From Chitinivibrionales bacterium (GTDB taxonomy: Bacteria > Fibrobacterota > Chitinivibrionia > Chitinivibrionales > FEN-1185): a stretch of DNA of 64,000 nt. The position numbers were made by a program, and so were the translations under genes. The DNA is taken from NCBI GenBank assembly GCA_035516255.1, contig DATJAL010000052.1, positions 124,001 to 188,000 of the forward strand. The letters run 5' to 3'. The notes beneath the pieces were generated by a model. The model was not told the origin of the DNA and searched no databases. It saw nothing but the letters and a program-made list of their open reading frames with translations. Of the stretch, positions 1 through 64,000 are shown in pieces. Numbering within the stretch: position 1 is the stretch's first letter; each line of letters begins with the position of its first letter.

Positions 1-485
1 ACATCAATAAAATTGATGTGGAGAAGATCACCAGGCTGCGCAACGATATCCGGAAAAAAGGGATGAAGTACATCGTTGTCAAGAACACCCTTGCGCGGAT
101 CGCGCTCGAGCGTTGCGGGAAAAAAGACCTCACGCCGTTTTTGAAGGGACAAATCGGCGTGGTAGTGGCTCCGCAGGAGGGCATGGCGCCGGCGAAAATC
201 ATCCGTGATTTCCAGAAGGAGTGCGCGAAACAAAACAAGGAGCTCGAACTGCTTCCCGTCAAGGTGGCCTACATCGACGGCACCACGTTTGACGGGAAGG
301 AGACGGCGCGTCTTGCCGACATCCCGCCGCGTGACGTGCTGCTCTCCCAGTTGCTCGGCGTGCTGCAGGCGCCCATGGCGAAATTCGCCGGAACGCTCAA
401 CGGCGTTCTCACCACGTTTGCGGCGACGCTGGATGCAGTGAGAAGTAAAAAGGAGTCGGAAGCTTCCGCTCCCAAGTCCAACTGA
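1..485 (+). CDS. rplJ: 50S ribosomal protein L10 (uL10), 5' end cut by window edge
   Basis: This protein forms the base of the ribosomal stalk that carries L7/L12 dimers and recruits translation GTPases. The reading frame is open back to base 3, and the residues before the first possible GTG (18) still fit L10 (an INKIDVEK stretch leading into RLRNDIRKKG), so the true start lies outside the window. The hallmark VVKNTLA motif follows. The C-terminal helix region (roughly the last 30 residues) is the L7/L12-binding part. It lies 39 bases upstream of rplL, its usual partner. In many bacteria L10 represses its own operon by binding the leader, which is not visible here. Confidence 0.95.
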   Translation, partial: INKIDVEKITRLRNDIRKKGMKYIVVKNTLARIALERCGKKDLTPFLKGQIGVVVAPQEGMAPAKIIRDFQKECAKQNKELELLPVKVAYIDGTTFDGKETARLADIPPRDVLLSQLLGVLQAPMAKFAGTLNGVLTTFAATLDAVRSKKESEASAPKSN

Positions 486-524
486 AAACTAAAACTTAAA
501 CTTATCTCATAGGGAGGTATTACC

Positions 525-908
525 GTGGCGACTTTAACGAATGAAGAACTGGTTGAGGCAATTGGCGGTAAAACAGTACTTGAGCTGTGCGATCTGATCA
601 AGGCCATCGAAGACAAATTCGGCGTCAAGGCCGCTGCGCCCGTTGCAGTGGCGGCGGCTCCCGCCGCGGGCAGCGCGGCGGCACCGGCCGAGGAGAAGAC
701 CGAATTCTCCGTGATCCTCAAGGACGGCGGCGCGAAGAAGATCCAGGTGATCAAGGTCGTGCGCGCGATAACCGGTCTCGGGCTCAAAGAGGCAAAAGAC
801 CTTGTTGAAGGCGCGCCCAAACCGGTCAAGGAAGGAATTCCCAAGGCAGAGGCCGAAACGATTAAAAAGCAGCTGGAAGAAAACGGCGGCGTTGTCGAGA
901 TCAAGTAA
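525..908 (+). CDS. rplL: 50S ribosomal protein L7/L12 (bL12)
   Basis: The multicopy stalk protein that contacts EF-G and EF-Tu during GTP hydrolysis. It has 127 residues, the normal length. An N-terminal dimerisation helix domain (about 1-35) is joined by an Ala/Pro/Val-rich hinge (about 36-58) to a C-terminal domain with the signature [15 protein letters not shown] and [12 protein letters not shown]. The GTG start at 525 is preceded by a strong Shine-Dalgarno AGGGAGG. It sits between rplJ and a 200-base gap before rpoB, matching the classic rplJL-rpoBC operon. Confidence 0.98.
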
Positions 909-983
909 GCGGGGCGCTCATTCCAACATTAACGAATGCCGGTTGTTTGCATCCTTAAAAAAACAGTCATTCACGTAGCGGAC

Positions 984-1013
984 GCACGGAATGCCCGCAA
1001 GAGCATTTCGTGC
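984..1013 (+). promoter_or_regulatory. 11-bp hairpin in the rplL-rpoB gap (attenuator or RNA processing site)
   Basis: The arms GCACGGAATGC (984-994) and GCATTTCGTGC (1003-1013) are fully complementary apart from one G-U pair, with an 8-base loop. No T-run follows, so it is not a typical full terminator. In Escherichia coli the same gap holds a partial terminator and an RNase III processing hairpin that uncouple ribosomal protein from RNA polymerase output. A similar role here is inferred from position only. Confidence 0.5.
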
Positions 1014-1108
1014 TCGCTATTGGAAAAAACGGATTCATCCTGCCCGTTTTCGGCAAACGCGCCGAAACGTGCGCGGATAATTTCCTATAAACCCGAGGGG
1101 ACACGCGA

Positions 1109-4888
<3,780 letters not shown>

Positions 4889-4926
4889 TTCCCGGGCTGA
4901 CGCCCGTTTAACAAGGAGGAATTTCG

Positions 4927-9138
<4,212 letters not shown>

Positions 9139-9212
9139 GGTAAAGGCGGAATTTGATTTACGAAATGGCTTATATTATTTTGAAAAATTGTCTTTTTCCG
9201 GAGGATTTTTAG

Positions 9213-9587
9213 GTGCCGACCATCAGTCAGCTTATTCGCAACGGGAGAAGGATACTCTCTTCCCGGAGCAAGGCAGGCGCGCTGCAGAAATGCCCGCAAC
9301 GGCGCGGCGTGTGCATTCGCGTGTTCACCACGACGCCCAAGAAGCCGAACTCCGCGCTTCGGAAGGTGGCGCGCGTCCGCCTCACCAACCACATCGAGGT
9401 GAACGCCTACATTCCCGGCGAGGGCCACAACCTGCAGGAACATTCCATCGTGCTCACCCGCGGCGGTCGCGTCAAGGACGTGCCCGGCGTGCGGTACCAC
9501 ATCATCAGGGGTGCGCTTGACACGCAGGGCGTTGAGGACCGCAGGAGAGGACGTTCCAAATACGGCGCAAAGAAGCCGAAGAAGTAG
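9213..9587 (+). CDS. rpsL: 30S ribosomal protein S12 (uS12)
   Basis: Decoding-centre protein, 124 residues. It shows the conserved core [27 protein letters not shown] and the [11 protein letters not shown] loop. The Lys residues mutated in streptomycin resistance (in TPKKPN and in the GGRVKD loop) are the sensitive type. The GTG start at 9213 follows GGAGG. It overlaps no neighbour and is followed after 9 bases by rpsG, the standard str-operon order. Confidence 0.98.
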
Positions 9588-9596
9588 GACTACGAA

Positions 9597-10067
9597 ATGT
9601 CAAGAAGAAAAAAGTCGCATAAGCACGAATTCGTCCAGGACCCGAAGTACAAGAGCGTGTTGATAACGCAGTTCATCAACAACCTTCTGCGGCGCGGGAA
9701 GAAGCGTCTTGCCGAGACCATGGTCTACGACGCCATCGATCTTGCCGGAAAGCGCACCAACCAGGACGGTCTGAGCGTTTTCAAGAAGGCGGTTGACAAC
9801 GTGAAACCCACGGTGGAGGTCAAGTCGCGCCGCGTGGGCGGCGCCAACTACCAGGTGCCGGTGGAGGTGCCGTCCGACCGCAGGACGTCGCTTGCGATAC
9901 GGTGGCTCATCACCTATGCCAAGGAACGCACCGAAAAGAGCATGGCCGACAAGCTCGCCAACGAATTCATCCAGGCGTCCAAGAACGAAGGCGGCGCGGT
10001 GCGCAAGAAGATCGACACGCACAAGATGGCGGAAGCAAACAAAGCATTTGTGATATTCAGGTGGTAG
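9597..10067 (+). CDS. rpsG: 30S ribosomal protein S7 (uS7)
   Basis: Assembly-initiating protein of the 30S head that binds 16S rRNA near the E site; 156 residues, the usual size. The beta-hairpin region and the conserved stretch VKSRRVGGANYQVPVEV are clear, as is the C-terminal AEANKAFVIFRW. In many bacteria S7 is the translational repressor of the str operon. The 185-base gap that follows, before fusA, contains an imperfect palindrome, so downstream expression may be controlled separately. Confidence 0.98.
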   Translation: MSRRKKSHKHEFVQDPKYKSVLITQFINNLLRRGKKRLAETMVYDAIDLAGKRTNQDGLSVFKKAVDNVKPTVEVKSRRVGGANYQVPVEVPSDRRTSLAIRWLITYAKERTEKSMADKLANEFIQASKNEGGAVRKKIDTHKMAEANKAFVIFRW

Positions 10068-10076
10068 CGGTTTGAA

Positions 10077-10149
10077 GGTTCAGGGGTTCAAAGGTTTAGG
10101 GCACCGTTAAGGATTTTTTTTTGATTTGTGAGCCTTTGAACGGGGAACC
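10077..10149. repeat. Intergenic imperfect palindrome A (rpsG-fusA gap)
   Basis: The left arm is GGTTC-aggg-GTTCAAAGG (10077-10094) and the right arm CCTTTGAAC-ggg-GAACC (10133-10149). They form 5-bp and 9-bp stems separated by a small internal loop around a 38-base apical loop that includes a T8 run. The same GGTTC...GTTC / GAAC...GAACC architecture recurs in the rpoA-rplQ gap, and related words occur in the rplC-rplD and infA-rpmJ gaps, suggesting a dispersed repeat family. Confidence 0.6.
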
Positions 10150-10252
10150 TCTTCAAATAGTTCTTTTAAAGTCCGGGAGCGAAGGGTACGCAGAAAAGGC
10201 GAGCGTGCCTTCGAGTCGTGGCTGTATACAAGGTGAAGGACCGTGATGCGAT

Positions 10253-12337
10253 ATGGAAAAGACATTTCTGCTTAACAACGTGCGAAACATCGGCATCATG
10301 GCGCACATCGATGCGGGGAAGACGACCACCACCGAGCGGATCCTCTATTATACGGGTATCATCCATCGGATCGGCGAGGTCGACGACGGCAACACCGTTA
10401 TGGACTGGATGCAGCAAGAGCGCGAGCGTGGAATCACCATCACCTCCGCCGCCATCACCACCGAGTGGAAGGGCGTCCGCATCAACATTATCGACACTCC
10501 CGGGCATGTGGATTTTACGATAGAAGTTGAACGTTCTTTGAGAGTTCTGGATGGCGCAGTAGCCATATTCGATTCGGTCGGAGGCGTGGAACCTCAGTCG
10601 GAAACGGTCTGGAGACAGGCCGACAAGTACAACGTTCCCCGGATCGCGTTTGTGAATAAAATGGACCGTGTTGGGGCCGATTTCAAGAATGTTGTTGCGA
10701 TGATGGAGCAGAAGCTCGGCGCGGCTGCCGTTCCCCTCCAATTGCCGATTGGCAAGGAGGACACGTTCAGCGGCGTCATAGACCTGGTGAGGATGAAAGC
10801 GTACGGATACGGCGAGGCGGATTTCGGCGCGACCGTAACGCAGCGCGACATCCCGCAGGCATTTGCCGAAGAGGCAGGAAAGTACCGCCACATGATGCTT
10901 GAGAAAATATGCGATTTCGACGAAGATCTCATGCATACGCTGTTGGAAGACAAGACTCCGGCGGAGGCGAGCATCAAGCGTGCGGTCAGGGCCGGCGTCA
11001 TTGCGGGCAAGATTCATCCCGTGCTGTGCGGCGCCTCGTTCAAGAACAAGGGAGTGCAGCAATTGATCGATGCGATCGTCGATTATCTTCCGAGTCCTCT
11101 TGACAGAATGACGGTTAGAGGGTTTGACCCGAAGGCCGGTAACGAGGTGACGAGGAACGCGTCGGACAGCGAACCGTTTTGCGCCCTGGTTTTCAAGATC
11201 GTCGCCGATGCCCACATCGGCCGCCTGGCGTTTGCGCGGGCGTATTCGGGTGTCATAGACCTGAAGAGCACCCTTGTCAATCCGCGAACGGGAACAAGGG
11301 AACGCATCACCCGGATCTTCCGCATGCATTCGAACAAGCGGAAGCCGGAGCAGGCCATGCACGCCGGCGAAATCATGGGGCTCGCGGGGCTCAAGGACAC
11401 CGCGACGGGCGACACGATCTGCGATCCCGAGCACCCGATTTCGCTCGAGCAGATGACGTTCCCGCAGCCGGTGATCTCCCGGTCGATCGAGCCCAAAAGC
11501 ACGAGCGACGAGGAAAGGCTGAGCACCGCGCTTGCACGGCTGGCGGACGAAGACCCGACGTGCAAGGTGAAACAGGATCCCGAAACAGGGCAGACGATCA
11601 TCTCCGGGATGGGAGAACTCCACCTGGAGATACTCATTGACAGATTGGTACGAGAATTCAATGTTGAAGCGCACATTGGGAAGCCGCAGGTTTCCTATAG
11701 AGAAACGATCAGCTCGGGCACCGTTGAGACTTTTGAACTGTCCCAGCTCATCGGGGGCAAGACACAGTATGCAAAGGTGGTGCTGAGCGTTGAGCCGATA
11801 AATCCCGCACGCGGAACGGAATTCGAGAGCAAGATCTCCGAAAAGTCCATACCCGCCGCGTTCGTCAATGCGGCGAAGCAGGGTGTTGTCGAGACATCGG
11901 GCGGCGGCGTGATGTCAGGCTACCCGCTCACCGGGGTGCACACCACGCTGAAGGGACTTTACTTCCGCGAAGACGATTCGACAGAAATGGCGTTCAAAAT
12001 CGCGGGCTCGATGGCGTTCAAGAACGCGTGCGCACGGTGCGGCCCGGCCATCCTGGAGCCGGTGATGAAACTCGAGGTGGTGGTGCCGGCCGAATACATG
12101 GGCGCGGTGATCAACGACCTCAATGCGAGACGGGGCACCGTGAGCGGGATCACGGGACGCAAGGACGCGCAGGTCATCGACGGCGGCGCGCCGCTTTCGG
12201 AAATGTTCGGATACGCGACAATGCTGCGCTCTTTGACACAGGGAAGAGCAGTATACACGATGCAGTTTGACCACTACGAGCCCACGAGCAGGGCGGTCCA
12301 GGAGGAGATTCTCAAACGCATCGGAAGAATATGGTAG
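10253..12337 (+). CDS. fusA: Elongation factor G family translocase (atypical)
   Basis: Translational GTPase of 694 residues that should drive ribosomal translocation. The P-loop [12 protein letters not shown], the switch region [18 protein letters not shown] and NKMD are intact, followed by domains II-V ending in the [17 protein letters not shown] segment. Oddities: domain IV has [11 protein letters not shown] where canonical EF-G has SGGRGQYG, and [10 protein letters not shown] where it has the GPLAGYP loop. Some stretches ([26 protein letters not shown]) recall the spdEFG/mitochondrial EF-G2 group, so subgroup assignment is uncertain. The ATG at 10253 has only a distant AAGGAC. It occupies the str-operon position, but no tuf follows. 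Confidence 0.93.
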
Positions 12338-12397
12338 GGCGGAACAACAAGGGCAGAATTCTCAAATAAAAATTTTCGATCATCAAAAGGAGTAACA

Positions 12398-12706
12398 GTG
12401 CCGGGCGAAAGAATCAGAATAAGGCTCAAGTCATTCGACCATAACATCCTCGACAAATCGACCTCCGACATCGTGCGGACCGCCAAGGGAACGGGCGCCA
12501 GAATTTCGGGCCCCATTCCGCTGCCCACCGAGAAGTCGATCTATACGGTGCTGCGCGCGCCGCACGCCGACAAGAAGTCGCGGGAGCAGTTCGAGATCCG
12601 CATCCACAAGCGCCTCATTGACATCCTCGAATCAACGCCGCAGACCGTGGATTCGCTGATGAAGCTTGACTTGCCGGCCGGCGTTGACGTTGAGATCAAG
12701 GTATAA
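12398..12706 (+). CDS. rpsJ: 30S ribosomal protein S10 (uS10)
   Basis: 30S head protein and NusB partner in antitermination; 102 residues, typical. It begins [14 protein letters not shown] and carries the conserved [13 protein letters not shown] and HKRLIDI segments. The GTG start at 12398 is preceded by AAAAGGAG. It opens the S10 operon, here directly after fusA with a 60-base gap where most bacteria have tuf. Confidence 0.98.
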
Positions 12707-12748
12707 CAACACGACTCCATACAAGGTGTATTCAACACAGGACACGCT

Positions 12749-13381
12749 ATGCAGGGAATAATAGGAAAAAAGATCGGGATGACCCAGATGTTTTCGAAGG
12801 ACACCGGGAAATTCATCCCGATAACCGTGATACAGGCCGAGGGAAACGTCGTGCACCAGGTGAAGACCATGGAGAACGACGGCTACAGCGCGGTGCAACT
12901 CGGCTACGACGTCGTTTCCGACAAGAAGGTGAACAAGCCCCTTGCCGGACATTTCAAGAAGCACAATTCGACGCCGACCAGGGTCATCAAGGAATTCAAG
13001 CTCGATTCGGCGGAAGAAAAATTGACGCCCGGCCAGAAGATCGGCCTCGAAGTGCTGGAGAACGTCAAGTTCGTCAACGTGGTAGGCACCTCAAAGGGAC
13101 GCGGCTTCACCGGAACCATCAAGCGATATAATTTTCATCGTGGCCCCGCAGCCCATGGCAGCAAGTCCATCCGCGTCCGCGGATCGTCCGGCGCCAACAC
13201 CACGCCGGGCCACGTGCTCAAGGGCCTGCGCATGGAAGGCCATTACGGAAACGCGCAGGTCACCACGAGGAACCTCGAGGTGATGGCGCTTGACAAAGAA
13301 GCGGGCCTTGTGATGCTCAAGGGTGCGGTCCCCGGCCCGAACAGGGGAATCGTTTTCATCAGCAAAGTGGTTAAGAAGTAA
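12749..13381 (+). CDS. rplC: 50S ribosomal protein L3 (uL3)
   Basis: Early-assembly 50S protein whose long loop reaches the peptidyl-transferase centre; 210 residues. It begins [13 protein letters not shown] and contains the [19 protein letters not shown] loop with its nearby SIRVRGSSG. Second gene of the S10 operon; the 76-base gap to rplD carries a palindrome (13384-13429). Confidence 0.98.
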
Positions 13382-13383
13382 AG

Positions 13384-13429
13384 GTTCGCCGTTCAAAGGT
13401 TCAGAGGTTCAAAACGGGGAACGGTGAAC
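13384..13429. repeat. Intergenic palindrome B (rplC-rplD gap)
   Basis: GTTCGCCGTTC (13384-13394) pairs with GAACGGTGAAC (13419-13429) as an 11-bp stem with one G-U pair around a 24-base loop that itself contains AAAGGTTCAGAGGTTC. The word GTTCGCCGTTCAAA recurs exactly at 33153-33166, and the loop words match palindromes A and D. The L4 gene starts 28 bases downstream, so it could also act on translation, but no L4-type S10 leader was recognised. Confidence 0.55.
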
Positions 13430-13457
13430 GCGGCAGGAAAATAAAGGCAAGAAACTC

Positions 13458-14087
13458 ATGAAAGCCAAAGTTTTTACGCAGGACGGCAAGGTCAAGGGCG
13501 AGATGGCCCTGGCCGACAGCGTCTTTAACGCAGATGTCAACGAGCAGGTGATGTACCTTGTTGTCAAGACCTACCTGGCCAACCAGCGCCAGGGCACGGC
13601 CAAGACCAAGGGCAGGTCGGAAGTGAGCGGCGGCGGCCGCAAGCCGTGGAAGCAGAAGCACACCGGCAACGCGCGCGCCGGCTCCAACACCTCGCCGATC
13701 TGGGTGCGCGGCGGCAAGGCCTTCGGCCCGGTCCCGAGAGATTATTACCGTCACATTCCGAAGACCATGCGCAGAATCGCGCTCACGTCCGCGCTTTCGT
13801 CACGCGCGAAAGAGGAAAAGGTTTCTGTGGTGGCGGGCATCACATGCGACGCGCCGAAGACCAAGACCATCGCCGCGATGATCGGGGCGCTTTCCCTTGC
13901 CGACAAACGGACGCTGCTCGTGATCGACCAAGCAAGCAAGAACATCTACCTTTCGGGCAGGAACATAAAGAACCTCACGCTGAAACCGGTCTCCGAGATC
14001 AATGCCTACGACGTGCTCAGCAACGACGCCATTGTGTTCGGATCCGAAGCGATCGTGAAGAAGATCGAGGAGGCGTACGCGCAGTGA
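13458..14087 (+). CDS. rplD: 50S ribosomal protein L4 (uL4)
   Basis: Exit-tunnel protein of 209 residues. The tunnel loop is visible as GGGRKPWKQKHTGNARAG near residues 55-75, followed by a Rossmann-like C-terminal half. In enterobacteria L4 also represses its own operon at the leader. It overlaps rplW by four bases (GTGA), indicating translational coupling. Confidence 0.97.
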   Translation: MKAKVFTQDGKVKGEMALADSVFNADVNEQVMYLVVKTYLANQRQGTAKTKGRSEVSGGGRKPWKQKHTGNARAGSNTSPIWVRGGKAFGPVPRDYYRHIPKTMRRIALTSALSSRAKEEKVSVVAGITCDAPKTKTIAAMIGALSLADKRTLLVIDQASKNIYLSGRNIKNLTLKPVSEINAYDVLSNDAIVFGSEAIVKKIEEAYAQ

Positions 14088-14374
14088 GCACCTATCATTC
14101 GATCATCCGGTATCCGTCCATTACCGAGAAGAACACCCAGCTGCGGGCGTCGCAGAACAAATACGTCTTTGAGGTCATGCCCACCGCCACCAAGCCGCAA
14201 ATCAAGGAGGCGGTGGAAAAGCTTTTCAGCGTCAAGGTGCTGTCGGTGAACACCATGGTGGTGAAGGGAAAGAAAAAAAAGCAGGGCAGGTTCGCAGGCT
14301 ACCGCCCGAACTGGAAAAAGGCGATTGTCAAGGTGGCTGCCGGGCAGACCATCAGCAAATTCGGCGAAGTGTAA
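14084..14374 (+). CDS. rplW: 50S ribosomal protein L23 (uL23)
   Basis: Protein at the tunnel exit that docks trigger factor and SRP; 96 residues. The frame is open much further upstream, but the GTG at 14084, overlapping the rplD stop, gives the family N-terminus (STYHSIIRYPSITEKNTQL). Family marks are NKYVFEV, IKEAVEKLFSVKV and the basic KGKKKKQGRFAGYRPNWKKAIV segment in two halves. Confidence 0.95.
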   Translation: MSTYHSIIRYPSITEKNTQLRASQNKYVFEVMPTATKPQIKEAVEKLFSVKVLSVNTMVVKGKKKKQGRFAGYRPNWKKAIVKVAAGQTISKFGEV

Positions 14375-14406
14375 ATAACAGGATACTAAAGTATAACGGA
14401 GAAATT

Positions 14407-15234
14407 ATGGCTCTCAAGACCTATCGGCCGCTAACGCCGGTGCTTCGGTATAAGAACACGCTGGATTTTGCGCAGCTGACCACCGACAGCCCCTACGCGC
14501 CTCTGTGCGTGGCAAAAAAGAGAATGGGCGGCCGCAATAGCGACGGACACATCACAGTGCGGCACCACGGCGGCGGGCAGAAAAAATATTACCGCATCAT
14601 CGATTTCAGGCGCGACAAAAAAAACATTACCGGCACCGTAGAGACCATCGAGTACGATCCGAACCGCTCGTGCTTCATCGCTCTTGTCAAGTATCTTGAC
14701 GGCGAGCGCCGCTATATTCTCGCCACCGCGAACATGAAGCCGGGCATGAAGGTGATTTCTTCCGACACCTGCGAAATCGCCGAAGGCAACTGCATGCCGC
14801 TCGTCAACATGCCGTCGGGCACCATGGTGCACAACATAGAGCTCAAAGAAGGCAGGGGCGGCCAAATGGCGCGGAGCGCGGGCGCCTACGCGGAAATCGT
14901 GGCGCGCGAGAACAACATGGTGCAGCTGCGGCTTCCCTCGGGCGAGATCCGCAACATCCGCGAGAAGTGCACGGCCACCATCGGTCAGGTGAGCAACATC
15001 GAGCACATGAACGTGGTGCTGGGCTCGGCCGGCCGCAAGCGGTTGATGGGTTGGCGTCCGCACGTGCGCGGCGTCGCCATGAACCCGGTCGACCATCCCA
15101 TGGGCGGCGGCGAGGCGAAGTCCAAGGGCGGCAACCACCCGATGTCGCCGTGGGCGCAGAAGGCCAAGGGGCTCAAGACGCGCACGAGAAAGAAGCTGTC
15201 GAGCAAATACATCATCAGCAGGAGAACCAAGTAA
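14407..15234 (+). CDS. rplB: 50S ribosomal protein L2 (uL2)
   Basis: Highly conserved 275-residue protein required for subunit association and peptidyl transferase. It has the [14 protein letters not shown] start, the [17 protein letters not shown] motif, the central OB and SH3-like folds, and the C-terminal [16 protein letters not shown] loop whose His is near the catalytic centre. Its TAA stop overlaps the ATG of rpsS by one base. Confidence 0.98.
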
Positions 15235-15542
15235 TGGCCCGCTCAATAAAAAAAGGCCCTTTTGTCGACGAGCATCTCGCGAAAAAGGTGAACGAGATGA
15301 ATACGTCGGGGCAGAAGAAAGTGCTCAAGACCTGGTCGCGGCGTTCCACCATCCTGCCCGAATTCGTGGGGTTGACGTTCGCGGTCCACAACGGGAACAA
15401 GTTCATTCCCGTGTACGTGACTGAAAACATGGTGGGGCACAAGCTCGGCGAGTTCGCGCCGACCAGGACCTTCAGGGGCCACAGCGGCCATATCAAGGCG
15501 ACCGACGGAATGACGGAAGAGCAAGCGGCGGCGGCATCATAA
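15234..15542 (+). CDS. rpsS: 30S ribosomal protein S19 (uS19)
   Basis: 30S head protein, 102 residues, beginning [14 protein letters not shown] and containing the [15 protein letters not shown] and [16 protein letters not shown] motifs. The start ATG overlaps the rplB stop (TAATG), which excludes the longer open frame upstream. The C-terminus is a few alanines longer than average. Confidence 0.97.
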
Positions 15543-15569
15543 CGAACCGGAGTTTTTGGAGGATAAACA

Positions 15570-15911
15570 GTGGAAGCAGTTGCGACTTGTAAATTTCTGC
15601 GCAAAACGGCGCGGAAGGCCCGCTTCGTGGCGGACGCCCTGCGGGGGAAAATGGTGGGCGAGGCGTTAAGCCTGCTTGAATTCGGCACGAAAAAGACCGT
15701 GGCAAAGGACATTGCCAAGCTCATCAAGTCCGCCGTGGCGAATCTGCAGCACAAGAACGCCGACGCGCACATCAACGTTGACGAGTTGCGCATCAAGGCC
15801 ATCGAAGTGGGCAACGGGCCCACCCTCAAGCGGTTCCGGCCGCGGGCGCAGGGACGCGCCTACCGGATCCTCAAGCGGATGTGCCACATCAAAGTCGTTG
15901 TGTCGAACTGA
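15570..15911 (+). CDS. rplV: 50S ribosomal protein L22 (uL22)
   Basis: Tunnel-lining protein of 113 residues, with a beta-hairpin region that holds the sites of some macrolide resistance mutations. It shows RKARFVADALRGK near the N-terminus and RFRPRAQGRAYRI towards the C-terminus. The GTG start follows TTGGAGG. rpsC starts 11 bases after its stop. Confidence 0.97.
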   Translation: MEAVATCKFLRKTARKARFVADALRGKMVGEALSLLEFGTKKTVAKDIAKLIKSAVANLQHKNADAHINVDELRIKAIEVGNGPTLKRFRPRAQGRAYRILKRMCHIKVVVSN

Positions 15912-15922
15912 AAGGGGTAATG

Positions 15923-16597
15923 GTGGGTCAGAAAACGAATCCTATCGGTCTACGGCTCGGCATCACGAGGACCTGGGTCTCCAACTGGTACACGAGGGAC
16001 AAGATGTCGGACTACATCTATGAAGATCTCCTGGTGCGGAACTATCTCAAGAAGCGCCTCGAGCACGGCGGCATTTCGTTCATCCAGATCGAGCGGACGG
16101 CCAAGCGCGTCACGGTCACCATACACACCTCGCGTCCCGGCATCGTGATCGGCAAGAAAGGCGAGGAAGTGGAGCGGCTCAAGGGTGAGCTGCAGCACCT
16201 GACGCAGAAAGAAATCCAGATTAACATAAAAGAAGTCAAGAAGCCCGAAATGGACGCGCAGCTTGTCGCCGACAACATTGCGCGGCAGCTCGAAAAGCGC
16301 GTCTCGTACAAGAAGGCAATAAAGAAGTCCATCGCCACGGCATTGCGCATGGGCGCCGAGGGCATCAAGATCGGCGTGAGCGGCCGGCTCAACGGCGCGG
16401 AAATCGCCCGGCGCGAAATGTTCAAGGAGGGCCGCGTTCCGCTGCACACCCTGCGCGCCGAGATCGACTATTCCACCGCCACCGCGGTGACGACCTACGG
16501 GTGCATCGGCGTGAAGGTCTGGATCTGCAAGGGCGAAGTGATCAACCGCGCCGAGAAAAACGCCGCGAAACAGAAGGAACCTGCGAACGCCGCATAG
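15923..16597 (+). CDS. rpsC: 30S ribosomal protein S3 (uS3)
   Basis: mRNA-entry helicase protein of the 30S head, 224 residues. The type-2 KH domain carries RPGIVIGKKGEEVERL, and the C-terminal domain carries GAEGIKIGVSGRLNGAEIAR. I chose the GTG at 15923, which gives the canonical GQKTNPIG N-terminus with AAAGGGG five bases upstream. An ATG three bases earlier (15920) is also possible but too close to the ribosome-binding site. Confidence 0.95.
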   Translation: MGQKTNPIGLRLGITRTWVSNWYTRDKMSDYIYEDLLVRNYLKKRLEHGGISFIQIERTAKRVTVTIHTSRPGIVIGKKGEEVERLKGELQHLTQKEIQINIKEVKKPEMDAQLVADNIARQLEKRVSYKKAIKKSIATALRMGAEGIKIGVSGRLNGAEIARREMFKEGRVPLHTLRAEIDYSTATAVTTYGCIGVKVWICKGEVINRAEKNAAKQKEPANAA

Positions 16598-16612
16598 GGA
16601 GGGACAAGGGAA

Positions 16613-17032
16613 ATGTTAGCGCCGAAGAAAGTAAAGTGGAGAAAGCAGCAGCGGGGACGCATGCGGGGCCAGGCAACGCGGTGCAATTCCCTTGCGTTCG
16701 GGGAATACGGCCTGCAGGCAGTCCAGCCCGGATGGGTCGACAGCAAGCAGATGGAGGCCGCGCGTATCGCCATGGCACGGTTCCTCAAGCGCGGGGGGAA
16801 AATTTTCATCCGCGTGTATCCCGACAAACCTTACACGAAGCATCCGGCCGAATCGCGCATGGGAAAAGGCAAGGGCATCCCCGAAGGGTGGGTCGCGGTT
16901 GTCAGGCCCGGCACCGTGATGTTCGAAATGGCGGGCGTCAAGGCCGACGTGGCCCAAAAGGCCATACGGCTCGCCTCGCAGAAGCTCCCCATCCGCTCGC
17001 GGTTAATTGAGATCGAAGAAACAATAGGATAG
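16613..17032 (+). CDS. rplP: 50S ribosomal protein L16 (uL16)
   Basis: 50S protein near the A-site tRNA elbow, 139 residues. It begins [14 protein letters not shown] and has the conserved [13 protein letters not shown], [17 protein letters not shown] and [15 protein letters not shown] motifs (here [12 protein letters not shown]). Normal length, four bases from rpmC. Confidence 0.98.
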
Positions 17033-17036
17033 CACC

Positions 17037-17405
17037 ATGAGACTTAAAGCACGCGACATGAGGCATTTGGCGGTGAAGGAACTGCAGGAGAAGGCGGCGT
17101 CCCTCGAGGAGGAGCTTTTCAACCTGCGTTTCCAGGCGAAAATGGGCCAGCTGAGCAACGCGCTGCGGCTCAGGGCCGTGCGAAGGGACATCGCGCGGGT
17201 AAATACCGTGATTAACGAAAAACGCGGAGAGCAGACCCCATCCGCCCCCAAGGCAGAAGTCCAGACGAAAGAGGAACAAAAAGTAAAACATGCCCAGAAG
17301 CCGGAACCGAAACCCGAGGCAAGGTCAAAAGGCAAGGCCAAGCCGAAAGAAAAGACCAGGGCGAAAGCGAACACCAAACACAAAGCAAAAGCGTCTTCGA
17401 AGTAA
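17037..17405 (+). CDS. rpmC: 50S ribosomal protein L29 (uL29) with a long basic C-terminal tail
   Basis: Tunnel-exit protein forming a two-helix hairpin; the family is usually 60-70 residues. Here residues 1-63 are a normal L29 (MRHLAVKELQEKAASLEEEL, LRFQAKMGQLSN, RRDIARVNTVI), followed by about 58 residues rich in Lys, Pro, Ala and Glu with no predicted fold. The tail sits where nascent chains, SRP and trigger factor dock. It lies between rplP and rpsQ with gaps of 4 and 9 bases, so the extension is not a fused gene. Confidence 0.93.
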   Translation: MRLKARDMRHLAVKELQEKAASLEEELFNLRFQAKMGQLSNALRLRAVRRDIARVNTVINEKRGEQTPSAPKAEVQTKEEQKVKHAQKPEPKPEARSKGKAKPKEKTRAKANTKHKAKASSK

Positions 17406-17414
17406 GAGGTGAGA

Positions 17415-17672
17415 ATGGTTGAGCGGAACATGAGAAAATCGAGAGTCGGGGTCGTCGTCAGCGACAAGATGGACAAGACCGTCATCGTGAGCGTGGCGCG
17501 CAGCTTTATCCACAGCCAGTATGGCAAGACCATCCGCACCAACAAGAAATTCGTGGCCCACGACGAGAAGGACGAGTGCGCCGTGGGAGACATCGTGGAG
17601 ATCGTGGAGACGCGTCCGCTTTCGAAGACCAAGCGGTGGCGCGTGCGTGAGATCCTGACAAAGGCGAAATAA
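17415..17672 (+). CDS. rpsQ: 30S ribosomal protein S17 (uS17)
   Basis: Early-assembly 30S protein of OB fold, 85 residues from the ATG at 17415, which has AAGAGG five bases upstream (a GTG at 17409 would add two residues). Motifs: [32 protein letters not shown] and [15 protein letters not shown]. Between rpmC and rplN as in most S10-spc clusters. Confidence 0.96.
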
Positions 17673-17706
17673 TACAGGTTACCGATATCAGCATGATGAG
17701 GACACA

Positions 17707-18075
17707 ATGATTCAGGTTCATACCGAGATGAACGTCGCAGACAACTCCGGTGCGCGCAAGGTGGAATGCATCAGGGTTCTCGGCGCGACGAGGCGCCGTT
17801 ACGCGTACGTGGGCGACGTCGTGATCGTTTCCGTGAAGAACGCGCTTCCGAACACCGCGGTCAAGAAAGGCGAGGTGGCGCGGGCGGTGATCGTGCGCAC
17901 CACCAAGGAATACGGCCGCAACGACGGTACCTACATCCGTTTCAGCGACAACGCGGCGGTGCTCATCAATGACGCGAACGAGCCCCGGGGCACGCGTATT
18001 TTCGGCCCCGTGGCGCGCGAGTTGCGCGACAAACAATTCATGCGCATCGTGTCGCTTGCGCCGGAAGTGCTGTAA
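17707..18075 (+). CDS. rplN: 50S ribosomal protein L14 (uL14)
   Basis: Interface protein of 122 residues, first gene of the spc operon. It has [19 protein letters not shown] at the N-terminus and [14 protein letters not shown] near the C-terminus, both highly conserved. It contacts S12 and the silencing factor RsfS in the assembled subunit. Confidence 0.98.
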
Positions 18076-18092
18076 CAGGGGAGATTGACACT

Positions 18093-18410
18093 ATGCCATT
18101 GCGGTTGAGAAAAAACGACACGGTCATGATCGTGTCGGGCGACAATAAAGGACAAACCGGACGGATCATCAAGGTGATGCCCAAGAAGAACCGCGCCGTG
18201 GTCGAGGCGAGGAACATGGTGAAGCGCCATACCAAGCCGAGCCGGAAGGTGCAGCAGGGCGGGATCATCGAAAAAGAAGCGTCCATTCATCTGTCAAACC
18301 TCATGCTGCTGTGCCCGAAGACGTCGAAGGCGACGAGGGTCGGCATGAGGACTCTTGACTCGGGGAAACGGGTGCGGTATTCAAAAAAGGCTAAGGAGCT
18401 GATCGATTGA
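18093..18410 (+). CDS. rplX: 50S ribosomal protein L24 (uL24)
   Basis: Assembly initiator of the 50S subunit with a KOW motif, seen as [17 protein letters not shown], followed by the [14 protein letters not shown] segment; 105 residues. It overlaps rplE by four bases (TTGA), suggesting translational coupling. Confidence 0.98.
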
Positions 18411-18970
18411 ACACTGACAAACAGAAAAAACTGCCGAGGATTCGGGAGTTCTACCAGACACAGGTGATTCCCGCCCTTAAAACGAAGTTCGGCCTGAAGA
18501 ACGTCATGCAGGTGCCCCGGCTCGACAAGATCGTGCTGAACATGGGCGTGGGCAAGGCGATCCAGGACTCGAAGCTCATTGACGAAGCGGTGACCGTGTT
18601 GCAGAACATCAGCGGCCAGAAGCCGATCATTACCAGGGCCAAGAAGGCGATTTCCAATTTCAAGCTGCGCAAGAACCTTCCCATCGGCGTCAAGGTGACC
18701 CTGCGGGGAGAGCGGATGTACGAATTCTTCGACCGGCTCATTTCCATCACCATGCCCCGCATCAGGGATTTCAAGGGAATCTCGCGGAAATCGTTCGACG
18801 GACACGGCAACTACACGCTCGGCATCAAGGAGCAGATCGTGTTCGCGGAGGTCGACCGCGACAAGATCACGAACATCACGGGCATGGACGTCTGCATATG
18901 CACTACGGCCGGCAAGGACGAGCTTGCCCTTGCCCTTCTCGAAGAAATGGGCATGCCGTTCAGGAAATAG
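18407..18970 (+). CDS. rplE: 50S ribosomal protein L5 (uL5)
   Basis: 5S rRNA- and P-site tRNA-contacting protein of 187 residues. Motifs: [48 protein letters not shown] and the [20 protein letters not shown] region. The start is a TTG at 18407 overlapping the rplX stop, with AAGGAG nine bases upstream. Confidence 0.97.
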
Positions 18971-18998
18971 GTTCACGTTTACTAAGGGAGAATGACGA

Positions 18999-19184
18999 GT
19001 GGCACGAAAAGCGATAATGGAAAAATGCAGAAAGACGCCCAAGTTCAAAACGCGCCGATACCACCGCTGCAGGCGGTGCGGCCGCAAGCGCGGCTATCTC
19101 AGGCGATTCGGCCTGTGCAGGATCTGCTTCAGGGAAATGGCGCTCAACGGCCTGATTCCCGGCGTGGTCAAGGCGAGCTGGTAA
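18999..19184 (+). CDS. rpsN: 30S ribosomal protein S14 type Z (uS14, zinc-binding)
   Basis: Short zinc-ribbon form of S14, 61 residues. The four Cys ligands are seen as CRRCG and CRICF (Cys24, 27, 40, 43). It lies at the canonical place between rplE and rpsH. The GTG start at 18999 gives the ARKAIMEK N-terminus. An ATG at 18992 opens a different frame and is not used. Confidence 0.97.
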
Positions 19185-19222
19185 ACGGTTTTTCTATTTT
19201 GCAGGAATAAAGGGGACAAGGC

Positions 19223-19615
19223 ATGACGGATCAGATTGCTGACATGTTCACGAGGATACGAAACGCGATACAGGCCAAGAAAAGGACCGTGAGCGTTCCC
19301 GCCTCGAATCTCAAGAAGGAAATCACGCGGCTGCTGTTCGAAAACCACTTTATCGCAAAATACGCGTTTGTCGACGACGGCCGCCACGGCACCATTAAGA
19401 TTTTGCTCAAGTATAACGACCGGATGGAGAACGCCATCCAGGGACTCAGGCGCGTGAGCACGCCGGGGCTTCGGATGTATTCGCGCGCCGCCTCGGTTCC
19501 CAAGATGATGAACGGCATGGGGCTCACCATTATTTCAACATCCAAGGGCGTCATGAGCGACGCCGACTGCCGGAAAATGAACATGGGCGGCGAAGTAATC
19601 GGCATGGTGTGGTAA
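19223..19615 (+). CDS. rpsH: 30S ribosomal protein S8 (uS8)
   Basis: 16S rRNA-binding assembly protein, 130 residues. It begins DQIADMFTRIRNA and ends with the hallmark SDADCRKMNMGGEVIGMVW. In enterobacteria S8 represses the spc operon by binding near rplE; no matching site was identified here. Confidence 0.98.
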   Translation: MTDQIADMFTRIRNAIQAKKRTVSVPASNLKKEITRLLFENHFIAKYAFVDDGRHGTIKILLKYNDRMENAIQGLRRVSTPGLRMYSRAASVPKMMNGMGLTIISTSKGVMSDADCRKMNMGGEVIGMVW

Positions 19616-19646
19616 AACCTGGAACTTTTCAACGGGGAGCTGTAAT

Positions 19647-20186
19647 TTGTCTCGCATAGGAAAAAAACCGATTCCGATTCCCAAGGGAGTCGAGGTTAAA
19701 ATAGAGGGCAGCACGGTATCGGTGAAGGGACCCAAAGGAACCGCTGTGAAAAAAGCGCACCCGGCTGTCAAGCTTTCCGTGGAGAACAACGAGGTGCGTT
19801 GCACGGCCGACGCGGCCGACCGCCTGTCGAAGTCGGTATGGGGGCTGTGGCGCGTTCTCATCAACAACATGATCATGGGCGTGACCGCCGGCTACAAGAA
19901 GACGCTTGACATACAGGGAGTCGGGTACAAGGCCGAAATGAAGGGGAAGGATCTCAACATCGTGGTGGGATATTCACATCCCGTCGTGATCAAGCCGGCC
20001 CCGGGAATCACCTTTAAAACCGAAACGGCCACCCGCATCATCATCGAAGGCATCGACAAGGAGGCGGTGGGAGAAACGACCGCCGAAATCCGTTTGATCA
20101 GGGGACCGGAACCGTATAAGGGCAAGGGAATTAGATATCTCGACGAGCATGTCCGCCGCAAGGTGGGCAAGGCCGCAGGCAAGTAA
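19647..20186 (+). CDS. rplF: 50S ribosomal protein L6 (uL6)
   Basis: Protein near the sarcin-ricin loop, 179 residues, made of two homologous domains. Motifs: SRIGKKPIPIPKGV at the N-terminus, VQGVGYKAEM-type hinge (here DIQGVGYKAEMKG) and GPEPYKGKGIRY near the C-terminus. TTG start at 19647 with GGGGAG upstream. Confidence 0.97.
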   Translation: MSRIGKKPIPIPKGVEVKIEGSTVSVKGPKGTAVKKAHPAVKLSVENNEVRCTADAADRLSKSVWGLWRVLINNMIMGVTAGYKKTLDIQGVGYKAEMKGKDLNIVVGYSHPVVIKPAPGITFKTETATRIIIEGIDKEAVGETTAEIRLIRGPEPYKGKGIRYLDEHVRRKVGKAAGK

Positions 20187-20225
20187 ACAATCACGCGAAA
20201 GATACGTGGAGATCAAGGCAGCGTT

Positions 20226-20594
20226 ATGAAGAAAAAGTCAGACAGCCGGCAGAAACGGGCGAACCGCATACGGACAAAGATAGCAGGCACCGCGCAGCGG
20301 CCGAGACTCTGTGTGCGCAGAAGCCTGAGCCACATGTACGCCCAAATCGTTGACGACCTGTCGGGCAAGTCGCTTGTGCAGACCGGCAGCACCTCCAAGG
20401 AGATCCTGGGAAAAATTACCGACAAGAAAAAAACCTCAAAGACCGAGGTGGCAAAACTCGTGGGCGATCTCATCGCGGAAAAGGCCAAGGCAAAAGGGAT
20501 CGAGAAAGTCGTGTTTGACCGCAAAGGGTATGCTTATCACGGCCGTGTAAAGGCGCTCGCCGATGCAGCGCGCAAAAAAGGCCTGCAATTCTAA
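20226..20594 (+). CDS. rplR: 50S ribosomal protein L18 (uL18)
   Basis: 5S rRNA-binding protein, 122 residues, with [20 protein letters not shown] at the basic N-terminus and the C-terminal [19 protein letters not shown] motif. An 84-base gap follows before rpsE in which I see no further feature. Confidence 0.97.
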
Positions 20595-20678
20595 TATGTA
20601 GTAAGCAGAAAAAGAGATGCCGCAGATTTTAAATGGATAAGGCATCCAGTAAAAAGTTTTGTTAACAAGGAGTCTCAG

Positions 20679-21209
20679 TTGGATCACCAAGGAAAAATGG
20701 CCGAAACGGGCGAAGAAGGAAAACTTCTTGACAGACTCATAGCGGTGACCAGGGTCGCCAAAGTGGTCAAGGGAGGCCGCAGATTCGGTTTTAACGCGCT
20801 CGTTGCGGTAGGCGACTCAAACGGTACGGTCGGCGTGGGCATGGGAAAAGCCAATGACGTCACCGACGCGATCCGCAAGGCCGTTGAAAACGCAAAGAAA
20901 AACCTTGTCACGGTCAGCGTGGTGAACGGCACCATCCCGCATGAGATCATCGGCACCTTCGGCGCGGGAAGCATCCTGCTCAAACCCGCGGGCCCCGGCA
21001 CCGGCGTCATCGCGGGCGGGCCGGCGCGCGCCGTGCTCGAACTGGTGGGCATTCACAATATATTGACAAAATGCATCGGCACCACCAACGCGCACAACGT
21101 TGTCAAGGCCACCATGAACGGCCTGCTTCGGCTCAAGACCCGCGATCAGGTGCGGCAGCTGCGGCAGATCCCCGAAGTGGTAAAAGCGGAAGAGGCAAAG
21201 GCGGAATAA
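20679..21209 (+). CDS. rpsE: 30S ribosomal protein S5 (uS5)
   Basis: mRNA-entry and decoding-fidelity protein, 176 residues. It contains [20 protein letters not shown], the [15 protein letters not shown] motif and the C-terminal [18 protein letters not shown] segment. The TTG start at 20679 has AAGGAG at six bases. An in-frame ATG at 20697 with a weaker site is the alternative. Confidence 0.96.
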
Positions 21210-21212
21210 CGC

Positions 21213-21407
21213 ATGGCGAAAAAGATAAAGATAAAACAAGTCAAGAGCTGCATCGGCAACATCACGCCGCAAAAACGGACCCTCAAGGCGCTCGGGCTGC
21301 GCCGCATCAGGCACGAAAAGACCTACAACGATTCGCCTGCCCTGCGCGGCATGATCGGGGTGGTGAAGCACCTTGTCGAGGTCACCGAAGCCAAGGAAGG
21401 CGCATAA
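21213..21407 (+). CDS. rpmD: 50S ribosomal protein L30 (uL30)
   Basis: Small 50S protein of 64 residues with the family core QVKSCIGNITPQKRTLKALGL and RGMIGVVKHLVEV. It is three bases from rpsE and two bases from rplO, the conserved spc-operon order. Confidence 0.96.
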   Translation: MAKKIKIKQVKSCIGNITPQKRTLKALGLRRIRHEKTYNDSPALRGMIGVVKHLVEVTEAKEGA

Positions 21408-21409
21408 CC

Positions 21410-21865
21410 ATGTTCAGACTCAATGAACTGCACCCGGCACCGGGCTGCACCAGGGATTCCAAACGCCGCGGCCGCGGCATCGGCTCGGGCAACGGCAAGA
21501 CCGCGGGCCGGGGGCACAAGGGCGCAGGCGCTCGCTCGGGCACCAAGAAAAAGCTGTACTTTGAGGGCGGACAGACGCCGCTCACCCGCAGGATACCCAA
21601 GCGCGGCTTTGCCGGTCCAGAAGGCAAGAAGTTCCAGATTGTCAATATCGGCGACATCGTGAGCATGGAGCCGGCCGACAAAGAGGTCACGGCCGAGTGG
21701 CTTTTCGACAACGGGCTCATCCGGTCGAAAACAGACCCGGTGAAAATCCTGGGCAACGGCGACTGCGCGAAAAGCGTGACAGTCAAGGCACAGGCATTTT
21801 CGAAATCGGCGCGCGAGAAGATTGAAAAGGCAAAAGGGAAAGCCGAGGTAGTCGCGAGTGCTTGA
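21410..21865 (+). CDS. rplO: 50S ribosomal protein L15 (uL15)
   Basis: 50S protein of 151 residues with a long glycine/arginine-rich N-terminal extension that threads into rRNA (RRGRGIGSGNGKTAGRGHKG, SGTKKKLYFEGGQTPL). The ATG at 21410, two bases after rpmD, gives the family FRLNELHPAPG start; the longer open frame upstream is not coding. It overlaps secY by eight bases. Confidence 0.96.
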   Translation: MFRLNELHPAPGCTRDSKRRGRGIGSGNGKTAGRGHKGAGARSGTKKKLYFEGGQTPLTRRIPKRGFAGPEGKKFQIVNIGDIVSMEPADKEVTAEWLFDNGLIRSKTDPVKILGNGDCAKSVTVKAQAFSKSAREKIEKAKGKAEVVASA

Positions 21866-23183
21866 GACCTTCAAGAATATCCTAAGGATACCGGACCTCC
21901 GCAAGAAGGTTGGGTTTACCCTTCTTATTATATTTATTTACCGCATCGGCGGACATATTCCCACACCAGGCATCAATTCCAATGTGCTCGCCGAATTCTG
22001 GGCCCAGTCGCAGAACACCCTGTTCGGCCTCTATGATATGTTCGTGGGCGGCGCATTCGGCAAGGCCACCGTGTTTGCCATGGGCGTGATGCCGTACATC
22101 AGCGCATCGATCATCATCCAATTGCTTGCAACCGTTTTTCCCTACTTTCACAAGCTGCAGCGCGAGGGCGGCGAGGGCAGGAAAAAAATCACGCAATACA
22201 CCCGCTACGGCACCGTGCTCCTTTCCTTCATACAGGCCATCGGCGTGAGCGTTTTTCTCCAGAGTATCGTGTCGCCGACCACCGGACAGCACGCCGTGAT
22301 TCCCGGGATCGCCCCGCCCGTGTTCACCTTTGTGACCGCGGTGAGCCTCACCACGGGCACGGTCCTGATCATGTGGCTGGGCGAACAAATCACCAACAGG
22401 GGAATCGGCAACGGCATTTCGTTTATCATCTTCATCGGCATCGTTGACAGGATCCCCACCGCGGTGTTCAGGGAGATCCAGCAGGTGGTCGCGGGAACAA
22501 GGAACCTGTTCCTTGAACTCGTCGTGCTCGCCATTGTTTTCGGCATGACAGCGTTCATCGTGCTCTTTACCCAGGCGCAGCGCCGCATTCCCATACAGAC
22601 GCCGAAAAAAGTGGTAGGGACAAAAATGTACGCCGGCCAAAACACGGTGCTGCCGCTCCGCGTGATCATGGCGGGTGTCATCCCGATCATTTTCGCGTCA
22701 TCGCTCATGTTCCTGCCCAGCATGCTCAAGAATTTCTTCCCGGAGTCGCAGGTGATGGAGGATTTCACCAACCTGTTTCTGCCCGGCAGGCCCGTGCACG
22801 ACTCGCTGTACGCGCTCCTGGTGATTTTCTTCACCTATTTTTACACCGCCATTATATTTAACCCGATGGACATCGCGGACAACCTCAAGAAGTCGGGCGG
22901 ATTTGTCCCGGGCATACGGCCGGGTAAGAAGACCGCCGAATTCCTCGACAGCGTGCTCACGCGCATCACGCTGCCGGGCGCGATTTTCCTCGCGTTCGTG
23001 TCGGTGGTGCCTTTTTTGATTCTCGGCGCGTTTAATGTTTCGTTTTACTTTGGCGGCACGAGCGTTCTCATCGTCGTGGGCGTGGCGCTCGATACGCTGC
23101 AGCAGCTCGAATATCATTTACAGATGCATAATTACGAAGGGTTCCTTAAGAAAGGCCGTCTGCGCGGCAGGCGGTATTATTAA
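21858..23183 (+). CDS. secY: Protein translocase subunit SecY
   Basis: Pore subunit of the SecYEG inner-membrane channel, 441 residues, ten membrane segments. Family motifs: [12 protein letters not shown] in the N-terminal plug region, [14 protein letters not shown], and [14 protein letters not shown]. The GTG start at 21858 lies within rplO. Unusually, no adk or map follows; infA starts 26 bases after the stop. Confidence 0.97.
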
Positions 23184-23209
23184 CCGGACAGGGGAGCACG
23201 GCCGGAAGT

Positions 23210-23428
23210 ATGTCGAAGCAGGAATCAATACAGGTGGAAGGTACAGTGGTTGAGACCCTGCCCAATGCTTCATTCCGCGTCGAGCTCGAAAACAAGCATG
23301 AGATCCTTGCCCATATTTCGGGCAAGATGAGAATGAATTACATACGCATTCTGCCCGGGGACAAGGTGCTTATTGAACTTTCCCCGTACGACTTGACAAG
23401 AGGCAGAATCGTGTACCGATACAAATAG
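23210..23428 (+). CDS. infA: Translation initiation factor IF-1
   Basis: Small OB-fold factor occupying the ribosomal A site during initiation; 72 residues. Motifs: [40 protein letters not shown] and a C-terminal [10 protein letters not shown]. The location between secY and rpmJ is the normal one. Confidence 0.98.
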
Positions 23429-23430
23429 AA

Positions 23431-23507
23431 GTTCCGAATTCCAGGTTTCAGGTTCCAAGTTCAAAAACAAAGTGACTACCTGAAACTTGGAACTTGAAAC
23501 CTGGAAC
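23431..23507. repeat. Intergenic long palindrome C (infA-rpmJ gap)
   Basis: CCAGGTTTCAGGTTCCAAG and its continuation (23441-23463) pair with 23481-23504 as a 23-bp stem broken by one bulged A and one G-U pair, with a 17-base loop. An outer GTTCC/GGAAC (23431-23435 / 23503-23507) extends it. This is the most regular of the gap palindromes. It ends 19 bases before the rpmJ start, so the transcript would fold just ahead of that ribosome-binding site. Confidence 0.7.
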
Positions 23508-23526
23508 TCTTGATAGGAGTGATATC

Positions 23527-23643
23527 TTGAAAGTACGAGCGTCGGTCAAGAAAATGTGCATCGGCTGCAAGGTCATCAAGCGGCGGGGCGTGGTGCGCGT
23601 CATCTGCTCGAAAAACCCCAAACACAAGCAGCGCCAGGGCTGA
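23527..23643 (+). CDS. rpmJ: 50S ribosomal protein L36 (bL36), zinc-binding form
   Basis: A 38-residue protein that stabilises late 50S assembly. It starts at a TTG (23527) after ATAGGAG and reads [20 protein letters not shown], then [17 protein letters not shown]. The CxxC...C...H zinc ligands are all present (C-plus form). Position between infA and rpsM is canonical. Confidence 0.95.
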
Positions 23644-23670
23644 CGCAGCGCCTGAGAAAGGAGTCCGGCA

Positions 23671-24054
23671 GTGGCACGTGTGGCAGGAGTTGAGATACCG
23701 AACAACAAACGGTGCGAGGTTGCTCTCACCTATATCTTCGGCATCGGGAGATCGTCGGCGCTTAAGATTTGCGCAAAGGCGAACGTTGACAAGAACAAAA
23801 AGGTAAAAGACTGCTCTGAGGACGAGCTCGACCGTATCCGCAAGATCATCGACAGCGAATACACGGTGGAGGGAAACCTGAGGTCAAACGTCCGCCTCAA
23901 CATCAAGCGTCTCATGGACATCGGCTGCTACCGCGGCATACGGCACCGCAAGCAGCTGCCGGTGCGCGGCCAGCGCACGCGCACCAATGCGCGCACACGC
24001 AAGGGTCCGCGCAAAACCATCGCCGGCAAGAAAAAAGCGCCGTCTAAAGGATAA
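23671..24054 (+). CDS. rpsM: 30S ribosomal protein S13 (uS13)
   Basis: 30S head protein forming intersubunit bridges and touching P-site tRNA; 127 residues. Motifs: [23 protein letters not shown], and the C-terminal [20 protein letters not shown] with a basic tail. First gene of the alpha operon. Confidence 0.98.
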
Positions 24055-24083
24055 CGGTTGAAAATATAAGGGGTACCACGACA

Positions 24084-24734
24084 ATGGCAGAAAGCAAGAA
24101 AGAAGGAAAGGCAGAGGCTAAGCCCGAGAAAAAGGGCGAACACGCTGCCGACAAACCTGAGAAGAAACACGCCGAAGGCAAGCCTGATAAAAAAGGCGAG
24201 CATACGGCCGAAGGCAAACCCGAGAAGAAAGCCGAGCACGGCGCAGAGGGCAAACCCGAGAAAAAGGGCGAGCGCGGTGCCGAAGGCAGGCCCGAGCGGA
24301 AAACCGAACAGGGAGCCGAGGACGGTGCCGAAGCGAAGGGCGAAGGCAAAGAAAAAGCCCCGGTCGTAAAGAAAATCCGGAAAAAAGTCGCCTCCGACGG
24401 CATCGCGCACGTAAGGGCGACGTTCAACAACACGCTCATCAACGTTTCGGACATGCAGGGCAACGTGGTGGCGTGGGGATCGCCCGGCAAATCCGGGTTC
24501 AAGGGCTCGCGGAAGAGCACACCCTTTGCCGCGCAGATCGCGGCCGAAGCCGTTGGCAAGGCCGCGTTCGACGCCGGCGTTCGGAAAATAGAAGTGCATA
24601 TCAAGGGCGCGGGAAACGGCCGGGAGAGCTCGATACGGGCGCTCGCAGCAGCCGGGCTCAGAATCACGGCAATCAAAGATTATACGGCCATTCCTCATAA
24701 TGGCTGTCGTCCACCAAAACGAAGAAGGGTATAA
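24084..24734 (+). CDS. rpsK: 30S ribosomal protein S11 (uS11) with a repetitive N-terminal extension
   Basis: Platform protein of the 30S subunit lining the mRNA exit. The normal S11 core starts near residue 95 ([35 protein letters not shown], and the final [18 protein letters not shown]). It is preceded by about 90 residues of charged low-complexity sequence containing tandem 12-residue units of the type EGKPEKKxEHxA. Total 216 residues against about 129 in most bacteria. The extension is in frame from the ATG at 24084, which has AGGGG upstream. No ATG start lies between the extension and the core, so it is probably translated. Confidence 0.93.
24114..24317 (+). repeat. 36-bp tandem repeats inside rpsK
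   Basis: Five 36-bp units plus one shortened 24-bp unit encode residues 11-78 of S11 as [56 protein letters not shown] and [12 protein letters not shown]. The units remain similar at DNA level, so recent slippage expansion is likely and copy number could vary between strains. Confidence 0.85.
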
Positions 24735-24748
24735 GAGGAGTAACAACT

Positions 24749-25372
24749 ATGGCAGTGTATCATGGCCCGCGGTGCAGGCAATGCCGCAGGGAAGGCGTGA
24801 AGCTGATGCTCAAGGGCGAGCGTTGCAGGTCGGAAAAATGCGCCGTGGATCGCCGGCCCTATCCGCCGGGAATGCGCATGACGAAGCGGCGCCGTTCAAC
24901 GTCGGAATACAACGCGCAGCTCCGCGAGAAGCAGAAGATGCGCCGCATCTACGGCATTCTCGAGCGCCAGTTCCACCAATATTTTAAAAAGGCGTCGAAA
25001 AGCACGGGCGTGACGGGCGAGATGCTGCTCCGCATGCTCGAGATGCGGATCGACAACATCGTGTACCGCATCGGATTCGCCCCGTCGCGCAGCGCGGCGC
25101 GGCTTTTGGTGCTGCACAACCATTTCAAGGTAAACGGCAAGAACGTCAACGTCCCTTCGTACCAGCTCAAGGAAGGCGACGTGGTGACGGTCCGCGAAAA
25201 AAGCAAAACCCTCGAGGTCATCCACAGCGCGCTCAAGGCCGCGAAGGATGTCCCGGAATGGCTGTCGGTTGACAAAGTCCAGCTGTCGGGGACCGTCGTG
25301 CGGCTGCCCGCGCGCGCCGACATCCCGGTCACCGTCCAGGAACAATTGGTCGTGGAACTGTACTCCAAATAA
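24749..25372 (+). CDS. rpsD: 30S ribosomal protein S4 (uS4), zinc-binding form
   Basis: Primary 16S rRNA-binding protein of 207 residues. An N-terminal zinc site is present (Cys9, Cys12, Cys26, Cys31). The S4 RNA-binding domain (about 98-160) contains MRIDNIVYRIGFAPSRSAAR and the VNVPSYQLKEGD motif. In enterobacteria S4 is the translational repressor of the alpha operon. Confidence 0.98.
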   Translation: MAVYHGPRCRQCRREGVKLMLKGERCRSEKCAVDRRPYPPGMRMTKRRRSTSEYNAQLREKQKMRRIYGILERQFHQYFKKASKSTGVTGEMLLRMLEMRIDNIVYRIGFAPSRSAARLLVLHNHFKVNGKNVNVPSYQLKEGDVVTVREKSKTLEVIHSALKAAKDVPEWLSVDKVQLSGTVVRLPARADIPVTVQEQLVVELYSK

Positions 25373-25390
25373 CAGAGGAGAACTAGGTAC

Positions 25391-26380
25391 ATGAAGTGGA
25401 AAAGCCTGTTGATGCCCAAAACCATCAAGGTCGAAAATCCCGACGATGTCGCCCGTTACGGGAAGGTGATTGTCGAGCCGCTCGAGCGGGGATGGGGGCA
25501 CACCGTGGGAAACGCCATCCGGCGTGTCCTGCTGTCGTCGCTCCAGGGAGCTGCCGTGATTTCGGTCCGCATCGAGAACGTCCTCCACGAGTACTCGACC
25601 ATCCAGGGCGTCAAGGAGGACATCACCGACATCATCCTGAACATCAAGAAGCTGCGCGTCAAGCTGAATTCCGACGAAGACGCGACACTACGCCTCGACG
25701 TGAGCGGCGAGGGCGAGGTCAAGGCGTCCGACATCGAAAAAAACCCGGACGTGGAAATCCTCAACCCGGACCTGCACATCGCCACCATCAATGCAGACGC
25801 AAAGCTCAAGATCGAAATGCGGGTGTCGGACGGCCGCGGCTACGTTCCCGCGGAGCAGAACAAGCGCGAGGACGACCCGGTGGGCAGCATCCCCATCGAC
25901 GCGCTGTTTTCGCCGGTTGAAAAAGTAAACTACACCGTTGAAAACGCGCGCGTGGGACAGCGGACCGACCTCGACAAGCTCGTTCTCGACGTATGGACCG
26001 ACGGCAGCATCTCGGTCGAAGACGCCATGGCCTACGCGGCAAAACTGCTTGCCGACCATTTCACCCTCTTCATCAACTTCGAGGGCGACCTCGAGCCGGT
26101 GGAGGAAGTGGTGAAAGACGAGAAGGCAGAGAAGCTCCGCCAGCTCCTCAAGATGCGTGTTGACGAACTGGAATTGTCGGTGCGCTCCGCGAACTGCCTG
26201 CGCGCCGCCAACATCCACACGCTGGCCGACCTGGTGAAGAACCAGGAGTCCGACATGCTCAAGTACAAGAATTTCGGCCGCAAATCGCTCATCGAGCTCA
26301 ACCAGATCCTTGCCAACCTCGGGTTGTCATTCGGCATGGAAGTGGAAAAAGTGGAGCCCGCGGAAGCCAAGGAAAAATGA
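25391..26380 (+). CDS. rpoA: DNA-directed RNA polymerase subunit alpha
   Basis: Assembly platform of RNA polymerase, 329 residues. The N-terminal domain (1-235) has [21 protein letters not shown] linker leads to the C-terminal DNA-binding domain with the two helix-hairpin-helix segments ([35 protein letters not shown]) that bind UP elements and activators. Normal length. The gap to rplQ carries palindrome D. Confidence 0.99.
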
Positions 26381-26387
26381 GGTTAGA

Positions 26388-26454
26388 AGGTTCAGGGTTC
26401 ATGGTCCAAAGGGTGTCAAACCACGAACGAACTTGAGCGCCGAACGGGGAACCT
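26388..26454. repeat. Intergenic imperfect palindrome D (rpoA-rplQ gap)
   Basis: AGGTTC-agg-GTTC (26388-26400) pairs with GAAC-ggg-GAACCT (26442-26454). The stems and the 3 x 3 internal loop match those of palindrome A in the rpsG-fusA gap, though the apical loops differ. It lies about 30 bases upstream of rplQ. Confidence 0.55.
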
Positions 26455-26484
26455 GCAACGAAGAAATAAAGGAATTTATTCAAC

Positions 26485-27087
26485 ATGCGTCATTTAAGTT
26501 CTGTCAGCAAACTGGGCATGCGGACGAGCCACCGCAACGCGACGCTCGGAAACCTTGCCATGTCGGTGCTCGACATGGAGCGCGTGATCACCACGGTTCC
26601 CAAGGCAAAGGTGGCGAGGAGCCTTGTGGAGCATCTCATCACCATCGCAAAGCGCGGTGGACTCCACGCGGTGCGGCTCGCGGCCCAAACCATCACCCAG
26701 AAAGACGTTCTCCAAAAGCTGTTCACCGACATCGCGCCGTCGTACAAAACACGCGAGGGCGGATACACCCGCATCCTCAAGCTCGGGGAGCGCTGGGGCG
26801 ACAACGCGCAGACCTGCGTCTTCGAGCTGGTGGGCAGGAACAGCCTTGAACTGTCGCAGTTGCGGAAAAAGAAACGCAAGGCGCCCGGCGCCGAGCCCGC
26901 CGCCGGAGAGGCAGGCAAGGATAAAGAAGCTCCGGAGGAAAAGGCCGTTGAGAAAAAAGAGGAAAAGGCGGCGCCCAAGGAAAAGGAAGCCAAAAAAGAG
27001 AAAAAGGAAAAAGCGGCGCCCAAAAAGAAGAAGGCTCCCGAAAAAAAGACCGATGACTCGGCCGATAAGAAAAAGAAAAGCAAATAA
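26485..27087 (+). CDS. rplQ: 50S ribosomal protein L17 (bL17) with a lysine/glutamate-rich C-terminal tail
   Basis: 50S protein near the tunnel exit. Residues 1-115 are standard L17 (RHLSSVSKLGMRTSHRNATL, then a GGYTRILKLGERWGDNA segment). About 85 residues of Lys, Glu, Ala and Pro follow, giving 200 residues in all against 115-140 normally. The tail is not homologous to any domain I recognise. It ends the alpha operon, 21 bases before fba. Confidence 0.94.
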   Translation: MRHLSSVSKLGMRTSHRNATLGNLAMSVLDMERVITTVPKAKVARSLVEHLITIAKRGGLHAVRLAAQTITQKDVLQKLFTDIAPSYKTREGGYTRILKLGERWGDNAQTCVFELVGRNSLELSQLRKKKRKAPGAEPAAGEAGKDKEAPEEKAVEKKEEKAAPKEKEAKKEKKEKAAPKKKKAPEKKTDDSADKKKKSK

Positions 27088-27108
27088 CGATTAACAAGGG
27101 GTAGCACC

Positions 27109-28206
27109 ATGTCACTCGTGCCAATGAAGCTCATTCTCGACGAGGCCAACAAGGCCGGTTACGGCGTTGGGGCCTTTAACGTCAACAACATGGAGCAATT
27201 GCAGGCGATCTGCGCCGCGGCCGCCGAAACCAATTCTCCGGTCATCATCCAGGTGAGCCGTAACGCGCTCAAATACGCCGACAAGGGCCTGCTCGCCGTG
27301 ATGGTGGGCTACATGGCCAACAAAAAATACCCGCAGATTCCCATGTCGTTGCACCTCGACCACGGCCCGGACATCGAGACCGTGGCCGAATGCGTGAAGC
27401 TCGGGTTCACGTCGGTGATGATCGACGGTTCGCTTGACTACAGCAGAAAAGACGAAAAGGGGAAGCACCCGGCACGCTCGTTCGAAGACAACGTGAAGAT
27501 CACCAAAGAGGCGGTCGCGATCGCGCACGCCGCCGGCGTCACGGTGGAGGGCGAGATCGGCACGCTCGGCGGGATCGAGGATGACACGGTCGCCGGCGCG
27601 GTGCACCTTACCAACCCGGCCGAGGCCGAGGAATTCGTGAAGCAGACCGGCGTCGACGCGCTGGCGCTCGCCATCGGCACCTCGCACGGCGCGTACAAGT
27701 TCCCGGTGGGACACGAGATCAAGCTCGCGCTCGACATCATCGACGACGTGCACAAGCGGATCCCCAACACCGCGCTTGTCATGCACGGCAGCTCGTCGGT
27801 GCCGCCGCACATGGTTGAGCTCGTCAATAAATTCGGCGGCAAAGTGCCCAACGCGGTGGGCGTTCCCACGGCCATGATCCAGGACGCGATCAAGCGCGGC
27901 ATGCGCAAGGTGAACATCGACACCGACGGACGCCTTGCGATCACGGGAGCGATCCGCAAGGTGTTTGCCGAGCAGCCCCAGAAATTCGACCCGCGCGATT
28001 ACCTCGGGCCCGCCCGCGAGGCCGTGAAGGCTTGGATGCTCGAGGAAATGAAGGCCTTCGGCACCGCCGGCCATGCCGGTGATTACCGGCCGGTGACCAC
28101 CAAGGACATGCTGAAGGTGTATTTCCCCAAGGCGGCGAAGAAGTCTGCGCCGAAAAAAGCCGCGAAGAAGCCGGCAAGAAAAGCGGCGAAGAAAAGGAAA
28201 AAGTAG
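27109..28206 (+). CDS. fba: Class II fructose-1,6-bisphosphate aldolase with histone-like tail
   Basis: Zinc-dependent aldolase splitting fructose 1,6-bisphosphate into two triose phosphates. The TIM barrel is recognisable: GAFNVNNMEQLQAI, the metal His in SLHLDHG, VMIDGS, VEGEIGTLGG, the GTSHGAYKFP loop, MHGSSSVP and KVNIDTDGR. The catalytic body ends near residue 337. A 28-residue tail follows, made almost only of Lys, Ala and Pro and resembling a histone H1-type tail. It is linked to rplQ by 21 bases, an unusual operon partner for a glycolytic enzyme, and is closed by a terminator. Confidence 0.93.
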   Translation: MSLVPMKLILDEANKAGYGVGAFNVNNMEQLQAICAAAAETNSPVIIQVSRNALKYADKGLLAVMVGYMANKKYPQIPMSLHLDHGPDIETVAECVKLGFTSVMIDGSLDYSRKDEKGKHPARSFEDNVKITKEAVAIAHAAGVTVEGEIGTLGGIEDDTVAGAVHLTNPAEAEEFVKQTGVDALALAIGTSHGAYKFPVGHEIKLALDIIDDVHKRIPNTALVMHGSSSVPPHMVELVNKFGGKVPNAVGVPTAMIQDAIKRGMRKVNIDTDGRLAITGAIRKVFAEQPQKFDPRDYLGPAREAVKAWMLEEMKAFGTAGHAGDYRPVTTKDMLKVYFPKAAKKSAPKKAAKKPARKAAKKRKK

Positions 28207-28235
28207 ATTAGTCTTAATAAATAGCGATTGACAAA

Positions 28236-28265
28236 AGGCATGACGGTGTAAGGTCGTGCCTTTTT
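28236..28265 (+). terminator. Rho-independent terminator after fba
   Basis: AGGCATGAC (28236-28244) pairs with GTCGTGCCT (28253-28261) with one G-U pair and an 8-base loop, followed directly by a T-run (TTTTTG). It plausibly ends the long ribosomal-fba transcript. Confidence 0.85.
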
Positions 28266-28270
28266 GATTT

Positions 28271-28440
28271 CTGCATCGATTGTCGCCACCGTGGGTGATT
28301 TGATGCAGCTGAACCCTGCCGCCGCGTTAGGTCCGAACGGAGGTCGCTCTGGAGAGCGATGCTGCCCGGACGCCCCGGGAAGCGGCCTCGCGCCTGGCAA
28401 CCCGAGCCGGTAGGCGAGACCGGAGCGAGGACCGACCCGA
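28271..28440 (+). ncRNA. Candidate structured RNA between fba and a secreted-protein gene
   Basis: The 413-base gap 28207-28619 holds the fba terminator and then a strikingly GC-rich block with nested complementarity. CTGCATC (28271-28277) pairs with GATGCAG (28302-28308). GTCCG and CGGAC enclose a CGCTCT/AGAGCG hairpin (about 28331-28376). CCTCGC-GCCT pairs with AGGC...GCGAGG (about 28386-28430). It contains AGGTCCGAACGG, which recalls the SRP RNA apical motif but lacks its GGAAGCAG. I do not recognise the family. From 28440 to 28619 I see only AT-rich sequence and a ribosome-binding site. The strand is uncertain. Confidence 0.3.
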
Positions 28441-28619
28441 CCCCGAGCATTTATGAGGGGGAGGGGAACGCCCATATATATCACTCATAACTCATAATAC
28501 CATGTGCATTAATTATATTTTATCGGTCTAAAATCGACATAAAACACGGGCTCCGGAATCATGAACGGCAGCCTTTTCACCGTATATCACCGACATTTTT
28601 CAGGAGGGGACAAAGGACA

Positions 28620-29549
28620 ATGCGTATGAAAAAATTACAGGTTGGATTGATGGGCGTGGTCTGCGCGGCATGGTTTGCCACTTCGTCCGGTGCCGATATC
28701 GTCACTTTCAACAGCCCCGGGCAATGGACCACCGAACGCTCGGACAACCTCGTGCTCAAGGCGCAGCTCGACACGGCAAAAATTCCGAAGAAGCAAATTT
28801 CGGTGAGCCTTTATAAAATAGAGGCGGGGAAGAAAAAGCTTGTCGCGACCAAGCCGTTCAAGGTCACCGATTATTCCCAGGAATTCAATCTCGGCACCGT
28901 TGGGACAAACCTCCTGGGCGGCAAGGACTATCTCAAGATCGAGTGGTCGATCATGGGCGCCAAAGACAAGGGCAGCCTGTTCCCGGTCGGCATTGTCAAT
29001 CTCGACAAGCTGCCCCCGGTGGCGGCCGTGCACGCGTCCAAGGTACAGGCGCCTCTCGATGCGGGCAGCGCCGCGTCGTTTGCCGCAAGCGCGAAATTCG
29101 TATCCGTGAAGGACTGCGACATCGCCCTTTTCTGGAGCAGCAGCGCGCTTTCGGTGCTGGTGAAAAAAGGCCAGTCCAAGAACACGCTCAAGCTGGCGTT
29201 TGACGGCAAGAACGGCAAGAACGCCTTTATTTCGTACCCGGACCGGGTTGTTGAACTGAACATGACGAAGGATTCCCTGAGCACCGTGCTGTACGAGCGG
29301 GTCGCCTTGAGCGACAGCGTCAATTTCCCGGTCAAGGACTGGAAAAGCGAAGTGAAAAAGACCGCGGCCAACGGCATGACCATCATCACCATCCCGTGGT
29401 ACGACATCGGGCTTGTCGCCCAGGACGGACGGGTGCTGGGTTTTGGTGCGTTCGTGACCGACGAGAAATCGGCGCCGGTCGCGGCCTACCCGGCAAGTGC
29501 AAAGCTGCTGCTGCCAGGCTCGTGGTCGAGCATCGTGCTTGACAAATAA
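28620..29549 (+). CDS. Secreted protein with CBM9/DOMON-like C-terminal region
   Basis: A 309-residue protein with a clear signal peptide (residues 1-25, MKKLQVGLMGVVCAAWFA then TSSGA). The middle contains KIEWSIMGAKDKG. The C-terminal half (about 160-305) has a pattern of beta strands with IALFWSSSALSVLV and the ending IPWYDIGLVAQDGRVLGFGA, which resembles the last strands of carbohydrate-binding family 9 or DOMON-type sandwich domains. No catalytic motif is visible. The start at 28620 has AGGAGGGG ten bases upstream; an ATG at 28626 is also possible. Function unknown; extracytoplasmic glycan binding is an inference. Confidence 0.7.
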   Translation: MRMKKLQVGLMGVVCAAWFATSSGADIVTFNSPGQWTTERSDNLVLKAQLDTAKIPKKQISVSLYKIEAGKKKLVATKPFKVTDYSQEFNLGTVGTNLLGGKDYLKIEWSIMGAKDKGSLFPVGIVNLDKLPPVAAVHASKVQAPLDAGSAASFAASAKFVSVKDCDIALFWSSSALSVLVKKGQSKNTLKLAFDGKNGKNAFISYPDRVVELNMTKDSLSTVLYERVALSDSVNFPVKDWKSEVKKTAANGMTIITIPWYDIGLVAQDGRVLGFGAFVTDEKSAPVAAYPASAKLLLPGSWSSIVLDK

Positions 29550-29559
29550 CGCTATTTAC

Positions 29560-29634
29560 GGTGGCTGTAGTTCAATTGGTTAGAGCCCCGGACTGTGGCT
29601 CCGGGTGTTGCGGGTTCGAGCCCCGTCAGCCACC
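29560..29634 (+). tRNA. tRNA-His (anticodon GTG)
   Basis: A 75-base cloverleaf. The acceptor stem GTGGCTG/CAGCCAC is preceded by the histidine-specific extra G (29560) facing a discriminator C (29634). D arm GTTC...GAGC, anticodon stem CCGGA/TCCGG with loop CTGTGGC, and T arm GCGGG-TTCGAGC-CCCGT. The 3' CCA is not encoded. It lies 10 bases after the preceding stop codon, so it may be read from that gene's promoter. Confidence 0.97.
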
Positions 29635-29857
29635 CTTTTAAAATTCCCCTTTTTTTCCACGTTTTGCGAGGGAAAACGCTTGACAAGCCCAAAAGTCCAG
29701 CGTTTTTCATTTGTTCCTCTTTATCAATTTTTATCACCTTTTTACAATACGTTTCGGACAAATTACGGACAGTTTTTAAATATCCTCAAATAACCACCAA
29801 CAAAAATATTCCGGCCGGCAACTATCGAAGAAACTGACATTTTTCCATGGCGCGCGC

Positions 29858-29890
29858 AAAAAAAGACTGGGCACCCTTACGGATGCCCAG
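29858..29890 (-). terminator. Rho-independent terminator of the first GH2 gene
   Basis: On the minus strand CTGGGCATCC and GGGTGCCCAG form a 10-bp stem with a GTAA tetraloop, followed by TCTTTTTTT. It ends the minus-strand gene whose stop is at 29919. The stretch 29635-29857, after the tRNA, is AT-rich and otherwise empty. Confidence 0.9.
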
Positions 29891-29918
29891 TATATCTACG
29901 GACCCGTTCGTAGCGCAG

Positions 29919-32765
29919 CTACTTTAAAAGCAGAACCTGCCGGACAAAGTGTCCGCCATCAACGTCAAGACGAACGAAGCAAACTCCGGTGCTCATTGCC
30001 TTACCGTTGGGGATAGTTCCGTTGATCGCAATCGGATGCCACCCGGCTTCGACCCTCGAATTGGCCGTCCGTTCTAGGATTCTTCCTCTCGCGTCAAGAA
30101 TCTCCACGGAAACGAGCGAAGGAATACTAATATAGTATCGCACCACACCGTTGATTGTCCGGATGTCGAAAGCCGGCATGACGGAGGCCGCCGCCCGGCG
30201 CGGTGCCGGCCTCACCGCAGTTACTATTCCATTGTTCGGTACCGGTACCACCGTGAACGAGGCTGTGCCGGTGCCGAGGCCGGGCGAGGTTGCTGTCACG
30301 GTCACCGCGCCTGGTGTAAACGTCGAGCGCACCGCAACCTTGCACATGCCGCCTTCGGCCGAAAGGTTAGGGTCGAGAGGTGCATGATAGCCCACGGGTT
30401 GGCCTGCCGTAACCATCTGATCGCTTCCGCCGCGATAATTGCCGGGGCCCGAAACCGCAAAGGTGATGATGTTGCTTGCCGTGGGGCAGGTGATGTTGTT
30501 TGCGTCAACGACTTTTGCGAGTATGAGCGCGGCGTCCGTGGCATTGGCAGTAATCTGGAACGTGTCCCCGTCGGCCTGCACCACCGGCGTGTCCACGACC
30601 AGAACGATGTGATCAGGATTGCCAGCTGTTTGTTTCTGGTCTGAACACACGATTTTGCCGTTGGCGTCAAGGCCGTTCGCAATCAGTGTCCCGGCAGCCC
30701 AGGTCACGTTGTCCCAATAACATTGGAACGGCAGTTCCGTGTTGGTATTCGCGGCGATGGTGTAGTCATCGCCGGTGCCTTGCCAGGGATTCGGCGTCTT
30801 GGTTCCCAAACTATTCCCATTTAATAGCAGATTTACGCTGGGGCAATTACTGAACACGTTGACCCGGACCGATCCCGACCGGTTCCAGTGATGTGCGATA
30901 TAAACGACGGGCCTGATGGAATAGGGAATCCAGCACGCGGCATACATCTTGTACAGCATCTTGGGCAACCGGTTGAAATCCATCATGGAACAGCCGAACG
31001 ATCTCACGGAATTGCCCGGAGTTCCATCGGCGTATTGCTGGTCCTCGCCGGGAGTTTCGGCCATGTACCATTGACACATGCCAAAACAATTGGCCGCCCT
31101 CGCATCCTTCCAGTGCATCAGATATGCCTGGGCCATCTCAATTTCATAATCGTAGGCGTCCCGTTGCGAAGCGTACATGTTCATTCCGCCCCACGCTTCC
31201 GCGCCCCAGGCCGGATTGCCGGGGTTCCCGCCCTTGACGCCGATCTCGCATCCGGTAACCGTGCACGAAAGGATATCTTTGGGCCCGTTTCCGTTTCCGC
31301 GAACCGATATTACACGCGGGGAAAGGGAGTCCCATGTATTGCAGATGGTCCGGAGCGCGTTGCACGTATTGGGATCGATGTTCCCGTTGCTTACCTCCCA
31401 TGCGAGAATGGACGGATCGTTCCGGTCGCGGATGACTCCGTCGCGCTGCATTTCCTCCTTGAGCGTGATTTGGTCCGCGGTCGCGGATCCGGTGGAGAAC
31501 TGGCCCTCGCCTTCGCCGCTCGGCTGCATGAGCATCACACCGGTATTGTCGCACGCGTAGACGAAACCGGGGCTGCACGCGGAGTGACCGGGCCTCCACA
31601 GGTTTCCGCCGCACTTTGTGAGAAGCAGCGCGTCACGATATTCGATTTCAGGCGGCAGGGCGGTGCCGAGCGCGGGGTAGTCGTAGCGGGCGGATGCCCC
31701 GTACAGCAGATGCTTGTGCCCGTTGATATAAGGAAAATTGGCGTCCCAGGTGATCGTGCGTATTCCCAGAGGACTTTGGAATACGTCAACCGTGGACCCG
31801 GCCACCTGTACGATATGGTACACCTTGTACATATACGGCGAGCCGAAGGTGCTGTTGTTCGGATACCACAGATGAGGATTGGCAACGGTTCCGTTCTGAT
31901 CGAAAACCGTGCTTTGCCCCGCGCTGACGGCGCCGGTGCTTGTCTGGGTCAAAACTACCGTATTCGCGGCATCAACGACCTTGGTTGTAACCGTAACCGT
32001 CTGGGCGGTTGCGCCGTCGTTCCTGACGTTTGTCAACATCCGCACCGTTGCCTGTGAACCATCGGCGGTAACGTTTGTCGCGGCGACATAGGTGCCCCAT
32101 TGACTGAGCGTTGAATACGAATTCATCGGCACATGAACCTTGTCGGTGATGTGCATGAACACTGGCCTGAATATTCCGCCATCCTCTGAACCAAAACGGA
32201 AGACCTCCGAAAAACCGGGATCCTTATAAAAGCCGCCGCCCTTGCCCACTCGCACGGCCAACACATTGTCCGCTCCTCCAAAGGTGACATAAGGTGTGAG
32301 ATCCACGACGAATCCCTGGAAACCTATGACGTGGGTAGCCTGCGCATCCGCGGTAACGGCGCTGTTACCGGGGAGAAAAGTGCCGTTGATGTACACCTGG
32401 CAGCCTACATGCACACCCTGGAATTCAACGAAGATTTTTCTGTCGGCGTACGAATTGTCGAGGGTAAAATGTTTTCTGTACCATACATTGCCGCCAAACA
32501 TCGACCCGTCGCCGCCGCCGCTGCCTTGGTTGATAAAGGTGTCGGTGTCATTATAGGTGTGCGGAACACCGATCTGCTTCCACGCGGCGTCGTTAAACGC
32601 AGGGGCCTGGGCGCCGGCGGGGTCGGATTTCGCAAACAGCCAGGGCGTCACGCCCATGTTGATCGTGACCCTGTTGCTCGATTCTCCCGTGTACGTATCC
32701 GCGGAGCCGGATATCGAAACCAGCATCGCGGCAACCATCGCCCACCCAATGATTTTGCTTTTCAT
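29919..32765 (-). CDS. Secreted glycoside hydrolase family 2 (beta-galactosidase-like) protein, paralogue A
   Basis: A 948-residue exported protein. A signal peptide (to about residue 25) precedes a GH2 jelly-roll sugar-binding domain (WYRKHFTLDNSYADRKIFVEF), an Ig-like domain and a TIM barrel (NLWRPGHSACSPGF, NDPSILAWEVSNGN). Beta-sandwich domains (LLLNGNSLGTK) and a Por-secretion-like tail ending FVRQVLLLK follow. The nucleophile candidate is Glu523 in WGAEAWGG. The acid/base Glu that normally follows Asn is Gly461 (SNG instead of NE). I chose ATG 32765, eight bases after AAGGGGG; the upstream open frame is not typical coding. Its close paralogue lies at 44813-47641. Activity is uncertain. 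Confidence 0.85.
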   Translation of the reverse strand: MKSKIIGWAMVAAMLVSISGSADTYTGESSNRVTINMGVTPWLFAKSDPAGAQAPAFNDAAWKQIGVPHTYNDTDTFINQGSGGGDGSMFGGNVWYRKHFTLDNSYADRKIFVEFQGVHVGCQVYINGTFLPGNSAVTADAQATHVIGFQGFVVDLTPYVTFGGADNVLAVRVGKGGGFYKDPGFSEVFRFGSEDGGIFRPVFMHITDKVHVPMNSYSTLSQWGTYVAATNVTADGSQATVRMLTNVRNDGATAQTVTVTTKVVDAANTVVLTQTSTGAVSAGQSTVFDQNGTVANPHLWYPNNSTFGSPYMYKVYHIVQVAGSTVDVFQSPLGIRTITWDANFPYINGHKHLLYGASARYDYPALGTALPPEIEYRDALLLTKCGGNLWRPGHSACSPGFVYACDNTGVMLMQPSGEGEGQFSTGSATADQITLKEEMQRDGVIRDRNDPSILAWEVSNGNIDPNTCNALRTICNTWDSLSPRVISVRGNGNGPKDILSCTVTGCEIGVKGGNPGNPAWGAEAWGGMNMYASQRDAYDYEIEMAQAYLMHWKDARAANCFGMCQWYMAETPGEDQQYADGTPGNSVRSFGCSMMDFNRLPKMLYKMYAACWIPYSIRPVVYIAHHWNRSGSVRVNVFSNCPSVNLLLNGNSLGTKTPNPWQGTGDDYTIAANTNTELPFQCYWDNVTWAAGTLIANGLDANGKIVCSDQKQTAGNPDHIVLVVDTPVVQADGDTFQITANATDAALILAKVVDANNITCPTASNIITFAVSGPGNYRGGSDQMVTAGQPVGYHAPLDPNLSAEGGMCKVAVRSTFTPGAVTVTATSPGLGTGTASFTVVPVPNNGIVTAVRPAPRRAAASVMPAFDIRTINGVVRYYISIPSLVSVEILDARGRILERTANSRVEAGWHPIAINGTIPNGKAMSTGVCFVRLDVDGGHFVRQVLLLK

Positions 32766-33371
32766 TGTCATTGCCCCCTTAAAAGTAGATTGTTTTGCAT
32801 GCGGGATCTTGCGTTGGAGAACCTCGCAGCAGTTTCGGTGATCTTCAAGCTCTGTTGAACGAATACACCCTCTCATTCGATCAGTACCTTCCGCGCGCGC
32901 CCCCGGACGCGAGCATGTGAAACATCCTGCGCGCGTTGTGTGCATTCCCACTTTTCGAAAGCGGCCGCAAAACCAAGTTCAATCCCATTCCTAGCCATAT
33001 AATATAATCTACAATTGCAGATTTCACTTGTCTAAATAAACATATAAACATTAGAGTTATGGTCACATTTCCGGTCACGAGGCGGCCAGCGATAATCGTG
33101 ATAATAGCGTTGGTCATCACGATAATTGCGATCAAAGGGCTCATAACCTGAAGTTCGCCGTTCAAATCAGAGCATGTCGTAGTAACGCTGTAAAATAGGC
33201 GTTAATTCAGGTTTCAAGAGGCACAACTTTTTGACAGATTGTATTAATTCCATAAAATTCAACCCATGCGTCCGGCATCCCCTGATTTGACATCCGCCTC
33301 CGATAATGCCTATATTCCCTTGTGACAAACATTTTTTCCAATTCAGTTTCATAAAATCATGGAGCCTTTTT
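32766..33371. other. Divergent intergenic region between GH2 paralogue A and the beta-helix gene
   Basis: This 606-base gap carries no convincing gene. An AT-rich block at about 32990-33080 could hold the minus-strand promoter: read on the minus strand it contains TAGACA and TAGATT 17 bases apart, a weak sigma70 match. GTTCGCCGTTCAAA at 33153-33166 is an exact 14-base copy of part of palindrome B at 13384. Confidence 0.4.
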
Positions 33372-35447
33372 ATGAAATCGCCGTTCATCGCATTCGTCGT
33401 CATCATTGCCGCAACCTGCTTTTCCGACCTTCTTCCCTCCGACCGCACAGTCGCCTGGGAAGGCAACGTGGGTGTCCCGGGCGGCATTCCTCATCGCACC
33501 GCCATCTACAAGACCATTGATTCCGTCACTTACGGCAACGGCGCGACTGATGCGGCCCCCGTCCTGCAAACCACAATCACCGCCTGCCCCAATGATCAGG
33601 TAATCTACCTGCCGTCGGGCACCTATCTTGTCTCCAAGTCCCTTGTCATAAATCATCCTGTCATCCTCCGGGGCGCCGGGGCGAACCGCACCACGCTCGT
33701 CACGGGCGACCGGATACTGTTCTCTCCTGCCAGCGGAAGCTATCCCGGCGGAGCAGTGGGCAATGTGGTTAATTGGACCGCCGGCTACAACAAGGGCGAC
33801 ACGGTCTTGACTCTTGCGAGTGTTGCCGGCCTGAGCGTTGGGCAATCCATTGTCCTTGACCAGCACAACGATACCTCCATTGTGCATGTACCCGGTGTCG
33901 GCGGGATCCAGACCACCTATTCGCGGGCGGATGACGGCAATTTTGCAGGCGGCACGAACCGGGCGCAGGGGCAGATGAACGCAATCACGGCCATCAATGC
34001 CGCGACAAGCCAGATCACCGTCCAGGTTCCGCTGTATTACACCTTTAAAAGCGCTCTCGCGCCACAGGTGTTCTTCTGGGCGGGAAACATGAAAAACGCG
34101 GGCATCGAAGACCTGAGGATCGACTCCAGAAACAACAGCTCCAGGGCAGTTGATTTCGAATTCTGCGACTACAGCTGGGCCAGGGGCGTCGAGGTGGCGA
34201 ACCCAGCGCGTTCGGCCATCGCCTTTGTCCTTTATTGTTTCCGGCCCGAGGTGCGCGACTGCTACATCCACAACAGCCAGCTTCCGTTCGGGCCCACGCG
34301 CTACGGCATCGAACTGGGGGACGTTTCAGGCGCGCTTGTCGAGAACAACATAGTGAGCAGCGTGGTCGGCCCGGTCGTCACCATCAACTGGATAAGCGGA
34401 TGCGTGATTGCCTATAATTTCATGCAGAAGAACACGTTTCAAAACGGTGCACAGACCGCCTGGCAGTTCTGCTCCATTGAAACGCATATGTGCCATTCTT
34501 TTCAAAACCTCGTGGAAGGGAATATCGCCACCGCGTACGACAACGACGTGTATTGGGGCTCGGGAAGCCATTCGACAACTTTCCGCAACCGTTTTGTCGG
34601 GTATGACGGTCCCATGGACAGCCTTTACATAAACGGAACGCACGCGGTAAGGGTGGACGCGTGGAACCGGTACATGAGCCTTGTGGGCAACGTGATCGGC
34701 TGCACCGGATGGCACCGTTATTATGAGCTCGACCCGGCCAACTGGAAAGGACAGGACGACCGGTTCGCCGTGTATGCCCTCGGGTGGTGGGATTACATCA
34801 ACGATACGGCAGATTACGATCCAGTGGTGAAATCAACCATGCTTCGCGGCGGAAATTACGATGTTGCCACGAACGAAGTGATCTGGCGCAGCAATGTTCC
34901 CGCGGGCGAGGACTCCGCGACGTACCTGACTCAGCAGGCTCTGCCGCCGTCGCTGTATCTTTCGCAAAAACCCGTCTGGTGGAACGCCTCGCCCTTTCCG
35001 CCAATAGGCCCGGAAATAACAACGGGCGACGGCCCTGGCGCGCACACCTTCGCGAATCCCGCGAAAGACTGCTACGACCGTTCGCCCAAAAACCCGGACA
35101 CCACGCTCCAATTCAATGCCGATACCTGCTATTGTGCCGGCCTCGCCGCGAAAGTTGCGCCGCCGGCGCGCAGGAATACGTTTTCCCTTAGCGTTTCGCC
35201 GATCAGGGGATCGCGGTTCACCATTTCCGTGCAGGGAGTCGAGGCGCCTTTTTCGCTGCGCATATTCAACCTCCAGGGCAGGCTGGTGAAGACCTTGGCT
35301 TACGATGAGGTAAAACGGACTGCGGAGGCTTATCGCACGGTCTGGACGGGCATCGATAATCAGGGGAACAGGTCAGGGCGTGGGATATATTTCATAACCG
35401 GCAGCATGAAGGAACAGCGGGTGGCTGCGCGCGTGCTGCTGTATTGA
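33372..35447 (+). CDS. Secreted right-handed beta-helix protein (pectate lyase 3 / GH55-like) with secretion tail
   Basis: A 691-residue exported protein. After a signal peptide (about 1-19), residues 52-90 match the start of pectate-lyase-superfamily beta-helices (YGNGATDAAPVLQTTITA, VIYLPSGTYLVSKSLVI, ILRGAGANRTTLV). Coils rich in Asn and Gly follow (IEDLRIDSRNNSSRAVDFEF, LVENNIVSSVVGPVVTINW). The last 80 residues form a FlgD-Ig/Por-secretion-like domain (LRIFNLQGRLVKTL ... GRGIYFITG). A polysaccharide lyase or hydrolase role is likely, but catalytic residues cannot be assigned by eye. ATG 33372 has GGAG seven bases upstream. Confidence 0.8.
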   Translation: MKSPFIAFVVIIAATCFSDLLPSDRTVAWEGNVGVPGGIPHRTAIYKTIDSVTYGNGATDAAPVLQTTITACPNDQVIYLPSGTYLVSKSLVINHPVILRGAGANRTTLVTGDRILFSPASGSYPGGAVGNVVNWTAGYNKGDTVLTLASVAGLSVGQSIVLDQHNDTSIVHVPGVGGIQTTYSRADDGNFAGGTNRAQGQMNAITAINAATSQITVQVPLYYTFKSALAPQVFFWAGNMKNAGIEDLRIDSRNNSSRAVDFEFCDYSWARGVEVANPARSAIAFVLYCFRPEVRDCYIHNSQLPFGPTRYGIELGDVSGALVENNIVSSVVGPVVTINWISGCVIAYNFMQKNTFQNGAQTAWQFCSIETHMCHSFQNLVEGNIATAYDNDVYWGSGSHSTTFRNRFVGYDGPMDSLYINGTHAVRVDAWNRYMSLVGNVIGCTGWHRYYELDPANWKGQDDRFAVYALGWWDYINDTADYDPVVKSTMLRGGNYDVATNEVIWRSNVPAGEDSATYLTQQALPPSLYLSQKPVWWNASPFPPIGPEITTGDGPGAHTFANPAKDCYDRSPKNPDTTLQFNADTCYCAGLAAKVAPPARRNTFSLSVSPIRGSRFTISVQGVEAPFSLRIFNLQGRLVKTLAYDEVKRTAEAYRTVWTGIDNQGNRSGRGIYFITGSMKEQRVAARVLLY

Positions 35448-35497
35448 ACGAGGTAGCGCCATCAAATCCAAGTTTCTTTCATTGCCTGTCAAAGGAT

Positions 35498-35530
35498 AAG
35501 GCTTGACAATACGAAATGTCGGGCCTTTTT
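35498..35530 (+). terminator. Rho-independent terminator after the beta-helix gene
   Basis: AAGGCTTGAC (35498-35507) and GTCGGGCCTT (35518-35527) form a 10-bp stem with two G-U pairs and a 10-base loop, followed by TTTC. An alternative hairpin GTCGGGC/GCCCGAC (35518-35541) competes with it. The remaining gap to 35699 shows nothing else. Confidence 0.65.
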
Positions 35531-35699
35531 CATTGCCCGACGATAAAAATATGATCTGTCAATTTGGATGGCCTGCTGGCAAGCTGGATCACGATTGTTT
35601 AGTTTTGAGCGGCAGATGAACCTTCATCCCAGATCCAGCCCAAACATAAAGAGGGCGCGGCGTCGATACGGGGTGAATGCCTTTTGTTATGGCTGGTTG

Positions 35700-36385
35700 T
35701 TAAAAATGGTATTGCACGGCCATAAGGCGCGTCACCATGCCGCTGCTTTTCACCAAAAAACAGCCGCGGCCCTTGACATTTGCGATCTTTCTTCCGTGAA
35801 GATCATAGAGCTCGATTTTCCCGCTGCCTGCGGCGTTGAGCGCCCTCACCGTCCCGTCTGCGCCGATTTTGAAAACCGGCGTTTGCGAAGCGCTTGACGT
35901 ATTGCGAACCATCGGCGTTATTACCGGCACGCTGCTGCGATAGGTGTTCCATATGTAGGTTACAAACTGGTTCTGAGCGCCGCTTGCGTCGGGCAGGCTG
36001 TCATTCATCCATCGGTCGACAAAGTCAAAGAACGCATCATGGTTCCATATGCCTTTTGCGTTGAGCAGAAGTGCCGAAAGCATTTCCCCAACCCAATACG
36101 GCACGGTGCAGCAGCCGCGGTAGTCCGGGCATCCGTCAACCAGGCCGGCGGGATCGCGGCAGTCCTTTGCGCCGCTGCCGGTGCAGCCGCTCTGGAAATA
36201 GTTCTGGCCGCTGCCGCAATTCCATCCCCAAAGAGCCTTTCCGTTTTTACCGTAGTAGGTCTGGTCGTTTTCACCGAAATTGCCGTCCGCCGCATAGTCA
36301 ATTCCCGCCCCGAGCATGGCTGAGTCGTTCAGCATGAGGCCGGCAAAAACAACGGGCCACTTGCGCCCGCTGAAATGCCCGCCCA
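35700..36385 (-). pseudogene. C-terminal part of a frameshifted secreted protein
   Basis: This is the downstream half of the gene beginning at 37171, in the next frame. It continues FSGRKWPVVFAGLMLND, then Cys-rich segments (YRGCCTVPYWVGEML) and RWMNDSLPDASGA. It ends with a short Por-secretion-like strand set (KIELYDLHGRKIANVKGRG, AVQYHF). Upstream of about 36385 this frame reads implausible Arg-rich sequence, so it has no start of its own. Together the halves would make a protein of about 490 residues. A one-base indel, or a sequencing error in the GC run 36378-36384, explains the break. Confidence 0.7.
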
Positions 36386-37171
36386 GCCGCCGCCCGCCTT
36401 GAGAACGCCGTAATTGTCGATGCCGAGCTGGATCATGTTTCTTGCCACCATGATGCGGTCCGCGACGTTGAGCAGGACATAGAGCGATGCGTCGCTGACA
36501 AAGTAGACGACGTCCCTTCCGTAGCAGGGCTCGCTGTCGCCGATTTCGCTCCACCAGTTGTCCTCGGCACAGCCGTATTGGATGGTCCAGTTGCACAGAT
36601 GATCGACGCGCGGCCCGCGTGAGGCATGCTGCAGGTCGGTGCCGCTCGGCGCCGATGCGGGCCTGGGAAGACTGGGCAGCACATTCCAATGGACTTGATT
36701 TGTGGTAAAGTACTTTTTATACTCGCCCGCGTAGGACGGCCGGAACGTTCCGGTGTCCGGCGCGGAACTCACCGCGGTAAGGACCGCCTGCGACTGCAGC
36801 ACGCCGACATTTTTATAATCAGGACCGTCCGGCTTGCTCACGCTCGAAACCATGGACTGGCCGGGCTGAAGCGTGTAGGGAAGGGAAACCCGGTCGGTGG
36901 TGTCGAAATCCGCCCGGTTGTCATAGCCCTGGCGCCCGCCGCGCGGATTGACGCAGGTGCCGTTGCGCGTTGCGGTCGGGGAAGGCGAGACTGAGGCAAC
37001 AGTGGCCGGGCCCACCACCCACCAGTCGCCGGTCACAAACTGGCCTGCTTCGCAGGGTTTGTCAAACGTCCAGGTGATGCCGAATTGGGTTATGGAAGAA
37101 ACCGTTGCGCTGGATGATGCGGCCGGTATCATCACGACGACTATTAACATTGATAAGATCATTTTCTTCAT
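36329..37171 (-). CDS. N-terminal part of a frameshifted secreted protein of unknown family
   Basis: A signal peptide (MKKMILSMLIVVVMIPAA) begins at ATG 37171, preceded by AAAGGGG. The mature part has FDKPCEAGQFVTGDWWVVGP and SYAGEYKKYFTTNQV, then NWTIQYGCAEDNWWSEIGD and YVLLNVADRIMVARNMIQLG. Natural sequence stops near residue 263 (AGGGWAG); the last 17 residues are out of frame. The GWAGHFSGRKWPVVFAG region restored by a one-base change resembles helical-toroid glycan-active proteins, but I cannot name the family. It is followed by its other half at 35700-36385. Confidence 0.65.
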   Translation of the reverse strand: MKKMILSMLIVVVMIPAASSSATVSSITQFGITWTFDKPCEAGQFVTGDWWVVGPATVASVSPSPTATRNGTCVNPRGGRQGYDNRADFDTTDRVSLPYTLQPGQSMVSSVSKPDGPDYKNVGVLQSQAVLTAVSSAPDTGTFRPSYAGEYKKYFTTNQVHWNVLPSLPRPASAPSGTDLQHASRGPRVDHLCNWTIQYGCAEDNWWSEIGDSEPCYGRDVVYFVSDASLYVLLNVADRIMVARNMIQLGIDNYGVLKAGGGWAGISAGASGPLFLPASC

Positions 37172-37375
37172 GTGACGCCCCTTTCGGCCGAGCCGCAACA
37201 CAACGACCACCACTATCCACTGGCGTTGCAAAGCGGCGGTTCGATTCGGATTATTTGCACCCCCCGCAGACGTTATTATAAAATAAGGATATTCGGAGGG
37301 GAATCTAAATTTATTTTGAAGCAGGCTCGCGTTGAACTCAAATAATTCTTCACCCGTTTTCATTGGAGGACGTCC

Positions 37376-37849
37376 ATGCGCCTGATTTTTATCAATATCC
37401 TTCTGTTTACCATTATCGCATTTTTCAGCGTGTCGGCCGAAGAACCGTGCCTCAAAAACGCCTGGTCCTCTTTCGGCAAAAAAGACTATAAAACCGCAAT
37501 TACCTATTGCGACACCTGCATCAAAAAATTCGGCAAGATCTCCCTTGACCAGCAGGCAAAGCTGGAAAAGGACAGCGTGCCGTTGCCGCCCGCGGGAAAA
37601 GTGGACAACGAGGCCGAGAAAAACAAGATCTTTTCGCAGGGGCTCATCAATGACGTGGCCACGTCATTTTGGATTAAAGGCGAGTCCGCGGAGCATCTGT
37701 ATGAAACCTCCAAGGACAAGAAATATAAGAACCTGTCCCAAGAAGCGTTCAAAGGGGCGGTTGAATTGAATTACGGCCGATGCTGGGATCCCAAGGGATG
37801 GTTCTGGTCGCCGGGCGACGCGGCGAAGAAGAAGCTGACTGCCAAGTAG
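37376..37849 (+). CDS. Small secreted TPR-like protein
   Basis: A 157-residue protein with a signal peptide (RLIFINILLFTIIAFFSVSA). The mature part has a helix pair typical of one tetratricopeptide unit (AWSSFGKKDYKTAITYCDTC) and a second helical stretch near residues 95-130. Four Cys residues remain in the mature protein. ATG 37376 follows TTGGAGG. It is transcribed divergently from the frameshifted gene and closed by a strong terminator. Function unknown. Confidence 0.7.
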   Translation: MRLIFINILLFTIIAFFSVSAEEPCLKNAWSSFGKKDYKTAITYCDTCIKKFGKISLDQQAKLEKDSVPLPPAGKVDNEAEKNKIFSQGLINDVATSFWIKGESAEHLYETSKDKKYKNLSQEAFKGAVELNYGRCWDPKGWFWSPGDAAKKKLTAK

Positions 37850-37872
37850 GGTTGACATGGGGAGCGTATGAT

Positions 37873-37907
37873 AAAAAAGGCGCTGCCGCACCGGCAGCGC
37901 CTTTTTT
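37873..37907. terminator. Bidirectional rho-independent terminator
   Basis: GGCGCTGCC (37879-37887) and GGCAGCGCC (37893-37901) form a perfect 9-bp stem with a GCACC loop, flanked by A6 on the left and T6 on the right. It works in both orientations and separates two convergent genes, the TPR-like gene (+) and the repeat-domain gene (-). Confidence 0.95.
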
Positions 37908-37938
37908 ATTTAAAGCCTACGTCCGAAGGGCGGGGCGG

Positions 37939-39711
37939 TCATTTCCGGCACAATGCCTTTGCGGTGAACACGTGCCCATCGGCCTCCATGCGGATAAACG
38001 CGAGCATGTTGACGGAGGGCAATTTCCTGCTGAAATACCCCGCCGGCATCATGCCGTCGGCAAGCGTGGCGATGCAGCGCCCCGCGACGTCGTACGCCCT
38101 GACCAGCACGCGCGCGCTCTTGGGAAGCGCGAACGACACGCTTCTCGACGCGACACGAAGATCGAAGCGCGCCGGCACCGCCTGTATTGATTTGTTAAGG
38201 ACCGGCGTCGTTCCGTTAAAAATATAAGCGACCGGTATAAAAAATGTCTTTATGATCGTCGCCCCATTGGCCTTTGTCATCAGGATCCGGAGCGAATCCA
38301 CCGTGACCGGGACGCCCTGAGAATCCGCTATCCCGAACATGGTCCGGCCGCTGTCTGAACCGATTCCCGCGGGGAACAGAATCGACCCCTTGTCCCATTC
38401 GCGGCCGATCACGGCGCCGTGGTACAACGGATCAACGTAGATCCGCACCGCCGTATCGGCGAAATAACTGAACGTAATGTGCATCGTGTCCTTGAAATTG
38501 AGCGTTTCCGGCGACGCGGGCGAGATTTGCACATTGTAAACCGAGTCGGAGCCATAGACGTATGAAACGGGAATAAACATGTTGACAAACGTGTCTTGCT
38601 GACTGGAATCTTTCATGATTGCCTGAATTGAATCGATACGGCCGATCCCTGAAGTGGGGGCGATGATATACCTGGACATGGTGTCGCTTCCCGCATCAAT
38701 CGGCAATGCACCTTGACTGGCGCCTACATATTTGCCCTGCCACATTCCCAGGCACCAGATCAACGAGCCATGGCTCCATACCGTGGTGTAGTTGAAATTC
38801 GCATAGACCTTCTGCCCATTGGCAAGGACGCCGGGGCTCGGCGGTGCCAGAACAAAGTTAGAGAGCGAGCTGACCGGCTCGTAATAAATCCGGATGGTTG
38901 CGGGAGCAACCATGTCAACCGACCGCCATACCGCGGAATGAATGTGCCAGAAAAGACCTCCTGAGCTCGATTGTTTTGCCGAATCAAGATTGCAGTACGT
39001 CGTGCCCCCGATCACAACACTGTCGGCCTGCGCATGGACCGTGCCGTTCGCGTTGTAGGTGACGATGCGCAGCGAGAGGTCATAGCCATATTTGAGGACC
39101 TGCAGCTTTCCATAAAGCCCGGTTTTCGTTATGTAAATCAGTACCGTTCCCGTTGGAATCTGGTTCGAGACGCTGTCGCTTCCGTCAAGCGAGCTGTAGG
39201 GGATGATAAATGAGGAATCCATGGACAACGTCAGATTGTCGAAGGAAACGATGTTCGGTTCGTAATATATCCCGATCGTCGCCCCGTTCATCATGGTCAG
39301 GACCCGGTTGTTGCCACCGATGATGTCCCAATGAAAGTCCGCGGAGGGGGCAAGGGTTTCCTTTGCCGAATCAAGACTGCATTCGAACGTCCCCCGTATT
39401 TCAACGCTGTCCGCTTGCGCATGCACCGTGCCGTCCGCGTTGTACGTTACAATCTTCAGCCACAGGTTGTACCCGTAGTTGACGACTTCCATTTTCCCCA
39501 GCAGCCCGCTGTTTGTTTTGTAAACGAGGATCGTTCCCGTGGGGATCATGTTCGACGAGCTGTCACTCCCGTCGATGGAGCCGGCCGGAATGGTGAACGA
39601 CGCGATGGTCGCCCGCGTCAGGTTGTCGAACGACACCGTCTGCGCGAAAGACGACCACGCCAACACCAATCCTGCCGCAATCGAAATCAAACATAACTTT
39701 TTGAACCGCAT
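37939..39711 (-). CDS. Secreted protein with two tandem VSFDNLT repeats and a secretion tail
   Basis: A 590-residue exported protein. After the signal peptide (FKKLCLISIAAGLVLAW then SSFAQ), two copies of a domain of about 130 residues follow each other. Both begin VSFDNLT, contain IPTGT, GYxLxLxIVTYNAxGTVHAQ and end with an IYYEP strand. A central region (WSHGSLIWCLGMWQGKYVG) and two further beta domains come next. The C-terminal domain (VLVRAYDVAGRCIATL) looks like a Por-secretion/FlgD-Ig tail. No catalytic motif recognised; surface adhesion or glycan binding is a guess. ATG 39711 has AAGGAG 11 bases upstream. Confidence 0.72.
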   Translation of the reverse strand: MRFKKLCLISIAAGLVLAWSSFAQTVSFDNLTRATIASFTIPAGSIDGSDSSSNMIPTGTILVYKTNSGLLGKMEVVNYGYNLWLKIVTYNADGTVHAQADSVEIRGTFECSLDSAKETLAPSADFHWDIIGGNNRVLTMMNGATIGIYYEPNIVSFDNLTLSMDSSFIIPYSSLDGSDSVSNQIPTGTVLIYITKTGLYGKLQVLKYGYDLSLRIVTYNANGTVHAQADSVVIGGTTYCNLDSAKQSSSGGLFWHIHSAVWRSVDMVAPATIRIYYEPVSSLSNFVLAPPSPGVLANGQKVYANFNYTTVWSHGSLIWCLGMWQGKYVGASQGALPIDAGSDTMSRYIIAPTSGIGRIDSIQAIMKDSSQQDTFVNMFIPVSYVYGSDSVYNVQISPASPETLNFKDTMHITFSYFADTAVRIYVDPLYHGAVIGREWDKGSILFPAGIGSDSGRTMFGIADSQGVPVTVDSLRILMTKANGATIIKTFFIPVAYIFNGTTPVLNKSIQAVPARFDLRVASRSVSFALPKSARVLVRAYDVAGRCIATLADGMMPAGYFSRKLPSVNMLAFIRMEADGHVFTAKALCRK

Positions 39712-39939
39712 ACGTCTTGCTTCTCCTTTCATTGAAGTTTAGTAAAGTAAGGTAAAACTGCCGTGGCGGTAAAAATTATATGACACCTTTCGGCGTCTCA
39801 TTATCGGAACGGCATCGGTCACGGGGGAGATGTTGGTTGCCTAGCGATAATGAATGCAACCGGTTTCTATCTCACGCTCCTGATGCACCTTCGCATCCTT
39901 ATCACGCCATCCGTTTTCGGGTTCCTTCCTGCAACACAA
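39712..39939 (-). other. 228-base 5' leader with several hairpins
   Basis: This lies between the consensus promoter and the ATG at 39711. On the minus strand it contains GATGC/GCATC, a GGTTGC/GCAACC stem (6 bp) and GACGCC-GAAA-GGTGTC, a hairpin with a GNRA tetraloop. The length and structure suggest a regulatory leader. I compared it from memory with TPP and cyclic-di-GMP-I riboswitch consensus words and found no match. Confidence 0.35.
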
Positions 39940-39945
39940 CGTCTA

Positions 39946-39974
39946 ATTATAAGGTTTTATGAAATTTTTGTCAA
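39946..39974 (-). promoter_or_regulatory. Perfect sigma70-type consensus promoter
   Basis: On the minus strand, TTGACA (39974-39969) and TATAAT (39951-39946) are separated by exactly 17 bases, the full consensus of both hexamers. It faces the secreted repeat protein at 39711-37939. The predicted start is near 39939, leaving a leader of about 228 bases. Confidence 0.85.
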
Positions 39975-40026
39975 CGTGATTATGCACGAATGACCGGTGA
40001 TCGTCTCCGGTTGCATTTTCCCCGAT

Positions 40027-40057
40027 GGAAAAGGCGCTGCGTGCAAGGCAGCGCTTT
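40027..40057 (-). terminator. Terminator of the nucleotide-sugar dehydrogenase gene
   Basis: On the minus strand AAAGCGCTGC (40057-40048) pairs with GCAGCGCCTT (40040-40031) around a 7-base loop, with a short T-run (TTTTCC) at the end. It lies about 33 bases after the stop of the gene ending at 40090. Confidence 0.75.
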
Positions 40058-40089
40058 AGCAAATTCCAACTTCAATCAAAGCGCGGCCG

Positions 40090-41448
40090 TTATTTTGGCT
40101 TCATCCCGAGCCCGATTCCGTAATAGGCAGCCACCTTGTCGCGGAACGCCGGGCCGTAAATCCTTCGTCCGTCGATGACCACCGAGCGCTTCATGAGCTT
40201 GTTGAACGTCGCCGCGCTCAGCCGCTTGAACTCGTTCCATTCGGTCACTACGATGCAGCAGTCTGCGCCCGTGATGCATTCCTCGGCGCTTGACGCGTAG
40301 GATATTTTTATCGTGTCCTTGATGAACCTGTTTTGGGCGTTGGGGACCGCCACCGGATCGTACGCCACTATGTCGGCGTTCTCGGCAAAGAGATGGTTGG
40401 CGATCTTGATGGCCGCAGCCTCGCGCATGTCGTCAGTGCCGGGCTTGAACGAAAGACCGAGCAGCGCGATGCGCTTGCCCTTGAGTTCCCCGAGCGCCTT
40501 GCGCACGAGGCTCACCACGTGCGACGCCTGCTCGATGTTGACCTCCTCGACCGTCTCGAGGAGCGCGGGCTCGATCTGCCGCAGCTGGGCGAACGATATG
40601 AGCGCCTTGACGTCCTTGGGGAAGCAGGACCCGCCGTAGCCGGCGCCTGCGTTGAGGAACACCGGGTTGATGCGCCAGTCCGCGCCGATGCCCTTGACCA
40701 CCTCGTAGATGTCGATTCCCGGAATGCTCTCGGCGATCCTGGCCATCTCGTTTATGTAGGAGATGTTCATGGCGAGAAACGTGTTGCGGCCGTATTTGAC
40801 CATCTCGGCGCTCTCCAGGTTCATGCGCAGCACCGGCACCTTCTGCCCTTTGTAAAGCTCATTCGCGAACGCCGCCAGGAAATCGCCGGACTTCCTGTCG
40901 AACTCGCCGATCACCACGCTGTCGGGCTCGGACGTGTCCTTGACCGCCGCGCCCTGCCGCAGGAACTCCGGGCTCATGCACACGCCGAAGTCCCTGCCCG
41001 CTTTTTTCCCCGAATATTGCTCGAGCAGGGGAATGATCACGTTCCGGGTGGTCCCCGGCACAATGGTGCTGCGCGCGACGATCACGGAGTATTTGTCTTT
41101 TTTCTTGAGGGCCTTTCCGATCGCCGCGGCCGTGTCCTTGACAAGGCTCAAGTCCGCCTCGCCGCTCACCAGGCTGGGCGTGCCCACGGCGATGAAACAG
41201 ATATCGGACTTCAGGGCGGCTTCCTCCCTGCCGTGCAGCGCCTTGAGCGTGCCTTTCTTCACCGTTCTCTTGATAATGGGGGCGAGGTCGTTCTCAAAAA
41301 ACGGCGCCTTGCCCGCGTTGATCGTGTCGACCTTGGCCTTGTCCTGGCTCGAGGCGAGCACCGTGAACCCCCGGTCCGCAAACACCGCTGCCGCGACCAG
41401 TCCCACGTATCCGGTGCCGAGGATCGCGATGCATTTGTCTTTTGGCAT
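40090..41448 (-). CDS. UDP-glucose / GDP-mannose 6-dehydrogenase family protein
   Basis: NAD-dependent enzyme oxidising a nucleotide sugar to the uronic acid in two steps, for capsule or exopolysaccharide synthesis. It has 452 residues. The N-terminal Rossmann motif is GTGYVGLVAA, followed by VGTPS, the substrate-binding STIVPGTT segment, EFLRQGAA and the catalytic Cys275 in GYGGSCFPKD. The C-terminal nucleotide-sugar domain starts with ALLGLSFKPGTDDMREA. Substrate (UDP-glucose, UDP-HexNAc or GDP-mannose) cannot be settled by eye. ATG 41448 has AAAGGAG upstream. It follows the MFS gene on the same strand after a 144-base gap. Confidence 0.9.
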   Translation of the reverse strand: MPKDKCIAILGTGYVGLVAAAVFADRGFTVLASSQDKAKVDTINAGKAPFFENDLAPIIKRTVKKGTLKALHGREEAALKSDICFIAVGTPSLVSGEADLSLVKDTAAAIGKALKKKDKYSVIVARSTIVPGTTRNVIIPLLEQYSGKKAGRDFGVCMSPEFLRQGAAVKDTSEPDSVVIGEFDRKSGDFLAAFANELYKGQKVPVLRMNLESAEMVKYGRNTFLAMNISYINEMARIAESIPGIDIYEVVKGIGADWRINPVFLNAGAGYGGSCFPKDVKALISFAQLRQIEPALLETVEEVNIEQASHVVSLVRKALGELKGKRIALLGLSFKPGTDDMREAAAIKIANHLFAENADIVAYDPVAVPNAQNRFIKDTIKISYASSAEECITGADCCIVVTEWNEFKRLSAATFNKLMKRSVVIDGRRIYGPAFRDKVAAYYGIGLGMKPK

Positions 41449-41592
41449 GATGGAGCTCCTTTATGAAAGGTTGATGGAAAGATGATAAAAATAATTTTTG
41501 GCACGTGAAAGGAGCCGATATCGAGGGTTACACTGCCGTCGTAAAGAGATAGATGATGATTTTCTGACCGCTGAATTCCGATCGCTTATTCA

Positions 41593-42819
41593 TCAGACCG
41601 CTTCGGTATAATCCAAATCCTTCCCGTATGTCTCCTCGATCTGCGCAAGCGCGATGAAAGCAATGATGACAATGACCGCTCCGATCAGAATTGCCGAAGG
41701 TAAAGTTCCAATTCCGGGCCGCAAGCCCTTAAACGCAATGGTGAGGAGCGCGGTGAGGCCGCGCACGAAGTTCGGGGCGGTGATCGCCGCGGTTGCGCGC
41801 AGGTTCGTGCCGAACTGCTCGGCCGAAATGGTGACGAACAGCGCCCAGTAGCCGCAGGCCCACCCGATAAACCCGCACAGGCCGTAAAACACCGGCAGGG
41901 AGGCGCCGCCGCACAGGAAATAGGCGGCGCAGGAAACGGCGGTAATGATCATGAACGCGAGAATGACTTTGTTCCTCGTTTTAAATACTTGGCTCAGGTA
42001 TCCGTTTGTCAAGTCGCCGAGGGAAAGGCCGGCGTAGTAGAGCAGCACCGTCCTGCCCGCCAGCGGCGCCGGCGAAAGCCCGAGCGCAGCGCCGATTTCG
42101 GGCGAGAAGGTGATGAGGATGCCGATGGCGTACCAAATCGGCATGGCAAGCAGTATCACACAGGCGTAACGCCTGAGCCTTTTCGCATTGGTGAAGAACG
42201 CGAGGAAATTCCCGCGCGCCACGTTTTGCGACTTGACCTGCGCGAACAGGGCCGATTCCCGCACGCCGAGCCGCAGCAGCAAGAGCATGAACCCGAGCCC
42301 GCCGCCGATGAAATAGGCGGTGCGCCACGCGAACAGGTCTCCCACCAGCGACGCGCTCACCACGCCGAGTACGCCGATGGCCGCCACGAGCATGGTGCCC
42401 CAGCCGCGGCTGCGCTTCGACATGAGCTCCGAAACCAGCGTGACCCCTGCGCCGAGCTCGCCCGCAAGGCCGAGCCCGGCGGCAAATCTGCACGCGCCGT
42501 AAGCCGCGACGCCGTTTACCATGCCGTTGGCAACCGTAGCGGCAGAATACAAGATGATGGAGCCGAACAGCACGCGGCGCCTTCCCCAGATGTCGCCGAT
42601 AATGCCCCAGGCGATCCCGCCCGCGAGCATGCCCAGGAGTTGCGCGTTGAGCAGGTCTATGCCGGTTGACAAAAGCGCATTGCCTGCGACGCCGAGCGAA
42701 GCGAGGCTCTGGTTGCGAACGATGCTGTAGAGGAGCAGGTCGTAGGCGTCGACGAAAAAGCCCAGCGCCGCCGCGACTACGGCAAGGGCGATGGCAACGC
42801 GGGAGGGATTCTGGTTCAT
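41593..42819 (-). CDS. Major facilitator superfamily transporter (metabolite:H+ symporter type)
   Basis: Inner-membrane carrier of about 408 residues with twelve predicted helices. The loop 2-3 signature is GIIGDIWGRRRVLFGS, and AGLGLAGELGAGVTLVSE matches the sugar/aromatic acid symporter branch. FVDAYDLLLYSIV in helix 1 recalls the family that carries substituted acids or sialic acid. I prefer ATG 42819 (MNQNPSRVAIA); a start at 42882 would overlap the gene upstream. The substrate is unknown. It lies 22 bases downstream of the GFA-fold gene. Confidence 0.8.
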   Translation of the reverse strand: MNQNPSRVAIALAVVAAALGFFVDAYDLLLYSIVRNQSLASLGVAGNALLSTGIDLLNAQLLGMLAGGIAWGIIGDIWGRRRVLFGSIILYSAATVANGMVNGVAAYGACRFAAGLGLAGELGAGVTLVSELMSKRSRGWGTMLVAAIGVLGVVSASLVGDLFAWRTAYFIGGGLGFMLLLLRLGVRESALFAQVKSQNVARGNFLAFFTNAKRLRRYACVILLAMPIWYAIGILITFSPEIGAALGLSPAPLAGRTVLLYYAGLSLGDLTNGYLSQVFKTRNKVILAFMIITAVSCAAYFLCGGASLPVFYGLCGFIGWACGYWALFVTISAEQFGTNLRATAAITAPNFVRGLTALLTIAFKGLRPGIGTLPSAILIGAVIVIIAFIALAQIEETYGKDLDYTEAV

Positions 42820-42841
42820 GATGCTGGGGTATTTTCCAAGG

Positions 42842-43258
42842 TTATTTGCCGCTCGGCAGTAAGTCAAACTTCGGGATAGCATGCAGGTCTGAAAGCAGGG
42901 AACAGTGGTCGCGCCAATACACGTGCATCTGGGGCTTCACCCACGAATTGTCGTGAAGCGTTCCCGCGCCGATCACCACCGTGTTCGGGCTCGAGGTCAT
43001 ATCGGCATAGAGCGCCGTTCCGCAGCGGGAACAGAAATGGCGGATCAGCGGTTTGCCGCTGTCCCCGAGGTATTCGTATTTTGTCAAATTGTTTCCCGTT
43101 GCCTTGAAGTCGGATTTGTTCAAACCGACAACCACCGAAAAAGCCGAGCCCGTGGCCTTTTGGCATGAGGAGCAGTTGCATATCGCGGTGAATTTCGGTT
43201 CGGAAATGCATGAATAATGCGTTGATCCGCAATGGCAGGAGCCTTCGATTTTCGGCAT
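42842..43258 (-). CDS. GFA-fold (Mss4-like) zinc protein
   Basis: A 138-residue member of the glutathione-dependent formaldehyde-activating (GFA) family, which binds zinc by Cys clusters. Ligands are visible as CHCG (Cys8, Cys10), CNCSSC and CSRCG, with the typical GSAFSVVVG and IRHFCSRCGTALYAD strands. ATG 43258 follows GGAGG by four bases; the upstream open frame is not needed. Few members have a proven activity, so the substrate is unknown. It probably shares a transcript with the MFS gene. Confidence 0.85.
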   Translation of the reverse strand: MPKIEGSCHCGSTHYSCISEPKFTAICNCSSCQKATGSAFSVVVGLNKSDFKATGNNLTKYEYLGDSGKPLIRHFCSRCGTALYADMTSSPNTVVIGAGTLHDNSWVKPQMHVYWRDHCSLLSDLHAIPKFDLLPSGK

Positions 43259-43435
43259 TTTTCCTCCATGATTGATCGCCATGAACGTTATAGATAAACT
43301 AAAATCCGCGCGGACGGTCAACTTTTATTAAATAGGGCATTTGACATCACCTCAGTGGCGCGGTATTTTCATGTATTATGAGGAAAATTGAAAGCTCTGG
43401 CGGCGGAATTCTCACCAAAGTAACAGGAGGCTACC

Positions 43436-44131
43436 ATGAAATCAGTGCGTTTGTTCGGTATGTATGCGATTATGGCCGGAATCATCATCATTCGGTCTTC
43501 CAGCGGACAATGCACCAAGGACACCGACTGCAAGGGCGACAGGGTTTGCGTCGATGGAGAATGCGTGGAGCCGCAGAAATCGAAAACTGAAGGTTCTTCG
43601 GCTTCTGAACCTGAAAAAACAGGCAAAACGGGAAATCCAGGATGGGCGTTCGGCGCGGCCATCACCGGATATGCGTGCGCTCCCGTTATCCTGGGGCTTG
43701 GCATCGCCTCCGCGGCGACCACGGGAAGCGACGCCTCCCTTCCGCTCGGCGTCAGCGCATTTTCGGTGGGCGTGGCCACGTTCCCCGTGACCGCCGTGGG
43801 CGGGGCCTCGGCCCGCATGAACTCGGGCGCGCGGGGCGTGCTCGGCCTTCGGATCCCAGGCTACATCGCTTACGGCCTTGCGCTGGTAAACGGCGGCGTG
43901 CTGATCGCCTTCAGCATTGCCAACACGAATGTGACCATTCCCGCAGCCCCCATCGTCACCTGCGCCGCCCTCGGCACCGCCGGCTGCGTGCTCATGTCAA
44001 CCGACGCGCTCATCTCCGCGCGCCAGGCCGCCAGGGGCGGCTCCAGCGATGCGGACCATCAAGGCACCTTGCGGCTTTCCCTTGTTCCGGCCCGTAAAGG
44101 GGCGGGGATGCGGGTTGAATATTTGTTTTGA
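43436..44131 (+). CDS. Exported Cys-rich/membrane protein of unknown function
   Basis: A 231-residue protein with an N-terminal signal or anchor (FGMYAIMAGIIIIRSSSG). A short Cys motif follows (CTKDTDCKGDRVCVDGECVE) of the kind seen in secreted proteins of myxobacteria and related groups. Then comes a Ser/Glu/Lys linker and several hydrophobic Gly/Ala-rich helices (APVILGLGIASAAT, GLALVNGGVLIAFSIA, IVTCAALGTAGCVLM). ATG 43436 has AGGAGG at good distance. Transcribed divergently from the GFA-fold gene. Confidence 0.65.
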   Translation: MKSVRLFGMYAIMAGIIIIRSSSGQCTKDTDCKGDRVCVDGECVEPQKSKTEGSSASEPEKTGKTGNPGWAFGAAITGYACAPVILGLGIASAATTGSDASLPLGVSAFSVGVATFPVTAVGGASARMNSGARGVLGLRIPGYIAYGLALVNGGVLIAFSIANTNVTIPAAPIVTCAALGTAGCVLMSTDALISARQAARGGSSDADHQGTLRLSLVPARKGAGMRVEYLF

Positions 44132-44239
44132 TGAAGGCCGGGTAGAATGAGCCCATCAGGATCGGAATGCTAAAATGATCGCGATGGAGTGGTAGTATTC
44201 TTGGCGATAATTTGAGAGGGATTTCTGACCGCGCAAGAG

Positions 44240-44608
44240 CTATTTCTTTTTTCCTTTTTGGCTGCTCTCCCGAAACCTGAATTTCGTGATCCTTGAAATC
44301 AAGCCGTAAGGAATTGGCTTATGGAGAGGAATTTTTATTGTACCTTTTGTTGTCTCATATTCCTTCAACTCTTTTTTGAATTTCGCGACGCCGCTTGACG
44401 TGGGGAAGATGCTGACGTGGTCTGAAAAGGCCGCGAAATAAATTAAAATGCCGTTTTGTTTGAACGCGGGCATTTGATAGCTCATGACCTCCTGAGCGCC
44501 AGGTACGGCCTTGCGGATCACCGCGCGGATTTTCTGTAATTTATCCTGGATATCACCTGGGAATCCGGTTATGTAATCATCAATATCTTTTGGGGCATTG
44601 CTTTTCAT
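44240..44608 (-). CDS. DUF1801 (YdhG-like) small protein
   Basis: A 122-residue protein matching the DUF1801 fold: KDIDDYITGFPGDIQDKLQKI at the N-terminus (split here as KDIDDYITGFP and QDKLQKIRAVI), then GAQEVMSYQMPAFKQNG, IYFAAFSDHVSIFP and a C-terminal IPYGLISRITKFR. Family members are cytosolic; a few are proposed iron-binding or DNA-related proteins without firm proof. ATG 44608 follows AAAGGAG. Confidence 0.85.
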   Translation of the reverse strand: MKSNAPKDIDDYITGFPGDIQDKLQKIRAVIRKAVPGAQEVMSYQMPAFKQNGILIYFAAFSDHVSIFPTSSGVAKFKKELKEYETTKGTIKIPLHKPIPYGLISRITKFRFRESSQKGKKK

Positions 44609-44736
44609 TCTTAATTCTCCTTTCGTGGCATCTTAAAGTTTCTGTCAAGTGGAATACTATCAAAAAACGCGCCAAATGCTCAACCAGTAATGTCATTTGG
44701 GCATGGATTTCATAAATTAAAATTCGCCAAATAAAA

Positions 44737-44766
44737 TTGTATCTCTCCTGTAAAAAACTCTATATT
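44737..44766 (+). promoter_or_regulatory. Possible promoter of GH2 paralogue B
   Basis: TTGTAT (44737-44742) and TATATT (44761-44766) are 18 bases apart in an AT-rich stretch about 45 bases before the start codon. A similar TATATTATA word occurs upstream of paralogue A on the minus strand, suggesting shared control. Confidence 0.4.
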
Positions 44767-44812
44767 ATAGCCATAGATTAGGCCAACCATAATAATCCAA
44801 AGGGGGAGAAGT

Positions 44813-47641
44813 ATGGCTTTAAGAACTTCTATGTTAATCGCTTTAGCCGCTTTTATTTTTGCACAAAGCGGCTGGGCCGATACGTACACCGGCGAACCCA
44901 GCAACCGTATCAAGATCAACCTCGGCGCAACGGCCTGGAAACTCGTCCAATCGGACGCGGTCGGCGCCCAGGCACTGGCCTACAACGATGCCAACGCCGC
45001 GACCGTCGGCCTTCCAAACAGCATGGGCGAGGACGCGATGTTCAGCAACACCGCATCGGGCGGTGGCCCCGGGCCCGGCGGGCCCTATTGGTACCGCAAG
45101 AAGTTCACACTCGCCTCCGCCTTTGCGGACAAAAAGGTGTTTCTGGAAATCGAGGGCGCGCATCTCGGGTGCCAGGTCTATTTCAACGAGACATTGCTGC
45201 CCACCTCAAGCGCGGTCAATCCTCAGGCGACGCATGTCGTTGGTTTCATAGGGACCATTCACGACGTGACCAGCCTGGCCAAATTCGACGGCTCCGACAA
45301 CATCGTGGCCATACGCGTGGGCATGGGCGGCGGATTTTTTACCGATCCGGGTTTCTCGACCGTATTCCGGTTCGGACAGGGCTGTGCCGGCGTTTTCAGG
45401 CCCGTATGGCTGCACATCACCGACAAGGTGCACGTGCCTTCGAACGTCTATTCGAACCTCAAACAGTGGGGCACCTATGTTGCAACCACGTCGGTTGCGG
45501 CCGACCTCTCCTCGGCCGTGGTGAAGATCCTCACCAACGTGATGAACGAGAACGCCACCGACCAGACCGTCACGCTCACCACCAAGATCGTTGACCAATC
45601 GAACAACAACGTCGTGGCCTCCAAGGACGCGACCCATCTGGTCGCAGCCGGGCAGACGTACGAGTTCAACCAGACCGACACCATCGCAAATCCCAAGCTA
45701 TGGTGGCCCAACAACAGCATCTACGGCAAGCCCAACATGCACAAGGTGTATCACATTGTCAAGGTGGGCGGCGTGACCGTGGACGTGTTCGAGAGCCCCC
45801 TGGGAATCCGCACCATTACCTGGGACAAGAACTTTCCGTACATCAACGGCAAGGTCCACCACCTGTACGGCGGTGCGTCGCGCTACGACTTTCCCGCGCT
45901 CGGCACCGGCCTGCCGCCCGGCATCGAATTCAGGGACGCAAAGCTTTTGGCCGACGTGGGCGGCAACCTGTGGCGGCCCGGCCATTCATCGTGCTCGATC
46001 GGGTTCGTGAACGCGTGCGACGCCTATGGCATCATGCTCATAGACCCGAGCGGCGAGGGCGAGGGCGCCTTCGGCGGCTCGTCTCCCTCGGACGCCAAGG
46101 GCACCCTGAAATGCGAGCTCCACCGCGACATGATCATCCGCGACCGGAACCATCCCTCGCTCCTTGCCTGGGAGGCGAGCAACGGCGACATGGCGCAGGC
46201 CATGGCCGACTCGCTGCGCGGCCTGTCGAACGTCTGGGACTCGCTCAGTCCACGGGCCCAGAACCTCCGGGGCGCCCCGTTTGAAGAGGGCTTCGACGAC
46301 CTGCATTCCTGCACCTTGACAGGATGCGATGCCCAGCAGAAACCGTTCCATCCCGACTGGCCGTGGTGGGGCGCAGAGTACTGGGGTTCCCCTACGTCGC
46401 GCTTCGCGTACGACTACCAGATCCAGTTTTCGGCGGGATTCCTGCACGACTGGGCCGGCGGCATCACGAACAACTGCTTCGGCATGGTGCAGTGGTATTT
46501 CGCGGAGACGCCCGGCGAAGTGCAGACCTTCCTCGGCGGCGGCGGCACGGCCCGCTCGTTCGGCTCCTCCATGACCGATTTCAACCGCATCCCCAAGTTT
46601 CTCTATTATCAATACGGCGTGTGCTGGGTGCCCTACAGCCTGCAGCCGCGCATCGCGATCGCCAACCACTGGAACCGCTCCGGCGGCGCCGTGCGCGTCG
46701 ACGTTTGGAGCAACTGCCCCAAGGTGCGGCTCAGCCTGAACGGCACCGCAATCGGGACGCAGGCGCCCAACGGCAGGCTCGGCGCGGCCGGCGGCATCAA
46801 CGATGTGACCAACACCACCACGCAGCTGCCGTACCAGTGCACGTTTCAGAACGTGACTTGGGCGGCCGGCACGCTCAAGGCCGAAGGACTTGACTCGAGC
46901 GGAAACACGGTCTGCTCGGCCCAGCAGGTCACGGCCGGCGCGGCCGACCATGTCGTGCTGTGGGTCGACACCAACATGCAACGGCCGGGCAACGTGAAGA
47001 TCCCCATCACGGCCAACGGCACCGACGTCGCGCTTATCAAGGCCACCGTGGTCGACGCCAACGGTAACTGGTGCCCGACGGCGGACGGCGTCATCACCTG
47101 GAGCGTGGCCGGTCCCGCAACGTACCGCGGCGGCGCAGACCAGTTCGTGGGCGGAACCGGCAACGGGTGGCACTCGCCGGGCGACCCGAACCTCAACATC
47201 GAGGGCGGCATGGCTCAGGTCGCGGTGCGGTCGCAGTTCACCACCGGCACCGTCACGGTGAGCGCAACGGTGACCGGGCTGCCGACTCCCAACGCGTCGG
47301 TCTCTTATGACATCACACCGGTGCTTGACATCGTGCGCACCGACACGCTGCCCGTCACCGGCATCAGGGTGATGCCCGAGCAGCGCACTGTGGCCGCGGT
47401 GAAGGTGGCGATGTCCGGCACGGTGTTGAAATATTACCTGAACACCACCGCGGTGGTCGGCCTCGACATCATGAACGCAAACGGCAGGCTGGTGCAGCGC
47501 ATCGCGGCGTCCCGACAAAACGCCGGATGGCACCCGATCAATGCCGCGCTCTCGCAGGTGAAGGGGAGCGGCGTGCTGCTATTCAGGTTCATGGTGGACG
47601 GAAGGGCGATGAATGTCAAGCAGTTTGTTATGATGAAATAA
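44813..47641 (+). CDS. Secreted glycoside hydrolase family 2 (beta-galactosidase-like) protein, paralogue B
   Basis: A 942-residue paralogue of the protein at 29919-32765, with the same order: signal peptide (to about 22), jelly-roll sugar-binding domain (YWYRKKFTLASAFADKKV), Ig-like domain, TIM barrel (NLWRPGHSSCSIGF, NHPSLLAWEASNGD), beta-sandwich domains (RLSLNGTAIGTQ) and a secretion-like tail ending VKQFVMMK. The nucleophile candidate is Glu522 in WWGAEYWGS. The acid/base position again reads SNG (Gly458) in place of Asn-Glu. ATG 44813 follows AAAGGGGGAG. A strong terminator follows, so it is a single-gene unit. Confidence 0.87.
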   Translation: MALRTSMLIALAAFIFAQSGWADTYTGEPSNRIKINLGATAWKLVQSDAVGAQALAYNDANAATVGLPNSMGEDAMFSNTASGGGPGPGGPYWYRKKFTLASAFADKKVFLEIEGAHLGCQVYFNETLLPTSSAVNPQATHVVGFIGTIHDVTSLAKFDGSDNIVAIRVGMGGGFFTDPGFSTVFRFGQGCAGVFRPVWLHITDKVHVPSNVYSNLKQWGTYVATTSVAADLSSAVVKILTNVMNENATDQTVTLTTKIVDQSNNNVVASKDATHLVAAGQTYEFNQTDTIANPKLWWPNNSIYGKPNMHKVYHIVKVGGVTVDVFESPLGIRTITWDKNFPYINGKVHHLYGGASRYDFPALGTGLPPGIEFRDAKLLADVGGNLWRPGHSSCSIGFVNACDAYGIMLIDPSGEGEGAFGGSSPSDAKGTLKCELHRDMIIRDRNHPSLLAWEASNGDMAQAMADSLRGLSNVWDSLSPRAQNLRGAPFEEGFDDLHSCTLTGCDAQQKPFHPDWPWWGAEYWGSPTSRFAYDYQIQFSAGFLHDWAGGITNNCFGMVQWYFAETPGEVQTFLGGGGTARSFGSSMTDFNRIPKFLYYQYGVCWVPYSLQPRIAIANHWNRSGGAVRVDVWSNCPKVRLSLNGTAIGTQAPNGRLGAAGGINDVTNTTTQLPYQCTFQNVTWAAGTLKAEGLDSSGNTVCSAQQVTAGAADHVVLWVDTNMQRPGNVKIPITANGTDVALIKATVVDANGNWCPTADGVITWSVAGPATYRGGADQFVGGTGNGWHSPGDPNLNIEGGMAQVAVRSQFTTGTVTVSATVTGLPTPNASVSYDITPVLDIVRTDTLPVTGIRVMPEQRTVAAVKVAMSGTVLKYYLNTTAVVGLDIMNANGRLVQRIAASRQNAGWHPINAALSQVKGSGVLLFRFMVDGRAMNVKQFVMMK

Positions 47642-47663
47642 TGAGTTGACAAATTGGAATGAC

Positions 47664-47702
47664 AAGGTGCCGCGGGTGGAGATCCTGCGGCACCTTTTTT
47701 TT
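47664..47702 (+). terminator. Rho-independent terminator of GH2 paralogue B
   Basis: AAGGTGCCGC (47664-47673) and GCGGCACCTT (47687-47696) form a perfect 10-bp stem. The T-run extends to 47702. Confidence 0.95.
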
Positions 47703-47722
47703 AGATGCTCTCAAGCATATAA

Positions 47723-47747
47723 AAATGGGCGTTCCGCCGCTTCGCGG
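47723..47747. repeat. 25-bp dispersed repeat, copy 1
   Basis: AAATGGGCGTTCCGCCGCTT followed by CGCGG is identical to 48249-48273. The two copies flank the first STAS gene in direct orientation. The end of copy 1 continues into further GC-rich inverted complementarity (to about 47776). Confidence 0.7.
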
Positions 47748-47792
47748 GCTGTTCGCCTCGTTCGCGGACCGCCCCGATAAAGTCATAATACG

Positions 47793-48143
47793 TCAGCTCC
47801 CCACCACCTTCTGCGCGGCGAGGAACTCCTCCTCGGAATTGTACATTTTCATCAGGCGGTTGATGCCCACCAATTCGAGGAGCTTTTTCACGTCGCCGCG
47901 GTTCGCGATGACGGAGACCGACCCCCGGTGCGCCTGCACGTCGCTGAGGCAGTGCACGAAGATGCCGATGCCCGCGCTGTCAAGGTAGGTGGTTTTCTCA
48001 AGGTTGAAGGCGAAATGGTGGCGCCCCTTGCTGATGTACGCGGAAATTTCGTCGTCGAGCCGCTGCGTCATCTGCACGTTGTCGATGTCCCCGGTGATGC
48101 GGATCATCGCGATTGTTCCCGTGTCAGAGATTTCGTACTGCAT
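47793..48143 (-). CDS. STAS-domain anti-anti-sigma-factor-like protein 1
   Basis: A 116-residue single STAS domain of the SpoIIAA/RsbV type. Conserved features are the early strand MIRITGDIDNVQ and the phosphorylatable serine in TYLDSAGIG (Ser56). In this family the unphosphorylated protein sequesters an anti-sigma kinase and releases a sigma factor; the kinase and phosphatase are not in the window. A paralogue lies 340 bases upstream on the same strand. ATG 48143 has AAGGGA upstream. Confidence 0.9.
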   Translation of the reverse strand: MQYEISDTGTIAMIRITGDIDNVQMTQRLDDEISAYISKGRHHFAFNLEKTTYLDSAGIGIFVHCLSDVQAHRGSVSVIANRGDVKKLLELVGINRLMKMYNSEEEFLAAQKVVGS

Positions 48144-48248
48144 GGGAATTCCCTTCTAATCCTTCATCTTGCCTTTCAAGAGATTATACCGTTTGCCAAG
48201 GGCCATGGCAAATGATATTTATTTGTGCGTCGCAGTAAATTTAAATAT

Positions 48249-48276
48249 AAATGGGCGTTCCGCCGCTTCGCGGCGG
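48249..48276. repeat. 25-bp dispersed repeat, copy 2, with hairpin
   Basis: Identical to 47723-47747 over 25 bases. Here the end forms a perfect hairpin CCGCCG-CTTCG-CGGCGG (48260-48276). An inverted partial copy (GGAACGCCCAT plus an AT flank) is at 28465-28480. The rest of the 340-base gap between the STAS genes (48144-48484) is unremarkable. Confidence 0.65.
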
Positions 48277-48484
48277 CCACCTTTCAACTTCCAACTTTTA
48301 ACTTTAGACTCATAAGGAATGCCGCTGCGCGACGATTAAAAAGATCCGAGTAAGGAAATCTGGGAAAAATGGCGTAATCGTGTGCCACGGTCCCGGCAGT
48401 GTTTATACCCAATAATGCTGGATTTTATGATTGAATTTCAACCAGGAAAAAAAACCAAGAGGTCACATACGACATGGAAACGCG

Positions 48485-48835
48485 TCAGCTCGCCACGATC
48501 TTGTGCGCCATGAGAAACTCCTCTTCCGAATTGTACATTTTCATGAGGCGGTTGAAGCCGACCATTTCGAGGAGGCTCTGCACGTCGCTGCTGTTGGCGA
48601 TAATGGAAACAGACCCCTTACGCTCCTGGACATCGCACAGACAATGCACGAAGAGGCCGATCCCGGGGCTGTTGAGATAGGTGATTTTTTCAAGGTTGAA
48701 GGCAAAATGGCGGCGTCCTCTCCTAATATACGCTGAAATATCCTTATCGAGTTGTTGCGTCACCTGGTCATCGTCGATGTTTCCGACGATGCGGATCATC
48801 GCGAACTTCCCCGCGTCCGAGATTTCATACTTCAT
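48485..48835 (-). CDS. STAS-domain anti-anti-sigma-factor-like protein 2
   Basis: A 116-residue paralogue of the protein at 47793-48143, closely similar over its full length (RHFAFNLEK, the RLMKMYNSEEEFL ending). The phospho-site region reads TYLNSPGIG, keeping Ser56 but changing Asp55 to Asn and the following Ala to Pro, which may alter kinase recognition. ATG 48835 follows AAAGGA. Probably a tandem duplication. Confidence 0.9.
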   Translation of the reverse strand: MKYEISDAGKFAMIRIVGNIDDDQVTQQLDKDISAYIRRGRRHFAFNLEKITYLNSPGIGLFVHCLCDVQERKGSVSIIANSSDVQSLLEMVGFNRLMKMYNSEEEFLMAHKIVAS

Positions 48836-48957
48836 CCGAGTTCCTTTCGCAATTCGGGCAATGACCGGGGATCAGATTCCCCGGGGCAGCCGCTCCTTAA
48901 CGGATTGCTCCTTTTTCCAGATTTTACGTTTATTCATGGTTTGAAGCAAATGAAATT

Positions 48958-49326
48958 TCATTGCCCTATAAGCCATTGAAGCGCTTCGTCGGAATTGGAG
49001 AAGATGCGCAGATTGAAGCCGCGGTTCACGGCAACGGTCTCAAAAAACGCGTCGTCCCGCTCAAATTCCTTGAGGTCAACCAGCGCCGCACGGTTGATCA
49101 CATTGAGGTTCCGCACCGTGGGGAAAAACCTGCTCGGAATATCATAGTCCTCCCTGATGGGCAAACGGCCCTCCAGTCCGCGGATGTCAAGCAATACCTT
49201 TGAAAGCTTCTTTTCGGCGCACGCCGCGTAAATGTCGGGCACAAAGCGTATTATTGCTTCACGGGTGCGTTTTCCGATCGCGCAAACGTGCAGGATGCCG
49301 CCCTTCTCTTTATATTCCAACGGCAT
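48958..49326 (-). CDS. SpoIIAA/STAS-like protein 3
   Basis: A 122-residue protein from ATG 49326 (PLEYKEKGGILHVCAIGKRT). It has the alternating strand-helix pattern of STAS-like proteins (KVLLDIRGLEGRL, VINRAALVDLKEFERDDAFF, LRIFSNSDEALQWLIG). No serine phospho-site of the SpoIIAA type is evident, so it resembles the divergent STAS-like group of stand-alone proteins. It completes a three-gene minus-strand set with the two paralogues. The start has only a weak ribosome-binding site; the frame is open further upstream. Confidence 0.65.
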   Translation of the reverse strand: MPLEYKEKGGILHVCAIGKRTREAIIRFVPDIYAACAEKKLSKVLLDIRGLEGRLPIREDYDIPSRFFPTVRNLNVINRAALVDLKEFERDDAFFETVAVNRGFNLRIFSNSDEALQWLIGQ

Positions 49327-49967
49327 ACTTGTTCGACCTGAATAGGTTGCGCCGGTTTTCGATCCCGGCTGTTTTAAGACGATGGGAGCCTTATTGAAGA
49401 TAAAATGCAATTCGGAAGTTGATTTTGCAAAGTAATTTTCGCATGTCAAATGCCTGACATGGCCGGGCTAGTCGTTATTATTTTCTGGGCATCATCGGTT
49501 CAACAATATAGCTATAAGATTAAAGAATGTTTATTTAGGGAAACACGACCAAGATGGTCGTGGCACACGGAAGGATTATTATTCGTAGGAATAGAAAGAA
49601 AAGGTCACCCGCCCGCATGCATAGAGAGGGAAGGGAGATGAATTTGTTTTTAAATATAAACAATACGCCTTAAAAAGCCTACCTTGCAAATGCAAATGGA
49701 TATAGTATTACGGTGGTATCATTTTTTACAGGTATTGCTCCAAAATCCCATTTATAAATCGTTAATATTAAATTTAACGTTAATAGCGCCGCTATCCCCT
49801 CGACCTTGGTGTGCACATGGTCCAGCTGGACAGTGGCCCGGATTACCTCGATATCGTCGTCCATGCCGTCGAGATGCATGAGATCTTCCTTCGTTTATTT
49901 CACACCATAACTATTCCATTCATGATCGTTGTAGACAATTCGAACAGGCGAAACAATCAATGTCCCC
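49327..49967. other. Intergenic region with one perfect hairpin, no gene seen
   Basis: This 641-base gap is AT-rich with only short open frames and no ribosome-binding site worth using. CACGACCA (49544-49551) and TGGTCGTG (49555-49562) form an 8-bp hairpin with a 3-base loop and no T-run. Function unknown; it may be the end of the PBP1C transcript or a small repeat. Confidence 0.5.
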
Positions 49968-52328
49968 TCACTCATTCTTCCTAAACGCCCTAAACCTCAC
50001 CACCTCGGTCTCTCCCTCTCCGTCCTGCACCGCAAGTTTGTGCTTTCCCTCCTGTAAATCAACCGCGACGTTGTGCTGCACCACGGTCTCGGCAAGAAAT
50101 TCGCCGTCCAGGTACCAGAACAAATGCCCGCTCGGCCGCTGGTATTCGGCCTTGAAAACGATTTTCTCGTGCTCGCCCTGCAAATTCCTCGGCACGATGA
50201 TGGAAACGTTTTCAACGGGGTAAACGATCTCTATCGCGGGTTGCGGGTGGGCCACCGGGCATTTCGGGTTGTGGCGCGGAAGCGAATCGGTCTTTATGCC
50301 TTGCAGGACCAGAATGGAGCGTACCGACGGCGGGTAGATCGTTTTCACGCGCCAGACCGTGTCGATGCCGTTCCAGCAGCGCGAGCAGACCGAAAAGCCT
50401 TTTGATTTACTCACGAGGATGCGCTGATGATACGGGCACAGGGCGGTCTGGTATGCGGTCAGGGGCTGTTCGGCATGGATGGTGTCGGCGCATGCCGGGG
50501 AAGGGGAGAGGCCGCTCTGGCGGCACACCGTGACGGTGCGGAGGTCGTATTCCGGCTTTGTAAACCATAGGGGCAGCGACTTGTCGGAGAGCGCATTGAA
50601 CAGCTCGAACAGCACGGGCCCTGCCGACTGGGCGCCGCCCAATGCCGCGTTTCCCTCGCCCGTGAAATTTCCCACCCACACGGCAATGGTCCATTGCCGG
50701 TTGGTGCCGATTGCCCACGCGTCTTTCTGCCCGTAGCTGGTGCCGGTTTTCCATGCGACCGATATTTGGTTGGAAAAGAATTTCCAATAATATTCGGAGC
50801 CGGGCCGGTTGAGCTGCGATATGGTTGACAGAACGAGCCATGTGGCTCCTTCGCTGCAGATTCTTGTGGTGTCGTGCGACGCCGGGCCGGCGTATATTTG
50901 AAACGGCCGCAGTATTCCCAAATTGCCGAGGCCGCAGAACAGGCGGCCGAGTTCCCAGAGGCTCGCCTCTGCGCCGCCTAAAATCAGCGACAGGCCGTAT
51001 CCTTCGGAAGAACGGAAAAGCCCCGTGAACCCCGCGTTGCGCAGATCGGAATAAAAATCGTCAACGCCGTACCAGTATAAAAGCCGCACCATGGGCACGT
51101 TGAGCGACTGAATGAGGCTTTGCCGCATGGTGGAAAGCCCTGAAAATTCCTTTGAGGCGTTCTCGGGCGCAAAGCTGCCGTAGAACGTGGGAACGTCCTG
51201 CAGTTTCGATTCGAGAACGTACGGACCTCGGTCGAGCGTTTTCGCCACAAGATACGGTTTTAAAAGGCTTCCTGTCGAGCGCCGTGCCATAACGCCGTCC
51301 ACCTGGCCGCCGCTTGCCGTATCAAAAAAGTCCTGCGAGCCCGCGTACGCGCGGACAGCGCCGGTCTGCGTTTCCGCAACGAGCGCCGCGATGTTCTTCA
51401 CGCCTTGTGATGCGTAAAGCCTGTTGTACGTGCGCGCGATTTCCTCAACCCGCTTCTGGATGCCGGGGTCGAGCGTGGTCTTTACGATTGTCGCGTTGGT
51501 CAACGCGAGCGCGCGGATTGAAAAGTGCGGCGCCCGAAACGGCACCATGCTCGCGGCAGACGGCAGTGGCTCGCTTTGCGAGAGCATGCAGGTCATGCTG
51601 TCGATGAGTCCTCTTTTAAGCAGCGTTGCAAGGCCGCGGTCGCGTTTCTCCTTGAGTTTCGCACGCTCTTTTGCGAGATTGAGCGCGGACGGCGAATTGG
51701 GGAGCACGGTGAAGAGCGCGGCCTCTGCCCAGGTGATCTGCGAGAGCGGCTTGCCGAAATACCGCCACGACGCCGCGTGCACGCCGACGATGTTGCCGCC
51801 CATGGGAACGTGGCCGGCGTAGAGCCGGAGGATTTTCTGTTTGCTCATGTGCAGCGACAGTTTGAGCGCGCCCGCGCATTCGAGCGCTTTGTTGAGGTAG
51901 CTGCGCTTTTTCGGGTGCGACAGCCGCATCACCTGCATGGTGATGGTGGAGCCGCCGCGCACGCGGCGTCCGGTTTTAATATTGACAATGAGGGATTTCA
52001 CGAGCGCGAGCGGGTCTATTCCCAAATGCGAAAAGAAGCGCCGGTCTTCGCATGCGGTCACTGCGGCAATGTATTTGCGGGGCAGCGGGTCTTCAGGGAC
52101 CGGAAACCGTATCTGCCCGTCGGGCGCGGCGGTCACGCGCATGAGCCCGCCCCTGCAGTCGTACACCACGCGGGAATAGGACTCCTTGAACGGCGGGCCA
52201 GGGGGGATGATGAGCCAGATGGTGATGATAAGGAAGATAATGATGATCGAGGATAAGAATTTATGCTTGAGGATTAATTTGATGATGGCGGAAAATATGG
52301 ATTTATACCGTTGAAAAGTATTTGTCAT
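49968..52328 (-). CDS. pbpC: Penicillin-binding protein 1C (bifunctional glycosyltransferase/transpeptidase family)
   Basis: Membrane-anchored peptidoglycan polymerase of 786 residues. One N-terminal membrane segment (about 24-42) precedes a GT51 domain with catalytic Glu94 in CEDRRFFSHLGID and the GGSTITMQ motif. A transpeptidase domain has Ser354/Lys357 in STGSLLKP, a SLN motif near 408 and KTGTS at Lys527. The PBP1C-specific C-terminal domain (about 690-786) ends the protein. A Cys-rich linker (CRQSGLSPSPACADT) is typical. It lies downstream of the alpha-2-macroglobulin gene, the conserved PbpC-YfhM pairing, thought to repair and defend the cell wall. Confidence 0.95.
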   Translation of the reverse strand: MTNTFQRYKSIFSAIIKLILKHKFLSSIIIIFLIITIWLIIPPGPPFKESYSRVVYDCRGGLMRVTAAPDGQIRFPVPEDPLPRKYIAAVTACEDRRFFSHLGIDPLALVKSLIVNIKTGRRVRGGSTITMQVMRLSHPKKRSYLNKALECAGALKLSLHMSKQKILRLYAGHVPMGGNIVGVHAASWRYFGKPLSQITWAEAALFTVLPNSPSALNLAKERAKLKEKRDRGLATLLKRGLIDSMTCMLSQSEPLPSAASMVPFRAPHFSIRALALTNATIVKTTLDPGIQKRVEEIARTYNRLYASQGVKNIAALVAETQTGAVRAYAGSQDFFDTASGGQVDGVMARRSTGSLLKPYLVAKTLDRGPYVLESKLQDVPTFYGSFAPENASKEFSGLSTMRQSLIQSLNVPMVRLLYWYGVDDFYSDLRNAGFTGLFRSSEGYGLSLILGGAEASLWELGRLFCGLGNLGILRPFQIYAGPASHDTTRICSEGATWLVLSTISQLNRPGSEYYWKFFSNQISVAWKTGTSYGQKDAWAIGTNRQWTIAVWVGNFTGEGNAALGGAQSAGPVLFELFNALSDKSLPLWFTKPEYDLRTVTVCRQSGLSPSPACADTIHAEQPLTAYQTALCPYHQRILVSKSKGFSVCSRCWNGIDTVWRVKTIYPPSVRSILVLQGIKTDSLPRHNPKCPVAHPQPAIEIVYPVENVSIIVPRNLQGEHEKIVFKAEYQRPSGHLFWYLDGEFLAETVVQHNVAVDLQEGKHKLAVQDGEGETEVVRFRAFRKNE

Positions 52329-52371
52329 GAAAAAATATTTTCGGTTGCAATAGATTTTCTTTTAACCGTCA

Positions 52372-52479
52372 CGCCTCATCCCCAGCCCTTCTCCACAGCG
52401 TGGAGAAGGGAGCAGAAAACTGTTTTCCCCTCTCCGCTTGTGGAGAGGGGACGGCCGCTTGCGGCCCGGGAGTGAGGCG
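52372..52479. repeat. Cloverleaf-like repeat between the alpha-2-macroglobulin and pbpC genes
   Basis: An outer stem CGCCTCA/TGAGGCG (52372-52378 / 52473-52479) encloses three successive hairpins. These are CCCTTCTCCAC-agc-GTGGAGAAGGG (52386-52410), CCCCTCTCC...GGAGAGGGG (52427-52450) and GGCCGC-tt-GCGGCC (52453-52466). Similar CTCTCC/GGAGAG palindromes are common in intergenic mobile repeats of many bacteria. It is followed by GGGGG/CCCCC complementarity near 52525-52540 before the gene stop at 52556. Confidence 0.75.
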
Positions 52480-52555
52480 ACGGTTGCCCGCGAGCGGTTG
52501 AACGGCGGAAGCCGCACCCCAGGGGGAGCCTTCCCCCACCAGATAAACTTTATCT

Positions 52556-55500
52556 TTACTTTACACTCACCTCCGCCCCGCCAATCCTCGCGTAGTAATC
52601 CGGCGAATACATGGGCTCGACCGTGATCGGCGGCAGCTTGTAAACACCCTTGAACGTGGGGTTGCATTTGACAACGAAGTTCGCCTCGTTGTTGTAGCCG
52701 AGGTCGAAGAACCAGTTCACGCGGTCGTCGCGGATGTCCATGTAGGTGCCGTTGGTCGCGTTCAGGTTGTTCACCCACTCGGGCAGCTCGGTGCCCTCGA
52801 GCCGGTTGTTGATGATCTCCCATCCCGACGGGAACAGGCTCGACAGCGCGAGCTGGGTCAGGCGCTCGTGCGTGGTGCTGCGCACGCGGTAGCGCACCCA
52901 GAACCCGTCGCCCTGCCTGATCTGCTCGATCGTGATGGGCGCGCCGTCCTCGTCGTAGAAGTTGCGCGTGAGCTCGATGCCCTTCTGCTCGGTCTTTATC
53001 CTGTTGTCAATGGGGATGCCCTCCTCGAACAGGGTGACGAACATGGGGTTGTCGCTTTCGGTGGAAATGGAGACCTCCTTGTCCCAGAGGTCGTTTGCGT
53101 CGAGCTTGGTCTGGTACGCCTTGATCACCAGTTTTTCGGTCTTGCCGCCCCGCACCGACACGGTAAACGGCACGGCGCCGCCGGTGATGGGCGACTTGGC
53201 GTAGACGGTGGAAATGGCGAGAAGCGAAAACGACGTTTCCTGCGTGGAATACCATCCCCACGGATAAAACGACTTTGCCACGGAGCTCAAAACGCGCGCC
53301 GCGCCTGTCATGTCGCCCATTTTATAATCGAGGTAGGCGACAAAAGCCATGTCGCGCAGCGACGAGCCGTACGTGCCGCTCATCTCGCGGTAGGTGGAAA
53401 TTTCCGTGACCATGAATTTGTCAACCTCGGCCGCGGCCGGCTTCTGGCCCGCAAGATAATAGGCGGCCGCGAGCAGCTTCTTGGACAACGGGTCAAGCTC
53501 GCGGAGGTAATTCTCGCGCACCAGGTTCATGGCGCCCTGGTTGGGCCTGCCCGCGAGCGAGAGCAGAAAGAGCCGGTAGCATTGGTAGCGGTGGTCGCGG
53601 CTGTTCACGGTCTTTGCCTCGCGCTCGGCGTTGTCCAGCCAGTGGTTGAACAAGTCGTCGGGCACGTGGTAGCCCGCGCTTCTCGCCTCGATGAGGAAGT
53701 GTCCGGCGTAACTCGTGCACCAATCGGCGTATTCGCCGGCATACCAGCTTCCCAGCGGCCAGTACGAGAACCCGTTTCCGATCCTGAACGACGACAGCTT
53801 GTTGATGGCCGCGTTTACGTTGTCGGTGACCATTTGCTTTTCCACCGACGTGAGGTCGAGCAGGGACCCGATGAATAATTGCGGGAACGCCGACGACGTG
53901 GTCTGTTCGATGCAGCCGTACGGATAATGGATCAGGTCCTTGTACCGTTTCTCGATCTGGATGTCCGGGAACCGGGTGAAGCTGAAGCGCGCGCGGTTCG
54001 TGGGCTCGATACCGAATTTTTTCGGCGTCATGGTCACGCTTTTCCCTTTTGTCACCACCGTGTCAATGGCCTGGATGTAATACGGGTTGGGGCAGGTGAC
54101 GGGCAGGTCCACCTCGTCGGAGGCGGATTGTCCCCGGCCCGTCGCGTTCACGACGATCTTGCCCGCGCCGATCTGTCCCAGCACGTCAACCAGGAACGAC
54201 ACTTCGGTCTCGCCGGGCTGGCCAAACCTGCAGCCGGCAATGGCGGGCCCGGCCAGGGACAGCGGACCGGAAACCTTTATGGAGACCGTTGCGGTGTCAA
54301 CCGATTTGTCCATGGCAAACACCGAGACCGGCACGTAAAACCTGTCGCCCGGACGCGCCACGCGCGGCACCGTGGTGAGGATCATGAGCGGCTGGCGAAC
54401 GGGCACGGTCTTTTCCACGGACGCGTAGCTGTTCTGTGCGCTTCCGATCAGCATGATGCGTACCGAGCCCACGTAATTGGGCATCTCAAACCGGGTGGTG
54501 ACGCTCTTTCCCGGCTTAATGGCGATCGGCCCGGCAAAGAGCACCACGGGCTTGAAGCGCTGCACCTTGGATTCGCCCGCGCGCTTGCGCGCCTCCTCCA
54601 TGTCGCCGCCGATGGAAAACCGTTTGTCAATGTCGGGGTAGATGATGCCGAGCACCTCCTCGAGGTTGTCGCGCGTGACCACGCCGAGCCGCAGCTTGCT
54701 GAAGAAGAACTTCCACGGGTCGGGCGTCTCGAACCCGGTGAGGTCGAGCAGGCCCTCGTCGACCACGGCTATGGTGTAGGTCGCGGTCTCGGGCGACTTG
54801 GACGTCACGGTAATGTCGAACTTGTCCTTGGGCTTGATCTCGGCCGGCGCGCTCATCGTAAGTTGCAGCCGCGTCGAGAAATCCTCCACCGCGATGGGCT
54901 TCACGCCGTAGATGCGCATGGGCACGTCGTTCTTCACCTGGCTGTGCGGCTGGATGAGCGAAAGCACGGCATAGCAATTGGGCACCATGTCCTCGGTGAT
55001 GTCGAGCGTGAAGCTGGTGCGGCCCGGCGTCACCTGCTTGATCTCCTGGTGCAGGATCCGTGCGCCCTGCTCGAGCGTGAACAGCACCATGCCCTTCTGC
55101 GGCGTTTCGCAGGAGACCTGCATCCGGTCGCCGGTGTAATAGAGGTTCTTGTCGGATGCGATCTGCAGAAACACCCGCTCCTTCTTTTCCTGCGCCGGGC
55201 CCGCGCCCCACGACGACGCCCAGAAGAACATGCCGCAGGTGTGCCCCGACACGGCGTCGGTGATCTCGATGAAGTTCTCGCCCTCGTCCTCCACCTCGAG
55301 CGCCTGTTTCACGGGCTTGTCGGATGACACCAGGGTGTATTCGGCGACCTTGTACGTGGTCTTGAGCTCCCTGAAGTCGGGCTTGGAGCGCGAATCGTAG
55401 TCCCACCACCAGTAGCCTTTATTGACGTACCATTTCACGGTGAGCTTGTGGCCGGGAACGGGCTTGCCGTTCAGGCCGGTCACGATGATCGGCAGCTGGT

Positions 55501-58117
55501 AGGTCTGGCCGGTCTGCGCGCTTCCCCATGACGACGCGAACGGGCTCTTGAACCCGCAGTACGAGCGGTACGGCGCGATGAGCACTTTTTTATTATTGGA
55601 AGTGAACCCGCCGCCTTTTTCAAAAACCTCGGCGCGCAGGACCGCGCTCACGAGCTCGGGCGCGTTTTTCGCGTCGTCGGCGTCGTAGGAGAAACTGTAT
55701 CTTCCGTTATTGTCAAGGCTCTGGTCGAACATCTCTTCCGCGCGGCGCTGGAACTTGGCCAGGGGATGGCCGAAGGTGTAGTCGTCCCAGGCCGCAAGCC
55801 GCAGCGGCACGGGTGAAAGGTCCACGAGCATCTTCGCGCGCAGGCCCGCCGAGGGCATGCCGAACAAAAACCGGGATTCGAGCACGCCCGCTATCTCGGT
55901 GCTGCCCGGCGTGAGCGTGTCGGGCGTCTGGATGAACACCTTGAGCCGGTTGGGCTTCACGGTTTCTATTTTAAGCTCTTTTGTAAATGTCTGGTCGGCG
56001 ATGGTCAGCGCCGCGCGCCACGAGCCGGTGGGGTCCGAGATGCCGGTGACGATCGCGAAATACACGTGGCCGTTGGGCCCGCATTTCTGCATCGCCTCGT
56101 ACACCACCTGTTCCTTGGGATTGTACACCTTGAGCGTCACGGGCTGGTCCGCCGGCGGCGCCTTGCGGTTGGCGCGCACGATGGCGGCGAGGTGGACGGT
56201 GTCGCCGGGACGGTGCACGCCGCGGTCGGCGTAGATGAACATGTTGAGGCCTTTTACCCCTTCGTCAACACCGGCCACGTCGAACGACGAGGTTTCCCAG
56301 TTCGGGTGGTCGAGTCGGATCAGGGCGATGCCGGCGCTGTGGTCGCCGCGCAGATAATAGCCGTTCGACGGGTCGCTGAACAATGCGTGGCCGCTCGCGT
56401 CGGTGGTCTGCTTCTGGACAAGCTGGTTCTGGTACGTGTAAAGCCCAAGCGTTAGCCCGGCCTCGGGTTTCGCGTCGATCACGTTGACCGCGTAGGCGTG
56501 CAGGCCGTCGGCCGCCTGCTTGATGGTGAGCCCCACGTCCGAGGCGATGAGCAGCTTGCTCTTGTTGCCGTTGCGGTAATAGTAGCCCTCCTGCGCCGGC
56601 GTGTTGTAGTAATTGTCGCCCGCGTAGAACAGGTCGCCTTCCTTGATGTCGTCGCGGTCGGTGACGCATCGGCCGGTAAGGTCGTTCTTGTTGAATCTGA
56701 GGTTCACGATGAACCCGGCGTTGCGCCTGCCCTTGAACACGTGCGAGAGGTCGATCTCGCTGCGGATCCACTTGTTGCGGTCGGTGGTGATCACGAGCTC
56801 GCTGTCGAGGATGCATTTTCCCACTCTGTCAACGTCATTGTACTGGTTGGGCTCGTACCCGCCGTAATAGTCGCCCTCGCCCTCGTCCTCGTCGTAGTAA
56901 AAGCGGGAACGGCCGTGGGCCTTTGCCTCGCTCAGCAGGTTGCTCTGGATAAAGAAGCCCAGGTTATTTTCATAAATCTCGGTGATCCTGCAGTGCACCT
57001 TTCCCACGTTGACCGATTTGAACTGCAGCCTGAAGTTGTTGTCCGACGGCAGGTAAATGCCCGGGGACAGCCACAGCAGTTCGGGCTTGAGGTTTGCAAG
57101 CGCGATTTCCGCGGTGTAGGTGGCGGCGAGCCTGGTGCCGAAGGAACTGGGAAACCCCTTGGCAATGGTGACCGTGTATTCCTGGCCGATCAGGAACTTT
57201 GCCGAAAGCTTGAGGAATTTCTTCTCCACCGACACCGTGAAGGGGAGCGGCGGCTCGATCTTGACATAACCCGAAAGGTCCGTTCCGGTGCGGATGGGAT
57301 CGCTGAAGCGGAACCCGTACGCGCTCTGCGCCGCCTGCGGGTCGCTCATGTCCATGTGCGCGAGCACCTTGAACACGTTGATTTCCGGGAGCATGGCCTC
57401 GGCGGTCCATTTGCCCTTGTCAACCGTGTAGCTGCCGGGCAGGGAGAACGCCAGCATCTGGCCCGAGGCCCCGCGCTTGAGCTGCTCCGACGTGATCTTC
57501 ACACGGCCCTGGTCCTGTCCGTCCTGCTCGATGCCGAGTTTCACGCTGCGGCCTTTTGTCTCGCATTTCAGGTCATTGCGGATTTTGTTTATGTCCACCG
57601 GCTGCGCGAACGCGGCGTATCCTCGGTAGCGCACCGTGTTGAGCCCGCCCGTGTCCGGCTCGAAATCCCCGGAAAATTCCACCACCTCCTGCTCCGCGGT
57701 CTTGAAGGAGAACTCGAAATCGTTGACGTTGCGCTGCGCGCCGAACGCCTCCTTGCCGTGCAGCACCGCCTCGTAGGTAACGCCGGCGCCCAGCGGTTTA
57801 TTGGGCGTGAAGCGCAGCTCGGTCTGGCTGACCCACTTGGCAGCACCCTTGATCTCAGGCTTGAAGCCGAAGGGCGACCGGTCAAGCGCCGTGCCGCTGA
57901 GGTGCGGCGGGACCACCGGTTCGTTGAAAATGATGTCTATGGTCGCGAGCACCGAAATGATGGCCGGCGGCTTTCCCACCACGGTTTTGTTCAGGTCGAG
58001 CGGACGGTTGATGAGCTCCTGCACCGACGCCGCGGGCGGGAGGCCCTTTTCTCCGTGTTTCTTCTGGCACGATACGGCAATGAGGCACAGCAGGACCAGC
58101 GCGGCGGCTCGTTTCAT
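52556..58117 (-). CDS. Bacterial alpha-2-macroglobulin, thioester-containing lipoprotein
   Basis: An 1853-residue periplasmic protease trap. ATG 58117 (after AAGGAG) starts a lipoprotein signal (KRAAALVLLCLIAVSC); the next residue is Gln. Many macroglobulin beta domains follow, including the HRPGDTVHLAAIVR region typical of MG domains. The thioester motif CIEQ has Cys1402 and Gln1405, and the surrounding alpha-hairpin toroid domain is recognisable (YPYGCIEQTTSSAFPQL). The receptor-like C-terminal domain ends the protein. In this family the thioester links the attacking protease covalently. It is upstream of pbpC, as in Escherichia coli, but a 228-base gap with a repeat separates them. Confidence 0.95.
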   Translation of the reverse strand: MKRAAALVLLCLIAVSCQKKHGEKGLPPAASVQELINRPLDLNKTVVGKPPAIISVLATIDIIFNEPVVPPHLSGTALDRSPFGFKPEIKGAAKWVSQTELRFTPNKPLGAGVTYEAVLHGKEAFGAQRNVNDFEFSFKTAEQEVVEFSGDFEPDTGGLNTVRYRGYAAFAQPVDINKIRNDLKCETKGRSVKLGIEQDGQDQGRVKITSEQLKRGASGQMLAFSLPGSYTVDKGKWTAEAMLPEINVFKVLAHMDMSDPQAAQSAYGFRFSDPIRTGTDLSGYVKIEPPLPFTVSVEKKFLKLSAKFLIGQEYTVTIAKGFPSSFGTRLAATYTAEIALANLKPELLWLSPGIYLPSDNNFRLQFKSVNVGKVHCRITEIYENNLGFFIQSNLLSEAKAHGRSRFYYDEDEGEGDYYGGYEPNQYNDVDRVGKCILDSELVITTDRNKWIRSEIDLSHVFKGRRNAGFIVNLRFNKNDLTGRCVTDRDDIKEGDLFYAGDNYYNTPAQEGYYYRNGNKSKLLIASDVGLTIKQAADGLHAYAVNVIDAKPEAGLTLGLYTYQNQLVQKQTTDASGHALFSDPSNGYYLRGDHSAGIALIRLDHPNWETSSFDVAGVDEGVKGLNMFIYADRGVHRPGDTVHLAAIVRANRKAPPADQPVTLKVYNPKEQVVYEAMQKCGPNGHVYFAIVTGISDPTGSWRAALTIADQTFTKELKIETVKPNRLKVFIQTPDTLTPGSTEIAGVLESRFLFGMPSAGLRAKMLVDLSPVPLRLAAWDDYTFGHPLAKFQRRAEEMFDQSLDNNGRYSFSYDADDAKNAPELVSAVLRAEVFEKGGGFTSNNKKVLIAPYRSYCGFKSPFASSWGSAQTGQTYQLPIIVTGLNGKPVPGHKLTVKWYVNKGYWWWDYDSRSKPDFRELKTTYKVAEYTLVSSDKPVKQALEVEDEGENFIEITDAVSGHTCGMFFWASSWGAGPAQEKKERVFLQIASDKNLYYTGDRMQVSCETPQKGMVLFTLEQGARILHQEIKQVTPGRTSFTLDITEDMVPNCYAVLSLIQPHSQVKNDVPMRIYGVKPIAVEDFSTRLQLTMSAPAEIKPKDKFDITVTSKSPETATYTIAVVDEGLLDLTGFETPDPWKFFFSKLRLGVVTRDNLEEVLGIIYPDIDKRFSIGGDMEEARKRAGESKVQRFKPVVLFAGPIAIKPGKSVTTRFEMPNYVGSVRIMLIGSAQNSYASVEKTVPVRQPLMILTTVPRVARPGDRFYVPVSVFAMDKSVDTATVSIKVSGPLSLAGPAIAGCRFGQPGETEVSFLVDVLGQIGAGKIVVNATGRGQSASDEVDLPVTCPNPYYIQAIDTVVTKGKSVTMTPKKFGIEPTNRARFSFTRFPDIQIEKRYKDLIHYPYGCIEQTTSSAFPQLFIGSLLDLTSVEKQMVTDNVNAAINKLSSFRIGNGFSYWPLGSWYAGEYADWCTSYAGHFLIEARSAGYHVPDDLFNHWLDNAEREAKTVNSRDHRYQCYRLFLLSLAGRPNQGAMNLVRENYLRELDPLSKKLLAAAYYLAGQKPAAAEVDKFMVTEISTYREMSGTYGSSLRDMAFVAYLDYKMGDMTGAARVLSSVAKSFYPWGWYSTQETSFSLLAISTVYAKSPITGGAVPFTVSVRGGKTEKLVIKAYQTKLDANDLWDKEVSISTESDNPMFVTLFEEGIPIDNRIKTEQKGIELTRNFYDEDGAPITIEQIRQGDGFWVRYRVRSTTHERLTQLALSSLFPSGWEIINNRLEGTELPEWVNNLNATNGTYMDIRDDRVNWFFDLGYNNEANFVVKCNPTFKGVYKLPPITVEPMYSPDYYARIGGAEVSVK

Positions 58118-58724
58118 AAGGGCTCCTTGCGAAAGGTGAGGGCGTGATGGAAGGGCATGGTGGTTTCCGGATGAGAATACAGGTTGTAAACTAATAAATA
58201 GAAGGAGGCGGGGCAAGAAATGGGATTACAGTGTCATTGCGAGGAGCCGCAGGCGACGAAGCAATCTCCGGAAAAGAAAATAAAATTACGGCGGGATTCG
58301 CTGGATGCCGGGAAGAGACGGTGGAGACGGAGCAGGATGAACCAGGGCCTTCGTTGCACACAGGACAATACGGTGAATACTTTTGTTTATTTAGAAGCCC
58401 AACGTGCGCGCAACTGGGTGCCGTGGCCGAATTGCCGACATGACGGCTGCGAACGAAGCGAAGACGCCGACGGAGCCACCAGACAGGCCATTGCAGCACT
58501 TTAACTGTTAGGTGCTGTTTGTAAACCACCTACCTTAGTGCAAGTCTTTTTTTCGGCGGCGGTCTTCGGCTTTTCGGTTTTTGTATTTGCAGCCCCCGTT
58601 TTTCAATTTCTTCCGGCGGCGGCTTTTCTTGTTTCTTTGAAGCGCTGTTTTCAGTGGTTAAAAAAAAATATAATAATTTGAGCGTTAAAACGTATTTTGC
58701 TTCCATTATTCCATCTATTAGGAT
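58118..58724. other. Intergenic region with a dispersed repeat (58232-58268)
   Basis: GTCATTGCGAGGAGCCGCAG then GCGACGAAGCAATCTC (58233-58268) belongs to the TCATTGCGAGGAGC...GAAGCAATC repeat type found scattered in many bacterial genomes; ATTGC and GCAAT are its complementary ends. Short frames here translate to the familiar artefact peptide SPAAPRNDT. An AT-rich stretch near 58660-58715 may hold the promoter of the next gene. No coding sequence seen. Confidence 0.6.
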
Positions 58725-59030
58725 ATGCCGGAAATGCCAAATCTGAGACGTCGTGCTCGAAAAACATTAGATTTTTGTTTTGCCATTTATTTGGCCGTTC
58801 TTCTCGGTGTGGTTGCACCTGCGCACCATCACAAGGATGGCGCGGAACATAGCGACTGCGCAGTTTGCTTAATTTCACATCTGCCCATTATCGCACCATT
58901 AATAGTTTCAGTGATTCTGATTGTCGTTAGGTTATTTGTTAAACCCGTCCGGCTTCCTGAAATCATATCCTCTCGTATACCTCATGCTTTCCATTCCCGC
59001 GCTCCTCCCGCATTGATTCCGGTTTCTTAA
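58725..59030 (+). CDS. Small His/Cys-rich membrane protein (DUF2946-like)
   Basis: A 101-residue protein with a membrane segment (FCFAIYLAVLLGVVAPA), then a metal-binding-looking stretch HHHKDGAEHSDCAVCLISH, and a second membrane segment (IIAPLIVSVILIVVRLFV). The arrangement of His cluster and CxxC after the first helix resembles DUF2946 proteins, which are often encoded beside TonB-dependent receptors for copper or other metals. Start 58725 has a weak, close AGGA; ATG 58734 is an alternative. The TonB-dependent receptor lies downstream on the same strand. Confidence 0.6.
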   Translation: MPEMPNLRRRARKTLDFCFAIYLAVLLGVVAPAHHHKDGAEHSDCAVCLISHLPIIAPLIVSVILIVVRLFVKPVRLPEIISSRIPHAFHSRAPPALIPVS

Positions 59031-59075
59031 AACACTTCGCTTTAATTTGCTGACCAGCCAGGGAGACAACGAGGG

Positions 59076-59128
59076 TACTCCACGTCCAAATTATGCATGC
59101 AAAACGTATGCATAATTCAGATGGAGTA
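59076..59128. promoter_or_regulatory. 53-bp nested palindrome upstream of the TonB receptor
   Basis: TACTCCA (59076-59082) and TGGAGTA (59122-59128) enclose ATTATGCAT (59090-59098) and ATGCATAAT (59108-59116), both pairs perfect. It could be a dual operator for a metal-responsive repressor, an RNA hairpin or a small mobile repeat. It does not match the Fur-box consensus. Confidence 0.55.
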
Positions 59129-59206
59129 TCTAATATCTAAGTGAACAGGCCAAACCCTCCCGGGCTTTCAGTGGTAATTTATTTAACCATGCGACTCGGG
59201 AGGCAT

Positions 59207-61414
59207 ATGAAATTCAATTTAAAATTATTGATATATCAACTACGCGTATGCGGTTATTCGGGTAATGTTTTGTCCAGTATTCCCGTGCGTAAATCATTTT
59301 TCTTCCTGATAACCGTTCTCTTTACTTTTTCATATTTTGTGCAAGCGCAAACCATGCCGGATTCCTCATCGCAAAAAATACGCTTGCTCGATACGATGAC
59401 TGTTACAGCCCAGAAACTCAACGAAGCCCGGTTGGACCGCCTCGGAGCCATGTCAAATGCCATCCAACCCACCAGCGTGGTTACGCCCGAGGCCATCTTT
59501 CTTAAAAACGCGGATGATTTCACTCAAGCGGTAACGTCGGAACCGGGCGTCTGTGTCTTGACCGGATGCAGTTCATGCGGCTTCAAACAGATTCAGATCA
59601 ATGGTTTGGGCGCAAATCACACAACCGTGCTTGTCGACGGGCTTCCGATTTACACGCCGGTAACGAGTTTTTACGGCGTTGACGCGCTCACCACCGCCGG
59701 AGTGGCCGACATCGACATTTCACGTGGTCCCGGAGCCTCGCTTCTTGCGCCGGGCGCCATGGGAGGAGCCATGGATGTTCGCTTTCGCAACCCTACTCGT
59801 AACGCCATCACGGCCGATGCCGCAATTGGCAATAACGACTGGAACCATCTTTCATTCTCGGGAACAGCCGTAGTAGACAGCGCGAAACTCGGCATCCTTG
59901 TTGCAGGGCATCACTTTTATGAAGGACAATGGGATGCAGACGGAAACGGCGTTTCGGAGTCACCGTCTCTCAACGACGAAAGCGCCTTGTTGAGGCTCAA
60001 CGGTCTCATCGGAGAAAACTGGTCGTGGAATTTACGGTATATGCACAGCTACTCTGAGGTTTTCGGCGCGGCCGTGACGTCAAATCATATGGGCGCCGCG
60101 GTTGGACCGGCGGATTCGATTCCGTTGTATGTTGATGGAGATGTACGAAAAGCCTTTATAGGAAATCCTCAGGACCTTATCGAATGGGTCCAAACAACGC
60201 GAGACGAAGCCGCGGGCGCGTTGACCTGGGATTCGCCACACCTTGGCACATGGCAATTACGGGCGGGCCTCGCCAGCCAATCGCAAGTCTCCGAATACGA
60301 AGGAGGCGCGGACTACAACAATGCGGACAACAATGTCGTGGGGGATTTGCGCTGGATGGGAACTGCCTGGGCCAACACCCTTACACTGGGCGTTGACGCC
60401 AACATTGAAAGAATGGCGTCGCAATCCCACTACTATTATCAAGTCCTTGGAATTACTCCTGATTCCTATAACGCAACTTTCGGGGGCGTTTACGCGCAGG
60501 ACGTGTGGAACTTCGGACAGGAGCGAGACTTGTCCCTGGCGCTGCGCCTGGACGATATCGATGTTAATTGGATCAACAAGCCCGGCGAAAAAATCAACAA
60601 TTTCATAGCCGCGCCCAGGGCCAGCTTGCGTTGGGAATTCATTGAAGGTCTAACCGGGCGCTTGTCCGCCGGTTTAGGCTGGCGGGCGCCGCTCACTTTT
60701 TTTGAACTGGATCACGGTCTTTTGAATAACGGATTCGACATAGGCGTTACCAAGTTGGAGAAAGCCGAAGGAGCGGGAGGCTCTCTCGCGTTCGATAGGT
60801 CGCAGTGGGAGATAACCGCGGGAGCGTACGTTACCCAGGTTTCGGATCTCGAATTCGTTGACAATAGCCCCTCTTTGCCGCGTCCTGTCTTGCGTAACGA
60901 TTCCACTCAACTCACTTTTTTAGATGTTGACGCCGAAGCCTCTTATATTCCCTGGAATTGGCTCAAGTTGGGCGTCGGGGTCGAACACCAGCAGATTCCC
61001 GATCAGTATAAAGCCGTTGAATTGGTGGCGGCCATGGAAACCGAGGTCAACGGACGCGTTGAAATGAATTACGGACCGGCCTCACTTTCCGGAGACGTGG
61101 CATGGACCGCGCCGCGCGACTTGACGCCTTACGGCTACGCGGGTCAATACAATGTTTTTGAAAACGGCGCGGCCAGCGATCCCAAACTCACACAAGCGCC
61201 TGGTTTTTTCGTGGTCAATATGAAGGCGACCTGGAAGCTCCTTCCCGTTTTGGACCTTTACGCGGGAGCCGAGAACCTGCTTAACTACACCCAGACAGGT
61301 TCGGCCCACGACGATCCACATTATTGGGACGACCAGGGCAATTTCAACACCTCGCATATCTGGGGACCGTTGCGTGGAAGGCAAATGTATGTCGGGTTGC
61401 GTTTGAAGACATAA
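59207..61414 (+). CDS. TonB-dependent outer-membrane receptor, probable metal ligand
   Basis: A 735-residue receptor. A signal segment (SFFFLITVLFTFSYFVQAQ) precedes a TonB box region (LLDTMTVTAQKL). The plug domain has INGLGANHTTVLVDGLPIYT and IDISRGPGASLLAPGAMGG, and a 22-strand barrel ends with a standard aromatic-rich terminal strand (GRQMYVGLRL). The plug carries an unusual Cys cluster CVLTGCSSCG (Cys116, 121, 124). Start chosen at ATG 59207 with GGGAGG close upstream; a GTG at 59141 would lengthen the leader. The neighbouring His/Cys protein and the TonB2-type genes suggest import of a metal ion or metal complex. Confidence 0.88.
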   Translation: MKFNLKLLIYQLRVCGYSGNVLSSIPVRKSFFFLITVLFTFSYFVQAQTMPDSSSQKIRLLDTMTVTAQKLNEARLDRLGAMSNAIQPTSVVTPEAIFLKNADDFTQAVTSEPGVCVLTGCSSCGFKQIQINGLGANHTTVLVDGLPIYTPVTSFYGVDALTTAGVADIDISRGPGASLLAPGAMGGAMDVRFRNPTRNAITADAAIGNNDWNHLSFSGTAVVDSAKLGILVAGHHFYEGQWDADGNGVSESPSLNDESALLRLNGLIGENWSWNLRYMHSYSEVFGAAVTSNHMGAAVGPADSIPLYVDGDVRKAFIGNPQDLIEWVQTTRDEAAGALTWDSPHLGTWQLRAGLASQSQVSEYEGGADYNNADNNVVGDLRWMGTAWANTLTLGVDANIERMASQSHYYYQVLGITPDSYNATFGGVYAQDVWNFGQERDLSLALRLDDIDVNWINKPGEKINNFIAAPRASLRWEFIEGLTGRLSAGLGWRAPLTFFELDHGLLNNGFDIGVTKLEKAEGAGGSLAFDRSQWEITAGAYVTQVSDLEFVDNSPSLPRPVLRNDSTQLTFLDVDAEASYIPWNWLKLGVGVEHQQIPDQYKAVELVAAMETEVNGRVEMNYGPASLSGDVAWTAPRDLTPYGYAGQYNVFENGAASDPKLTQAPGFFVVNMKATWKLLPVLDLYAGAENLLNYTQTGSAHDDPHYWDDQGNFNTSHIWGPLRGRQMYVGLRLKT

Positions 61415-61433
61415 CTCAAGCCTGTAGAATGAT

Positions 61434-61466
61434 GGGCCTGCCAAAAAAAAACGGCAGGCCCTTCAT
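61434..61466 (+). terminator. Hairpin terminator after the TonB receptor
   Basis: GGGCCTGCC (61434-61442) and GGCAGGCCC (61453-61461) form a perfect 9-bp stem with an A-rich 10-base loop. Only TTCATT follows, so termination may be partial and allow read-through into the energising genes. Confidence 0.7.
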
Positions 61467-61522
61467 TCGGTTTCGGCACAATTTTCTCAAAGAAAAAAGA
61501 TTCTTGAATGGAGAGTAATTTC

Positions 61523-62356
61523 ATGAAAAAAATGGTTCACCAAGTCACATTTGCCGCGGCATTAGCGTGCTGCGTATGTGCGGCTCTCGTTTCCGCCCAG
61601 ACCGCGCCGCCGTCGATCGACGACGATATCGCGCGGCTGCGCAAGGAGCTGATTCAATCGCAGGTTGACGCCGAGCGAGTTGGCCAGGAAATGCTAAAAG
61701 ACAAACAAGACTTCGATACCTACCGCGCCCGAACCGCACAACGCCTGGCCCAAACGCAAAGCGAGCTCGATACACTGAAATCTGAGACCATCGTCGTTTC
61801 GCGAGCCGATGCCGCGCTCGCAGCCCAGATCAACGGCGTGCTTGCTCAACGCCATGAGATTGAACTGTCGCAGGACGAATTTCGCCAGAAACTGATCTCC
61901 TTTTGCAACAGCGTGACTCCTGCGGTAAAGAGGCTGCCGCCGCTTATTATGGCGCCCACGCTCTCCGGCCTTTACCTTCTTATCAATGACCTGACAACCA
62001 AGTCGGTCGACGTCGTCGAAGGCAGCACACGTCTGGTACAGATCCTTAACAAACTCGACGAGGCCGGTTCCGGCATCCAAGTTTCTCAGGAAAGCTCGCC
62101 GGCGCCGGACATACCCGGCATGGTTTACCGGTTGCGCATCGGGACAATATTCGAGGCGGTGGTCGACACAAAGGGTGAGAAAAGCGCCGTATTCACTGGC
62201 TGGGGAGACGATGGAGCTCCGCATTGGAGGAATTTGAATTCTCCGAAAACCGCTATGGCGATTCTTCAGGCGGTTAACGTCCGCGAAGGAAGATCATTGC
62301 CCGTGTTCGTGAACCTTCCCCTTGGAGCCGGTGCGGGAAAGGAAGGTGCAAAGTGA
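61523..62356 (+). CDS. DUF3450 periplasmic coiled-coil protein of a TonB2-type system
   Basis: A 277-residue exported protein. The signal peptide (VTFAAALACCVCAALVSAQ) is followed by a long coiled coil (DDDIARLRKELIQSQVDAER, through about residue 105) and a compact C-terminal domain (PGMVYRLRIGTIFEAVVDTK, WRNLNSPKTAMAILQAVNVR). This matches DUF3450 proteins, encoded at the head of TonB2/ExbB2 clusters. ATG 61523 has GGAGAG seven bases upstream. It overlaps the next gene by four bases (GTGA). Confidence 0.85.
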   Translation: MKKMVHQVTFAAALACCVCAALVSAQTAPPSIDDDIARLRKELIQSQVDAERVGQEMLKDKQDFDTYRARTAQRLAQTQSELDTLKSETIVVSRADAALAAQINGVLAQRHEIELSQDEFRQKLISFCNSVTPAVKRLPPLIMAPTLSGLYLLINDLTTKSVDVVEGSTRLVQILNKLDEAGSGIQVSQESSPAPDIPGMVYRLRIGTIFEAVVDTKGEKSAVFTGWGDDGAPHWRNLNSPKTAMAILQAVNVREGRSLPVFVNLPLGAGAGKEGAK

Positions 62357-63819
62357 AAAAGACGTTTTTTGTAATTCTGTGGCTGACGGTGACGGCATCT
62401 TTTGCAGGCAAAGCCGAAAAGATCCAAGCGATAAAGGAAACGGAACGCAAAGAACTCCAGAACGCCCTCGACAAATCGCGCGATAGTCTGCAAGAGCTCG
62501 TTACAAAGCAATACGCGTTCGAGCAGCAGGCCGTGGAAATGAAAGAGGCAAACAAGGATGAATTCGACAAGCTGCACGAACAACAGGACCGCATGGAGAC
62601 GGAACTCGCGCGCATCAAGGAAGAAAAACTCAATCGTGAACAGTCGCTTGCAGATGAAATAAAGAACCTCGAAGCGAAAAAGGAGGAGTGGACCTACCTG
62701 CAAAACCAAATAAAAGACATCTTTCAGAAAGACGCCGATGGTCTGCTTGAAGCCTTTCCGCTCGACAAGGAACTTCGACGTGCCGAACTCGAAAAGATCC
62801 GGGCGTCCTTGAGCGAACGCCATTCGCCCACGGCGGCGTTTGGAGCTTTTGTCAACTATAGGCTGGCATGGTTGGCCCTCGGGGATTCCATATCCCTCGC
62901 CAAGGCCGTGGTCTTGCCTGAAGATGGCAGCCCAAAGCAACTGACCATCTCGCGATTCGGTAACGTGTTCGGGTACGGCATCGACCCGGCCGCGGGAACG
63001 TGCTACTATTTGCGCCAAACGGGAAGACTTGGATCTGATCGATTTTCGGTTGAAAAAATTGCGGCTCCACAACTCGCTACTAAGTTGACCGAACAGTTTC
63101 CCAAGTGGCTTTCCACCGGCCGGATTACCGGAGACGTGCTGATGGAAGTGATGCAAAATGACCAGGCCCGCATGCTCATTGCGGGAAAAAGACAATCCAC
63201 TGGTCTTGCGTTGTACGAATCGTTCGCCAAGGGCGGTTGGGTCATGATTCCCATGCTCATGTTACCCTTCTGGGTGCTGTACCTGATGGTCGTTAAAATC
63301 GCGCAATATGCAGGGCGGGGCAGCCTACTTAAGAAGCAATACGTCACAGCAATGAAGTTCCTTGAAAAGAAAGAGTTTAACAGCGCACTGGCATGGGCAA
63401 AGACTTGTAAGAGAGGGGTGATGGCCCGCATAGTTGCCGCAAGCCTTGAACGGCAAAGCCAGGGTAGGCAAACGGGTGAACGAGCGGCCTACGAAATTCT
63501 AACCCTTGAAACTCCGCCCTTACGCCGTCACCTCAATACATTAGCGGTGATCGCGGGGGCGGCTCCGCTGCTTGGATTACTTGGAACCATTAGCGGCATG
63601 ATAACTCTGTTCGCGGCGGTCACGCACTTTGGAACCGGAGACCCCAAATTTCTCGCGGGCGGAATATCCGAGGCGCTTATCACTGCGAAAACAGGGTTGG
63701 CTATTGCCATTCCCGTTCTGTTTATTCACGATCTTCTTCGTGCAGCAAAGGATCGTCTTATGGCAGACCTGGAGAACGATACGATTGCCGTACTCAACGC
63801 AGTGTATCCCGAGGAATAG
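62353..63819 (+). CDS. MotA/TolQ/ExbB family proton-channel protein with long periplasmic domain (TtpC-like)
   Basis: A 488-residue inner-membrane protein. The N-terminal signal segment leads into a coiled coil (ETERKELQNALDKSRDSL to about residue 130) and a globular periplasmic part. Three membrane helices follow: about 293-312 (WVMIPMLMLPFWVLYLMVV), 397-425 (VIAGAAPLLGLLGTISGMI) and 436-458 (ISEALITAKTGLAIAIPVL). The last two carry the ExbB/TolQ proton-channel signature. This architecture is that of TtpC, which bridges the channel and the DUF3450 protein in TonB2 systems of vibrios. GTG start overlapping the upstream stop. Confidence 0.88.
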   Translation: MKKTFFVILWLTVTASFAGKAEKIQAIKETERKELQNALDKSRDSLQELVTKQYAFEQQAVEMKEANKDEFDKLHEQQDRMETELARIKEEKLNREQSLADEIKNLEAKKEEWTYLQNQIKDIFQKDADGLLEAFPLDKELRRAELEKIRASLSERHSPTAAFGAFVNYRLAWLALGDSISLAKAVVLPEDGSPKQLTISRFGNVFGYGIDPAAGTCYYLRQTGRLGSDRFSVEKIAAPQLATKLTEQFPKWLSTGRITGDVLMEVMQNDQARMLIAGKRQSTGLALYESFAKGGWVMIPMLMLPFWVLYLMVVKIAQYAGRGSLLKKQYVTAMKFLEKKEFNSALAWAKTCKRGVMARIVAASLERQSQGRQTGERAAYEILTLETPPLRRHLNTLAVIAGAAPLLGLLGTISGMITLFAAVTHFGTGDPKFLAGGISEALITAKTGLAIAIPVLFIHDLLRAAKDRLMADLENDTIAVLNAVYPEE

Positions 63820-63822
63820 GAA

Positions 63823-64000
63823 GTGTTCACACCGTTTCTAAAACTATTCTATGAAGGCGGATGGGTGCTGTTTCCCATCTTTGCCGTGTCGGTTGTAGTG
63901 TGGCACATCGTTTTCGGAAAGCTAATCCGCTTTGCACATCTACGCACGGCGCGCAAACGGGTCCATGCCATACTTGTGACGCAAAACGTTGAACCGACGA
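63823..64000 (+). CDS. ExbB-like proton-channel protein, 3' end beyond the window
   Basis: GTG 63823, preceded by AGGAA and three bases after the upstream stop, opens FTPFLKLFYEGGWVLFPIFA followed by VSVVVWHIVFGKLIRFAHLR. This is the first membrane helix and N-terminus of a short ExbB/TolQ protein, the expected second channel subunit of a TonB2 cluster. Genes for ExbD and TonB probably follow outside the window. Confidence 0.85.
   Translation, partial: MFTPFLKLFYEGGWVLFPIFAVSVVVWHIVFGKLIRFAHLRTARKRVHAILVTQNVEPT

Follow-up and report, generated by a model that had tools for sequence, protein, structure and literature searches.

The window, a 64,000-nucleotide stretch of DNA from a soil Fibrobacterota bacterium (contig C52, positions 124001-188000; G000:C52:124001-188000), carried at its downstream edge a gene cluster whose assignment to metal import with a linked motor was well supported and is held with high confidence. 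The operon was probably a self-contained, TonB2-powered outer-membrane importer of zinc, either as free Zn2+ or as a weak zinc chelate. Zinc was favoured because of genome linkage and ligand chemistry. Counted in its favour were the complete TonB2-type gene set, the pairing of a plug CxxC with a barrel ExxH motif, the linkage of a small His/Cys protein to zinc operons, a paralogue of that protein beside ZnuA and ZnuB on contig C6 of the same genome, and a second receptor and motor locus in genome G020.

The locus is ordinary in kind and new in combination. Outer-membrane uptake of scarce zinc or manganese in Gram-negative bacteria is known for few receptors, and the CxxC-plug receptor family has been in print only since 2026. 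The locus contributes a concrete candidate metal site (CxxC plus ExxH), a receptor encoded together with a whole motor, and a small marker protein of zinc operons for which no assigned function was found. It also exposes a conflict between zinc, indicated by genome linkage, and manganese, indicated by regulation.

Operon layout and TonB2-type motor

All genes of the cluster lay on the forward strand. The first encoded a small DUF2946-like His/Cys membrane protein of 101 aa (58725-59030), and was followed by genes for a CxxC-plug TonB-dependent receptor (TBDR; 59207-61414), a DUF3450 protein that is the TtpB counterpart (61508-62356; PF11932, 4.7e-11), and a TtpC-like protein with an N-terminal coiled coil and a C-terminal ExbB-like domain (62353-63819; PF01618 MotA_ExbB, 1.4e-24). 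These four genes had been named in the initial annotation and were confirmed at these positions, with Pfam support where a profile matched. The next gene, encoding an ExbB-ExbD fusion of 345 aa, was cut by the window edge (63823-64000). Extension of the contig supplied the full fusion gene (L002 6324-7361; PF01618 and PF02472 in one protein), a TonB gene 3' of it (L002 7368-8003; TonB_C) and a TPR protein gene 3' of TonB (L002 8000-8947; TPR). The cluster's own energising complex, as predicted, was thus recovered as a complete TonB2-type set. The expected exbD and tonB were both present, with a TPR protein in addition, but no regulator gene adjoined the operon. Neither ZnuABC nor zur genes nor a recognised Zur box lay beside it, a point against zinc, and the upstream region contained no known operator.

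From the DUF3450 gene onward, adjacent genes overlapped by 4 bases or were 3-6 bases apart, a spacing that fits an operon. The nearest named record was a 'Fibrobacteres bacterium' MAG (L008, the sister genome), whose receptor was 93% identical. All seven genes were kept there in the same order, including the ExbB-ExbD fusion, which is therefore not a sequencing error. A search of genome contigs returned the sister genome only, and a search of viral sequences gave no match.

The motor genes showed the TonB2-type order DUF3450/TtpB, TtpC, ExbB, ExbD, TonB and TPR/TtpD, with ExbB and ExbD fused. The TonB2 operon of Vibrio (TtpB2-TtpC2-ExbB2-ExbD2-TonB2-TtpD2) has six matching functions in matching order, and its first and last products, TtpB2 and TtpD2, are essential for siderophore-iron uptake (PMC6957404). 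The window operon differed in having ExbB and ExbD as one protein and in being led by a receptor gene. Furthermore, Vibrio TonB2 serves siderophore iron (PMC6957404).

DUF3450 matches were found in 146 of the 168 Fibrobacterota genomes searched. Most of the 17 Fibrobacterota clusters read, in a comparison that used rough gene calls and missed some parts, had TonB2-type order with separate ExbB and ExbD. A 341-aa protein at L129 that resembled a further ExbB-ExbD fusion was rejected, as Pfam matched the ExbD domain only; by domain matches, the fusion was confined to the window's genus among the clusters read. Upstream of the TonB2-type clusters at L130, L133 and L136, a gene for a TBDR-like protein was accompanied by one for a lipoprotein-like protein (CDFHGPWEYYPEE...), and these three loci suggest that Fibrobacterota TonB2-type motors are often encoded with their cognate receptor.

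In G020, which belongs to another family of the same order, a distant CxxC receptor was followed by Pfam-confirmed DUF3450, TtpC, ExbB, ExbD, TonB and TPR genes; the small protein was absent from this locus. A CxxC receptor with a TtpC-type motor was therefore present in two divergent Fibrobacterota lineages. The window genome had only one DUF3450 match, but it encoded seven plug-domain receptors and more than one or two TonB-like proteins, so the motor may also serve receptors other than the one in the window.

Plug CxxC, barrel ExxH and related receptors

The receptor ORF (59141-61414) matched the Pfam Plug (PF07715, 1.4e-15) and barrel (PF00593, 1.1e-14) profiles, both over cut-off. Translation probably started at the ATG at 59207, with a GGGAGG Shine-Dalgarno sequence upstream, and the TonB box was DTMTVTA. 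The plug motif CVLTGCSSCG was encoded at 59552-59581, with the CxxC codons at 59567-59569 and 59576-59578, and was identical in the sister receptor. The CxxC was invariant in all eight aligned receptors, six of which were only about 22-25% identical to the window receptor, and among the seven plug-domain receptors of the genome it occurred in the window receptor only. The plug CxxC is therefore more than chance. The initial annotation had reported the motif correctly and called it unusual for a TonB-dependent plug; it proved to be a family trait that is already in print (PMC13217887) rather than a local oddity.

After the WRAP sequence of the barrel, the receptor carried FFELDH (60698-60715), with Glu at 60704-60706 and His at 60713-60715. 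The corresponding pattern [FY]xExxH after the barrel RAP box was present in 11 of 11 CxxC-plug receptors read and in 0 of 14 TBDRs without CxxC (Fisher p about 2e-7, uncorrected for shared ancestry and with the motif found and tested on the same small, related set). A distant Fibrobacterota receptor, L142, kept both motifs, its plug reading QQCNNCNF. The strict pairing suggests that the plug CxxC and the barrel ExxH form a candidate Cys2 plus Glu/His metal site. An HMMER alignment to BtuB, as we read it, placed the CxxC in the plug loop following 'PGV', which in BtuB is part of the substrate-binding surface. An AlphaFold2 model of the receptor, built from two sequences, had a pLDDT of 25.5 and was discarded.

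By its domains and motif, the receptor is assigned to the barely described CQNC-type (CxxC-plug) TBDR family. Membership was scored as C-x-x-C in the plug immediately ahead of a conserved NGL; the literal CQNC was absent, and CSSC occupied the alignment column of the relatives' CQNC or CQSC. Bacteroidota relatives on plasmid records had an invariant CxxC, as NCQNCG or NCQSCG. One Parabacteroides distasonis record (L017 5600-7893) had a CxxC receptor gene broken in several frames, as a pseudogene or through sequencing errors; intact relatives exist. CQNC-type TBDRs were named in a paper of May 2026, which described a sparse distribution (PMC13217887), and no other paper on the CQNC motif was found in the literature. 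The authors suggested Mn2+ coordination and left the function to be determined (PMC13217887).

In Lysobacterales, Sphingomonadales and Opitutales, these receptors are reported to have a periplasmic thioredoxin-fold neighbour, and for Proteobacteria the paper proposes that this partner reduces the CQNC motif (PMC13217887). The genes of the window operon included none for a thioredoxin-fold protein; since the synteny was reported for three orders, it is not required of every member. That proposal fits a reading in which the disulfide made by the plug cysteines is structural or redox-sensed, the ligand is a non-metal compound or a siderophore, and the adjacent motor is general-purpose. The frequency of TtpC-type motors in Fibrobacterota and the service of Vibrio TonB2 to iron siderophores (PMC6957404) point the same way. 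We judged this reading very unlikely, as it leaves unexplained both the strict CxxC/ExxH pairing and the linkage of the small protein to zinc operons. Among homologues, none was found with a proven non-metal ligand, nor with any proven ligand.

A metal site built on a plug cysteine has a precedent in OprC, where the solved structure shows copper between Cys143 and Met147 of the plug and His323 and Met325 of the barrel; on structure comparison, this site and that of zinc in ZnuD are 2.8 angstroms apart (PMC8610252). The likeness would lie in the plug Cys and barrel residues forming a metal site close to that of ZnuD. OprC has CxxxM in the plug and HxM in the barrel and binds copper, whereas the window receptor has CVLTGCSSCGF and FFELDH and does not match the OprC pattern. 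ZnuD of Neisseria and ZnuK and ZnuL of Caulobacter (PMC4176598) share with the window receptor its proposed role, the TonB-dependent passage of zinc through the outer membrane. They are Zur-regulated, and no CxxC plug or linked motor was found described for them in a comparison made by description only.

The plug Cys of OprC, which binds copper (PMC8610252), also speaks for the reading that the cargo is a different thiophilic metal (Cu, Ni or Co) or is complexed with a metallophore such as a peptide chelate, the small protein being only a general metal-stress partner. Some distant TBDRs without CxxC lie ahead of genes for a cation transporter, for a P-type ATPase of the heavy-metal kind or for an HMA protein, which would agree with it. 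Nevertheless, this reading was considered quite unlikely: no copper or nickel gene adjoined any CxxC receptor read, and another TBDR of this genome, on contig C6, has its own ExbB, ExbD and TonB and adjoins a CbiM/CbiQ-like cobalt/nickel system.

In Stenotrophomonas maltophilia, an mntR mutation derepressed the CQNC-type receptor gene orf2357, and joint manganese and iron limitation induced it (PMC13217887). The two receptors have in common a plug CxxC, membership of the TBDRs and a link to transition-metal homeostasis; the window receptor differs in its CSSC, its small His/Cys protein and TtpC-type motor partners and the missing thioredoxin-fold protein, and its genome linkage points to zinc and not to manganese. 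The one family member whose regulation has been studied thus answers to MntR and to manganese and iron limitation, not to zinc (PMC13217887), and was counted against zinc. Because this relative is MntR-regulated, the main rival is an identical machine that carries manganese, or manganese and iron, as proposed for S. maltophilia; we rate it as improbable. In addition to the regulation, binding proteins of the A-1 type (ZnuA family), which are discussed below, carry either zinc or manganese. On the other side, cysteine ligation is unusual for Mn2+, and the operons linked to the small protein had zinc-typical features.

Small His/Cys protein and zinc operons

The small protein had HHH at residues 34-36, H42, C45 and C48, and RAPP at its C-terminus, and the protein was conserved in the sister genome. 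Its score with PF11162 (DUF2946) was 18.9 bits, against 17.8 for the sister protein and 22.0 for the C6 paralogue, all below the curated cut-off of 23.7 bits; 11 of 17 aligned family members matched at E <= 0.1, the best at 4.9e-6. The protein was therefore classed, by a score below the Pfam cut-off, as DUF2946-like, that is, related to this family. Caulobacter CC2720 (DUF2946) resembles it as a small membrane or periplasmic protein of a zinc-responsive operon with a weak profile match. CC2720, however, heads the Zur-activated czrCBA zinc-efflux operon (PMC4176598), whereas the linkage of the window family is to uptake.

A profile of the small protein (A3) had matches in 46 of 168 Fibrobacterota genomes. 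At least 25 of the 49 matches were 0.2-2.2 kb from a same-strand ZnuA-family gene, many of them representing one Fibrobacter operon type and hence not independent; by our own estimate, given genomes of about 3-4 Mb that usually have one or two ZnuA genes each, chance would produce less than one case. By tblastn, ZnuA and/or ZnuB occurred in 17 of 20 small-protein neighbourhoods fetched across Fibrobacterota. One Fibrobacter operon comprised a Fur-family regulator, ZnuA, ZnuC, ZnuB, a 144-aa protein, the small protein, a TBDR and a COG0523/CobW GTPase, and its ZnuA had the His-rich loop EEEHHHEHGEE.... Zinc limitation is typically accompanied by ZnuA proteins with such a loop and by COG0523 proteins, which argues against manganese. 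In the Fibrobacter zinc operons at L078, L080, L082-L084 and L086, the gene for the 144-aa protein (YDIDISRMSGTMVYGQVYQM...CVIQDALACCSQG) separated that of ZnuB from that of the small protein.

On contig C6 of the window genome, a small-protein paralogue headed an operon in which a porin-like protein is encoded together with ZnuA and ZnuB. For the C6 binding protein, AztC, a zinc model, was the best match at 111.5 bits, ahead of a manganese model at 89.7 bits; both scores were below cut-off, and their order again speaks for zinc rather than manganese. Opposite this operon, at L010 1-5392 (G000:C6), the CbiM/CbiQ-like cobalt/nickel transporter genes adjoined the gene of a TBDR (PGLMVTQHSGAGKANQFLLRGFNLDHG...) that has ExbB, ExbD and TonB of its own; this is a second receptor of metal type with a linked motor.

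In Bacteroidota, a small HxH...RAPP protein was encoded immediately 5' of the CxxC receptor at L012, L013 and L143, and in a Parabacteroides locus a CxxC receptor was accompanied by a Fur-like gene, a small HHH/CPVC protein, a further TBDR and DUF4625 proteins. The small protein and the CxxC receptor therefore co-occur repeatedly in two phyla, although roughly half of the receptors with CxxC that were read had no small protein.

The proposal of metal import in the initial annotation was thus supported by the zinc-operon linkage of the small protein, by the invariant CxxC with the barrel ExxH, and by the MntR-controlled relative (PMC13217887). As for the metal, given there as copper, zinc, mercury or a chelate, zinc emerged as the best candidate and nothing pointed to copper or mercury, while manganese has to be added as a real rival.

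Leader RNA and proposed mechanism

The leader between the small-protein and receptor genes (59031-59206; L008 9884-10069) was predicted, separately for each genome, to form two hairpins. Hairpin 1 (59073-59131) had a counterpart at the matching place in the sister genome. In hairpin 2 (59156-59203), CCTCCCG (59156-59162) would pair with CGGGAGG (59197-59203) and cover the Shine-Dalgarno sequence of the receptor. The whole leader was predicted to fold more stably than shuffled sequences, with a z of -3.45 (sister -2.94), whereas hairpin 2 alone had an unremarkable -1.53. An Rfam search of the leader gave no match, and a DNA search of the 168 Fibrobacterota genomes gave a clear match in the sister only. 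The predicted fold makes a translational switch by Shine-Dalgarno masking a possible hypothesis.

A AACGTATTTT-like element was seen about 20-30 bases 5' of the small-protein genes at four loci (window 58689-58698; L010 upstream of 10041, G000:C6:20557-20572; L071; L008). At least 15 matches to the pattern were listed in the genome against 11 for a reversed-pattern control, and because of these similar counts the element is only a lead; it may be a promoter element, an operator or chance. No palindromic operator common to the small-protein operons was found.

In the zinc importer that we favour, zinc would be bound between the plug CxxC and the Glu and His that are conserved behind the barrel RAP box, and the DTMTVTA box of the receptor would be engaged by the TonB C-terminus. 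Proton-motive force would be supplied through the ExbB-ExbD fusion and the second ExbB-like domain on TtpC, and assembly of the complex across the periplasm would fall to the DUF3450 and TPR proteins, as it does in the Vibrio TonB2 system. The small His/Cys protein would be made together with the importer, probably under metal scarcity, and would probably bind zinc or pass it on, either in the periplasm or at the inner membrane. Uptake into the cell would then use the ZnuAB importer encoded elsewhere in the genome.

A joint reading of all parts is tentative and rather doubtful. By this reading, receptors with a CxxC plug and ExxH would be a distinct zinc-specific TBDT class with a Cys2-His/Glu site, which in Fibrobacterota would have a private TonB2-type motor (ExbB and ExbD fused in the window's genus). 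In part of the range, an HHH/CxxC/RAPP zinc hand-over protein would mark zinc-uptake operons, and the Shine-Dalgarno-masking leader would tune receptor synthesis.

At L144, L145, L151 and L152, distant TBDRs without CxxC had a small Cys- or Pro-ending protein encoded upstream, and in three of these four loci the gene downstream of the TBDR encoded a cation transporter, a P-type ATPase or a protein of the HMA type. These loci are possibly a hint of a wider class that combines a small protein with a metal receptor.
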